Shown here one piece after another: positions 1-43,859 of a stretch of 43,859 bases of DNA. Source of the stretch: an uncultured Alphaproteobacteria bacterium (GTDB lineage: Bacteria; Pseudomonadota; Alphaproteobacteria; Rhodobacterales; Rhodobacteraceae); contig CACBNQ010000009.1 in NCBI GenBank assembly GCA_902540655.1, positions 1-43,859 of the forward strand, in the 5' to 3' direction. Each line of letters begins with the position of its first letter. The stretch's first letter is position 1. Below the pieces are notes generated by a model. It saw nothing but the letters and a program-made list of their open reading frames with translations, was not told where the DNA came from and did no database searches. The translations under genes and the position numbers were made by a program.

Positions 1-29
1 TTATCGGTAAAAGAAAGAGAAAAGATGAT

Positions 30-1217
30 ATGCCAAAATACGCTATCTTTATCGCTGATGAGAATTATGAATTTGCCATTCTGGCAGATGAAATCTTGGG
101 CTTTTGCACTCTCAAGGGGAAGAACAACTCTTTGCTCAAAAAATCACAAGAGACAATTTTTCAAATTGAAAACTTGGATGACTATGGATTGGTAAAAGTA
201 GTTGATGTAAAGAACTTGGAGCTACACAATTCTTTAAAGGCACTAAAAGAGAAAAAGGTCACTGTTGGTGAAATTGAGGTTGAAAAATCAAAAAAAACTA
301 CAACAGAAAAATACTTCACATTTTATATAGATGGTAAATTTTTTGCTTTTGATCTCACAAAGGTTAGAAGAGTATATCACATGGATACGGTGAAGTTACT
401 AGATACAAACAGTCTCAACGGCTTCTTTCTAGCCGACTTTAATGACCTCATTTGTCCCTTAATATCAACTGAAAAGAGAAAAAATATATTTCAGGTTTTT
501 GTTCCAAGCGATGACAAAGGTAGTAATCAAGTTTTAGCTTTTGCGACTGACGATGATTGCTATATTTCAGAGGTTGATACAGCTTCAATAAAGAAAATTT
601 CATTGCAAAGTTCAAGACAAAATAACTGGGATTTATGTAAACTGGGTTCCAGCTTTGAGGAGCACTCATTATATTCGTTCAGCGATAACAACAATAATCA
701 GGTAAATATTGTTGAACTCAACTTACTGAAAAAGTTCACTGAAAGTTTACCATTTTCCCCATTCAGATCCTTAAAGAGAGAAAGTGGACAAAAAAATTTA
801 GTAAAGAACATAGTAATAAACGAAGGAGACCTTAATTTTATTTTTCCGTTGAGCCACTTGCTCAAGGTTGATTCGATAAAACTAATGAAAGTTAACAAAA
901 ACAGTAAGAAAAATCTCATGTATACAGAGTTCAATAGAAAAATTTACAGCATTTTTAAATTCAATACTGTCTTAGGCTTAAATAATTCCAAGGATTCTCA
1001 GCAGGTGCTATTTTTTGATTATAATAATTTTCAATTTGGTCTAATGGTTTCTTCCTTGAGCGACATGCAAATTGACTCAACATTATTGGAGTCTGATGAA
1101 TATTTTGATGCAAGGTTTAAGGGAGTTGCTGCACGTAAACTGCACGTAAGCGGCAAATCTATGTATCTTCTTAATCAAGATAACCTTAAGCAGCGGCTTT
1201 TGGATATGTCTCAATGA
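30..1217 (+). CDS. Multi-module CheW-like chemotaxis scaffold protein
   Basis: This 395-residue protein opens the chemotaxis operon. Three CheW-like segments can be traced, at about residues 1-80, 95-250 and 262-395. The middle one begins YFTFYIDGKFFAFDL, like the first strands of CheW. The last ends FKGVAARKLHVSGKSMYLLN, like the closing strands of a CheW fold. Single CheW proteins are about 150-170 residues, so this is a fused or repeated form. CheW couples chemoreceptors to CheA in the cytoplasm. No separate cheW lies in the window, so this protein probably takes that role. Its 3' end overlaps the cheB start by four bases (ATGA), which suggests translational coupling. The CheW assignment rests on pattern and context, and the first module is the least certain. 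Confidence 0.6.
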   Translation: MPKYAIFIADENYEFAILADEILGFCTLKGKNNSLLKKSQETIFQIENLDDYGLVKVVDVKNLELHNSLKALKEKKVTVGEIEVEKSKKTTTEKYFTFYIDGKFFAFDLTKVRRVYHMDTVKLLDTNSLNGFFLADFNDLICPLISTEKRKNIFQVFVPSDDKGSNQVLAFATDDDCYISEVDTASIKKISLQSSRQNNWDLCKLGSSFEEHSLYSFSDNNNNQVNIVELNLLKKFTESLPFSPFRSLKRESGQKNLVKNIVINEGDLNFIFPLSHLLKVDSIKLMKVNKNSKKNLMYTEFNRKIYSIFKFNTVLGLNNSKDSQQVLFFDYNNFQFGLMVSSLSDMQIDSTLLESDEYFDARFKGVAARKLHVSGKSMYLLNQDNLKQRLLDMSQ

Positions 1218-2248
1218 AAATTGCAGTAGTTGATGACTCAAAATTTACAAGAATGGTTATCAAGCAGATATTAAATGGATTGTCTAACACGGATTTTTGT
1301 TGGGAAGCTGAGAATGGAAAAGTTGCTTTGGAAAAAAATACACGAGACCCTGTTGATTTAATAATTTCAGATCTCGAGATGCCAGTTTTAGATGGTCTTC
1401 AACTTTTAAAAACAGTTATCGGTGGAGAAGCTAAAACCAAGTGTTTGCTTATAAGTGCATTTCATAAATCGAACCAGCCTAAAATTATAGATGCTCTGAA
1501 AGCAGGCGCTATAGGATTTATTGAAAAAAATTCTTTAGGAAAAGGATTCGATATAAATAGTTTAAAAAAAGAAATCGATAAGCACATAAATTTTCTCGCT
1601 CAAGATAATATCTTGAAAAAAGAAATTAGAGCCGCTTCGCTGGAAAACAATTCTAGCAGATCTGTTGTTAAAAACAGAGCAGACTTTATATCTATAATAG
1701 GATCCGCTGGTTCATTAGGCCCAATAGAGAAAATTCTTGAGTTTACAGACAAGATAGAAGTTCCAATAGTAATCGGTATTCATATTCCCTTTGGTATAGA
1801 AAAAGTATTAATAAACCGGTTTAATACTGTCGTTGGTGAGAAGACCAAAGCTCTTACGTTTGAGGGACCAATGCAAGTCGGAAAAGTTGTTCTTTTGCGA
1901 GGAGGTTACAATGCCAAATTGGTTAGAAATATAGATAATATAGATATAGAATACGAGGATCTAAGGACGGATAGAAGTTTTACTCCTAACTTAGACAATT
2001 TTCTATTAAGTGCACATTTGATTGATCTGGTCTCCGATGTTATCGTGTTAAGTGGCTTATGTAATGATGGTATACAAGGTGTGAGGGAACATTTTAGAAG
2101 GGGTGGTAGCATTTATGTTCAGTCTCCCGAAACTTCGGTTGCGAGAACAATGCCTCTAGCTATAATAAATGAGGGGTGCCATTCTGTGGTTTCTGATCCC
2201 GAAAGCATAGGTAAATTATTACAAGAGAAATATTTAACGGCGTTATAG
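1214..2248 (+). CDS. cheB: CheB-like receiver-methylesterase, altered nucleophile loop
   Basis: Two domains are visible: a receiver (residues 1-125; VVDDSK, phospho-acceptor D53, K105) and a CheB-type methylesterase (about 158-344). CheB removes methyl or amide groups from chemoreceptor glutamates. The catalytic His (H190 in IHIP) and Asp (D285 in LSGLCNDG) are in the expected places. The nucleophile loop is unusual: it reads IGSAGSLGP where CheB normally has IGASTGGP, so the usual Ser position falls on Ala or Gly, depending on the gap. S164 or S167 might substitute. The length (344) is normal for the family. It overlaps the preceding gene by ATGA and is followed three bases later by the CheY-like gene. 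Family membership is sure; enzymatic activity is not. Confidence 0.85.
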   Translation: MKIAVVDDSKFTRMVIKQILNGLSNTDFCWEAENGKVALEKNTRDPVDLIISDLEMPVLDGLQLLKTVIGGEAKTKCLLISAFHKSNQPKIIDALKAGAIGFIEKNSLGKGFDINSLKKEIDKHINFLAQDNILKKEIRAASLENNSSRSVVKNRADFISIIGSAGSLGPIEKILEFTDKIEVPIVIGIHIPFGIEKVLINRFNTVVGEKTKALTFEGPMQVGKVVLLRGGYNAKLVRNIDNIDIEYEDLRTDRSFTPNLDNFLLSAHLIDLVSDVIVLSGLCNDGIQGVREHFRRGGSIYVQSPETSVARTMPLAIINEGCHSVVSDPESIGKLLQEKYLTAL

Positions 2249-2251
2249 GAA

Positions 2252-2662
2252 ATGAATAAAATTGAAGATAGAAAAGTTTTAATAGTTGATGACAGCAAAC
2301 TTATGCGTCTTTTGTTAAAAAATATATTAGATGGTATGAAGTTTTTTTCCGAAATTTATGAAGCTGAGAACGGTAGAGAGGCACTTGATTTACTAGAACT
2401 GAACAAAGTTGACCTAATTCTTTTAGACATTGAAATGCCGGTTATGGATGGTGTTGAAGCGCTTAAAGAAATTAGATTAAAGCATGATGTTAAAGTAATA
2501 ATTGTCTCATCGCTTGCTCAGCTTGGAAGTAGCTACTCCGTTAAAGTGAAGCAATTATCTGCTGATGGGGTTATTGACAAGCCAAGCGGCGCTGTTGATC
2601 CCTCGTTAGCCGCAAAGAGAGGAAACGAATTAAGAGATATGATAAAATCATTATTTGATTAA
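2252..2662 (+). CDS. cheY: Single-domain response regulator (CheY-like)
   Basis: This is a stand-alone receiver domain of 136 residues. It has the acidic pocket VDDSK (D13, D14), phospho-acceptor D59 in LLLDIEMPVMDG, and conserved Lys K110 in DKPSG. It would accept phosphate from CheA and relay it to the motor or to another output. The C-terminal part (KQLSADGVIDKPSG, followed by an amphipathic helix) resembles the receiver half of CheB more than classical CheY. It may therefore derive from a CheB receiver, or act as a phosphate sink. It sits three bases after cheB and 18 bases before cheA in the same operon. Confidence 0.85.
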   Translation: MNKIEDRKVLIVDDSKLMRLLLKNILDGMKFFSEIYEAENGREALDLLELNKVDLILLDIEMPVMDGVEALKEIRLKHDVKVIIVSSLAQLGSSYSVKVKQLSADGVIDKPSGAVDPSLAAKRGNELRDMIKSLFD

Positions 2663-2680
2663 ATTAAATGAGTTAGAGGG

Positions 2681-4321
2681 TTGGATAAAGATTTTTTAAA
2701 CGAAATATGGTTACAGTTTGAAACAGAGGCAATGGAGCACTGCACCTCAAGCGAAGATCTTCTACTTGATACCAATTTAAATGCTAGTGAAGGGACTAAA
2801 ATAGACTCATTATTTAGAGCCTTTCATTCTCTTAAAGGCCTTTTCGGAACAGTTGGACTGAATCAGACCCTTGAACTCACCCATTTAATTGAAGATGTTG
2901 TAGATAAAATAAGATCTCGTGAAATGCTACTCGATAATAAAATTAGAGGTTTATTACTAAAGTGTATTGATGTTTTAAAGGGTGTAATATCATCATCATC
3001 ACAGGAAAGAAAAGAAATAGTCGACGGAAATTTGGATGCTGTAAAGCAGCTCATTGTTTCGATTGAAACAACCGAATTTCAAATGGACATTAATTCAAAA
3101 AATATTGCAAAAAAAGAACTCGACAACCAAATTTCAGTGTCTGATAAGAGTGATCGATTTGCAACTGTAGGTTTGGAGACTATTGATTTTTTGTTTCATA
3201 AAGCAGGGCTAGTTTCTTCGCAGGTAAATGTTTTGAAGAACATGACAAAGCTTAGTTTGAATAATGCTCAATCTATCGAAAATGTAGATAAATTAATAGA
3301 TATTCTTCAAACGGAAGTCACCACATTAAATCAAGCAGTCACAGATCTTCGACTGATCTCTGTCAATTCTTTGATCCGACGCTTGAAGAGAGATGTTTTT
3401 GAAACTGCTACAAGTTTAAATAAAAATATTGAGTTTAGTGTTTCAGGAGACAATGAAAGAGCAGATCGAACAATTATTAATGTGCTGTCGTCTGCATTAA
3501 TGCATCTTTTGAGAAATTCAGTTGATCACGGAATAGAAAAAAATGAAGAAAGAGGACAAAAAGGAAACGGAAATATTCATCTAGACTTTAGTAAGGAGCA
3601 AGATGGTCTTTTAATAACAGTTTCTGACGATGGAAAAGGCCTTAATAGGAAAAAAATTGAAGAAAAATTACGAAAACTTGAACTGCTCTCGGATGACGAT
3701 ATTAAGAAATTATCCGATTTACAATTATATGAATTTATCTTTCAACCTGGGTTTTCGACAAAAAGTGATGTAAGTGAAACCTCTGGTAGGGGTGTTGGAT
3801 TAGATGTGGTTAAGAAAAATATTTCCTCATTGGGAGGGACTATAAATGTTGTTTCTGATGCCGGCATAGGTACAAAATTTTTTTTAAGGATACCAAATAT
3901 AGTAAGTACAGAGGATTGTCTTGTTTTGAGTGACCTTAAGACTATATACGCCTTTCCAACACGGTCAATACATTGGATTAAAACTGTTGCTCAAGTTGAC
4001 TTTCAAAAGCATTCCTCCATCCGCAGCATCGTACACGGAAAGAATATAATTCCTGTACACAATGCGCCTGATTTATTTGGTAATTTAGCCGAAAATGTTG
4101 ATGAATTAGAAGAGAAGATAATTTTGATTAATATGAACGAAAAAGCCTTTGCCTTAAGCTATAAAGGCAAACTTTCCTATTCTGAACATGTATTTGATGA
4201 GCCTGATCCCTTAGTGTCAAAACTACCATTTGTATCTGGTACTACTGTAGATCAAGATAGAAACATCATCTTCAGAGCAAACTTAGAGAAGCTATTTGAA
4301 ATAAATGAAAGAGCTGCCTAA
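2681..4321 (+). CDS. cheA: Chemotaxis histidine kinase CheA (short form)
   Basis: CheA autophosphorylates in response to receptor state and passes phosphate to CheY and CheB. Domains in order: an HPt domain with phospho-acceptor H49 (FRAFHSLKG), a linker and dimerisation helices at about 155-245, an ATPase domain with N box HLLRNSVDHGIE (275-286), DDGKG (316-320) and GRGVGLDVV (369-377), then a C-terminal CheW-like domain (about 405-546). At 546 residues it is shorter than typical CheA (about 650), and no P2 CheY-docking domain is apparent. The start is TTG at 2681: a stop at 2669 leaves no ATG or GTG upstream. A GAGGG sits directly against it, which is closer than ideal. The last 17 bases overlap the next small gene. 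Confidence 0.9.
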   Translation: MDKDFLNEIWLQFETEAMEHCTSSEDLLLDTNLNASEGTKIDSLFRAFHSLKGLFGTVGLNQTLELTHLIEDVVDKIRSREMLLDNKIRGLLLKCIDVLKGVISSSSQERKEIVDGNLDAVKQLIVSIETTEFQMDINSKNIAKKELDNQISVSDKSDRFATVGLETIDFLFHKAGLVSSQVNVLKNMTKLSLNNAQSIENVDKLIDILQTEVTTLNQAVTDLRLISVNSLIRRLKRDVFETATSLNKNIEFSVSGDNERADRTIINVLSSALMHLLRNSVDHGIEKNEERGQKGNGNIHLDFSKEQDGLLITVSDDGKGLNRKKIEEKLRKLELLSDDDIKKLSDLQLYEFIFQPGFSTKSDVSETSGRGVGLDVVKKNISSLGGTINVVSDAGIGTKFFLRIPNIVSTEDCLVLSDLKTIYAFPTRSIHWIKTVAQVDFQKHSSIRSIVHGKNIIPVHNAPDLFGNLAENVDELEEKIILINMNEKAFALSYKGKLSYSEHVFDEPDPLVSKLPFVSGTTVDQDRNIIFRANLEKLFEINERAA

Positions 4322-4640
4322 AAAGGAGAAAAATACGTTTATTGTAGGCTTTTGGGGTGATACTTGGATAGCCTCAGAACTGCATAAAATCGATAAAATC
4401 AAAGAAGGAAAGTTTAAAGACAAAGACTTGGTAGCGTTTTGTAAAAGCGAAAAATACAAAAACTTGAAGCCAAAGTATTCCCTATTAAGGGTCGATGGCA
4501 AGGTGATACCACTAGAAAACAAACCAACCCAAGAAATTGGATCGATTTTATCTAATGCTATGGATTTCAGGCAATACCTAGAAAAAAAATACAAATTTAT
4601 TAGCCTTGATAATAAAAGAGTAGCTATTTTGATCTTGTGA
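4305..4640 (+). CDS. Unknown 111-aa protein inside the chemotaxis operon
   Basis: I do not recognise a family. The product is a soluble, Lys-rich protein of 111 residues with no signal peptide or membrane segment. It contains FIVGFWGDTWIASELHKI near the N-terminus and a hydrophobic C-terminus (VAILIL). It lies between cheA and cheR on the same strand, overlapping the cheA end by 17 bases and ending 13 bases before cheR, so it is almost certainly co-transcribed. An excellent ribosome-binding sequence, AAAAGGAG (4321-4328), lies just inside the reading frame, but no ATG, GTG or TTG follows in frame at useful distance. The real start may therefore be the coupled ATG at 4305 or a rare codon near 4335-4341. 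A chemotaxis accessory role is inferred from position only. Confidence 0.6.
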   Translation: MKELPKKEKNTFIVGFWGDTWIASELHKIDKIKEGKFKDKDLVAFCKSEKYKNLKPKYSLLRVDGKVIPLENKPTQEIGSILSNAMDFRQYLEKKYKFISLDNKRVAILIL

Positions 4641-4653
4641 TTAAAGTAATTGA

Positions 4654-5370
4654 ATGATTTACAACGAAAAGGATTTAATAGAAAAGACTGGTCTAAATCT
4701 GGATCAAAAAAGCGTTGATTTATTACAAAAAGAAAAAGAAGGTCAGCTGCTTTCATCCTTAGATATTCATGAAGTTGCGCATCTATTTACTAACCCTGAA
4801 AGCTATTTTTTCAGAAGTCTTTCCCACTTAGAACTTATAAAAAAAATGTCTACCGAGAACATAAGTATTTGGTTCGCTGGATGTTCTACTGGGCAAGAGG
4901 TTTACTCTGCATCATTAATGCTCTCTTCAATAAGTGATAAAACTTTAGTGGGTACCGATTTAAGTAGAAAATATATAGAAAAGGCTTTATCTGGGTCATT
5001 TTTTGTTTTCAGAAAATCTGAAATCAAGTCATTAAAAAAATATGAGCAGCTTCCCCAAAGTCAGCTACATTTAAACAATAATAAGAAAAGTTTAGATGTA
5101 AAATTTTCATCAATAAAAAAAGATGGTATTTCATTCGATATTCATAACCTAATGGATGGTCCCTATAATAGCGCGTTTGATATAGTCTATTGTAGAAATG
5201 TTTTGTTGCACATGACAATAAAAGGAAAAAAGAAAGCACTTAGATCATTAAAGGACGGAGTAAAAGAAGGTGGGATCCTCATATTAGGTGATACAGATCC
5301 TCATATTTTTGAAGACAATTGGGAAAGAAAAAAACATAACAACGCAATATTTTGGAAAAAAAAGTGGTAA
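4654..5370 (+). CDS. cheR: CheR-type chemoreceptor methyltransferase
   Basis: CheR transfers a methyl group from S-adenosylmethionine to glutamates on chemoreceptors, opposing CheB. The sequence has the CheR signatures in order: TNPESYFFR (46-54; compare NETxFFR), SAM loop AGCSTGQE (75-82; compare ACSTGEE), acidic GTDLS (100-104) and CRNVLLHM (180-187; compare CRNVLIYF). At 238 residues it is slightly short, mainly because the N-terminal helical domain is reduced. It lies 13 bases after the 111-aa unknown gene and 57-75 bases before the chemoreceptor. Confidence in the family is high. Confidence 0.88.
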   Translation: MIYNEKDLIEKTGLNLDQKSVDLLQKEKEGQLLSSLDIHEVAHLFTNPESYFFRSLSHLELIKKMSTENISIWFAGCSTGQEVYSASLMLSSISDKTLVGTDLSRKYIEKALSGSFFVFRKSEIKSLKKYEQLPQSQLHLNNNKKSLDVKFSSIKKDGISFDIHNLMDGPYNSAFDIVYCRNVLLHMTIKGKKKALRSLKDGVKEGGILILGDTDPHIFEDNWERKKHNNAIFWKKKW

Positions 5371-5445
5371 ATTCTCGTATATTTAGATTTGTATTGATGT
5401 CTTATTGGCTATGAAATAACCTAATTAGTGCAAAAAAAGGACCTT

Positions 5446-7827
5446 ATGATGAGAGTTTTAGCAAAATCACTCCTCGATCTTATTCCACTGGCGATTGTAA
5501 CAATTATAATTTCAGTGCTTGCTAGTCAGAGCCTTGATGAATTATCGGTTAACTATAATGAGATTATCACTGAGGATTTGTCAGTTGTAAGTCGTTTGAA
5601 TGATACTGGAAAGGCTATAGACAACTGGAAAAGTGCGATCAATGAGGGAGTTTTAAATAGTGCTGAAAACCCGGATTTAGCCACACAGAATTTTGAAAAA
5701 CTATTATCAGAAAAAGAAAACCTTCTAAAATCTCTAACAGATGCGATTAATATTCTGGAAGGTAAAAAGGCTAGGTTTGATGCGGGAGATAATGAAAGTA
5801 GTCAACAGTCAGAAAATGAAACAGGGGTTTCAGAGAATCAAGAAAGAATTAAGAATCAAATCGAAAGTCTGAAATTTTTGAAAGAAAATAATTTACCCAC
5901 AATTGAAAAGCGCTCTAAAAATGTGCAGTCGCTAACGCAATTTAGTGCATTTTCTCAAAGAGATTTATTATTTTCTATGAATTCTAGTGTAGAGGATGCG
6001 CTCAAAATTTCAATGGAGGGTACTGCTAAATCACTTGAAATTACTTATACTTTTCAAACTGACTTGAAATACGATATCGATGACAGCGAGGCGATTACTG
6101 CCAATGTAGGTAAGTTTCCAAGCGTACCGGTTATTTTACTAGATATCAATTCTGTTTTCCAAGAGATAAAAAACATACAAGGGACACTCGCCTCTAGCTT
6201 TGGTAAATACATGCAAAAAGACGATGAATTAGTAGAAGAATTGGAAAAGAAAATTGAAGTAGCAAAGTCATTATCCACATACTTATCAAATTTGGAGAAA
6301 AATTTTAAAAAAGATTTTATGGAAAAAGAAAGTTACAGGAATGTTTTCAGTGAATATTTTAATGAGAACTATGCTGAAAGACTTATCGTTCCCATCAACA
6401 ATTACTCATATTTTTATACAGATCTTACAGATGCACTGTTAAAGGACGACCAGCAATTAAAGCAACTTGAAATAGAAAAGAGTACATTGTTTTCCAACTT
6501 GTCAACGGCCTCTACTACTATAAACTCTATAATTTCGGACGTACGAAAAAACATTGACGCAAAATCTGCGGAAAATCAATCTTTGACCGACGAAAGAATA
6601 GAAACAACCTGGACCCTTTCTATAATAGGACTTTTGGCTGCCTTAGCCATTGGTTTTCTTGTAGCGAGGCAGACAATTATAAACCCGATGAGAGAATTTA
6701 CTCATATAACGAATGATATTGCAAATAGTGGAGATTTTTCAAAACGGATTAAAAATCCCGGAAGCGATGAGATTGGAGAAGCAGGGAAAGCTGTAAATAA
6801 TATGCTCGAGATAACAGAAAAGGCCTTTAAAGATATCCAGGAGCTTTTCACAAGCGTTTCGTCGGGTAATCTAACGGCAAGATTGCCAAGGGGTTACAAG
6901 GGAGATATTGAGGAATGCGCGATTCATATTGGAAAATCATTGGAGCAGTTGTCAGTAACTTTAAAAGACATATTAATTGACGTTGATCAAATAGCTACCG
7001 CTGCCTCGCAAGCTGGCGATGCGGTTGGTCAAGTTGCGGATGGTGCTAAAGCACAAGTAGAAGCCACCCAAGATATTCAGGCAAAGGTAAAAGAGTCTGG
7101 TGATCTTCGAGAGTTAGTTGAGGAGAGTACAAAGAAAACTGGTGAAGCTGCTTTAGAGGCATCTAAAACTGCAAAAAAGGGTTCAGATGAAACTGAAAAG
7201 ATGGTTGAGTTAGCCAATGAAGTGTCAGAAAACAGTGGTAAGATAGCGGAAATTTCATCTCTTATTGAAGAAATAGCGCAGCAGACAACAATGTTAGCGC
7301 TTAATGCCTCGATCGAAGCTTCAAGAGCAGGAGAAGCGGGAAGAGGCTTTTCAGTTGTAGCGACTGAGGTAGGTAAGCTCGCTGATAGATCTTCGCAGTC
7401 AGTAAAAGATATTAGTATATTAACTAACGATGCAATGCAAAAAGCGAATGATAGCGTTTCTAGAATGGACAAAGTGAAGTCAGAAATGGAAAACATCAAT
7501 AGCTTAATTGAAAATATTGAGAGCATGATGATGACGGTAGATCGTCATACTGATCAACAAAAAGAAGTGGCTCTAGCTGTTTCAGGTGCAATCGATAATC
7601 TAGAGAGGATCGGTGAGTCAAATGCTGTTTCCTCTGAAGAAATCACGGCTTCCATGCTTGAATTATCTAAGATCGCAGGTAACACACGTGAAAAAATAAA
7701 TGTTTTCTCTTTGGATGACGAAATAATTGATGGTGAAAAAGAGAAAGCTGAAACTGACAGAACAGTCGATGAGGCTGAGTTTGATTTAGATAAAGCACTC
7801 AAGGATGCAACTGAATATAAGTCCTAG
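5446..7827 (+). CDS. Methyl-accepting chemotaxis protein, two TM segments
   Basis: This is a transmembrane chemoreceptor of about 793 residues. It has a first TM helix near the N-terminus ([15 protein letters not shown]) and a long, probably extracytoplasmic, helical sensor region of about 360 residues. A second TM ([17 protein letters not shown]) is followed by a HAMP region with [19 protein letters not shown]. The cytoplasmic signalling coiled coil has the hairpin tip [20 protein letters not shown] and [11 protein letters not shown]. The ligand domain matches nothing I recognise. I chose ATG 5446 (or 5449) over the upstream GTG 5428 because AAAGGA (5436-5441) sits just before the ATG pair, while nothing resembling a ribosome site precedes the GTG. 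The C-terminus ([13 protein letters not shown]) lacks the NWETF-type CheR/CheB tether. Confidence 0.9.
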
Positions 7828-7882
7828 AAGGAAGGATCCGATTGGTGATTTACAGCAACTCAGATTGACGACAAAGAAATGA

Positions 7883-8269
7883 TTACTTTGAAAGTTCGTC
7901 GAGTATCGGGCACGAGGGTCGATCATCTCCATTACAACAATTAACTAAGTGACTTAACTCGTTTCTGAGAGAATGAAATTCCTTTAGCTTTTCATCTATA
8001 GAAGCAATTTTGGCTAAAGTAAGTCTTTTTACTTCTTTACTGGATCTATTTTTATTCTGATATAAAGAAAGAAGCTCTCTACATTCTTCAATGCTGAAAT
8101 TAAAGCGTCTTGCTTTTCCAATGAAGTTTAATTTTGCCACATCATCATTAGTGTAGCTTCTATAGCCAGACCGAATATTCCTTGCTGGTTCAACCATTTT
8201 TATATCTGCATAATACCTCACTGTTTTTACAGATAATCTTGATAATTTTGCTGCTTGACTTATATTCAC
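7883..8269 (-). CDS. cueR: MerR-family copper-responsive regulator (CueR/HmrR type)
   Basis: This 128-residue regulator has an N-terminal MerR winged helix (ISQAAKLSRLSVKTVRYYADIKMV), a dimerisation helix (about 78-108) and a C-terminal metal loop CCNGDDRPSCPI. C112 and C120 fall at the same positions as the Cu(I)-ligand cysteines of E. coli CueR, and no third upstream cysteine of the mercury type is present. Such proteins sense cytoplasmic Cu(I) and untwist a 19-bp-spacer promoter. The gene diverges from the DUF4396/cytochrome/CopCD operon, and a promoter of that geometry lies between them. The start is GTG at 8269, with purine-rich AAAGAGA upstream. It is convergent with the chemoreceptor gene. 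Confidence 0.92.
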   Translation of the reverse strand: MNISQAAKLSRLSVKTVRYYADIKMVEPARNIRSGYRSYTNDDVAKLNFIGKARRFNFSIEECRELLSLYQNKNRSSKEVKRLTLAKIASIDEKLKEFHSLRNELSHLVNCCNGDDRPSCPILDELSK

Positions 8270-8278
8270 AAAAATCTC

Positions 8279-8309
8279 TTTACATTCCAGTTAGTGGAGA
8301 CTTTATATT
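8279..8309 (+). promoter_or_regulatory. MerR-type copper promoter, 19-bp spacer with dyad
   Basis: A -35 TTTACA (8279-8284) and a -10 TATATT (8304-8309) are separated by exactly 19 bp, the lengthened spacer typical of MerR-family promoters. Within the spacer, TCCA and TGGA arms (8286-8298, TCCAGTTAGTGGA) form an inverted repeat, resembling CueR/HmrR operators. It lies 20 bp upstream of the DUF4396 start and between the divergent regulator and the operon. The predicted role is copper-induced transcription of 8330-10506. Confidence 0.75.
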
Positions 8310-8329
8310 GAAAATAATGAGAGGTCAAG

Positions 8330-8776
8330 ATGTTAGAATTAGCTCAAAGAATCGATATAAACTGGTATTGTAAGCACACTTGGAGACGGGCGTCATATAA
8401 CACAATGTGGTGCCTTTTAGGCTGCTCTATAGGAGATTTTGGAACAATAGCGTATTTTCAATTTATGGGTATTGCATGGCCCGTTTTAGCGATTATGACC
8501 CTAGCTATCATTAATGGCTTAATCACATCCATTTTACTTGAAACGTTCATTCTGTTTCGACAAATGCCTTTAAAGGCGGCTTTTCAAACAGCTATAGGTA
8601 TGTCTCTAATCTCGATGATATCAATGGAGGCTGCCATGAACTTAACTGATTTTATTGCAACTGGAGGCGCAAAGTTGACGTGGTGGGTAATTCCAATGAT
8701 GTTAATAGTTGGTTTTGTAACGCCCCTTCCATATAACTACTGGCGCCTTAAAGCTTTAGGAAAAGCCTGTCATTAA
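8330..8776 (+). CDS. DUF4396 small membrane protein (copper operon)
   Basis: This 148-residue inner-membrane protein has about four hydrophobic helices (around 27-45, 48-72, 84-105 and 118-138). It matches the pattern I associate with DUF4396: the opening WRRASYNTMWCLLGCSIGDFGT and the ending PLPYNYWRLKALGK. Potential metal ligands include C34, C38, several Met residues and a terminal CH. Biochemical function is unknown. It is the first gene of the copper-responsive operon, has a clear GAGAGG ribosome site, and is followed one base after its stop by the cytochrome gene. A role in copper handling or tolerance is inferred from context. Confidence 0.75.
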   Translation: MLELAQRIDINWYCKHTWRRASYNTMWCLLGCSIGDFGTIAYFQFMGIAWPVLAIMTLAIINGLITSILLETFILFRQMPLKAAFQTAIGMSLISMISMEAAMNLTDFIATGGAKLTWWVIPMMLIVGFVTPLPYNYWRLKALGKACH

Positions 8777-8777
8777 A

Positions 8778-9251
8778 ATGAGAAAGTTTGCGATGCCGAT
8801 CCTATTTTTGCTTTTTGTTTTAGGGAGTGTTTTTTACTTGGTACCGAGCCTATTTTTTGATGGCCCTGTTAGAGCTGACATTTCTCTAAAGCCAGATGAT
8901 CAAAATTTGGTAGATCTTGGCAAGTTAGTTTATAAAAATAATTGTGCTTCTTGCCACGGTGTTAATTTGGAGGGTCAAGAGCGATGGAGAGAACCAGACG
9001 CCGCCGGTTACATGCCGGCACCTCCGCATGATGAAACTGGCCATACATGGCATCACCCAGATGAGTATCTCTTCTTAATGACCAAATACGGGTTAGAGGA
9101 AATTATTGGGCAAGAATATCCTAATAATATGCCAGCATATAAAGACATTCTCTCAGATGAAGAAATATTAGCTTCTTTGTCTTTTATCAAAAGTACATGG
9201 AGCAGGGAAATTAAGTTGCAACACGATAAAATTAACGAAATGAATAAATAA
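8778..9251 (+). CDS. Membrane-anchored/exported mono-heme cytochrome c
   Basis: This 157-residue c-type cytochrome has an N-terminal hydrophobic segment (PILFLLFVLGSVFYLVPSLFF), which is either a membrane anchor or an uncleaved signal. A CASCH heme-attachment motif follows (C56, C59, H60), and a likely axial Met lies in NNMPAY. The segment HDETGHTWHHPDEYLF is rich in His and acidic residues and could bind metal. Proteins of this type, sitting beside DUF4396 and CopCD, may accept electrons during copper oxidation or serve a terminal oxidase; both are inference. It is co-transcribed with DUF4396 (one-base gap) and copC (13-base gap). Confidence 0.82.
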   Translation: MRKFAMPILFLLFVLGSVFYLVPSLFFDGPVRADISLKPDDQNLVDLGKLVYKNNCASCHGVNLEGQERWREPDAAGYMPAPPHDETGHTWHHPDEYLFLMTKYGLEEIIGQEYPNNMPAYKDILSDEEILASLSFIKSTWSREIKLQHDKINEMNK

Positions 9252-9264
9252 TTGAGGTATCACA

Positions 9265-9633
9265 ATGTTAAAAACGATTTTAAAAACATTTATATTGATA
9301 ATGCTACCAACACTGGCGCTCGGCCATTCACCTCTTAAATCGGTGGATCCAATCGATAGAGCAGTACTGACAGAAGCCCCTACGGAATATAAGATGATAT
9401 TTAAATCGCCGGCTAAATTAATAAAGTTTGAAATTTTGAAACAGGCTGAAGAAAAAGACAAAAAGCCTTCGCCCCTGAAATTAAATCATAAGCCCTCCAA
9501 GCTTTGGTACGAAAGTCACGTGGTCAAGTTACCGAAGATTAGTAACGGGTCTTACGAAGTTCGCTGGCGTGCTATGGGGGAAGATGGTCATGTTCTTAAG
9601 GGTACTTTAAGCTTCGAAGTCAAAGGTGAGTAA
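9265..9633 (+). CDS. copC: Periplasmic copper-binding protein CopC
   Basis: This 122-residue precursor has a signal peptide (about 1-20). Cleavage after LALG would leave mature HSPLKSVDPIDRAV, where the N-terminal His is the classical Cu(II) ligand of CopC. The C-terminal strand GEDGHVLKGTLSFEVK corresponds to the DGHxxxGxxxFxV signature, whose His is also a copper ligand. The size is normal for the family. No Met-rich Cu(I) loop is visible, suggesting a single Cu(II) site. It is followed six bases later by copD. A GAGG ribosome site precedes the ATG. Confidence 0.9.
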   Translation: MLKTILKTFILIMLPTLALGHSPLKSVDPIDRAVLTEAPTEYKMIFKSPAKLIKFEILKQAEEKDKKPSPLKLNHKPSKLWYESHVVKLPKISNGSYEVRWRAMGEDGHVLKGTLSFEVKGE

Positions 9634-9639
9634 AACATT

Positions 9640-10506
9640 ATGGAACTTTGGACCGTTTTAGTACCACTTGGGAAGTTTTCGGCTTACGTATTGTCTTTGT
9701 TAATGGTTGGCACCGGATTATTCATCCTTCATTTTAAATCCATGCTTTCCCCGGCAACATTTACTTATTGTCGAAAACTAATTTTCCAATCGTCTTTGGC
9801 CGGGTTGATGGTAGCCCCATTATTATTTCTTTTGGTCGCTGGAAATTTAGGGGGCGATCTGGCCAGTACCATTGATCCCCTGATGATAAGTATAGCTTTC
9901 TCATCAAAGGCCGGACAAGCGGTTCTTGTATTATTTTTTGGGTTTATATTGGTTTCTTTCTGGGGCTACTTCTTGCCAAAACAAAATTGGACTATTGTTA
10001 TTGCTGGCTTTAGCTGTATTCTAATTTCGTTTTCCGTATACGGACACTCGACAATTAATGGTTATACCTCACAGCTTCTTATCGTTTTGCATTTACTTGC
10101 TATATCTTATTGGGTGGGCTCATTTTTTCCACTACGTTATTCTACCTATGGAGATATTGAAGAGGAAAATCTGTTTCAGATAGCACATAAATTCGGCATT
10201 TATGCCGTTTATTATATCTTAGTCCTGTTAGTGGCTGGGGTTAGTCTAGGAACAATTTTGGTTGGTAGTTTGAACGGCCTTCTATATTCGACCTATGGGC
10301 AGGTTTTCTTATTAAAACTGTCGCTAGTTTCAATCTTGTTGGGAATTGGAGCAATGAATAAGTTCAAGTTAGTTCCTAATCTTCAGTCAAACGGAAAGGC
10401 TAACGCAGTTAAACTAAGAAAGTCAATTGGAAGGGAAATCATTATATTAGCTTTTATTTTAGTAATATCGAGTATAATATCTACCTCAATAGAGCCGCCC
10501 TATTAA
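9640..10506 (+). CDS. copD: Copper resistance/import membrane protein CopD
   Basis: This 288-residue polytopic membrane protein has about eight predicted helices. The signature helix, starting near a conserved His (GHSTINGYTSQ) and continuing LLIVLHLLAISYWVGSFFPL, is typical of CopD/YcnJ-family proteins. CopD is thought to move copper delivered by CopC into the cytoplasm. It is the last gene of the copper operon, directly after copC. The aminotransferase gene begins 27 bases later and could be read through, although it is not a copper function. The family call is firm. Confidence 0.88.
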   Translation: MELWTVLVPLGKFSAYVLSLLMVGTGLFILHFKSMLSPATFTYCRKLIFQSSLAGLMVAPLLFLLVAGNLGGDLASTIDPLMISIAFSSKAGQAVLVLFFGFILVSFWGYFLPKQNWTIVIAGFSCILISFSVYGHSTINGYTSQLLIVLHLLAISYWVGSFFPLRYSTYGDIEEENLFQIAHKFGIYAVYYILVLLVAGVSLGTILVGSLNGLLYSTYGQVFLLKLSLVSILLGIGAMNKFKLVPNLQSNGKANAVKLRKSIGREIIILAFILVISSIISTSIEPPY

Positions 10507-10532
10507 CAGAATAAAAAAAAGAAAGTTAGAAT

Positions 10533-11399
10533 ATGGCTTCTGGGGAAAATATCAAAACCTATTTCAACGGCACATGGCATGATGGTGATAAGTATATTCT
10601 ACGTGCTGCTGATCATGGGGCATGGTTAGGATCAAGTGTCTTTGATGGAGCTCGCTTTTTTGAAGGTGCTACACCTGACCTAATTTTACATTGTGAGAGA
10701 GTAAATAATTCAGCAAAGGCAATGATGCTTGATCCCTCTGTTACACCTGAAGAAATGGTGGAAATAATTAAAGAGGGGCTTAGCTCTTTCGATAAATCTA
10801 CATCGGTATATATAAGGCCAATGTATTGGGCGCTTGATGGGGCCGAGTCGCTTGTGTTGCCAAAAGAAAATAGTACCGCTTTTTCAATCTGTCTTGAGCA
10901 AATTCCAATGGCTTCAGCAACCGTTTCTGCAACGCTCAGCAGAACTAAATTTAGAAGACCTGTTCTAGAGGATAATGTAGTGAATGCAAAAGCGGGGTGT
11001 TTATACCCCAATAATGCAAGAATGTTAGCCGAAGCACGGTCTAAAGGATTTACAAATGCCTTAGTTGCCGATGCTGCTGGCAATGTTGCTGAGACAGCAA
11101 CAGCCAATATATTTATGGTAAAAGACGGTGAAGTATTAACACCGATCCCAAATGGCACCTTTTTGGCTGGTATCACTAGGGCAAGACATATAAAAAATTT
11201 ACGAGAATATGGAAAATCGGTTTCAGAAACTGTTCTGTCTTTCAAAGATTTTGAAGAAGCCGAGGAAGTATTTATGACAGGAAATATGACCAAGATAATG
11301 CCTGTAACTGCGTTCGAAGATAAGAACTACCAAGTCGGGTCAATAGCAAAGCTGGCAAGAGAATTATATTGGGATTGGTCACGCTCTCAGACACTTTGA
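10533..11399 (+). CDS. ilvE: Class IV PLP aminotransferase (branched-chain type)
   Basis: This 288-residue aminotransferase of fold type IV resembles branched-chain aminotransferases. The N-terminal ADHGAWLGSSVFDGARFFEG matches the substrate-loop region. The PLP lysine is K153 in VVNAKAGCLYPN, and the phosphate-binding region contains ETATANIFMVKDG. It would interconvert branched-chain (or related) amino acids and 2-oxo acids with glutamate. D-amino-acid transaminase or aminodeoxychorismate lyase are alternatives, but the overall pattern fits BCAT best. It lies 27 bases after copD and overlaps the convergent EamA gene by 13 bases. Confidence 0.82.
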   Translation: MASGENIKTYFNGTWHDGDKYILRAADHGAWLGSSVFDGARFFEGATPDLILHCERVNNSAKAMMLDPSVTPEEMVEIIKEGLSSFDKSTSVYIRPMYWALDGAESLVLPKENSTAFSICLEQIPMASATVSATLSRTKFRRPVLEDNVVNAKAGCLYPNNARMLAEARSKGFTNALVADAAGNVAETATANIFMVKDGEVLTPIPNGTFLAGITRARHIKNLREYGKSVSETVLSFKDFEEAEEVFMTGNMTKIMPVTAFEDKNYQVGSIAKLARELYWDWSRSQTL

Positions 11400-12253
11400 T
11401 TATGTGACTGTACCCTTTCTCGATACCAAGTGTATATTCCTGCTCCAACGATGATAACTGCACCAACAATCAAACTCTGACTTGGGTATTCGGTGAAAAA
11501 TATGATGCCAAGGCAAGCTGAGAAGACTAAATCAAAGTACGAAAATGGAGCAAGCAGAGATGCTTCAGATTTTCTGAGTGCTAAAATAAGGCAAAAATGA
11601 CCGAAGCCACCAAGTGTTCCCAACATGGTAAAATAAATAATATCCAATAGCTCTATTTTTTGAAAATATGGAAATAAAATTAGTGTGGAAACAATAGTTC
11701 CTACTAAACCAGTATAAAAGAAGTTTGTCCTAGGGTCCTCATCTGTACCGAGGTGACGCGTGGAAACTGCATAACCTGCGTAGCATAAAGCTGATAGAAG
11801 TGGAAAAATGCTAGCGATTAAAAAGGTATCTGTTCCTGGCTGTATAATAATTAATGCTCCGACAAATCCAACAAAAACCCCTAACCATCTCTTAAACCCA
11901 ACTATTTCGCCTAGAAAAACTACTGATAGAATAACAACCAATAATGGCGCGGTTTGAAAAATCGCCATAGTTGCAGCCAAAGATAAGTTAGCAAAACCGG
12001 CAAAAATAAAAATGGTCGCTCCAAAAAGTAGAGCTGATCTGAAAAGGTGAATTTTTAACCTCTGTGTTTTCACAATTGTTTTCAAATTTTTGTTGAATAC
12101 TAATATTGTTAGCACTGTTTGGCTGAGGTACCGCGCCCAAACCACCTCAATTATGGGATATTGAAGAGCCATTCCCTTGGCAAGGGCATTCATGCACACA
12201 AATGATAATATGGCGCACAAAAAAAGAGGTATGCCTCCAAGATTTAATTTCAA
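11387..12253 (-). CDS. EamA/DMT-superfamily transporter
   Basis: This 288-residue inner-membrane protein has about ten hydrophobic helices arranged as two EamA halves (about 1-140 and 150-280). Typical DMT features include the helix SAALLFGATIFIFAGFANLSLAATMAIF and ILSVVFLGEIVGFKRWLG, with the second-half counterpart PFSYFDLVFSACLGIIFFTE. Members export metabolites or amino acids; the substrate cannot be told. The start is TTG at 12253 with AAGGA upstream. It is 18 bases downstream of the serine hydrolase gene, presumably one transcript, and overlaps the aminotransferase gene at its 3' end. Confidence 0.85.
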   Translation of the reverse strand: MKLNLGGIPLFLCAILSFVCMNALAKGMALQYPIIEVVWARYLSQTVLTILVFNKNLKTIVKTQRLKIHLFRSALLFGATIFIFAGFANLSLAATMAIFQTAPLLVVILSVVFLGEIVGFKRWLGVFVGFVGALIIIQPGTDTFLIASIFPLLSALCYAGYAVSTRHLGTDEDPRTNFFYTGLVGTIVSTLILFPYFQKIELLDIIYFTMLGTLGGFGHFCLILALRKSEASLLAPFSYFDLVFSACLGIIFFTEYPSQSLIVGAVIIVGAGIYTWYRERVQSHNQSV

Positions 12254-12271
12254 TGATATTCCTTCTTAGGG

Positions 12272-13423
12272 TTAAACCAATTGATTGGTAATTTGACCAA
12301 AAATATCAGACATCTGCTCAATATTATTCTTCATAATAGGTTTAGGCTCTGAACTCAGGCAAACAAAAGAAAGCTCTTTATCAAAATCGATCCAAATCCA
12401 CTGGCCATGAATTCCCAGTCCAAAAAGAACGTTTCTTGAAGTGTAGGGCCTATACCATTTTGATCTATAAAGTCCTTCAGGAAAAATATCATAATGTCCA
12501 TCAAGACTGAATTTTTTATTAGAATCGGAATTTAGTATATCTTCGATCCAGTTTTCAGGAAATACTTGCTCGCCGTGACTATTTTTTCCATAGCATCGAA
12601 CCATTTCACATATACTCATTATATCGCTTGCTGACATGCATACCCCTCCAGCGGATCTTGACGTACCCATTCTGTCCAGTGTCACATAAGCATCGTCTTG
12701 CGCACCTAGAGGTCTCATAAGTTTTTCAAAAAAGTACTGTGCGTATTTTTTTCCAGTGCATTTTTCTATTATAATTCCGAGCATGTCGGTGTTTGTTGAA
12801 TGATATTCAAATTTTTCACCGTGTTTGTGGGTATTTTTTTTCAAGCTCAAAAGAAATGATTTTAAATGTGATGTATCATCTATGTCTTGTGGGTTCCAAC
12901 CGGTTGATTGCCGATAATCGAGAAAAATACCGGATGTTGCTTCATAGTCTTCTATGAAATTAGAAGAAACGCTCATGTCCAATAAATTGCGCACTGAAGC
13001 GTCTTCGAAAGCACTTCCCTTTGTCTCGGGAATAATCTGGGAGACCAAAGTCTCTCCACTTAATAACCCTTCATCTATTACGCAGCCGATAAGTAACGCG
13101 GTTAGTGACTTTGACACAGAAAAGATAATATGTGGAGTTGTGGAGGAACAATATTGAGAATGCCACATATATATGGTTTTACCTTTATGAGATATGTGAA
13201 AAGCGTCTACTGTTGTTGGACTTAAAAACTCGTCCAACAATGTTTCCTCGTTTTCTCTTATTTTTACGGTAAGCTCTTTATTTTTAAACTCACTGACTTC
13301 TTTATCTGGTCCTTTGGTCCAATTTATCGAAGCCGTAGGGATTATTTCCCTTACTTTAGAAAATGCTTCTCTATTAAATGGGGGTAGCCTCCAGTTGGCT
13401 AATGTGGGTTGAGAATCTTCCAA
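12272..13423 (-). CDS. Beta-lactamase-fold serine hydrolase (NylB-like)
   Basis: This 383-residue cytoplasmic-looking serine hydrolase belongs to the class C beta-lactamase/DD-peptidase fold. The nucleophile motif SxxK is S102-V-S-K105 in IFSVSKSLTALLIG. The second motif is Y207-H-S in EYHSTNTDMLGIIIEKCTG, and the DAYVTLDRMGTSRSAGGVCM region follows. The YHSTNTDMLG form matches 6-aminohexanoate-dimer hydrolase/EstB-like enzymes better than true beta-lactamases. No signal peptide is seen, arguing against cell-wall targets. It likely hydrolyses an amide or ester; the substrate is unknown. It pairs with the downstream EamA transporter and diverges from the thioesterase. Confidence 0.82.
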   Translation of the reverse strand: MEDSQPTLANWRLPPFNREAFSKVREIIPTASINWTKGPDKEVSEFKNKELTVKIRENEETLLDEFLSPTTVDAFHISHKGKTIYMWHSQYCSSTTPHIIFSVSKSLTALLIGCVIDEGLLSGETLVSQIIPETKGSAFEDASVRNLLDMSVSSNFIEDYEATSGIFLDYRQSTGWNPQDIDDTSHLKSFLLSLKKNTHKHGEKFEYHSTNTDMLGIIIEKCTGKKYAQYFFEKLMRPLGAQDDAYVTLDRMGTSRSAGGVCMSASDIMSICEMVRCYGKNSHGEQVFPENWIEDILNSDSNKKFSLDGHYDIFPEGLYRSKWYRPYTSRNVLFGLGIHGQWIWIDFDKELSFVCLSSEPKPIMKNNIEQMSDIFGQITNQLV

Positions 13424-13536
13424 TTTAATTCCTTTGATGATAAATAAACTCTATGATCTAATTACAGGACAATGTCTGGTACAACAAGAGATAAAATGTA
13501 ATCACTGAGCTCAAGAGAGGGAATTATTTACAAATA

Positions 13537-14421
13537 ATGATAACGGTTTACAGGAACTCAGTCCAATCTTGGGAAATAGATCAAATGGGCCATATGAATG
13601 TTCAATTCTATTTTGAAAAAGCACTTCAAGGATGTGTTGTGCTTTGGAACAAGTTAGGGATTAACGAGAAACCAGTCGAGTTGGGAAATACATATCTTTC
13701 TCTTGCCCGCGCCCACATTCGTTTTCTTAAGGAACAAAAACCAGGAGCTCCATTTTTTTTTAAACTGGGAATAGTTCAACTTGGAGATACTGAAGCAAAA
13801 CTATATTTAGAAATGGTAGAAACGATTACACAGCAACCCTGCGCTGCCTTTACCTTCCAATTTGTATGGACCAGTAAACCCCCAGAGGACGTAAAAAAGA
13901 ATTTTTCTAAAGTGTTTGAGGAATTGAGGGTAGATATTCCAAGCTATGGTCAACCAAGAGGATTATCTTTACAAAAGGAAAATGTAATGTCTCTCTCACA
14001 AGCCTCTCAGAAAGATATGATTGATTCATATGAGTCAGTAATTTTGCTAAGGCAATGCGATAATATGGATAAGATTAAGCCTTCTGCTTATATGGGTTTG
14101 GTATCAGACTCAACGCCTCACTTGTTAGCTTATACTGGCACAATAGATGAAAATGGTATGACCAATGTTGGAAGCGCTGCTTTAGAATATAAGTTTGATT
14201 TTTTTGAATATGTTCCCTTAGGTACGCACTTAAAAACGAAGTCAGGAGTTCAATCTATGTCTAATAAGACTTTTGTATGGAAGCACTGGATATTTAATGT
14301 TGTGACTGGAAAGCCAGTCGCTATTGCAAGTGCTGTTGCCGTTACTATGGATCTCAAGGCCAGAAAGTCGATTCCCATACCACCGGAAATGGCTAAGGCC
14401 TTGGCTAAACTGATATTATAA
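13537..14421 (+). CDS. Double hot-dog acyl-CoA thioesterase-like protein
   Basis: This 294-residue protein has two hot-dog halves (about 1-130 and 150-290). The first contains SWEIDQMGHMNVQFYFEKAL, with D17 and the GHMN turn characteristic of 4-hydroxybenzoyl-CoA-thioesterase-type enzymes. The second half looks degenerate but keeps the GSAALEYKFDFFEYVPLGT strand region. It probably hydrolyses acyl-CoA thioesters; the substrate is unknown. The ribosome site (GAGAGGGAA) is about 16 bases from the ATG, farther than usual. It is followed 12 bases later by the GST gene, and the three genes to 15657 appear co-transcribed. Confidence 0.75.
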   Translation: MITVYRNSVQSWEIDQMGHMNVQFYFEKALQGCVVLWNKLGINEKPVELGNTYLSLARAHIRFLKEQKPGAPFFFKLGIVQLGDTEAKLYLEMVETITQQPCAAFTFQFVWTSKPPEDVKKNFSKVFEELRVDIPSYGQPRGLSLQKENVMSLSQASQKDMIDSYESVILLRQCDNMDKIKPSAYMGLVSDSTPHLLAYTGTIDENGMTNVGSAALEYKFDFFEYVPLGTHLKTKSGVQSMSNKTFVWKHWIFNVVTGKPVAIASAVAVTMDLKARKSIPIPPEMAKALAKLIL

Positions 14422-14433
14422 GAGGTTTTAAAA

Positions 14434-15183
14434 ATGAAATTATATTACCATTCATCTAGTAGTGCTTCTTTACGCGTTCTTATTTTTTTAAGTTGCAGGG
14501 GTGTTCCTGAAAATAAAGTTAAACTAATTGAGACTGGAATAGATTTTGATACTCGTGGAATACCTGTTTGGACGATCCCCAGTGATGACGAACAATACAA
14601 TAAGTTAAAAACCAATGATTATAAAGCTCTCAACCCTGAAGGAAGAGTACCTCTACTTTTGCTTGAGGATGGCAAAAAAATGACTCAGACAGGAGCTATC
14701 ATAGATTTGATAGACGATCTTTTGGGTGAACCCTCTCCATTAATTCCAGAGGACCCCTATTTAAAAGCCGAGATGAGAAGAATTCAGTGGATTGTAGCCG
14801 CTGACACCCAACCCTATCAAAATATTCCTTTTATTATCCAAGCGATGGGTGAGTGGGGAATGAAAAAAGCACAGCCGATTAAGCATCCCCTGAGGAAGCA
14901 TTTTATCAATCGCGAGTTTTCTGCCATAGAAGAGATTTTGAAAAATGTTTCAGGAAAATTTTGTGTTGGAGATAATGTCTCTTATGCGGATTGTTTTTTA
15001 ATTCCTCAAATAAGAAATGCACTTGCATCAGATATTCCTTTGGAACAAGATTTTCCAAATCTAAATAAGGTATGGGAAAATATGCTGGCTTTGCCAAACG
15101 TACTTGATATTTTTGAAAGGGCTGGAGGCATCATTCAACCTATAGTTGTTGACGAAAAAAAACTAAAAGAATATGTGGAGTAG
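14434..15183 (+). CDS. Glutathione S-transferase, zeta-like
   Basis: This 249-residue GST has an N-terminal thioredoxin fold with YYHSSSSASLRVLIFLSCRGV (catalytic Ser region, as in zeta-class SSxSxRVR), then LNPEGRVPLLLLEDGKKMTQTGAI with the cis-Pro and Gln-Thr/Ser glutathione contacts. The C-terminal helical domain contains IVAADTQPYQNIPFI, reminiscent of maleylacetoacetate isomerase (CDIHPxxNLR). It may be an isomerase or a general conjugating enzyme. Tyrosine-catabolism partners are absent from the window, so the substrate is open. An AGAGG ribosome site precedes the ATG. It lies between the thioesterase and the cyclic-nucleotide-binding gene. Confidence 0.83.
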   Translation: MKLYYHSSSSASLRVLIFLSCRGVPENKVKLIETGIDFDTRGIPVWTIPSDDEQYNKLKTNDYKALNPEGRVPLLLLEDGKKMTQTGAIIDLIDDLLGEPSPLIPEDPYLKAEMRRIQWIVAADTQPYQNIPFIIQAMGEWGMKKAQPIKHPLRKHFINREFSAIEEILKNVSGKFCVGDNVSYADCFLIPQIRNALASDIPLEQDFPNLNKVWENMLALPNVLDIFERAGGIIQPIVVDEKKLKEYVE

Positions 15184-15189
15184 GAACAA

Positions 15190-15657
15190 ATGGAAAAAAC
15201 TGAAAAGCATGTGATATGGCAGCCAAATGAAGAGATTTACAAGGCAGGGGATAACCCAGAAGGTGCGTATCTGATTAAGTCTGGATACGTTTACATTTAT
15301 ACATCAGGTGGACTAAAACTTAATAGGCTGGGTGTAAATGAAATATTTGGTGATGCCTCGCTTGTTTTAAAAAAGCGACGTTCGGTAACTGCAATTGCCG
15401 GTGAGCATGAAGTTCATGCCTTATTTCTTCCAGCAAGATCGATAGACAGTTTTTTACAACAAAACAAAGTTATTTCTGCGTTGATAAGAAAAACACATTT
15501 GAGACTCATTGATTCAAACGCGCAAAGTGAAGAATTATCTAAGGATTTGGAAAAGCTGATGGCGATGGTAAAAAAAACTGAAACAATATCCGAAGATATC
15601 ACCAAATTAGTCGAGCAGATGAGGAAGAAAGTAAATAAGACTCTTTCAGAAGATTGA
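15190..15657 (+). CDS. Stand-alone cyclic-nucleotide-binding domain protein
   Basis: This 155-residue protein consists of one CRP-like cyclic-nucleotide-binding domain (about 8-120), with GAYLIKSGYVYIY, LNRLGVNEIFGDASLVLKKRRSVTAIA and an arginine-containing phosphate-binding turn (KKRRSVTA). A helical, probably coiled-coil, tail (about 115-155, rich in Glu and Lys) follows. No DNA-binding domain is present. It may sense cAMP or cGMP and act by protein contact. It starts six bases after the GST stop. The regulated partner may be the co-transcribed thioesterase or GST; that is inference. It is convergent with the exporter gene, with only two bases between their stops. Confidence 0.8.
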   Translation: MEKTEKHVIWQPNEEIYKAGDNPEGAYLIKSGYVYIYTSGGLKLNRLGVNEIFGDASLVLKKRRSVTAIAGEHEVHALFLPARSIDSFLQQNKVISALIRKTHLRLIDSNAQSEELSKDLEKLMAMVKKTETISEDITKLVEQMRKKVNKTLSED

Positions 15658-15659
15658 TT

Positions 15660-16754
15660 TTATTGTCCGAATAAAGGGAAAAAAAAGTATAAGGTATAGG
15701 CCATTACAAAAGCTGGTATAGCCGAATAAATTGTTGCGAGTATGGCAGCCTTAGGTGCGATAGCTATAGCAGGAAACAAAGCATCACCATCGTTTGATAT
15801 AGCATTTCCTAATAGAGCACTAAAAGGTATCATTCCATTTATAAAAAGAGTTGTGACTAATATTTGGGGTCCGCATCCAGGGATAAACCCTATAATTATG
15901 GCAAGTAAAGGAATCAGCATTCCTATCGTCTTAAACATCACGTTCAAGTCCAACGGAGTTAGATAAACGAGATAATCGTATGCTAAATAAGCAGCTAAAA
16001 CCCAGATGGCAATAAAACTTGTTTCTTCAGCTACGCGAACAAGTGGTTTGTCTCTCGGGTTAGTCATGGTTTTGATTTGTGAGTTAGACCATATAAAAAT
16101 GCTTGTCACCATTCCAATTATTGCAATAATCTGAGGGAAAATACCAAAGAGCTCTTCAAGATCATACTGAAGTATTTGGAGTATCCCCAGACCGAAACCT
16201 GGTATTATCAGACACGTAAATATGATGTCACGCTTCCTATTTTTGCCAATTATTGGAACGTCACTTTTTAGATTAACGGCCTTTTCCTGATGTGAAAAAG
16301 TAAGAAAATTATCAGCAATATATCCTGTGATAATTCCAGCGAGTAGCGTAAGAGGAAGCACTAATATTGCAATGTCCGCTCTGACCGCGATTAATAAAAA
16401 TGCGGCGTCTCCCATAGTGGCGGTTAGGGTTGCTATAACCGCTCCAAACGACACGTTGCCAGAAGTATAGGCCGCAACCACAACAACGGCACCGCCGCAC
16501 CCTGGCGTTGCACCAAGAATAGCAGCTATTGGTATTTGGAAGGCTGAAGATTCTCGAAGAATATTCCCTACATTAAAATTAAACCTATGCTCTGATAAAT
16601 AGAAGATAGATAGAGTAATGGCTACGAAAGCACTTACTTGAACATATGCGTCAGTAACCAAGGCTCTTGTAAGGTCGCCCAATTCCCCTGGCAGTGCTGT
16701 TAGAGCAAGCAGTAAAAGGGCAATGAAATATTTTTTTCTGATAGAATAAATCAA
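15660..16754 (-). CDS. Putative manganese/heavy-metal exporter (ArsP_2-like 10-TM)
   Basis: This 364-residue polytopic membrane protein contains an internal repeat. The motif ATPGCGGAVVVVAAY in the first half and IPGCGPQILVTTLF in the second carry paired PGCG signatures at helix breaks. This pattern matches the family annotated as putative manganese transporter / 10-TM heavy-metal exporter. The GDAAFLLIAVRAD and GDALFPAIAIAPKAA segments are a second repeated pair with acidic residues in the membrane. The start is TTG at 16754 with a weak ribosome site. A Fur-type box lies about 29 bp upstream, so metal-dependent (Mn or Fe) control is likely. Direction and substrate are inferred from family naming only. 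Confidence 0.75.
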   Translation of the reverse strand: MIYSIRKKYFIALLLLALTALPGELGDLTRALVTDAYVQVSAFVAITLSIFYLSEHRFNFNVGNILRESSAFQIPIAAILGATPGCGGAVVVVAAYTSGNVSFGAVIATLTATMGDAAFLLIAVRADIAILVLPLTLLAGIITGYIADNFLTFSHQEKAVNLKSDVPIIGKNRKRDIIFTCLIIPGFGLGILQILQYDLEELFGIFPQIIAIIGMVTSIFIWSNSQIKTMTNPRDKPLVRVAEETSFIAIWVLAAYLAYDYLVYLTPLDLNVMFKTIGMLIPLLAIIIGFIPGCGPQILVTTLFINGMIPFSALLGNAISNDGDALFPAIAIAPKAAILATIYSAIPAFVMAYTLYFFFPLFGQ

Positions 16755-16782
16755 CTTAAAACTTTCTATAAAATGTTTACTT

Positions 16783-16801
16783 GATAATGATTATCATTTG
16801 C
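16783..16801. promoter_or_regulatory. Fur/Mur-type box
   Basis: GATAATGATTATCATTTGC matches the classical 19-bp Fur consensus GATAATGATAATCATTATC at 16 of 19 positions. Its core, AATGAT-T-ATCATT, is a perfect palindrome. It lies about 29 bp upstream of the minus-strand exporter start, where it would cover the promoter, and about 146 bp upstream of the plus-strand DUF4856 gene. In alphaproteobacteria Fur homologues often respond to manganese (Mur), which fits the exporter annotation. Confidence 0.8.
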
Positions 16802-16899
16802 AAGAAAAAAATATTTCTAAGACTAGATAATTCCAATTTTTTTAATCATTACTTTTTTAGTCAGAATAGTTGTTGACAAAGCCGAGCAAATTAGTCATC

Positions 16900-16930
16900 T
16901 TTAATCCCGACTGGGATACTCGGAATTAAA
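16900..16930. promoter_or_regulatory. 31-nt palindrome ahead of the DUF4856 gene
   Basis: The arms TTTAATCCCGA (16900-16910) and TCGGAATTAAA (16920-16930) pair over 11 positions with one mismatch. A second small dyad, ATCCC/GGGAT, is nested at 16904-16917. A TTGACA (16873-16878) lies just upstream, so the element could be an operator straddling a promoter or a hairpin in the 5' leader. The start codon is 17 bp downstream. The trans-acting factor is unknown. Confidence 0.5.
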
Positions 16931-16947
16931 ATTGAGGGATTTATATA

Positions 16948-18324
16948 ATGAAAAAACTTATCGTTATGATTGTTGCGGTATTTGTGGTGACAGAGGTAGC
17001 AGCACATCATTTTTATTCAACGTTTCCAGTTACACTAAAAGGTTATACTGGAGACAAGACCAACTCAGTCTCTTACTCAGGGCAGATAGCAAGACATGTT
17101 TTACATGATTCTTTAAAAAAACTAGCCGGTAAAGGTGATGGAGGGTCTAATGCTGCTGAAATTGAAGCTCAGATGATGAAGTATTTCAAGGGAAGTAAAG
17201 AGGACCTTGATATCATTGCACCCAAAACAAAAGGTGATTTTAAAATAAAGCAAACAACGTTAAACCAAATCAGCAAAGGTAAAAATCTGTCTGGCAAGAC
17301 TTATAAGGGCGTTATAAACGGATGGCCTGGTCAAATGACTGGGCCAGAAGTCATCGAGTTTATGATTAAAAAAGCCGCTCAGACAAAAGGTGGTTTTGAT
17401 CCTGCTACTGGTTATAACTATCCTCAATTGATTTCAAAGTTTGCAATGGGCGCTGTGTTTTATAACCAAGCAGTTGACAACTATCTAGATGAAAAGATGG
17501 CCCCTGGCTCAAAGACGAACGATAAGCCATATAAGGATAGAGCTTATTATACCTATAAAGAGCATGCTTGGGATGAAGCATTTGGGTATTGGGGTGCCGT
17601 CTCACATGGGCTCGGTCTTAGTGCAAAGCAAAACTACGATATCACTAAGATGAAGGATATGGCTGCCGCAGACCAAAACAAAGACGGTGTAGTAGATCTC
17701 AAGAGCGAGTACAATTTTGCGCACGCGTACTATGCATCAAGCTTTGATAAAGGTGGTAAGACTAATTACTATAACACAGTTACCCAAGCTTTTTTAGACG
17801 GTAGAAAGATAATTGCAGGAGCAAAAGGTGATAAGCTTTCATCATCTGAAAAAGCTGCACTGCAAGGTCACATTGCTGTAATTAATGCAAATTGGGAAAA
17901 GGTTATTGCCGAGTCTGTTTTTAAGTACGCAGGTTCCGTCTATAAAGATATAGTAAAGCTTGAAGAAAATTACTCAGATAAAGCCTTCTCCAACTATGCG
18001 AAGCATTGGGGAGAATTGAAAGGTTTTGCACTAGCTCTTCAGACGGGCAAATCAAACTTGGGTGAAACAGCCGTGAAGCTAAACAGGCTTACAGGTATGG
18101 GGCCAGTTCTAATGAATGCTTCTCAAGTAACAGGTGTTGATTCTGCGGGAAATTACATCAAGGAAGAAGCTCAGTCTTGGGGTGAGTTTAAGCTACACAT
18201 GCTTAAAATCCAAAAGCTGATGGTCGAAAAGTTTGGTGTCAAAGCAAAAGGAAACGACATGTTAGCAGATATGTCCTCTTTGGCGTCAAAGGTAGGAAGC
18301 CCAGATAGTGCAGAAAACGACTAA
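16948..18324 (+). CDS. DUF4856 periplasmic protein (iron-region, imelysin-like)
   Basis: This 458-residue exported protein has a signal peptide (about 1-19, ending TEVAA). The mature part begins HHFYSTF and contains VSYSGQIARHVLHDSLKKL, YPQLISKFAMGAVFYNQAVDNYL and EHAWDEAFGYWG (205-216), which match DUF4856 as I know it. The W-D-E-A-F-G-Y-W-G stretch recalls imelysin-type periplasmic proteins implicated in metal uptake. A Ca-binding-like loop, DQNKDGVVD, spans 242-250. It lies next to a Fur-boxed exporter gene and upstream of an iron ABC transporter, which supports a metal role. Molecular function is unproven. An inverted repeat precedes it and a stem-loop follows it. Confidence 0.78.
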   Translation: MKKLIVMIVAVFVVTEVAAHHFYSTFPVTLKGYTGDKTNSVSYSGQIARHVLHDSLKKLAGKGDGGSNAAEIEAQMMKYFKGSKEDLDIIAPKTKGDFKIKQTTLNQISKGKNLSGKTYKGVINGWPGQMTGPEVIEFMIKKAAQTKGGFDPATGYNYPQLISKFAMGAVFYNQAVDNYLDEKMAPGSKTNDKPYKDRAYYTYKEHAWDEAFGYWGAVSHGLGLSAKQNYDITKMKDMAAADQNKDGVVDLKSEYNFAHAYYASSFDKGGKTNYYNTVTQAFLDGRKIIAGAKGDKLSSSEKAALQGHIAVINANWEKVIAESVFKYAGSVYKDIVKLEENYSDKAFSNYAKHWGELKGFALALQTGKSNLGETAVKLNRLTGMGPVLMNASQVTGVDSAGNYIKEEAQSWGEFKLHMLKIQKLMVEKFGVKAKGNDMLADMSSLASKVGSPDSAEND

Positions 18325-18341
18325 AAGAGCTTTCCTTCTCC

Positions 18342-18378
18342 AGCTTTCCCCCCGATTTCCCAGTCACGGGGGAAGGCT
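18342..18378 (+). terminator. GC-rich stem-loop after the DUF4856 gene
   Basis: AGCTTTCCCCC (18342-18352) pairs with GGGGGAAGGCT (18368-18378) over 11 bp with one G-T wobble and a 15-base loop. It starts 17 bases after the DUF4856 stop. No run of T follows, so it is a weak intrinsic terminator at best. It could instead stabilise the upstream mRNA or attenuate read-through into the desaturase and iron-transport genes. Confidence 0.6.
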
Positions 18379-18419
18379 CCTTAATACCTTAAAAGGGCCT
18401 TATATAAGATAGGATTAAA

Positions 18420-19397
18420 ATGTTAGAATATGTTGGCGATATTTTCCATCACTTTGTTGATCCAAAGAAAAGAGTTTTCCTTGGGTATCTTGTTTTATCT
18501 ACTGTAATAGCTCTTTTGTGGCTGGTATTCCTTAAGAAAAAGAGGTTGAAATCAGCGCTTTTTAAAGTGTTTGATAAGAAAATTCTCTTATCAGGTTCTG
18601 CAATCTCGGATTACAAAATGTTTTTAATTAATAGAGTTCTCATGTTGGTACTATCTCCGTATCTTTTGACTCAATTAGCCGTTGCAACATTTTTTTACTA
18701 TTCTCTTTTATCAATACCGTTAAGTGGGCTTATTTCTTTCTTAAGTAATACCCCGACTTTTGTAGTATCAGTACTATTTACTTTTGTTTTTTTCACTTTT
18801 GACGACTTTACAAAATACTGGGTACACAGATGGATGCATAAGTGGCCCGTTTTGTGGGCTCTTCATAAAGTTCATCATTCTGCTGAGACCTTGAATCCAA
18901 TCACTGTTTATAGAACACACCCTTTTGAGGGAATTCTATTTTCATTACGAGGAGCATTTTCCCAAGGTACAGTGATTTCCACGTTCTTTTTCATTTTTGG
19001 TGATAAGGTAGATTTAGTAACTATTTTAGGAGTCAACTTTTTAGTATTTTCTTTCCATGTTGCTGGATCAAATTTAAGACACTCTCATATAGACATCAAA
19101 TATTGGGTTTGGTTAGAAAAAATTCTCATTTCACCAGCTCAACATCAGCTTCATCATTCTTTGGATGAAAGACATTACGATAAAAACTTTGGAGCCGCTT
19201 TAGCGATCTGGGATTGGATATTTGGATCGCTTCATCACTCCGAGGATATTGATAATCTTATATTAGGAGTTGAAGATAATGACTTTAATCCTACATCGAT
19301 AACGGAATTATATTTGAAACCACTGAAAGAAATTTCAGATATTGCCGCAGAAAGTCTATCCAGTTTCAAATCGCTGAATAAAATTTTTAAAATATAA
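18420..19397 (+). CDS. Sterol desaturase / fatty acid hydroxylase family membrane enzyme
   Basis: This 325-residue membrane protein has three to four hydrophobic helices (about 18-38, 75-100, 108-128 and 185-205). It carries the histidine clusters of the di-iron fatty acid hydroxylase superfamily: HRWMH, HKVHH and HQLHH, plus a single HSH between them. Such enzymes insert hydroxyl groups or double bonds in lipids using O2. The substrate is unknown. It lies between a DUF4856 gene and an iron-binding-protein gene (14-base gap), so its expression may be linked to iron supply, consistent with an iron enzyme. AGGA precedes the ATG by five bases. Confidence 0.85.
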   Translation: MLEYVGDIFHHFVDPKKRVFLGYLVLSTVIALLWLVFLKKKRLKSALFKVFDKKILLSGSAISDYKMFLINRVLMLVLSPYLLTQLAVATFFYYSLLSIPLSGLISFLSNTPTFVVSVLFTFVFFTFDDFTKYWVHRWMHKWPVLWALHKVHHSAETLNPITVYRTHPFEGILFSLRGAFSQGTVISTFFFIFGDKVDLVTILGVNFLVFSFHVAGSNLRHSHIDIKYWVWLEKILISPAQHQLHHSLDERHYDKNFGAALAIWDWIFGSLHHSEDIDNLILGVEDNDFNPTSITELYLKPLKEISDIAAESLSSFKSLNKIFKI

Positions 19398-19411
19398 AAG
19401 GAGCAATCCTA

Positions 19412-20425
19412 ATGAACTTCTCTCCCATATCAATCATTACATTTTTATTGCTTTCGTTTAATACAGTAATTGGTGCTGAAGTTAATATTTACTCTCACCG
19501 CCAACCCTTTCTAATTAACCCCTTTTTGGAAAAATTCACTGAAGAAACGGGAATAGGGACTAATGTAGTATATGCAACGAAAGGTTTAGCTCAACGACTG
19601 AAAGCAGAGGGTAAGAATAGTCCTGCTGATGTCATTTTGACGGTAGATATTGGGCGCTTATATATATATGATGATCTCGATCTCCTCGCATCAGTAAATT
19701 CGAATATTCTGGATAGAAACATTCCCCAGAATTTAAAAAGTCCCGAAAACAAGTGGTTTGCGCTATCAAAACGATCACGAATTATAGTTACGTCCAAAGA
19801 CAGAGTAAAAGAGGGACAAATTACAAAAATCGAGGACTTAGCTGACGAACAATGGAAAGGCAGGGTGTGTTCCCGACCAGGAAGCCATGTATATAATAGA
19901 GCTCTAATGGCTTCGCTTATTTTATCTCTGGGAGAGAAAGCAGCAGAGGAATGGGCAAAAAAATTCGTGGGTAATCTAGCTAGAAGGCCCCAAGGAAATG
20001 ATAGAGCGCAAGTAAAGGCGATCTTTGAAGGCCAGTGTGACATATCAATTATAAATAACTACTATTTTGGTAAATTAAAATATTCTGACGATCCAAGCCA
20101 AAGGGAATGGGCAAAAAGTGTTCGCTTAATTTTTCCGAATCAAGATGCAGAGGATAGGGGAGCACATGTAAATATATCGGGTGGAGGCGTTGCTAAATAT
20201 TCAAAAAATAAAAAAGAAGCGGTGGCTTTATTAGAGTTCTTATCAAAGGCGGCCTCTCAGAAAATGTATGGAGATATTAATTTTGAATACCCGGTGAACC
20301 CAAATGTTGAAACTACTGAAGAACTAAAAAGTTGGGGAAGTTTTAAGTCTGACAGTTTGCCTATCATATCAATTGCCCTGAAAGCTTATAATGCTCAAAA
20401 AATTATAGATAAAGTAGGTTGGTAA
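19412..20425 (+). CDS. fbpA: Iron(III) ABC transporter substrate-binding protein
   Basis: This 337-residue periplasmic protein has a signal peptide (about 1-21, FLLLSFNTVIGA). The mature start EVNIYSHRQPFLINPFLEKFTEETG is typical of FutA/FbpA ferric-binding proteins (compare VNIYSxRQ). The paired tyrosines in NNYYFGKL match the iron-ligand tyrosines of the family. The closing segment FEYPVNPNVE is also family-like. It delivers Fe(III) to the permease encoded next; the permease reading frame begins just after this stop. A strong AGGAG ribosome site is present. No ATP-binding subunit gene is adjacent. Confidence 0.88.
   Translation: MNFSPISIITFLLLSFNTVIGAEVNIYSHRQPFLINPFLEKFTEETGIGTNVVYATKGLAQRLKAEGKNSPADVILTVDIGRLYIYDDLDLLASVNSNILDRNIPQNLKSPENKWFALSKRSRIIVTSKDRVKEGQITKIEDLADEQWKGRVCSRPGSHVYNRALMASLILSLGEKAAEEWAKKFVGNLARRPQGNDRAQVKAIFEGQCDISIINNYYFGKLKYSDDPSQREWAKSVRLIFPNQDAEDRGAHVNISGGGVAKYSKNKKEAVALLEFLSKAASQKMYGDINFEYPVNPNVETTEELKSWGSFKSDSLPIISIALKAYNAQKIIDKVGW
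20414..20418 (+). promoter_or_regulatory. Ribosome-binding site for an ATT start
   Basis: GTAGG (20414-20418), inside the last codons of the iron-binding-protein gene, lies eight bases before ATT at 20427. This ATT is the best candidate start for the iron permease, because no ATG, GTG or TTG occurs in its frame between the stop at 20415 and position 20601. Confidence 0.5.
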
Positions 20426-20426
20426 A

Positions 20427-22067
20427 ATTTTAAGTAATTCTGCAATATTTCCTACTAACCATTGGGCAAAAAATAATGGTATACTGAGAAACTTTCCCGC
20501 TGTTTTTCTATCTATCCTTTTAATTGGTCCTATATTCAGTTTACTTCTGACAGCTTTCGAAAGTAACCAAGATCTGTGGGTCCACCTTGTAAACACTGTA
20601 TTGCCTATATACGTAGTGAATACTTTATTCCTATTCTTAGGAGTATTAACTCTAGCAGGTGGTTTAGGTATTTCAACGGCATGGATTGTTACTTATTACT
20701 CTTTTTTTGGTAAAAAAGTAATAGAGTGGGCTTTAATACTACCTCTAGCTTGTCCGGCTTATATTATTGCTTATGTCTATACCGATTTCTTAGAATACGC
20801 AGGGCCGGTACAAGGACTTATAAGAAACATATTTGGTTTTAACTCGGCAGCTGACTATTATTTTCCTGAAATAAGATCGGTAATGGGTGCTATTTTTGTA
20901 ATGGGTTTTGTACTCTACCCCTATATATATATTTTAGCACGAACAGGTTTTAATAACTCTCCTAGAAGCTTGTATGAGACTGCGGCTCTTTATGGCAGAA
21001 ATAAATTTTTTGCAGTTGGCTTGCCCTTATGCAGACCATATATTGTGGCGGGTTTTGCTCTTGTTGCGATGGAAGTACTGTCAGATTTTGGAACAGTTGA
21101 ATATTTCTCTGTTCAAACGCTTACTCTGGGAATGTTTAACGTTTGGATTGGGATGAATAGTATATCTGCAGCATCACAAATAGCGATAGTGACCTTTTTT
21201 TTTATTATCATCTTGCTTGTTTTAGAAAGAAAGGCAAGATCTAGCCAAAAATATAATGATACCTCTAAAAGACTTAATAATATTTCACCAAAAGAGTTGA
21301 GTATGAAAAAAGCACTATTTGCAATTTGCTTTTGTTTAGTGCCAATTTCAGTTGGTTTTATAGTTCCAATAATTATATTAATAAATAACGTTTTTATAGG
21401 GCTAAAACCTGATAGTTTTTTTGCGATTTTCCCTATACTGTTAAATACTATTTTTATAGGTTTAACCACCACATTAATTATTATATTACTTGCTTTTTTC
21501 TCAGCTTCTAGCGCGTATTTTTCTAAAAATCGTGCTTTAGTTATTATCTACAATATTGCTGCTACGGGATATGCTCTCCCTGGAACTATGCTCGCTATAG
21601 GTGTAGTTATTTTTTTTGGGTTTTTAGATAAATTTACAGGAAATATAGTCTTTTTAGGCGGAACGATATATGGAGTTATATTTGCATTAACAGTAAGGTT
21701 TTATGCTGTTCCCTATGGAGGAGTGATTTCAGGATACTCTAGAATTCCCTCAAATTTATTTGATGCATCAAAAAGTTTGGGTTTTTCCACAATATCTACA
21801 TCATATAAAATTACTCTTCCCCTTATAAGGACATCGATTATAGCTGCTGCGATTTTGACTTTTGTAGATATAGTCAAAGAGTTGCCAATGACATTGATAC
21901 TAAGACCTTTTAACTTTGAAACACTCGCAACTTATACATACCAGTTTGCACATGACGAATTAATGATCGAGGCATCATTGCCAGCATTCTTCATTATAAT
22001 TACTGGACTTATCCCGATTTTGTTACTACAAAATCAATTAAATAGCTTTTTTCATTCAAAAAACTGA
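20427..22067 (+). CDS. fbpB: Iron ABC transporter permease, probable ATT start
   Basis: This is a two-lobed permease of the FbpB family with about twelve helices. Binding-protein-dependent signatures occur in each half (SLYETAALYGRNKFFAVGLP and NLFDASKSLGFSTISTSY). The first ordinary start codon is TTG at 20601, but the homologous reading frame clearly extends upstream: residues encoded at about 20490-20600 form the expected first helix (AVFLSILLIGPIFSLLLTAF) followed by WVHLVNTVLP. Counting from ATT 20427 gives 546 residues, the usual size; starting at 20601 would delete helix 1. No ATG, GTG or TTG lies between. ATT initiation, as in infC, or a sequence error are the options. The 3' end overlaps the convergent neighbour by 16 bases. 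Confidence 0.8.
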   Translation: MLSNSAIFPTNHWAKNNGILRNFPAVFLSILLIGPIFSLLLTAFESNQDLWVHLVNTVLPIYVVNTLFLFLGVLTLAGGLGISTAWIVTYYSFFGKKVIEWALILPLACPAYIIAYVYTDFLEYAGPVQGLIRNIFGFNSAADYYFPEIRSVMGAIFVMGFVLYPYIYILARTGFNNSPRSLYETAALYGRNKFFAVGLPLCRPYIVAGFALVAMEVLSDFGTVEYFSVQTLTLGMFNVWIGMNSISAASQIAIVTFFFIIILLVLERKARSSQKYNDTSKRLNNISPKELSMKKALFAICFCLVPISVGFIVPIIILINNVFIGLKPDSFFAIFPILLNTIFIGLTTTLIIILLAFFSASSAYFSKNRALVIIYNIAATGYALPGTMLAIGVVIFFGFLDKFTGNIVFLGGTIYGVIFALTVRFYAVPYGGVISGYSRIPSNLFDASKSLGFSTISTSYKITLPLIRTSIIAAAILTFVDIVKELPMTLILRPFNFETLATYTYQFAHDELMIEASLPAFFIIITGLIPILLLQNQLNSFFHSKN

Positions 22068-23056
22068 ACAGCGAGATATAAGAGCGTCGAGAACATCAGA
22101 ATATATAACACTATGATATTCACTTTATTATTAGAGCCAATAAACTTTAAAGTTTCTAAAGCTTGTTTATGTTCTTTGAGAGTCTGCCTAGCTTTATTCG
22201 GTTTGGGTTTTTTTAAATCTTTGCTTGCATAGTATACATCGACTATAAATGGGTTAACTTTTGAGATGGAGCCCACAGATCCAAAGTAATCAGGCATCTC
22301 TGTATAATTGGAGACATCCGCTTTTTCATATAGTAGCTTGTAGGCCTGCCCGTCAGTTATAAACCCATTTTCCGTATATATCCCAGTAGGTTTTTCCGCA
22401 TATACACCTTTTAAATTACCTAGGTTACATCTAACAATAATAGCCTCAAACTCAGTATGATAAATCTTGCTAAGTAGATCTCTAAAGGTATCATCGTCCA
22501 GATATACCTCTAAATAGAATTCTTCCCCAAAGTTATAATCCAGATTGTCGCTCGCTTTGCCACAAGACAGAGAAAAAAAACCGCTACCCCTCAAATCATC
22601 AAAGTTTAAATCTCCCTGAGTATAACTTCCGAGAACTGATTTTTCTCTGCTAGATATTTGTTTGCTATCTCTTTTTAAACAATGGATGGCGACATTTATT
22701 TTATCTGAATATTCTCTTGAACCGAGTATTGAAAAGGAATCTTTATTTTTTTTGTAAATATTATTTAGAATTATACCTGTGCCAACAATTTGCTCGACTT
22801 CACTAAATCCAGCAGATTTTTTTTTGCTTATACTATAGATATCACCATGTTTATATGACTTAGAGTATTCTGGCGATGCAATTTTTAGCTCAATAGTGCC
22901 ATCTTTAACAGGAAAAAATCTTACAAGCTTCTCTATTTCGTCAAAATCATTTCGTTTCTCTACTAAGTACTCAGTCTCTTCTTTTGGCAGATTAAATGAA
23001 TTCTGTTGTCTTACAAAAATCACTTCATTTGGGTATGTCGAATTTGTATTCTTCAT
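22052..23056 (-). CDS. Unknown protein with C-terminal membrane anchor
   Basis: I recognise no family in this 334-residue protein. It lacks an N-terminal signal and is mostly polar. A C-terminal hydrophobic segment (NIIVLYILMFSTLLYLAVQFF, about 312-332) after a Lys-rich stretch (KPKPNKARQTLKEHKQALETL) gives a tail-anchored topology, with the body probably cytoplasmic. It has few cysteines and no recognisable catalytic motif. It is very AT-rich, consistent with its neighbours on this strand. Its 3' end overlaps the iron permease gene by 16 bases. A 68-base gap separates it from the Cys-rich secreted protein gene upstream, so they could be co-transcribed. Confidence 0.7.
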   Translation of the reverse strand: MKNTNSTYPNEVIFVRQQNSFNLPKEETEYLVEKRNDFDEIEKLVRFFPVKDGTIELKIASPEYSKSYKHGDIYSISKKKSAGFSEVEQIVGTGIILNNIYKKNKDSFSILGSREYSDKINVAIHCLKRDSKQISSREKSVLGSYTQGDLNFDDLRGSGFFSLSCGKASDNLDYNFGEEFYLEVYLDDDTFRDLLSKIYHTEFEAIIVRCNLGNLKGVYAEKPTGIYTENGFITDGQAYKLLYEKADVSNYTEMPDYFGSVGSISKVNPFIVDVYYASKDLKKPKPNKARQTLKEHKQALETLKFIGSNNKVNIIVLYILMFSTLLYLAVQFFE

Positions 23057-23124
23057 GTTGCTGATAATAATCTAAAAAGTAGTTAAATAACCAATATTTT
23101 TGCAAAATAAAATTTAAAAAAATA

Positions 23125-23484
23125 TTATTTGTTACGAGCACATTTATATTCTCTGGGACAAGCACCTTTATCTTCAATAACAATAGTAACCTCGGGTGGA
23201 TCCATTCTCGATCCTGCTTTTACATAAGTACACATTCTCTGAGTTGGATCATCGTCATTCCATTTCCAACTTTTAAACCTACATGTTACTGGAGTTGTGT
23301 TAGAGAGTGCGGCTCTTCTACGGCACTTAATCTTTTCTCTTCCCATTATTGTTTGTGGCCACTTAAGCCTCATAGTGTCCCAAAGAGTGCAGTGTGGTTC
23401 TTTCTTATTTTCATACATACGTCCTTCAGCCAAGGAGATGACAGGAAACATCAAAAGGACGTATAAAAAAAACAGCTTTTTCAT
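23125..23484 (-). CDS. Small Cys-rich secreted protein, unknown
   Basis: This 119-residue precursor has a clear signal peptide (KKLFFLYVLLMFPVISLAEG, cleavage about residue 19-20). The mature part is basic and contains six cysteines (in PHCTLWD, IKCRRR, VTCRFKSWKW, RMCTYVKAG, GACPREY and KCARNK), enough for three disulfides. I do not recognise the family. The regular Cys spacing and signal suggest a stable periplasmic or secreted protein. It lies upstream of the tail-anchored unknown and diverges from the RRF-like gene across a 163-base AT-rich spacer. Confidence 0.75.
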   Translation of the reverse strand: MKKLFFLYVLLMFPVISLAEGRMYENKKEPHCTLWDTMRLKWPQTIMGREKIKCRRRAALSNTTPVTCRFKSWKWNDDDPTQRMCTYVKAGSRMDPPEVTIVIEDKGACPREYKCARNK

Positions 23485-23647
23485 TTCTTTTTTGTTACTC
23501 TCTTTAAAATATTGGTTGATTATAAAATCGACACTTATATTTATTATTTTAGAAGTTTTGAAATTTTTCTGTTATTAGTGTATCATAAAATGTGTGTAGG
23601 ATTAATTTTTTTGGATTAAAAAAGAATTATTCAAAAAAGGGGGAAAA

Positions 23648-24304
23648 ATGGCTGAAGTTTTTGAGGACTCCTATTCAGCGGAAGCGTTAGCGAATATGGA
23701 GAACTATATAATTAGTTTTGGCACTTTAATTAAAGACGTCGGTTCTAGCGAAGGGTTTAAGAATGCGCTCTTTGGCATGAAGGTGATGATTGAGAAAAAA
23801 CCTAGACGTATAGCTGATTTGAGCAAAATTTATGCTGGAAAAGCGCCCAGAACTTTGGAACTTCTCGTATTTAGTAGAGAACATATTCCATTGATAGTTG
23901 CTGAGATAAAGGCGCACGAATTTAAAAATGTAAAAGCAGACGTGCAACAGCAACTAATTACAGTTACTGTGCCAAAGCCAACGCTGGATGATCTAACGGC
24001 TATGGAAGATCAAATAGCTACTATGAGCCGATCTGCAATAAGCAGTTTGACAAAAATTAGAGGAAACACTTCACAGAGACTAAAAGCTGCATTGGAAAAT
24101 GAATTCATTGACGGCGTTACTATGCATAACTCAAGAAACAAAGTGGATGCTGTATACGATAAGTATGTAAAGCTTGTAAAACTTCATTCTCTAAAGAAAA
24201 GAAAATCTATCTTAGGCAGTTATTTTGAGCCAAAAAATGAAGAAGAAAGATTGCTTTTGCCTGAACTTAACAAATTAAAACCTTTACCTGAACCAAAAGA
24301 ATAG
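23648..24304 (+). CDS. Divergent ribosome-recycling-factor-like protein
   Basis: This 218-residue protein appears to carry an RRF-type fold at about residues 55-192. [20 protein letters not shown] lines up with the RRF segment [35 protein letters not shown] then matches [35 protein letters not shown] lines up with RVAVRNVRRDANDKVKALL, keeping one arginine (R138) at the position of essential R132 in E. coli RRF. The closing helix [24 protein letters not shown] also fits. It has an extra N-terminus of about 50 residues and a Pro/Glu-rich tail. RRF splits post-termination ribosomes with EF-G; true frr genes are about 185 residues and much better conserved, so this is probably a paralogue. GGGGG precedes the ATG. 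Confidence 0.65.
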   Translation: [218 protein letters not shown]

Positions 24305-24340
24305 CCTAGTATTGGTCTTTGATTATTGTTGCAGTAGGAA

Positions 24341-25978
24341 ATGCCAAAAACAGGTGGCCAATTAATCGCAGAAAGCCTTGATACGAACGAGGTCAAATAC
24401 GTGTTTTGTGTTCCCGGTGAAAGCTATTTGGGCGCTCTGGACGCTCTGTTCGACAAAAAGAAAAGTATAAAAGTTATCAATGCGCGTCATGAAGCTGGAG
24501 CAGCTAATATGGCTGAGAGCTATGGTAAGATTACTGGAAAACCAGGAGTTGCCTTAGTCACAAGAGGGCCCGGAGCCTGTCATGCCTCTGTAGGTGTACA
24601 TATTGCTCATCAGGACAGCACTCCAATGATCTTGATAGTAGGGGATGTTGCAAGAGCTGTTAGAGACAGAGAGGCTTTTCAAGAAGTAGACTTCAAGAAC
24701 TTTTTTGGACCAATATCAAAGTGGGTAGGAGAAATTAGTGATCCAGATAGGGTTCCGGAATACATGAATAGGGCCTTTAGTCTGGCCACTTCCGGAAGGC
24801 CAGGACCAGTGGTGTTAGTTACCCCAGAAGATATGCTTTCTCAACTCACGAAAGTAAAAACTCCTGTTTTAAGTCCAGTTATTAGAGGTGAAATGCCCTC
24901 GAAGGGATTAAGCGGTTTAATTGAAAATTTAAAAAAATCAAAAAAACCTCTTTTTATAATTGGTGGCTCGGGTTGGACCGATAGGTCGTGTTCTAAACTT
25001 CACAATTTTATCAATGAAAATAATATTCCAGTAGCAACATCTTTTCGCAGACAGGATTTATTTGACCATAAAAACGAGAATTTTGCAGGAAGCTTTGGTA
25101 CCTCAGTATCCCCAAAACTTATAGATAGTACCAAAAACAGTGACCTAATTATTGTGTTAGGAGCTAGGCTAGGTGAAATGACAACTCAAGGATATAGCAT
25201 TATCAGCCCTCAGGATATTTCAAAAAATATAATGCATATTCATGTAGACCCAAATGAGTTGAATAAGGTTTTTAACGCCAATGTATGCATAAACGTTGGA
25301 GTGAATGAGTGCTGCGATAAGCTAGAAGAACTCTCTTTGGATAATTCCGATCAATGGAAAGAATGGAGAAATGAGTTAAACAAAAACTACTTGGAGGACT
25401 CTAAACCACAAAAAAATAGAAACCTTAATAATCTGGGTAAAATTTTTGAAATAGTTGAAAAAAAATTCCCCTCAAATTCTATTATAACCCTAGATGCTGG
25501 AAATAACGCAGCCTGGCCACAAAGGTTTTTAAGCTTCGGAAGAAACCGGAGGCAGATAGCATCTACCTGTGGTTCTATGGGATATGCCATTCCAGCAGCG
25601 GTCTCTTCAGCACTGTCAAATCCAGAAAAAGCTGTTCTCTGTTGTGTAGGTGATGGAGGCTTTATGATGTCTAGCCAGGAAATCTCTACGGCTGTTCATT
25701 ATGGTGCGAAAATTATTATTTTACTTATTAATAATAGTAGTTATGCAACAATAAGAATGCATCAGGAGAGAGATTATCCGGGGCGAAAAATTGCTACAGA
25801 TTTGAAAAACCCTGACTTTGTTAAGCTATGTAAAGCTATGGGTGCTGATGCCTATAGAGTAAAAGGAGTAGAAGATTTTTCTCAAATTTTTGCCAAGTCG
25901 CTTAAGTCAAAAAAAGTAAATGTTATTGAAATACCAATTTCCATAAATCAATTATCCCATAGGTATAATCTTAAGTAG
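24341..25978 (+). CDS. Thiamine-pyrophosphate enzyme, acetolactate-synthase-like
   Basis: This 545-residue enzyme has the three-domain arrangement of the acetolactate synthase/benzoylformate decarboxylase family. The N-terminal pyrimidine domain has catalytic Glu51 in ARHEAGAANMAE, the middle domain is at about 190-330, and the C-terminal diphosphate domain carries GDGGFMMSSQE followed about 25 residues later by INN. The ALS loop with GRKIATDLKNPDFVKLCKAMGAD is present. It may be an ALS-like lyase or decarboxylase; true IlvB would normally pair with IlvH, which is not here. ATG 24341 is the first possible start because an in-frame TAG lies six bases upstream. It ends overlapping the convergent kinase gene by eight bases. 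Confidence 0.85.
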   Translation: MPKTGGQLIAESLDTNEVKYVFCVPGESYLGALDALFDKKKSIKVINARHEAGAANMAESYGKITGKPGVALVTRGPGACHASVGVHIAHQDSTPMILIVGDVARAVRDREAFQEVDFKNFFGPISKWVGEISDPDRVPEYMNRAFSLATSGRPGPVVLVTPEDMLSQLTKVKTPVLSPVIRGEMPSKGLSGLIENLKKSKKPLFIIGGSGWTDRSCSKLHNFINENNIPVATSFRRQDLFDHKNENFAGSFGTSVSPKLIDSTKNSDLIIVLGARLGEMTTQGYSIISPQDISKNIMHIHVDPNELNKVFNANVCINVGVNECCDKLEELSLDNSDQWKEWRNELNKNYLEDSKPQKNRNLNNLGKIFEIVEKKFPSNSIITLDAGNNAAWPQRFLSFGRNRRQIASTCGSMGYAIPAAVSSALSNPEKAVLCCVGDGGFMMSSQEISTAVHYGAKIIILLINNSSYATIRMHQERDYPGRKIATDLKNPDFVKLCKAMGADAYRVKGVEDFSQIFAKSLKSKKVNVIEIPISINQLSHRYNLK

Positions 25979-26903
25979 CTTTCAGAGCCTTATTTAGTTC
26001 AACTCTAGTCGGACTTGACTGAGCTGTTCCTTTCTTTAAAACACTGAGACCTGCTGCTGCACAAGAAAATTCTACTGATTGCCCCAAATCTTTTCCAAAA
26101 GACAATGCGCTTGCTAATGCACCGTTGAAACAATCGCCAGCACCTGTTGTATCAACTACTTTTCCAAAATTGTTGCCTGGGCAAAACGAAATTTTCTCTC
26201 CATCAAAAAATGCAGCACCCTTTTTTCCAAGTGTAATAATTACTTTTTCAACTCCCAGGGCTCTGATTTTATTTATAGCCTTTTCAACGTCCCTTTTGCC
26301 TTTTAAAGAGATATTTGTTATTTGCTCAGCTTCTGTTTCATTGGGAGTAATAATTTCACAAAACTGGTAAGCTTTCCTACTAATTTTTCCAAATGGGGCT
26401 GGGTTAAAAATTGTGATCATGCCCAATTCTCTGGCTTCTTTTAAAACTGCAAATGTAGTATCAGATGACTGTTCAAATTGAGTTAAAAAGATGTCTCCTT
26501 TTTCCATTTTTGATTTCTGCAAATAAAAGTCATCTATACTCAGATGGGCTGATGCACCAGGATCAACAATTACACTATTTTCACCATTTTTATTATCAAT
26601 AAATATTCCTGCCATACCGGTAGGCAAATTTTTATCAATTTTTGTACTCGCAAAGAGTTTCTCTCTTCTCCAAATATCATTTGCATAGCTACTAAAATTA
26701 TCATTCCCTAATCGAGTAATTAATGTGGTGGATGCTCCAAGTTTTCTTGCTGATATTGCTTGATTTGAGGCTTTGCCGCCAGGGCCTATGTTTGAGCTTT
26801 TTGCAATGATGGTTTCCCCAGGTTTTACTTTCTTATCAACATAGAAAGATAAATCCACCGCGAAAATTCCAAAAACAAAAATATGTTTATTTTTTTGTTT
26901 CAT
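25971..26903 (-). CDS. PfkB-family sugar kinase (ribokinase-like)
   Basis: This 310-residue kinase has both PfkB signatures: N-terminal GPGGKASNQAISARKLGA and C-terminal DTTGAGDCFNGALASAL, whose Asp (in GAGD) is the catalytic base. It phosphorylates a sugar or nucleoside using ATP. Overall it resembles ribokinase, but no rbs transport genes are nearby. It overlaps the upstream CoA-transferase gene by 17 bases (ATG at 26903), so it is translationally coupled to an acyl-CoA dehydrogenase/CoA-transferase operon. That is an odd setting for a ribose kinase and hints at another hydroxylated substrate. Confidence 0.85.
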   Translation of the reverse strand: MKQKNKHIFVFGIFAVDLSFYVDKKVKPGETIIAKSSNIGPGGKASNQAISARKLGASTTLITRLGNDNFSSYANDIWRREKLFASTKIDKNLPTGMAGIFIDNKNGENSVIVDPGASAHLSIDDFYLQKSKMEKGDIFLTQFEQSSDTTFAVLKEARELGMITIFNPAPFGKISRKAYQFCEIITPNETEAEQITNISLKGKRDVEKAINKIRALGVEKVIITLGKKGAAFFDGEKISFCPGNNFGKVVDTTGAGDCFNGALASALSFGKDLGQSVEFSCAAAGLSVLKKGTAQSSPTRVELNKALKAT

Positions 26904-28017
26904 TGAATTCTGCTCTCAATTGTTCATTATGTTGGTTAAATTTAGGCGCTTTTTTTTCTGAATTCTCCCAAATAAGGGGTGGAGAGGGAATAGCTAAACT
27001 TTTATCTAGTGAATTTCTTACACTTATTTTTTTCAACGCCAAATGCCTTTCTAAATCCTTAACGGTATTTAATCTTCCATACGCAATTGACGCGTCTTCA
27101 AGCTTATTTTTAATAGTTTCATCGGTAAGCGAAGATAAAATAGACTGAATTGTTTCATCTAATAAATCCCTATTCTTTACTCTGAGTGTATTGCTAGAAA
27201 ACTTATTCTCTTCTGCCAGAGCAGGTGATTTAAGAACCTCTACACAAAATCTTTTCCACTCCAATTCGTTTTGAATTGAAATGATGAAGCTCGTATTTTC
27301 CGAGCTACGGAAAGCACCATAAGGTGCGATAGAAGGATGCTTCAGACCAACCCTTTTGGGAGCAGCTCCTCCGTATTTGCTATGAATATATGGAACAGTC
27401 ATCCAGTCAGCAGCAACATCAAAAAGGGAAATCTTAACATCCTTAACTTTATTAAAACGTTCTCTCAATAATAAAGATTCTACAATGCCTGCATGTGCTG
27501 CCATTCCTGCGCCAATATCACAGATCGAGACCCCTATCCTACCAAGTCCTTCTGGTGATCCAGAGACATCTATAAGGCCACTTTCCGCTTGAATTAGTAA
27601 ATCATAAGATTTTTTTTTCATCATTTCCGGAGCCTCTCCATAGCCAGATATATCGCAACAGATAAGTCTTGGGTTAATAGATTTCAAACTAGAGCTATCT
27701 ATGCTCAATTTAGTTACAGTTGTCGGAGAGAAATTCTGAATAAAAATATCCGCTTTAGCAACCATATTTAGGAATATGTGTCTATCAGTCTTTGTCTTTA
27801 GGTCCAGCGCGATGCTTTCTTTACCTTGATTCAGCCATATGAAATATGAGCTTTCTCCGTCAGCAGCTGTGTCATAACCCCGAGCAAAATCCCCACCATC
27901 CTTTCTCTCAATCTTAATCACCCGGGCGCCCGCTAACTTAAGTCTATTAGAACAAAAAGGTCCAGCCACAGCTTGTTCCATTGATACCACTAATATTCCA
28001 TCAAGTGGTAAACTCAT
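26887..28017 (-). CDS. Family III CoA-transferase (CaiB/BaiF type)
   Basis: This 376-residue enzyme has the family III start (LDGILVVSMEQAVAGPFCSNRLKLAGARVIKIER), then DFARGYD, NQGKESIALDLKT and the active-site region GRIGVSICDIGAGMAAHAGI, with the catalytic Asp in CDIG. Such enzymes move CoA between carboxylic acids. It is slightly shorter than the usual 390-400 residues. It starts one base after the acyl-CoA dehydrogenase stop and overlaps the kinase gene. It probably activates the acid substrate that the dehydrogenase then oxidises. Confidence 0.88.
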   Translation of the reverse strand: MSLPLDGILVVSMEQAVAGPFCSNRLKLAGARVIKIERKDGGDFARGYDTAADGESSYFIWLNQGKESIALDLKTKTDRHIFLNMVAKADIFIQNFSPTTVTKLSIDSSSLKSINPRLICCDISGYGEAPEMMKKKSYDLLIQAESGLIDVSGSPEGLGRIGVSICDIGAGMAAHAGIVESLLLRERFNKVKDVKISLFDVAADWMTVPYIHSKYGGAAPKRVGLKHPSIAPYGAFRSSENTSFIISIQNELEWKRFCVEVLKSPALAEENKFSSNTLRVKNRDLLDETIQSILSSLTDETIKNKLEDASIAYGRLNTVKDLERHLALKKISVRNSLDKSLAIPSPPLIWENSEKKAPKFNQHNEQLRAEFNETKK

Positions 28018-28018
28018 A

Positions 28019-29167
28019 TTAAAAGCTTCTTGGAAGATTTAAAACGTGCTCAGAAATATAGCTAAGTATTAAGTTCCTCGATACGGGAGCCGTTTGATAA
28101 AGGCGCGTTTCTCTGAACTTTCTTTCAATGTCGTACTCTTTACTAAAGCCAAAGCCACCAAATGTCTCCATTGCTGTAGTGCCTGCTTTCCAACTAGCAT
28201 CGGCAGCCAACATTTTTGCCATATTAGCCTCAGCGCCACATTTTTTACCCTCGTCGAAAAGTGTGGCAGCTTTATCGACCATAAGCGATGCGGCTTCGAT
28301 TTGTGAATAGCACTCCGCTATTGGAAATTGAATTCCCTGGTTCATGCCAATTTCTCTGTTAAAAACTTTTCTGGTTTTGGCATAGTTAACTGACTTCTCT
28401 ATAAAATACTTACCGTCTCCGATACACTCTGATGCTATAAGAATTCTCTCGGCATTCATACCATCCATAATTGCTCGGAATCCCTTGTCTTCTTCACCTA
28501 TAATGCTTTCATCCGGAATGAAAACATCATCAAAAAATAATTCGCAGGAGTGATGGTTAATCATAGAGTCAATCTTCACTATTTTAAGGCCACTTTCCTT
28601 AGCTTGTTCTATATCAATAAGGAAAACAGAAAATCCGTCAGTTTTTTTGGTTAGAGCTCCCTGTGGTTTAGTTCGCGCAAGAAGGATCATTAAGTCAGAG
28701 TGTTCCACTCGACTAATCCAGACTTTTTGCCCATTGATGATCCAGCCATCATTAGTTTTTTTTGCCATGGTTTTGATACTAGTTGTGTCCGTTCCTGAGT
28801 TTGGCTCTGTTACGGCAAAGCTCTGAAGCCTTAGCTCACCAGAAGATATTTTTGGAAGATATTCTTTTTTTTGTTTATCTGACCCATGTCTTAGAAGGGT
28901 GCCCATAACGTACATCTGAGCATGACACGCACCAGCATGTGCACCTTGAAGGCTAAGTTCTTCCAAAACAATACAGGCTTCTTTTAATCCCAGTCCAGCG
29001 CCACCATATTCTTGAGGAATAAGTATATTTAAGAACCCGCTTGTCGTCATTTCCTTAACAAAGTCTCTAGGGTATTCTTTTTTCTTATCTAAATCACGCC
29101 AATATTCTTCTCCATATTTCTGGCAAATTGTGGCTACAGACTCCCGGATTTGTTTTGTATCAATCAA
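28019..29167 (-). CDS. Acyl-CoA dehydrogenase
   Basis: This 382-residue flavoenzyme oxidises an acyl-CoA to the enoyl-CoA. It has the N-terminal helical domain, FAD/substrate segment FAVTEPNSGTDTTSIKT, KVWISRVEHSDLMILLAR and the C-terminal helical domain with FGGFGFSKEYDIERKFRETR. The usual C-terminal catalytic-Glu motif (IYEGT) is replaced by LYQTAPVSRN. A glutamate in GMNAERILIASE sits where isovaleryl-CoA dehydrogenase has its base, so it may use that alternative position. The start is TTG at 29167 with GGGAG six bases upstream. It is first in the operon with the CoA-transferase and PfkB kinase. Confidence 0.88.
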   Translation of the reverse strand: MIDTKQIRESVATICQKYGEEYWRDLDKKKEYPRDFVKEMTTSGFLNILIPQEYGGAGLGLKEACIVLEELSLQGAHAGACHAQMYVMGTLLRHGSDKQKKEYLPKISSGELRLQSFAVTEPNSGTDTTSIKTMAKKTNDGWIINGQKVWISRVEHSDLMILLARTKPQGALTKKTDGFSVFLIDIEQAKESGLKIVKIDSMINHHSCELFFDDVFIPDESIIGEEDKGFRAIMDGMNAERILIASECIGDGKYFIEKSVNYAKTRKVFNREIGMNQGIQFPIAECYSQIEAASLMVDKAATLFDEGKKCGAEANMAKMLAADASWKAGTTAMETFGGFGFSKEYDIERKFRETRLYQTAPVSRNLILSYISEHVLNLPRSF

Positions 29168-29197
29168 ACGTTACTCCCTTTTTAAATTTATACTCTA

Positions 29198-29497
29198 TTA
29201 ATAACAGTTTCTTTTAAGTTCAGCTATTAGACTCTTCTTATACTCTTCTGAGTTTATCTCTAAAAAACCCAAAGCAGGCAGACTTATTGCTCCCAAAAAA
29301 TAGGTCGACAAGGCACCACGCGCGACGCTTTCACTGGGATCACTTTTTTGATCCAGTATTTTTTTTCTAATTTCTCTACATCCTGGCGTATGGTAATTTT
29401 CATTAGTTGGGTCAAGTCTTATAATCTCACGGTTAAGATTTGAAGAACAAGAAATTAGAAAAGTAAGAAGAAAGGTAATAAAGAGATTTTTATACAT
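29198..29497 (-). CDS. Small lipoprotein, unknown
   Basis: This 99-residue protein has a lipoprotein signal: TFLLTFLISC is a lipobox, with Cys17 as the lipidation site. The mature part is polar with a short hydrophobic stretch (GALSTYFLGAISLPALGFLEI) that could insert in or contact the membrane. Two further cysteines occur (in TPGCREI and RNCY). No family is recognised. Its ATG overlaps the end of the MttB-family gene by eight bases, so it is translationally coupled to it. Confidence 0.7.
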   Translation of the reverse strand: MYKNLFITFLLTFLISCSSNLNREIIRLDPTNENYHTPGCREIRKKILDQKSDPSESVARGALSTYFLGAISLPALGFLEINSEEYKKSLIAELKRNCY

Positions 29498-31016
29498 AAA
29501 TTTTAAATTTTTCTCTTATTCTCCTCTCGATTTCTTTATCAAAAAGAGGTATATTATTTTTTCTAGTGAGAATTTCTTTTTTTCGTTCTATAGTTTTGTT
29601 CATTATATCCGGTTTATTGTTTTCTTGCCATTCCTTAGGACTCGTTCTATCTGCAAGATCAGGATAAATATATTCTTTTTGCATTAAGTCTAATGTTTGT
29701 TGATGCCCCAAATAATGCTCTGGTCCATCAATACAAACGGACCTTATAACATCAATATTTACGATATTATCGTTAACATCGATTCCCTTGATGCATCGTT
29801 GTACCTGTCCAAGTATATCGTTACCTAGTATCAATGATTCTAATGAAAACCCTAAAAGCGAAGCATGCATTCCTACAGACTCATAGCAGAGATTTAAGCC
29901 TGCAAGACCAGCAAGAGTGTTAGAAATACCATTCTCCCAACCAGCCTGCATATCTGGTAACTTGGAGTCTGCTATTCCAGAGGCGGCACCTCCAGGCAAG
30001 CCAAGAAAATGATGCATTTGAGCACAGCCAGCTGTTAAAAGAGCTTGCTCACCCGACCCTCCTGACATTGCACCTGTTCGCAAATCGGAAACAAAGGGCC
30101 AAGTCCCGAAAATGCAGGCATGTCCAGGCTTTACTGAATTTACGTAAACAATTCCAGCTAAACATTCTGCAACTGCTTGAACAATTGCTAGAGCAATAGG
30201 TGCTGGTGCCGTTGCCCCAGCTTGGCCAGCAGAAAGTAAAAGAATAGGCATCCCGCCTTCAATACATTTTTCCATTGTTTCACAACTCTCCGTTGCAAAT
30301 TTCATTGGGGGAACCACAAAGCAGTTTGAATTTGAAACAAAAGGCCTTGCCCGCCATTGCTTTTCCCCACCAGCTATCATATGTAGCAAATCCATACAGC
30401 CCTTAACATGGTGAGGTTCAGAAAAACTAGTTCCAATATGCTTTGTAGTGCCTCCGCAACAAGCATAAAGCGTGTTGAGATCCATTTCATAGTTGTCGGT
30501 TATATCTCTTGCTACCATCACCCGTTGGAAAAAATGTATGTTATCTAATTCCTGAGTTATCTGAGCTGCATGATATAAGTCTTGAACTGTTGAGTCTCTG
30601 TATTCTTTCTTTTCCACATCGACCACATGAACGGCTGCTCCTGCAGTTCCAAAAAAAACTTTTTTCCCAGATAACTGCATATCGAATTTTTCCTCTCGTC
30701 CAAATAGCGTCAAGTCTTTAGAGGACAAAGCAATCATGTCTTCAACAAGAGATTTAGAAAACCTAAGCCTTCCATCGTCTCCCAGTACTGCACCGGCTTT
30801 GGTCATATAATTTATTCCGCTCTTTGGAGCCAGGCCAATTCCGATTTCGGATAATGCATCAAGAGCTAAGTTGTATAATTTCTTTATATCTGAGTCACAC
30901 AAAGGCTTGTAACTGCCACCATTCAGTCCTGGCTTTATTGGATTTATTTCTTCAGATATGGGAGCTGCTCTTAGCGCTATTTTTGAGTCTCTACCTCTTC
31001 GTTCAGGTCTCTTCAT
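29490..31016 (-). CDS. MttB-family methyltransferase (non-pyrrolysine)
   Basis: This 508-residue protein is related to trimethylamine:corrinoid methyltransferase MttB. It contains the family features GRLRFSKSLVEDMIALSSKDLTLFGR near the N-terminus, FGTAGAAVHVVD, and the glycine-rich core GAMSGGSGEQALLTAGCAQMHHFLGLPGG. The frame is open throughout with no in-frame amber codon, so it is a non-pyrrolysine member. Known relatives include glycine betaine methyltransferase. Its neighbours are two demethylating dehydrogenase-like genes (30 bases upstream), so a quaternary-amine substrate such as glycine betaine is likely. No corrinoid protein gene is in the window. Confidence 0.85.
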   Translation of the reverse strand: MKRPERRGRDSKIALRAAPISEEINPIKPGLNGGSYKPLCDSDIKKLYNLALDALSEIGIGLAPKSGINYMTKAGAVLGDDGRLRFSKSLVEDMIALSSKDLTLFGREEKFDMQLSGKKVFFGTAGAAVHVVDVEKKEYRDSTVQDLYHAAQITQELDNIHFFQRVMVARDITDNYEMDLNTLYACCGGTTKHIGTSFSEPHHVKGCMDLLHMIAGGEKQWRARPFVSNSNCFVVPPMKFATESCETMEKCIEGGMPILLLSAGQAGATAPAPIALAIVQAVAECLAGIVYVNSVKPGHACIFGTWPFVSDLRTGAMSGGSGEQALLTAGCAQMHHFLGLPGGAASGIADSKLPDMQAGWENGISNTLAGLAGLNLCYESVGMHASLLGFSLESLILGNDILGQVQRCIKGIDVNDNIVNIDVIRSVCIDGPEHYLGHQQTLDLMQKEYIYPDLADRTSPKEWQENNKPDIMNKTIERKKEILTRKNNIPLFDKEIERRIREKFKIYV

Positions 31017-31045
31017 TTCTGCCTCCTAGAAAAATGCCAAAAAAG

Positions 31046-33487
31046 TTACATTCTAATCTTCTCAGAGATCGGGTCATACAATGGTTTAGATGATATTTTT
31101 GCCTTGGCCATCGTCCCTGCTATTTCAATATGAAAGTCTGAGGTCTCGACTGATTTTATGGTCTCTTCTTTTAGTGGAATATAGCCCATGCCAATAGCTG
31201 ATCCTAAAAAATGACCGTAGTTACCTGAAGTTAGGTATGAAACAAGCTCACCATCCCGGTAAATCGGTTCATTATGGAACAGTAGCAACTCTGGATCTTC
31301 AAGTTGAAATTGGTAGAGATATTTTTCGAGACCCTGGTTGTTTTTTCTTATAACGGCTTCTTTACCGATAAAATCGTCCTTGTTCGTTTGTACTGCGAAA
31401 CCAAGCCCAGCTTCCAATACATGGTCTTCATCGGTAATATCATGACCAAAATGGCGGTAAGCCTTCTCAATTCTGCAGCTATCTAAACTATGGAGGCCAC
31501 ATAGCCTAAGGTCATATTTTTTTCCTACTTCTCGGATCACTTCGAAAACATGACAAGCCTGATCTGAGCTTACATACAATTCCCAACCTAATTCTCCAAC
31601 GTAGCTAATTCGATGTGCTCTAGCCAATCCATACCCTATTTCGATCTCCTTAGCTGAGCCAAATGAATGATTATTGTTATCAAATTTATTCGGTGATATT
31701 TCTGATAATAGCTTTCTTGAATTTGGTCCCATTAATACCAAAACAGCTTCTGATGAAGTAACATCAGTCACTACGACATTAAAGTTTTCTCTATGGCGGT
31801 TTAGCCAACTTAAATCTCGAACGAGAGTAGCAGCAGGCACAACAAATAAAAAACAATTATGCTCTAAACGAGTTACAGTAAGGTCACTTTCAATACCACC
31901 ACTTGAGTTTAGCATTTGGGTATATACTATTTTCCCAATATCTACATCGACGTTATTTCCGCAAATCTTTTGGCAAAACAACAAGGCATCCGCCCCTTCA
32001 ATCCTTATTTTTCCAAAACTACTCATATCAATCAGCCCAACATTATTTCTAATCGCTAAATGCTCTAGCCTATGGTTTTCAAACCAGTTCTGTTTCTTCC
32101 AATCATAGATATATTTTTTTTCCTGTTTTCCAATTGCAAACCAGTTGGCTCTTTCCCATCCTGCGAGTTCGCCGAATATGGCATTTTCTTTTTTTAGATG
32201 TTCATGTAATGGAGATCTTCTGACCCCTCGGGATGTTTCAACCTGTCTGTAAGGAAAATGGTCTGCATATAATAATCCTAATGACTCCTTTACCCGATCT
32301 TTCAAATAAAGGCGATTTCTCTGAAAGGGCTGGGCCCTTCTTATATCCACGTCCCACAGGTCAAACGGTGGGGAGCCTTGGTCAATCCACTGCGCTAAGG
32401 CCATTCCTGCACCACCCGAAGAGACTATGCCAATTGAATTATATCCTGCTGCAACCCAAAATCCTTTAAGTTCAGGAGCTTCCCCTAAATAATACTTGTC
32501 ATCTGGTGTAAAACTCTCTGGCCCGTTGAAAAATGTTTGAATGCCGTATTTTTCTAATATTGGTATTCGTTTTATTGCCTTTTCCAATATAGGTTCAAAA
32601 TGGTCTAAATCTTCTGGAAGTTGGTCGAAGCAGAAATTTTCATCAATTCCATCCATTCCCCATGGTTTTGCTTGCAGTTCAAAGGCGCCAACTAAAAATT
32701 TACCCGCATCCTCCTTATAATAGGTTTGTTCATCAGGCATTCTTAAAACGGGTAACGTGCTTAGGTTTTTTACTGGCTCTGTAACAATATAAAAATGTTC
32801 GCAGGCATGAAGCGGAACTGTAACACCATGGCTTTCAGCAAAATCTCTTGCCCACATGCCCGCACAATTTGCAGCATTTTCTGTTTTGATAAGCCCTTTA
32901 CCATTTTCATTCTCCCAGTGAACGCCACAAACAGAATTATTATGAGTGTTTAATCCAGTTACTTTTGTATCCTCAAAAATTTTTACTCCCAAATCTCGCG
33001 CCCCTTTTGCTAATGCCATGGCGATATTTGCAGGATCACCTTGACCATCTAGTGGAAGATGGACGGCGCCCTTGACACCATCAACATTTAAAAATGGATG
33101 AAACGATTTCAACTCAGAGATGGAAATCTCATTGACTTCTACATCGAACGCCTTGGCCATTGAGGCTTGTCTCAAAATTTCTTCATGACGGTGCTCTGTA
33201 AGCGCCACCGTTAAAGATCCATTTTGTTTTACACCAGTAGAAATGCCTGTTTCTTTTTCCAGGTTCACATAAAGATCTGCAGAATATTTTGCCAAACGTG
33301 TCATATTTAAGTTTGGTCTTAGTTGGCCTATAAGACCTGCTGCATGCCATGTGGTTCCAGAGGTCAGTTTTTTTCTTTCCAAAAGAATGATGTCTTTCCA
33401 ACCTATTTTTGCAAGGTGATAGGCAAGTGAGCACCCTGATATACCTCCACCAATAATCACAATTCTTGCTTCTGCTGGTATGCTCAT
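31046..33487 (-). CDS. Dimethylglycine/sarcosine dehydrogenase-like FAD-folate enzyme 1
   Basis: This 813-residue fusion protein has an N-terminal FAD domain with IIGGGISG (11-18) and TTWHAAG, where H48 is the expected covalent FAD ligand. A middle FAO_M-type region follows, and C-terminal aminomethyltransferase (GcvT-like) domains cover about 420-813, including FGKIRIEGADALLF, GELGWELYVSSDQ and the ending YDPISEKIRM. Enzymes of this build demethylate dimethylglycine or sarcosine and hand the methyl group to tetrahydrofolate as methylene-THF. The exact substrate cannot be fixed. It overlaps its paralogue by ATGA and lies 30 bases before the MttB-family gene. Confidence 0.87.
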   Translation of the reverse strand: MSIPAEARIVIIGGGISGCSLAYHLAKIGWKDIILLERKKLTSGTTWHAAGLIGQLRPNLNMTRLAKYSADLYVNLEKETGISTGVKQNGSLTVALTEHRHEEILRQASMAKAFDVEVNEISISELKSFHPFLNVDGVKGAVHLPLDGQGDPANIAMALAKGARDLGVKIFEDTKVTGLNTHNNSVCGVHWENENGKGLIKTENAANCAGMWARDFAESHGVTVPLHACEHFYIVTEPVKNLSTLPVLRMPDEQTYYKEDAGKFLVGAFELQAKPWGMDGIDENFCFDQLPEDLDHFEPILEKAIKRIPILEKYGIQTFFNGPESFTPDDKYYLGEAPELKGFWVAAGYNSIGIVSSGGAGMALAQWIDQGSPPFDLWDVDIRRAQPFQRNRLYLKDRVKESLGLLYADHFPYRQVETSRGVRRSPLHEHLKKENAIFGELAGWERANWFAIGKQEKKYIYDWKKQNWFENHRLEHLAIRNNVGLIDMSSFGKIRIEGADALLFCQKICGNNVDVDIGKIVYTQMLNSSGGIESDLTVTRLEHNCFLFVVPAATLVRDLSWLNRHRENFNVVVTDVTSSEAVLVLMGPNSRKLLSEISPNKFDNNNHSFGSAKEIEIGYGLARAHRISYVGELGWELYVSSDQACHVFEVIREVGKKYDLRLCGLHSLDSCRIEKAYRHFGHDITDEDHVLEAGLGFAVQTNKDDFIGKEAVIRKNNQGLEKYLYQFQLEDPELLLFHNEPIYRDGELVSYLTSGNYGHFLGSAIGMGYIPLKEETIKSVETSDFHIEIAGTMAKAKISSKPLYDPISEKIRM

Positions 33488-35937
33488 TGTCTAAGTCTTT
33501 TATTATCAGGATCCCAGAGAGGTTTGTTGTCCTGGACGGTTGCACCAAATCTTTCTCCATAGATCTCCACTTCAATCTGAGTTCCTGGATCACAAAGATC
33601 TGTGCGAAGCATACCTAAGGCTATAGAATGGTCTACCCTGTATCCCCATGCACCGGAAGTGGTTTCTCCAACAATTTTGTCGTCATGCCAAAGGGTGGAC
33701 ATGTAAGGAGCATCAAAACCGTTCGCTTTTACCTTTAAAGTTACAAAGCTTTTTTTGCTACCTTCTTGCTTTTCCTTAAGCAGTGCTGGCTTGCCAATAA
33801 AATCAATATCTTTGTCAAAATTTACAAATCTTTCTAGTCCTCCTTCAAGGATTGAGTAATCACTGGATAGGTCTCCCTTCCAAGCTCTATACCCCTTTTC
33901 TATTCTAAGTGAATTCAATGCAAACATCCCAAAAGGCTTAGCGCCTAGAGACAATATTTGATCATAAATAGAATTTAGATACTTGTTCTGAACGTGAACT
34001 TCCCACCCTAGTTCCCCAGCGAATGATATCCTAGCCATAACTACTGGCATTTTATTTATAAAAGCTTTTTGGTGTGACAACCAAGGAAGATAAAGATCAG
34101 CATCTACAATCTTATTAAATAAATCTCGACTTTTTGGTCCTGTCACAATTAGAGTTCCAACTTCCTGGCTTTTATCTTCTAGGGTAATGTCACTATTTGG
34201 GTCTATGGACCTCAGTAATAATTCATAGTCATGCCATTGCGCAGCTGCAGCAGTTATTAACGTAAAATGCTGATTAGAATGTTTCATGATAGACATTTCC
34301 GTGAGTATTCTTCCTCTGTGATCACTAAAGTAGGAAAGGCTAATCCTGCCTGTGGATGGTAGATTGCCTACAATCAGCCCACTTAGTAAATCTTGACAAT
34401 CTTTTCCTTTTAATTCAAAGCGAGAAAACCCAGGTAGATCTAAAACCCCTACGCCATCTCTTACCGCTTCGCACTCTTCTTTTACCCTTTTTTCCCATGG
34501 GCCATTTCTTTCCCATGTTTGAGCCGATGCTATAGAAGTATCATCACCTTCTTTTGCGAACCAATTGGCTCTTTCCCATCCATTATAGCAACCCATCTGA
34601 CCGCCTAAGCCCAGAATTTTTGCATGAATTGGAGACAAACGTCTATCAGAAGCTGCGGGCCATCGCATATGAGGAAAATGCATCCCATACTCATGACCAT
34701 AAATTTCCTTGCCTTTTTCAATACAATATTCTTGGTCAGTAAAATCGGTAAAACGTCTGGGGTCACAGGACCACATATCCCATTCAGTTGTTCCCTCTGT
34801 AATCCATTCTGCCAAGACCTTACCCGCTCCTCCACCTTGGGCAATGCCAAAAGTAAACACGCAGGCTTCGAATGCATTTCTCACGCCTGGCATAGGGCCT
34901 ATAAGTGGATTCCCATCCGGAGTATACGGAATTGGTCCGTTTATTACTTTCGATACCCCCGCTTTAGCGAGAAGAGGGACTCTTTTCATAGCGTCTTCCA
35001 CATACCATTCCAATCTCTCAAGGTCATCTGGGTATAGCTGAAAGCTGAAGTCGTCGGGAAGGGGGTCATCTTTTGTACACCAATGGGCTCGACAATTTCT
35101 TTCGTAAGGTCCGAGATTAAAACCATTTTTTTCCTGTCTTAAATAGTAAGAGGAATCTACGTCTCGTAATAAAGGCAGTTTGTGACCAGTATTTGCCGTC
35201 CATTTCTCGAGTTCTTCTACTTGTTCAGAAACTACATATTGGTGACTCATCGAAACCATGGGAATTTTTCGGCCACCGAAAGGGATGAACCATTCACTAA
35301 CTCTCTGGGCATAATATCCAGCAGCGTTAACTATTATTTCTGCTGAGATCGAGCCTTTCTCAGTGATTATTTCCCACATATCATTTTCTTTTTTAATACC
35401 TTCAGCTGAGCAAAACCGAACAATTTTAACACCAAGCTGTCTTGCTCCTTTTGCTAAGGCTTGCGTCAACTGGGCAGGGTCAATATCGCCATCTGCAGGA
35501 TCATATAGAGCGCCTTTTATTTCATGTGTTTCTATAAAAGGATACAACTTCTTGATTTCGTTATTATCCAAAATTTCTATGTTCATTCCTTGATAGAGCC
35601 CCATTCCTTTGGCTCTTTGAAATTCCTGTATTCTCTCTTTGCTATGCCCTAATCTTATCGACCCTGTGACATTATAATTCATTGGATAATCAACTTCGTC
35701 ACCAAGGTTACTGTATAATTCTGTAGAATATCGTTGCATATTCATAATGGACCAGCTTGTGGAAAATGTGGGAACATTGCCGGCTGCATGCCATGTTGAG
35801 CCAGCTGTAAGCTCATTTTTCTCGAGCAAAACACAATCGGTCCAACCAGCTTTTGCTAAATGATAGGCACAAGATACCCCTACAACGCCACCACCTATTA
35901 TAACCACTCTTGCTTGTGAAGGTAATTCGCTCATCAT
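33484..35937 (-). CDS. Dimethylglycine/sarcosine dehydrogenase-like FAD-folate enzyme 2
   Basis: This 817-residue paralogue of the next gene has the same domain order: FAD domain with IIGGGVVG and GSTWHAAG (H50, covalent FAD site), a middle region with NGPIPYTPDGNPLIGPMPG, and GcvT-like domains from about 420 to the end (GFSRFELKGKDCQDLLSG, SFAGELGWEVHVQN, DPDNKRLRQ). The two copies are divergent enough to have separate substrates, plausibly dimethylglycine and sarcosine, but which is which is not visible. It is first of the methylamine operon, with GGGGG before its ATG. A 97-base AT-rich spacer upstream probably holds the promoter. Confidence 0.87.
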   Translation of the reverse strand: MMSELPSQARVVIIGGGVVGVSCAYHLAKAGWTDCVLLEKNELTAGSTWHAAGNVPTFSTSWSIMNMQRYSTELYSNLGDEVDYPMNYNVTGSIRLGHSKERIQEFQRAKGMGLYQGMNIEILDNNEIKKLYPFIETHEIKGALYDPADGDIDPAQLTQALAKGARQLGVKIVRFCSAEGIKKENDMWEIITEKGSISAEIIVNAAGYYAQRVSEWFIPFGGRKIPMVSMSHQYVVSEQVEELEKWTANTGHKLPLLRDVDSSYYLRQEKNGFNLGPYERNCRAHWCTKDDPLPDDFSFQLYPDDLERLEWYVEDAMKRVPLLAKAGVSKVINGPIPYTPDGNPLIGPMPGVRNAFEACVFTFGIAQGGGAGKVLAEWITEGTTEWDMWSCDPRRFTDFTDQEYCIEKGKEIYGHEYGMHFPHMRWPAASDRRLSPIHAKILGLGGQMGCYNGWERANWFAKEGDDTSIASAQTWERNGPWEKRVKEECEAVRDGVGVLDLPGFSRFELKGKDCQDLLSGLIVGNLPSTGRISLSYFSDHRGRILTEMSIMKHSNQHFTLITAAAAQWHDYELLLRSIDPNSDITLEDKSQEVGTLIVTGPKSRDLFNKIVDADLYLPWLSHQKAFINKMPVVMARISFAGELGWEVHVQNKYLNSIYDQILSLGAKPFGMFALNSLRIEKGYRAWKGDLSSDYSILEGGLERFVNFDKDIDFIGKPALLKEKQEGSKKSFVTLKVKANGFDAPYMSTLWHDDKIVGETTSGAWGYRVDHSIALGMLRTDLCDPGTQIEVEIYGERFGATVQDNKPLWDPDNKRLRQ

Positions 35938-36034
35938 ATCCCCCTAGTAGATAAAATATTAACAAGGATATCTTATAAAAAGCAAGTGATTGAGCAAATA
36001 AATTTAAGTAATGATTAGGGAATTAATTTGTCAT

Positions 36035-37099
36035 TTATATGATGTCAAAATCAAGAGATATTTCTTTGTCTATTGGTTCTAATTGGCACGACAACACAAA
36101 TCCTTTTTTTATTTCCCATTCTTCCAAAGAGTAGTTCTTTTTCATTCTTGCTTCACCAGAACTCACTTTGCATCTACAAGTTGCGCACATGCCGTTTTTA
36201 CAAGAATAAGGCACATTAATTCCATTTTGGTTAGCTTTATCTATAAAATCGTCATTCTTGCTCATAAGAAAAGATTTTTTACTTCCGTCTATTAGAAGCT
36301 CTATTTTACTCTCCCCAGTATCTAAATTTTGGGAAATATCTTCTATATTTTTATCCGTAGCCACAAAAAATAATTCAGTCATAATTTTTTTTTCTGCCAC
36401 TCCTTTGTCTTTTAAATATGATTGCAAGGATTTAGTCATATCTAATGGTCCACAAATAAAACATTGGTCTAAATCTTCCAGATCAATAAGATTTGCGTCG
36501 CTTAAATACGCTATTTTATCTTGCGTTATTCGTCCATTCAGAAATTCTGTGCTCTGGATCTCTCTTGAAAAAAAGTTAAAAACTAATAACCTATCAAGAT
36601 ATTTATCTTTTAAATCCTGTATTTCTGTTTTGTACATCATATCGGCGTACGTTTTATTTGAGAATAAAAGTGTTATTCTCGATTTGTTATTTCTTCTTAG
36701 TGTAGACTTTAAAATAGACATAATTGGGGTAATCCCTGACCCAGCCGCTATAAGTAGGAGATGATTTGCGTTTTCGCTATTAACAACAAAACTACCATCT
36801 GGGTTAGATATTTGGACTACATCCTCTATTTTTTTTGTTTTAAGAAATTCTGAAAACATACCATTTTCTATATGTTTGACGCCTATCTCAATAAAGTTTT
36901 TATTGGGTTCAGAACTGATGGAATAGGTTCTAGTGTGATCGTTTTTTTTCATATTGAATCTGACACTGATATATTGGCCAGGTTTATGATTAAATTTCTC
37001 ATGCAGAGAGTTGGGTAGACTAAATTTTATTCTACTGCTACCCGCTGTCTCTCTCTTGATTGAGTTTATTTTAAGATCGTAAAATGTTTGTTTGACCAT
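36035..37099 (-). CDS. paaE: Phenylacetyl-CoA epoxidase reductase PaaE
   Basis: This 354-residue reductase carries electrons from NADPH to the PaaA di-iron site. It has an FAD-binding RTYS (57-60), a NAD(P)-binding AAGSGITPIMS (118-128) and a C-terminal plant-type 2Fe-2S ferredoxin domain with C300, C305, C308 and C338. This FNR-then-ferredoxin order and the size are normal for PaaE. Its ATG follows directly on the PaaD stop. It is the last gene of the paaABCDE operon. Confidence 0.93.
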   Translation of the reverse strand: MVKQTFYDLKINSIKRETAGSSRIKFSLPNSLHEKFNHKPGQYISVRFNMKKNDHTRTYSISSEPNKNFIEIGVKHIENGMFSEFLKTKKIEDVVQISNPDGSFVVNSENANHLLLIAAGSGITPIMSILKSTLRRNNKSRITLLFSNKTYADMMYKTEIQDLKDKYLDRLLVFNFFSREIQSTEFLNGRITQDKIAYLSDANLIDLEDLDQCFICGPLDMTKSLQSYLKDKGVAEKKIMTELFFVATDKNIEDISQNLDTGESKIELLIDGSKKSFLMSKNDDFIDKANQNGINVPYSCKNGMCATCRCKVSSGEARMKKNYSLEEWEIKKGFVLSCQLEPIDKEISLDFDII

Positions 37100-37582
37100 T
37101 CAAACACACTTAAAATGATCAAAGGGTTCTTTGCAATCCAAACATCGATATAGTGACTTGCATGCTGTTGAGCCAAATTCAGATACCTTTTCGGTTCTAT
37201 AAGATGCACATTGTGGACACTTGACATCTTTTAATAAGGTTTCACCAATAGTATCTGCCTTCCTAGGATGTGGGGGTGAGATTCCAAACTTCTCCATTTT
37301 TTTCCTCCCATTTTCAGAAATCCAATCTGAGCTCCATGGTGGCGAAAATGACTTTTCAATTATGGTCGATATACCTATCTTTTTTAATTCACTGGCAATC
37401 TTTTCCTCAATGACTGAAATAGCTGGGCATCCAATATAGGTTGGAGCAATAGTAACCACATGGTTTTTGTCGTTGCGCTTAATTTCTCTGATTACTCCCA
37501 AATCGTCTAATGTTAGGAAGGGTAATTCAGGATCGGTCAAGTCTTTTAAGACATCCCATGCTTTTTCAGTGCCTTTTTCCAT
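37100..37582 (-). CDS. paaD: Phenylacetyl-CoA epoxidase maturation protein PaaD
   Basis: This protein of about 160 residues has an N-terminal DUF59/MIP18-like domain (LKDLTDPELPFLTLDDLGVI, then PTYIGCPAI) used in iron-cluster or di-iron assembly. The C-terminal zinc ribbon is typical of PaaD, with CPQC and CLDC pairs plus the final KCV. I prefer ATG at 37582, two bases after the PaaC stop and preceded by GGTGA, over the in-frame TTG at 37591. It lies between paaC and paaE. Confidence 0.9.
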   Translation of the reverse strand: MEKGTEKAWDVLKDLTDPELPFLTLDDLGVIREIKRNDKNHVVTIAPTYIGCPAISVIEEKIASELKKIGISTIIEKSFSPPWSSDWISENGRKKMEKFGISPPHPRKADTIGETLLKDVKCPQCASYRTEKVSEFGSTACKSLYRCLDCKEPFDHFKCV

Positions 37583-37584
37583 AT

Positions 37585-38352
37585 TCACCAACTTGAGTTT
37601 GGATACGCTCTTTGCATATATTGTAGGTCTGAAAGTAAATAGCCAAATGCCTCACTGTGTTCACCTTTCCGTCCGCCTCTCTTTTTTAAAATAATGTCTG
37701 GAAAATCTAAATTCCCTTTTTGTAGAATAGCCTTAACTTCATCTTTCCAACTGTCAAATATCGATGTTGGTTCGGGAAGGAAATCATTTTGCGAGCACAT
37801 TTCAGTAAAATCGTCATTATTAAAAAGTTCTCCTAAGAAAGGTTCTAAGTTTGCAATAGCGTTAGACATTTTTAAATTGCTTTCATCTGTGCCATCGCCT
37901 AGCGTGATAACCCATTGAGACGCGTATTTTGAATGATAGGAAGTTTCCAAAAATGCCTTCTCCGAGAATTCCTTCAGCTTTGTAAAGCAACATTTAATTT
38001 TCACTTTCTCCCAAAAATATTTCATAAAGGTAGAAAAATAGAAAAGGCGTAAGACAGTATTTCCAAAATCGCCGTTTTCCTGCTCAACGAGCAATAAATT
38101 TTTATATTCATGCTCGAGTCGCAGGAACGCTAATTGATCCTCATTTTTATATCTTGAATTTACTTCACACGCTAAGCAGTACAATGTTTGCGCGTGTCCT
38201 ATTAAGTCCAGAGCGATATTTGGAAGTGCTAGATCTTCTTCGAGCGTGGGGGCATGTCCACACCATTCTGATGTTCTGTGGCCTAATATTAGATTGTCAT
38301 CAGCTATTCTCAGCAGACCTTCAAAAACCATATCGGCCGTATTAATTTTCAT
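37585..38352 (-). CDS. paaC: Phenylacetyl-CoA epoxidase structural subunit PaaC
   Basis: This 255-residue subunit is a degenerate ferritin-like partner of PaaA. The N-terminal ILGHRTSEWCGHAPTLEEDLAL and LIGHAQTLY match PaaC. The later VITLGDGTDES is also as expected. It forms the stable core of the multicomponent monooxygenase with PaaA and does not itself bind the iron pair. Its start abuts the PaaB stop (shared base) and its end lies just before paaD, showing tight operon packing. The length is normal. Confidence 0.93.
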   Translation of the reverse strand: MKINTADMVFEGLLRIADDNLILGHRTSEWCGHAPTLEEDLALPNIALDLIGHAQTLYCLACEVNSRYKNEDQLAFLRLEHEYKNLLLVEQENGDFGNTVLRLFYFSTFMKYFWEKVKIKCCFTKLKEFSEKAFLETSYHSKYASQWVITLGDGTDESNLKMSNAIANLEPFLGELFNNDDFTEMCSQNDFLPEPTSIFDSWKDEVKAILQKGNLDFPDIILKKRGGRKGEHSEAFGYLLSDLQYMQRAYPNSSW

Positions 38353-38642
38353 TACATGTGACCTACATCATCTGGAACATCATAAAAAGTGGGATGGCGA
38401 TAAATTTTATCATCAGAACTAAAAGTTTCCTCTTTCTCATCAGGATCAGAAGATACTATGTCGATAGATCTTACTACCCAAATTGACTGTCCCTCTCCCC
38501 TACGACTGTATACGTTCCTCGCAGATAATATTGCCATTTCGCGGTCTGGAGCATGAATTGATCCACAGTGACGATGTGACAGGCCATTTTTTGGCTGGAT
38601 AAATACCTCCCAGAGGATAGTTTCTTTTTCTTCACTAACCAA
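38352..38642 (-). CDS. paaB: Phenylacetyl-CoA epoxidase subunit PaaB
   Basis: This 96-residue small subunit matches PaaB, with WEVFIQPKNGLSHRHCGSIHAPDREMAILSARNVYSRRGEG and the later IWVVRS. In the epoxidase it bridges PaaAC heterodimers. It starts one base after the paaA stop and shares one base with the paaC start. It is slightly longer than some homologues because of its C-terminal DEKEETFSSDDKIYRHPTFY segment. Confidence 0.93.
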   Translation of the reverse strand: MVSEEKETILWEVFIQPKNGLSHRHCGSIHAPDREMAILSARNVYSRRGEGQSIWVVRSIDIVSSDPDEKEETFSSDDKIYRHPTFYDVPDDVGHM

Positions 38643-38643
38643 T

Positions 38644-39615
38644 TTATTCAGCAGCCTGTAAGGCAGTTTGTTTCTTTAAAGCATGTGCATGTGCTGCAGC
38701 TCTAACCCAGCTACCTTCGTTCCATGCCTTTTGTTTGGCAGATATCCTTTCTTTATTCATCGGACCATCCCCTCTTACTACTCTCCAAAACTCGTCCCAG
38801 TTTATCTCACCATACGCATAGCCACCTTTGCCATTATTTCTTTTTTTATCCCACTTCAAATCTTTATCAGGAACGGTAAGGCCGATTTTTTCGGCCTGAG
38901 GAACGATAGCATCCACGAATTTCTGCCGTAGCTCATCGTTTGTGTATCTTTTTATTTTCCATTTTACAGAATTTTCAGTGTTAGGGCTATCGGCATCATT
39001 GGGCCCAAACATCATTACGCTTGGCCACCACCATCTGTTCAAGGCTCTCTGTGCCATTTCTTTCTGTGCTTTTGTTCCTTTAGCTAGGGTAAGCATTATT
39101 TCATAGCCTTGTCGTTGGTGGAAACTTTCTTCCTTGCATATCCTTATCATTGCTCGCGCGTACGGACCATATGAACATCGGCAAAGGGGAATTTGGTTCA
39201 TTATTGCTGCACCGTCGACAAGCCACCCAATGGCACCAATATCAGCCCATGTAGGAGTAGGATAATTAAAGATTGATGAGTATTTTGCTTTTCCGGATAA
39301 AAGTTCTTGGGTCATTTCCATTCTTGATTTTCCAAGAGTCTCGGCAGCGCAATAAAGGTATAGTCCATGACCTGCTTCGTCTTGCACCTTTGCTAAAAGA
39401 GATAACTTTCTTCTAAGTGTAGGAGCTCGAGTGATCCAGTTTCCCTCTGGAAGCATACCCACAACCTCTGAATGCGCGTGTTGTCCTATTTGTCTGATCA
39501 ATGTTTTTCTGTAGGCTTCAGGCATAGAGTCTTTGGGCTCTATTTTTTCATCTCGATCGATTTTTTCCTGAAATTCTTCCAAAGACACTATTTTTTCGTT
39601 TTGTTTTCTAGCCAT
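38644..39615 (-). CDS. paaA: Phenylacetyl-CoA epoxidase catalytic subunit PaaA
   Basis: This 323-residue di-iron oxygenase subunit converts phenylacetyl-CoA to the 1,2-epoxide with O2. The di-iron ligand helices contain [13 protein letters not shown] (E80, H83) and [13 protein letters not shown] (second ExxH). Conserved PAA features [20 protein letters not shown] and [19 protein letters not shown] are present, and the length is normal. It is the first gene of the operon and diverges from paaI-paaK across a 164-base AT-rich promoter region. Confidence 0.95.
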
Positions 39616-39688
39616 TGTACTTGCCTATCATTTACGTGTAATCCTTAATAAATATCTTATATGTTAAAAAAGGGTGCTCTTCAATATC

Positions 39689-39730
39689 TACCAAAAAATA
39701 TACCAAAAAAAATTGCGATAAGATTTTATC
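39689..39730. promoter_or_regulatory. Repeats in the paaA-paaI divergent promoter
   Basis: In the 164-base spacer between paaA and paaI, TACCAAAAAA occurs twice in direct orientation (39689-39698 and 39701-39710; period 12 bp). It is followed by an inverted repeat, GATAA/TTATC (39717-39721 and 39726-39730). These are candidates for a regulator binding site. I do not recognise a known PaaR or PaaX operator, and no regulator gene is adjacent. Confidence 0.35.
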
Positions 39731-39779
39731 TAATGTTAATCTAACGGAAATCCAATTTTTGATTTAATGGAATTGTGGT

Positions 39780-40205
39780 ATGACGCCTTTAGAACGAGCA
39801 AAAAAATCTGCAGAGACAATGTGGAAGAAAGATAAAGCTTCTAAGGGAATTGGAATAAAAATAGAAAGCATAGCCCCTGGAAAAGCTGACTTAAGTTTAA
39901 TAGTAAAGCAGAAACACCTTAATGGGCACGACATTTGCCACGGAGGATTTATTTTTACCCTTGCAGACAGTGCTTTTGCGTTTGCCTGTAACAGCTATAA
40001 TCAAGCGGCAGTTGCCCAAAATAATATGATTACTTTTATAGCGCCCGCGCAAAAAGGTGAAAAGCTGATAGCCAAGGCTAGAGAGGTTAGTCGAACTGGC
40101 CGATCAGGGATTTATGATGTTTCCGTTTTTAATAACAAGAAACAGAAAATAGCCGAGTTCAGAGGACTTTCAAGAACGATCGGTGGGCAAAACTTTAAGG
40201 AATAA
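39780..40205 (+). CDS. paaI: Hot-dog thioesterase PaaI
   Basis: This 141-residue PaaI-type thioesterase has LNGHDICHGGFIFTLADSAFAFACNS, with the HGG turn (54-56) and D63 on the following helix, the catalytic arrangement in PaaI. It rescues CoA from ring-hydroxylated phenylacetyl-CoA dead-end products. It is four bases upstream of paaK and divergent from paaABCDE. The size is normal. Confidence 0.92.
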   Translation: MTPLERAKKSAETMWKKDKASKGIGIKIESIAPGKADLSLIVKQKHLNGHDICHGGFIFTLADSAFAFACNSYNQAAVAQNNMITFIAPAQKGEKLIAKAREVSRTGRSGIYDVSVFNNKKQKIAEFRGLSRTIGGQNFKE

Positions 40206-40209
40206 ATGA

Positions 40210-41514
40210 ATGAGGGATTTAACTCCAAAAAAACACGAATTGGAACCAATCGAGATTGCATCTATTGACGAAATAAAAGCCCTACAACTTGTTAGATTAA
40301 AGTGGTCTGTCGATCACGCCTATAAGAACGTTGCATTTTACAAAAAAAAATATGATGAAATCGGAATTCATCCTAGTGATTTGAAATATTTGGAGGATAT
40401 AAAGCTATTCCCATTTACAACAAAAGAAGATCTTAGAAAGAACTATCCATTTAATATGTTTGCACACAAATTAAAGGATATTGCCAGAATACATGCTTCA
40501 TCCGGCACCACAGGAAAACCGACAGTTGTTGCTTACACGAAGAATGATTTGGAAATGTGGGAGCACTTAATTGAGCGATGTCTACGTGCCTCGGGCATGA
40601 AAAAGGGAGACATGCTTCATAATGCATATGGTTATGGGCTGTTTACTGGTGGCCTGGGCTTGCATGGAGGGGCTGAAAAAATGGGATTAACGGTTATCCC
40701 AGTTTCTGGTGGTATGACAGCAAGACAAGTACAGCTGATCAACGATTTTAAGCCTAAAGGCATAACCGTTACACCCTCTTACATTCTATCTATTTTAGAT
40801 GAATTCAAAGCACAGGGTTTAGACCCTAAGAAATCTTCATTGGAAGTTGGTATTTTCGGAGCTGAGCCTTGGACAAACTCTATGCGTAGCGAGATTGAGT
40901 CGCAATTTGATATGCATGCAGTTGATATTTATGGACTATCAGAGGTACTCGGACCGGGAGTGGCTAATGAGTGTGTTGAGTCAAAAGACGGTTTACACGT
41001 TTGGGAAGATTATTTTTATCCAGAGATAATCAATGTGGAAACTGGAAATGTTTTAGAGGATGGGGAGAAAGGTGAGTTGGTTTTTTCATCTTTATGCAAA
41101 GAGGCCTTTCCTATAATTAGATACAGGACCAAGGATTTAACAAAATTGATGAAGGGTACCGCGCGCTCTGTGCGCAGGATGGAAAAGATAACCGGCCGCA
41201 GCGATGATATGATGATAATTAGAGGGGTAAATATCTTTCCCACGCAAATTGAGGAACAATTATTAAAAATAGATAGTTTATCCCCTCATTTTCAAATTAA
41301 ACTGATTAAGGATGCAAGGATGGACAAGATGATAGTGTATACTGAGCACTACAAGTCAGAAGATGTGGAACAATCCTATGTGGAAAATTTGTCTGCTAAC
41401 CTGAAAAAACGTGTAAAGGACATCATGGGGTTAAGCATTGAGGTAAATGTTGGAAAAAAAGGCTCGGTGCCAAGGTCGGAAGGAAAGGCTGTAAGAGTAA
41501 TTGACGAAAGATAA
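40210..41514 (+). CDS. paaK: Phenylacetate-CoA ligase PaaK
   Basis: This 434-residue adenylate-forming enzyme activates phenylacetate to phenylacetyl-CoA with ATP and CoA, the first step of the pathway. The P-loop-like ATP site is HASSGTTGKPTV (95-106). Further adenylation motifs are DIYGLSEVLGPGVANEC and RYRTKDLT, followed by the C-terminal hinge GRSDDMMIIRGVNIFPTQIE. The length and the GVNIFPTQ form are typical of PaaK. It lies in the paaI-paaK operon and is followed 18 bases later by the cysteine synthase gene. Confidence 0.94.
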   Translation: MRDLTPKKHELEPIEIASIDEIKALQLVRLKWSVDHAYKNVAFYKKKYDEIGIHPSDLKYLEDIKLFPFTTKEDLRKNYPFNMFAHKLKDIARIHASSGTTGKPTVVAYTKNDLEMWEHLIERCLRASGMKKGDMLHNAYGYGLFTGGLGLHGGAEKMGLTVIPVSGGMTARQVQLINDFKPKGITVTPSYILSILDEFKAQGLDPKKSSLEVGIFGAEPWTNSMRSEIESQFDMHAVDIYGLSEVLGPGVANECVESKDGLHVWEDYFYPEIINVETGNVLEDGEKGELVFSSLCKEAFPIIRYRTKDLTKLMKGTARSVRRMEKITGRSDDMMIIRGVNIFPTQIEEQLLKIDSLSPHFQIKLIKDARMDKMIVYTEHYKSEDVEQSYVENLSANLKKRVKDIMGLSIEVNVGKKGSVPRSEGKAVRVIDER

Positions 41515-41532
41515 TATCAAACGGAGGAAAAA

Positions 41533-42600
41533 TTGGAAAAGCGAACAACTAAAGGAAAAAGCAAGCTTTATGAGAGCGTAACAGAAACTATAGGGGATAC
41601 GCCTTGCATAAGAATAAATACTCTAGCACCCAAGCATGTAAATATGTATGTTAAAGCTGAGTTTTTTAATCCCGCCAGTTCAGTCAAGGACCGTCTAGCA
41701 ATAAGTATTATAGAAAATGCTGAGCAAAAAGGCCTGCTCAAGCCAGGCCAGACAGTAGTCGAAGCAACAAGTGGCAACACGGGTATCGGATTGGCAATGG
41801 TGTGTGCGGCTAGGGGCTATCCGCTTGTCGTGACTATGGCAGACAGTTTTTCGATAGAGCGAAGGAAAATTATGAGATATTTGGGTGCCAAAGTTGTTTT
41901 GACGCCTAGAGCCGAAAAGGGTTTTGGAATGTATAATAAGGCAAAAGAGCTGGCCGAAAAAAATGGATGGTTTTTTGCACAACAATTTGAAACAGAAGCA
42001 AATGCAGAAATACATCAAAATACCACAGCACAAGAGATTTTAACTGACTTCTCGGATGTTGGATTGGATTATTGGGTTAGTGGGTATGGTACTGGAGGAA
42101 CTGTTTCTGGAGTTGGACGGGTATTAAGAGAAAAAAGTCCTAGAACCAAAATAATTTTAACTGAGCCGGAAAACGCAGCTTTGATTGGGAGCGAATTGAA
42201 GCAAGATAGACATTCCGACAATACACCAGCTACAAGTCACTCTTCTTGGAATCCCCATTTGATCCAGGGGTGGACACCAGATTTTATACCATTTGTTCTG
42301 CAGGAGGCCATAGATAATAACTATTTTGACAAGTTGCTTCCCGTTTCCGGTGAGCAAGGAATTACATGGGCAAAAAGATTAGCGCGAGCGGAAGGAATTA
42401 TTACAGGAATATCGGGAGGTTCAACATTTGCAATTGCGATGGAAGTTGCAAAAGATGCCCCACCTGACTCAAATATTTTGTGTATGTTGCCTGATACTGG
42501 AGAAAGGTATCTGTCTTCACCCCTTTTTGAAGAAATTCCTGAAGAAATGACTGATGACGAGAAAAAAATATCACTGTCAACACCGAATTATCAACTATAA
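41533..42600 (+). CDS. cysK: Cysteine synthase (O-acetylserine sulfhydrylase)
   Basis: This 355-residue fold-type II PLP enzyme has Schiff-base lysine K52 in PASSVKDRLA. The substrate loop is EATSGNTGIGLAMVCA, the phosphate-binding glycine loop is GYGTGGTVSGVGRVL, and the closing DTGERYLSSPLFEEI is present. It forms cysteine from O-acetylserine and sulfide. The C-terminal tail (about 20 residues after LFEEI) makes it longer than most CysK proteins. The start is TTG at 41533, backed by GGAGG five bases upstream. It is on the paaK strand with an 18-base gap, possibly by read-through rather than function. Confidence 0.9.
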   Translation: MEKRTTKGKSKLYESVTETIGDTPCIRINTLAPKHVNMYVKAEFFNPASSVKDRLAISIIENAEQKGLLKPGQTVVEATSGNTGIGLAMVCAARGYPLVVTMADSFSIERRKIMRYLGAKVVLTPRAEKGFGMYNKAKELAEKNGWFFAQQFETEANAEIHQNTTAQEILTDFSDVGLDYWVSGYGTGGTVSGVGRVLREKSPRTKIILTEPENAALIGSELKQDRHSDNTPATSHSSWNPHLIQGWTPDFIPFVLQEAIDNNYFDKLLPVSGEQGITWAKRLARAEGIITGISGGSTFAIAMEVAKDAPPDSNILCMLPDTGERYLSSPLFEEIPEEMTDDEKKISLSTPNYQL

Positions 42601-42882
42601 CAATAAAAGATAACTTTTATGCTTGATTCGTTTTGTCCACGACGGTTTAGAATCATGCTCAAAAAGACATTTTTAAAAAATAATCTTCACAAAAAGACAT
42701 AAAAGATAAAAAAAGCTTTTTAAATCAATAACTTAGAAATTTGTTACTGATTCTCAGTGAAATTCAAAAAAAGGCTTTAATTTAACCGGTCAAGTCAATA
42801 GCTTTTTTATCAACAATTTTATCCACAGGCACTATCTCATTGAAAAATTTAAAAAATTGCTTTTTTTCTTACAGTAAATTTT
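42601..42882. other. AT-rich noncoding spacer
   Basis: This is the longest stretch without a supported gene, at 282 bases. It holds a small A/T hairpin just after cysK (ATAAAAG/CTTTTAT, 42603-42620), two copies of CAAAAAGACAT about 30 bases apart, and two DnaA-box-like nonamers: TTATCAACA (42807-42815, imperfect) and TTATCCACA (42819-42827, consensus). I see no RNA gene, no tRNA-like fold and no convincing promoter. Its function is unknown. Confidence 0.5.
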
Positions 42883-43116
42883 CTAAGTAGTAGGATCATT
42901 GCTAGGCTTTAGTAGACAGACGTAACGGAGGCTAACACCGTTATCAAGCCCAATTTGTTTATCACGATTCGGTTTTTTATTCAGTGATTGCGCAGCTTCA
43001 ACACATGCATTTTTTGTTAGATAGGATCGATTCAGATCACTAATAGAATGCGATACATCGAACCCAATGCCACTTACTACAGAGTATAGGAATAAACCCC
43101 ACATCTGGTCAACCAT
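42883..43116 (-). CDS. Small hypothetical protein, 77 aa
   Basis: The reading frame is open further upstream, but the ATG at 43116 is preceded by an excellent AAGGGAG seven bases away, so I take a 77-residue product. It begins with MVDQMWGLFLYSVVSGIGF, a hydrophobic stretch that could be a short signal or anchor. A polar part with KNACVEAAQSLNKKPNRD and two cysteines (NACVEAA, RYVCLLK) follows, possibly a disulfide pair. No family is recognised. It diverges from the gamma-glutamylcyclotransferase-like gene. Confidence 0.6.
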   Translation of the reverse strand: MVDQMWGLFLYSVVSGIGFDVSHSISDLNRSYLTKNACVEAAQSLNKKPNRDKQIGLDNGVSLRYVCLLKPSNDPTT

Positions 43117-43123
43117 TAGAGAA

Positions 43124-43130
43124 CTCCCTT
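43124..43130 (-). promoter_or_regulatory. Ribosome-binding site deciding the 77-aa start
   Basis: On the minus strand AAGGGAG (43130-43124) lies seven bases before ATG 43116. It is the strongest ribosome-binding sequence upstream of any candidate start in this frame and selects the 77-residue form over longer ones that would run into the divergent gene. Confidence 0.65.
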
Positions 43131-43220
43131 TATAACAATAAATACTATTAGTTGGTAATAATACTACTCGTAATTTCCTATTCATGATAGACCAATAAAT
43201 GTCTTCATTAGGAGAAATAG

Positions 43221-43682
43221 TTGACAAAAATATATTTGGCATACGGATCGAATTTAAACCATCGACAAATGGCGGACAGGTGCCCCGATGCGAGATATCT
43301 GGGAAATACAATGCTGAAAGACTGGAGACTAATATTTAAGTCGGTCGCTACTATTGAAAAAGATTTAGGTAAACATGTACCTGTAGGAGTTTTTCAAATC
43401 ACTGAGGAGTGTGAAAAAGCTCTGGATATTTATGAAGACTATCCACAGTTATACGATAAGAAGGAATTAAATGTCATATTAGATGGCAATCAGGTGACAG
43501 CAATGACCTATATTATGGTTGGAAAATATGGCATTGCGCCACCATCTAGAAAGTATTTCAATGTGATTAGCGAAGGCTACAAAAACTGCGATTTAAACTT
43601 AGATTTTTTACTGGAGGCCCATGAAAATTCTATTATAGCTGACAGTGGTAAAGGATATGAAAGTGCTCGATGGAAGCAATGA
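43221..43682 (+). CDS. Gamma-glutamylcyclotransferase-like protein
   Basis: This 153-residue protein of the AIG2/gamma-glutamylcyclotransferase fold has the substrate loop YGSNL (8-12) and the catalytic-acid region DIYEDYPQLYDKKEL, with E72 as the likely general acid/base. Members cyclise gamma-glutamyl amines or peptides to 5-oxoproline; some act in glutathione turnover or antibiotic biosynthesis. The start is TTG at 43221 with AGGAG upstream. A strong terminator follows, so it is probably a single-gene transcript. Confidence 0.87.
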   Translation: MTKIYLAYGSNLNHRQMADRCPDARYLGNTMLKDWRLIFKSVATIEKDLGKHVPVGVFQITEECEKALDIYEDYPQLYDKKELNVILDGNQVTAMTYIMVGKYGIAPPSRKYFNVISEGYKNCDLNLDFLLEAHENSIIADSGKGYESARWKQ

Positions 43683-43712
43683 TCAGCTAGTATCTAACGC
43701 ATTTTTTTAAGT

Positions 43713-43744
43713 AATAAGGGCAGTATTTAACTGCCCTTATTTTT
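43713..43744 (+). terminator. Intrinsic terminator after the cyclotransferase-like gene
   Basis: AATAAGGGCAG (43713-43723) pairs perfectly with CTGCCCTTATT (43731-43741) over 11 bp with a seven-base loop, and T residues continue to 43744. Because the stem is flanked by A and T runs on both sides, it probably works in both directions, also ending the convergent permease transcript. Confidence 0.9.
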
Positions 43745-43749
43745 CGATT

Positions 43750-43859
43750 TTAGTCTTCCTCTGGTAAAACTAAATTAAGTATCACCGCGACTATAGCTGT
43801 TGGTGCGACAGCTGAAGTAGCTAACACTTTTACTACACCTGGAAGATATTGAACCGCGG
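43750..43859 (-). CDS. Nucleobase:cation symporter-2 family permease (3' end, partial)
   Basis: Only the last 36 codons are in the window. They translate to AVQYLPGVVKVLATSAVA followed by PTAIVAVILNLVLPEED and stop. The final hydrophobic helix with LNLVLPEE resembles the C-terminus of uracil/xanthine permeases (compare ALVLNLLLPEE). The gene runs off the right edge. The assignment rests on one helix and is tentative. Confidence 0.5.
   Translation of the reverse strand, partial: AVQYLPGVVKVLATSAVAPTAIVAVILNLVLPEED

Follow-up and report, generated by a model that had tools for sequence, protein, structure and literature searches.

Ribosome recycling factor (RRF) serves translation in nearly all bacteria, and a gene for a second, divergent RRF-like protein raises the question of what its product does. 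Such a gene was noticed in a 43,859-nucleotide stretch of DNA from an uncultured member of the Rhodobacteraceae (assembly GCA_902540655.1, contig CACBNQ010000009.1), the whole of which is referred to here as the window. An earlier note on this DNA suggested that the protein could be a hibernation, rescue or specialised recycling factor. We call it RRFm, a label used in the present analysis for the RRF-fold paralogue and distinct from the Rrf2 transcription factors. The gene and its ribosome-binding site are as follows:

23648..24304, + strand: RRFm, RRF-fold paralogue of 218 aa with an ATG start (ORF list, Pfam, family profile, tree and predicted fold)
23636..23647, + strand: G-rich ribosome-binding site immediately 5' of the RRFm ATG (by eye)

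The relationship of RRFm to RRF was unclear from the single sequence and was resolved by a family profile. A search of the PDB with RRFm itself gave no clear match (best RRF, E = 0.41). However, when a profile of 20 family members (A3) was searched against the PDB, the best 20 sequences were all RRFs, matched over approximately profile positions 13-190, and E. coli RRF (1ek8) was hit at 6.7e-13. Moreover, the Pfam RRF model (PF01765) matched residues 42-189 of RRFm at 7.2e-11, with 42.6 bits against a cut-off of 29.7. Nine other family members were scanned with this model, four scoring above the cut-off and five below (17.1, 18.1, 28, 14.7 and 20.9 bits). The earlier note had aligned residues 69-192 or so with the RRF fold; that alignment stands, but the homology covers nearly the whole length. 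An AlphaFold2 model of RRFm, made from 31 aligned family members (pLDDT 86.1, pTM 0.70), shows a predicted order of helix, strands, helix, strands and two long helices that resembles RRF. All 26 Foldseek matches of this model in the PDB at E≤0.001 were RRFs, with TMq from 0.41 to 0.69 and rmsd from 3.2 to 7.9 Å, the high rmsd values lumping domain rotation with other causes. On its PF01765 score and predicted fold, RRFm belongs to the RRF homologous superfamily. The prediction gives it the two-domain fold of RRF, as the earlier note had anticipated, and not an unrelated one.

Purifying selection acts on the RRFm gene. The dN/dS between the window RRFm and its relatives was 0.035 (L006), 0.026 (L012) and 0.10 (L017), synonymous change being saturated in the remaining three of the six comparisons (L014, L015 and L016). 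The G-rich stretch before the ATG agrees with the claim that the gene has its own ribosome site, and a promoter scan 5' of the gene found 2 candidates against 2.5 expected from shuffles, i.e. no excess. The Pro/Glu-rich tail that had been described is present, approximately residues 191-218 having a high P, E and K content. The added N-terminus described with it is reduced to some 12 residues preceding the RRF match, which bear a family-specific Y-S motif. The hinge had been given as VPxPxLT and in fact reads VPKPTLD.

In a tree of 97 rows, 44 RRFm-family rows were separated from 53 canonical rows by a single branch (100/100), whilst the inner order of the RRFm clade is uncertain owing to several long-branched family rows and a tool warning on one join. 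Columns were compared between 89 family rows and 63 canonical rows in E. coli RRF numbering. Arginine is found at R28, R31, R110 and R129 in 63/63 canonical rows. In the family, R28 is mostly replaced by G (43 rows) or K (30), R31 by an acidic residue (74 rows; D 49, E 25), R110 by L (69) and R129 by T or M (53 rows; T 35, M 18). R133, an arginine in 59/63 canonical rows, is mostly S, T or G in the family, which also generally lacks the canonical residues G30, Y45, E122, D151, Q161 and T164. G46 is retained in 55% of the family and R63 in 21%, the window RRFm being among the latter. The family has conserved residues of its own, namely Y9, S10, R53, E152 and I154 (91-99%) and R144 (83%). Among the five arginines expected of a functional frr (R28, R31, R110, R129 and R132), only the R132 position is basic as a rule in the family (K 71, R 17, N 1; 88/89 rows). 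R138 of the window RRFm had been assigned to this position, and the alignment does place it on E. coli R132. We take these five arginines to contact 23S rRNA or to be required for activity; the literature searched on RRF arginines contained no passage on an rRNA-binding role of R28, R31, R129 or R132. The hinge proline P109 (P103 in RRF) is kept in 96% of the family. The median net charge is +2 in the family versus -2 in canonical RRF, and this more basic charge means that the family could still bind RNA.

Some relatives have canonical frr in addition to RRFm. Among 22 genomes of the genus, the window's own included, 17 contained RRFm, 14 canonical frr and 10 both. The canonical gene of G006, G013 and G008 lies in the order rpsB-tsf-pyrH-frr, with cdsA-like and dxr-like genes next in line (names by eye), and that of G044 also has a tsf-pyrH-frr context. 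A canonical copy was also seen in 7/8 RRFm carriers in the order of genome G186. Since both genes coexist in these relatives, RRFm is no substitute for frr there. RRFm is almost certainly a paralogue distinct from frr, and its description as a divergent second RRF-like protein is right for those organisms that also bear the canonical gene.

An even sample of the class (385 genomes) was screened for RRFm, which was found in 9 genomes at E≤1e-19, from families f1, f9, f19 and f109; within f1, it occurred only in the window's genus. In the order of G249, families f239 and f240 also carry it. We take f9 to be of the AEGEAN-169/HIMB59 type and the order of G249 to be SAR116, G249 itself probably being Puniceispirillum marinum IMCC1322. 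Judging from isolate-name series, the carriers are apparently marine. In a phylum sample of 398 genomes, 73 other matches scored 36-70 bits, weaker than family members, and the 16 of these placed on the tree all grouped with canonical frr. The RRFm family is a distinct clade in a few alphaproteobacterial lineages.

Gene order was compared across 15 loci of the window's genus. The absence of a tsf-pyrH-frr context at RRFm was confirmed at these loci, but the gene does not stand wholly alone as had been stated: in the window a same-strand gene follows 36 bp downstream, and this order is shared by all 15 loci. The features of the window that bear on this are:

24341..25978, + strand: thiamine-diphosphate enzyme (acetolactate-synthase-like), 36 bp 3' of RRFm; order kept in 15/15 genus loci
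23125..23484, - strand: small secreted-looking Cys-rich protein (c10), divergent neighbour upstream of RRFm; kept in 15/15 genus loci
22052..23056, - strand: 334-aa protein without a Pfam match, with a hydrophobic stretch near the C-terminus (by eye); kept in 15/15 genus loci
30..7827, + strand: chemotaxis genes on the same contig, namely CheW-like, CheB, response regulator (by eye), Hpt/HATPase kinase and MCP

RRFm and the thiamine-diphosphate enzyme gene are possibly co-transcribed. The chemotaxis genes lie approximately 16 kb from RRFm and serve as background evidence for motility only. Small secreted-looking Cys-rich proteins also flank RRFm-type genes elsewhere (c88; L194 6273-6671 and L200 7601-7912), with a C-terminal Cys pattern similar to that of c10. 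A relationship between c10 and c88 was dropped, the profile comparison giving only E = 0.12.

Clustering of neighbours at 64 loci (L195 gave no family ORF) places RRFm amongst flagellar genes in some lineages, which belong to two groups. In f239, RRFm comes after motA-motB, with rpoN further up. Of the loci of 41 f239 carrier genomes, 22 were compared; motB adjoins RRFm in 22/22, and at the 20 loci with a placeable start it lies on the same strand 15-42 bp upstream. The main copy of the f9 type ends the run fliO-fliP-fliQ-fliR-flhB-c15-c16-c6-c7-RRFm, with motB and motA convergent behind. Here c7 precedes RRFm on the same strand with a gap of 4-36 bp in 13/13 distinct genomes compared. The c7 protein gave a low-confidence model (pLDDT 66.5) and weak PDZ and DUF2628 matches. 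In g477 (G870 and G871), RRFm is found between motB and c7. New here is the position of RRFm, directly behind motB in an apparent operon in one family and last in the flhB run in another.

RRFm is found away from flagellar genes in the window's genus (15/15 loci), in f19 and f240, at the other f109 loci compared and at L066. The same is true of a second f9-type copy (L076-L080, L082-L084 and L111), whose neighbours encode a J-domain-looking and a TerB-domain protein. The window's genus does have a flagellar cluster (the window's own genome, G000 contig 14 = L207, together with G007 and G014), which comprises rpoN, c4, motA, motB, c7, c6, c16, c15, flhB and fliR-O, and from which RRFm is absent. 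The cluster (L207, L208 and L209) matches the unusual gene complement seen in the order of G249 and in f9-type genomes. A gene of approximately 380 aa separates motB from c7 in G007 and G014, the one in G007 with a weak methyltransferase match; the corresponding position in the window's own genome (L207 10281-11424) holds short open frames only. FliP of the genus scored 262-267 bits versus 228 in G022, the sole other family member tested, and horizontal transfer of the cluster is possible. Since RRFm lies outside the flagellar cluster in the window's genus, a motility role there is something we infer rather than read from its neighbours.

With the L066 genome set aside, FliP or FlhA was found in 18/18 carrier genera among the searched genomes (13 from the order of G249, 2 from the order of G186, 2 from f9 and the window's genus). 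The base rate of FliP by genus was 17/20 in the order of G249 and 2/6 in the order of G186. Therefore, the 13/13 flagellated carrier genera in the order of G249 are weak evidence alone, flagella being common there. In the order of G186, FliP was found in 8/8 carriers among 28 genomes, and 18 genomes contained neither gene. Of the others, G918 has FliP without RRFm and G923 a FliP fragment only. RRFm was thus found in 0/19 genomes of this order without full-length FliP (Fisher's test, p = 2.9e-6, shared ancestry ignored). For the order of G249, cut-offs of 90% completeness (minimum) and 5% contamination (maximum) gave a test set of 43 genomes, with A3 matches of canonical type (G869, G874 and G911) scored as non-carriers. 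Both genes were found in 22 of these, RRFm only in 3 (G825, G863 and G868), FliP only in 9 and neither in 9, a modest association (Fisher's test, p = 0.014, shared ancestry again ignored).

FlhA was checked in 30 chosen genomes and was present in 8/8 carriers from the class sample. Fourteen FliP-negative carriers were covered, a count that leaves out G855, G878, G886 and G896 from the order of G249. Six of them contained FlhA (G001, G019, G801, G815, G828 and G868) and eight did not. Five of these eight (G825, G798, G807, G818 and G822) have RRFm next to motB. This leaves G863, G012 and G016 (94, 64 and 62% complete) as carriers without FliP, FlhA or an adjacent motB. Conversely, FliP is found without RRFm in 9/31 high-quality FliP-positive genomes from the order of G249, in G918 and in 10 genomes of other genera.

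G249 contains two RRFm copies, one of which runs into a C-terminal BLUF domain:

L093 892-2139, - strand: RRF-like protein with a C-terminal BLUF domain, G249 (BLUF match, 2.9e-24)

The Tyr, Asn, Gln and Trp of this domain align with those of photoactivated adenylyl cyclases and are presumably the photoactive residues. A rod-protein gene (flgF-like) is approximately 3 kb from the fused gene, the interval being occupied by a malonyl-CoA decarboxylase gene and three other ORFs; a sigma-factor gene is approximately 4 kb and flhA approximately 8 kb away. Of the 90 distinct family sequences, this fusion alone, among the frames examined, extends by over 60 residues past the family match, and a Pfam scan of the window RRFm gave no match to BLUF (PF04940). 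No paper combining RRF and BLUF was found in the searched literature. Cyclic-nucleotide-binding-domain proteins adjoin RRFm at L066 (1085-1510), L109 (2567-3919), L200 (6353-6772) and L201 (5321-6565) and lie within approximately 5 kb of it at L193 (5022-5351) and L196 (11807-12169). The window carries one at 15190-15657.

Taken together, recruitment to motility fits these data better than a second recycling factor does, because the fold is kept while the RRF signature is lost, the canonical gene is retained in relatives, in some families RRFm shares an operon-like run with motB or flhB, the carrier genera are flagellated and a sensory domain has been fused to it. A link between RRFm and motility we consider reasonably likely. 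That the clade has left ribosome recycling altogether and works in flagellar motility is about an even call, and that its target is the motor and not the ribosome falls a little short of that. In the motility reading, RRFm would be a cytoplasmic factor whose target is the stator or the export machinery (MotAB, FlhB or the neighbouring membrane PDZ-like c7). The old two-domain hinge of RRF may serve as a movable lever, and a sensory signal would set its activity, which for the BLUF fusion would be blue light. More tentatively, the flagellar system of pelagic Alphaproteobacteria might have taken over the RRF fold to serve as a cytoplasmic switch of the stator or export apparatus with sensory input, which in one lineage would be blue light via BLUF.

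The main rival, owing to the basic residue at position 132 in 88/89 rows, is a specialised ribosome factor that recycles, rescues or silences ribosomes conditionally, for instance on tightly packed flagellar operons. RRF homology and the predicted fold agree with this, as do the conserved hinge proline, the basic net charge and the arginine that the window RRFm retains at R63. However, four arginines invariant in canonical RRF are replaced, R31 mostly by an acid, relatives keep canonical frr alongside, the spread of RRFm tracks flagella and the BLUF fusion suits a regulatory output domain. We therefore regard such a factor as a minority possibility. The role given in the earlier note is of this kind. 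Beyond homology it found no positive support, though position 132 leaves room for it, and the lost arginines, gene context and spread point instead to flagella.

RRFm could also be a regulatory RRF-fold protein that has come to lie in flagellar clusters by chance in some lineages, its true partner being a sensory or cyclic-nucleotide pathway and not the motor. The cyclic-nucleotide-binding proteins at or near six RRFm loci and in the window, the BLUF fusion and the non-flagellar contexts in several families would suit this. Yet such proteins are common generally, carrier genera are flagellated and co-directional, direct adjacency to motB or an flhB run recurs in different families. We hold this reading to be slightly less likely than a specialised ribosome factor. 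It is very improbable that RRFm is the main RRF of its own organism, or a spare that still works. The own assembly yielded RRFm as the sole copy and no canonical frr, but this assembly is 72% complete and the sisters G006 and G013 have a near-identical RRFm together with canonical frr in its usual operon. A separate frr, looked for as a check on the earlier note, is seen in sister genomes and not in the window's own. Moreover, RRFm scored 22.3 bits against the frr equivalog model (TIGR00496), far below its cut-off of 149.1. Least likely of all is a phage or mobile-element gene: searches of phage records, viral contigs and plasmids gave no match at the sensitivity of each, PHROGs gave a best E of 0.043, the fold search had no viral match at E≤0.001, and the chromosomal neighbours of RRFm are conserved across the genus, so that a phage or plasmid origin is unsupported.

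Should recruitment to motility be true, RRFm would show clearly that a core translation factor can take up another function, with the fold kept, most of the invariant arginines dropped and the gene travelling with motAB and flhB in some lineages. It would also be a candidate regulator of the motor or of export in apparently oceanic bacteria, for which the BLUF fusion makes light a direct experimental handle. RRFm-type proteins that are annotated as ribosome recycling factors are probably misannotated. A search of the literature on second or paralogous RRFs, and on RRF and flagella, found no RRF paralogue family with another role.

Among the closest known systems is frr itself. It shares with RRFm near full-length homology, the two-domain topology (predicted in RRFm), the hinge proline, the basic R132 position and a K or R at K178. 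However, the window RRFm is only 21% identical (38/181) to the canonical frr product of sister G006, and frr sits in a tsf-pyrH context whereas RRFm is found in flagellar or other contexts. Both the family profile and the predicted fold also matched mitochondrial and chloroplast RRFs; several of these PDB entries are titled as ribosome complexes, whereas RRFm is known from sequence and a model. The BLUF photoreceptors known as photoactivated adenylyl cyclases share their key residues with the G249 copy but have a different partner, which in G249 is the RRF-like domain. Lastly, the stator accessory factors MotE, FliL and FlgX resemble RRFm in gene position, since in some lineages it too is found beside motB.
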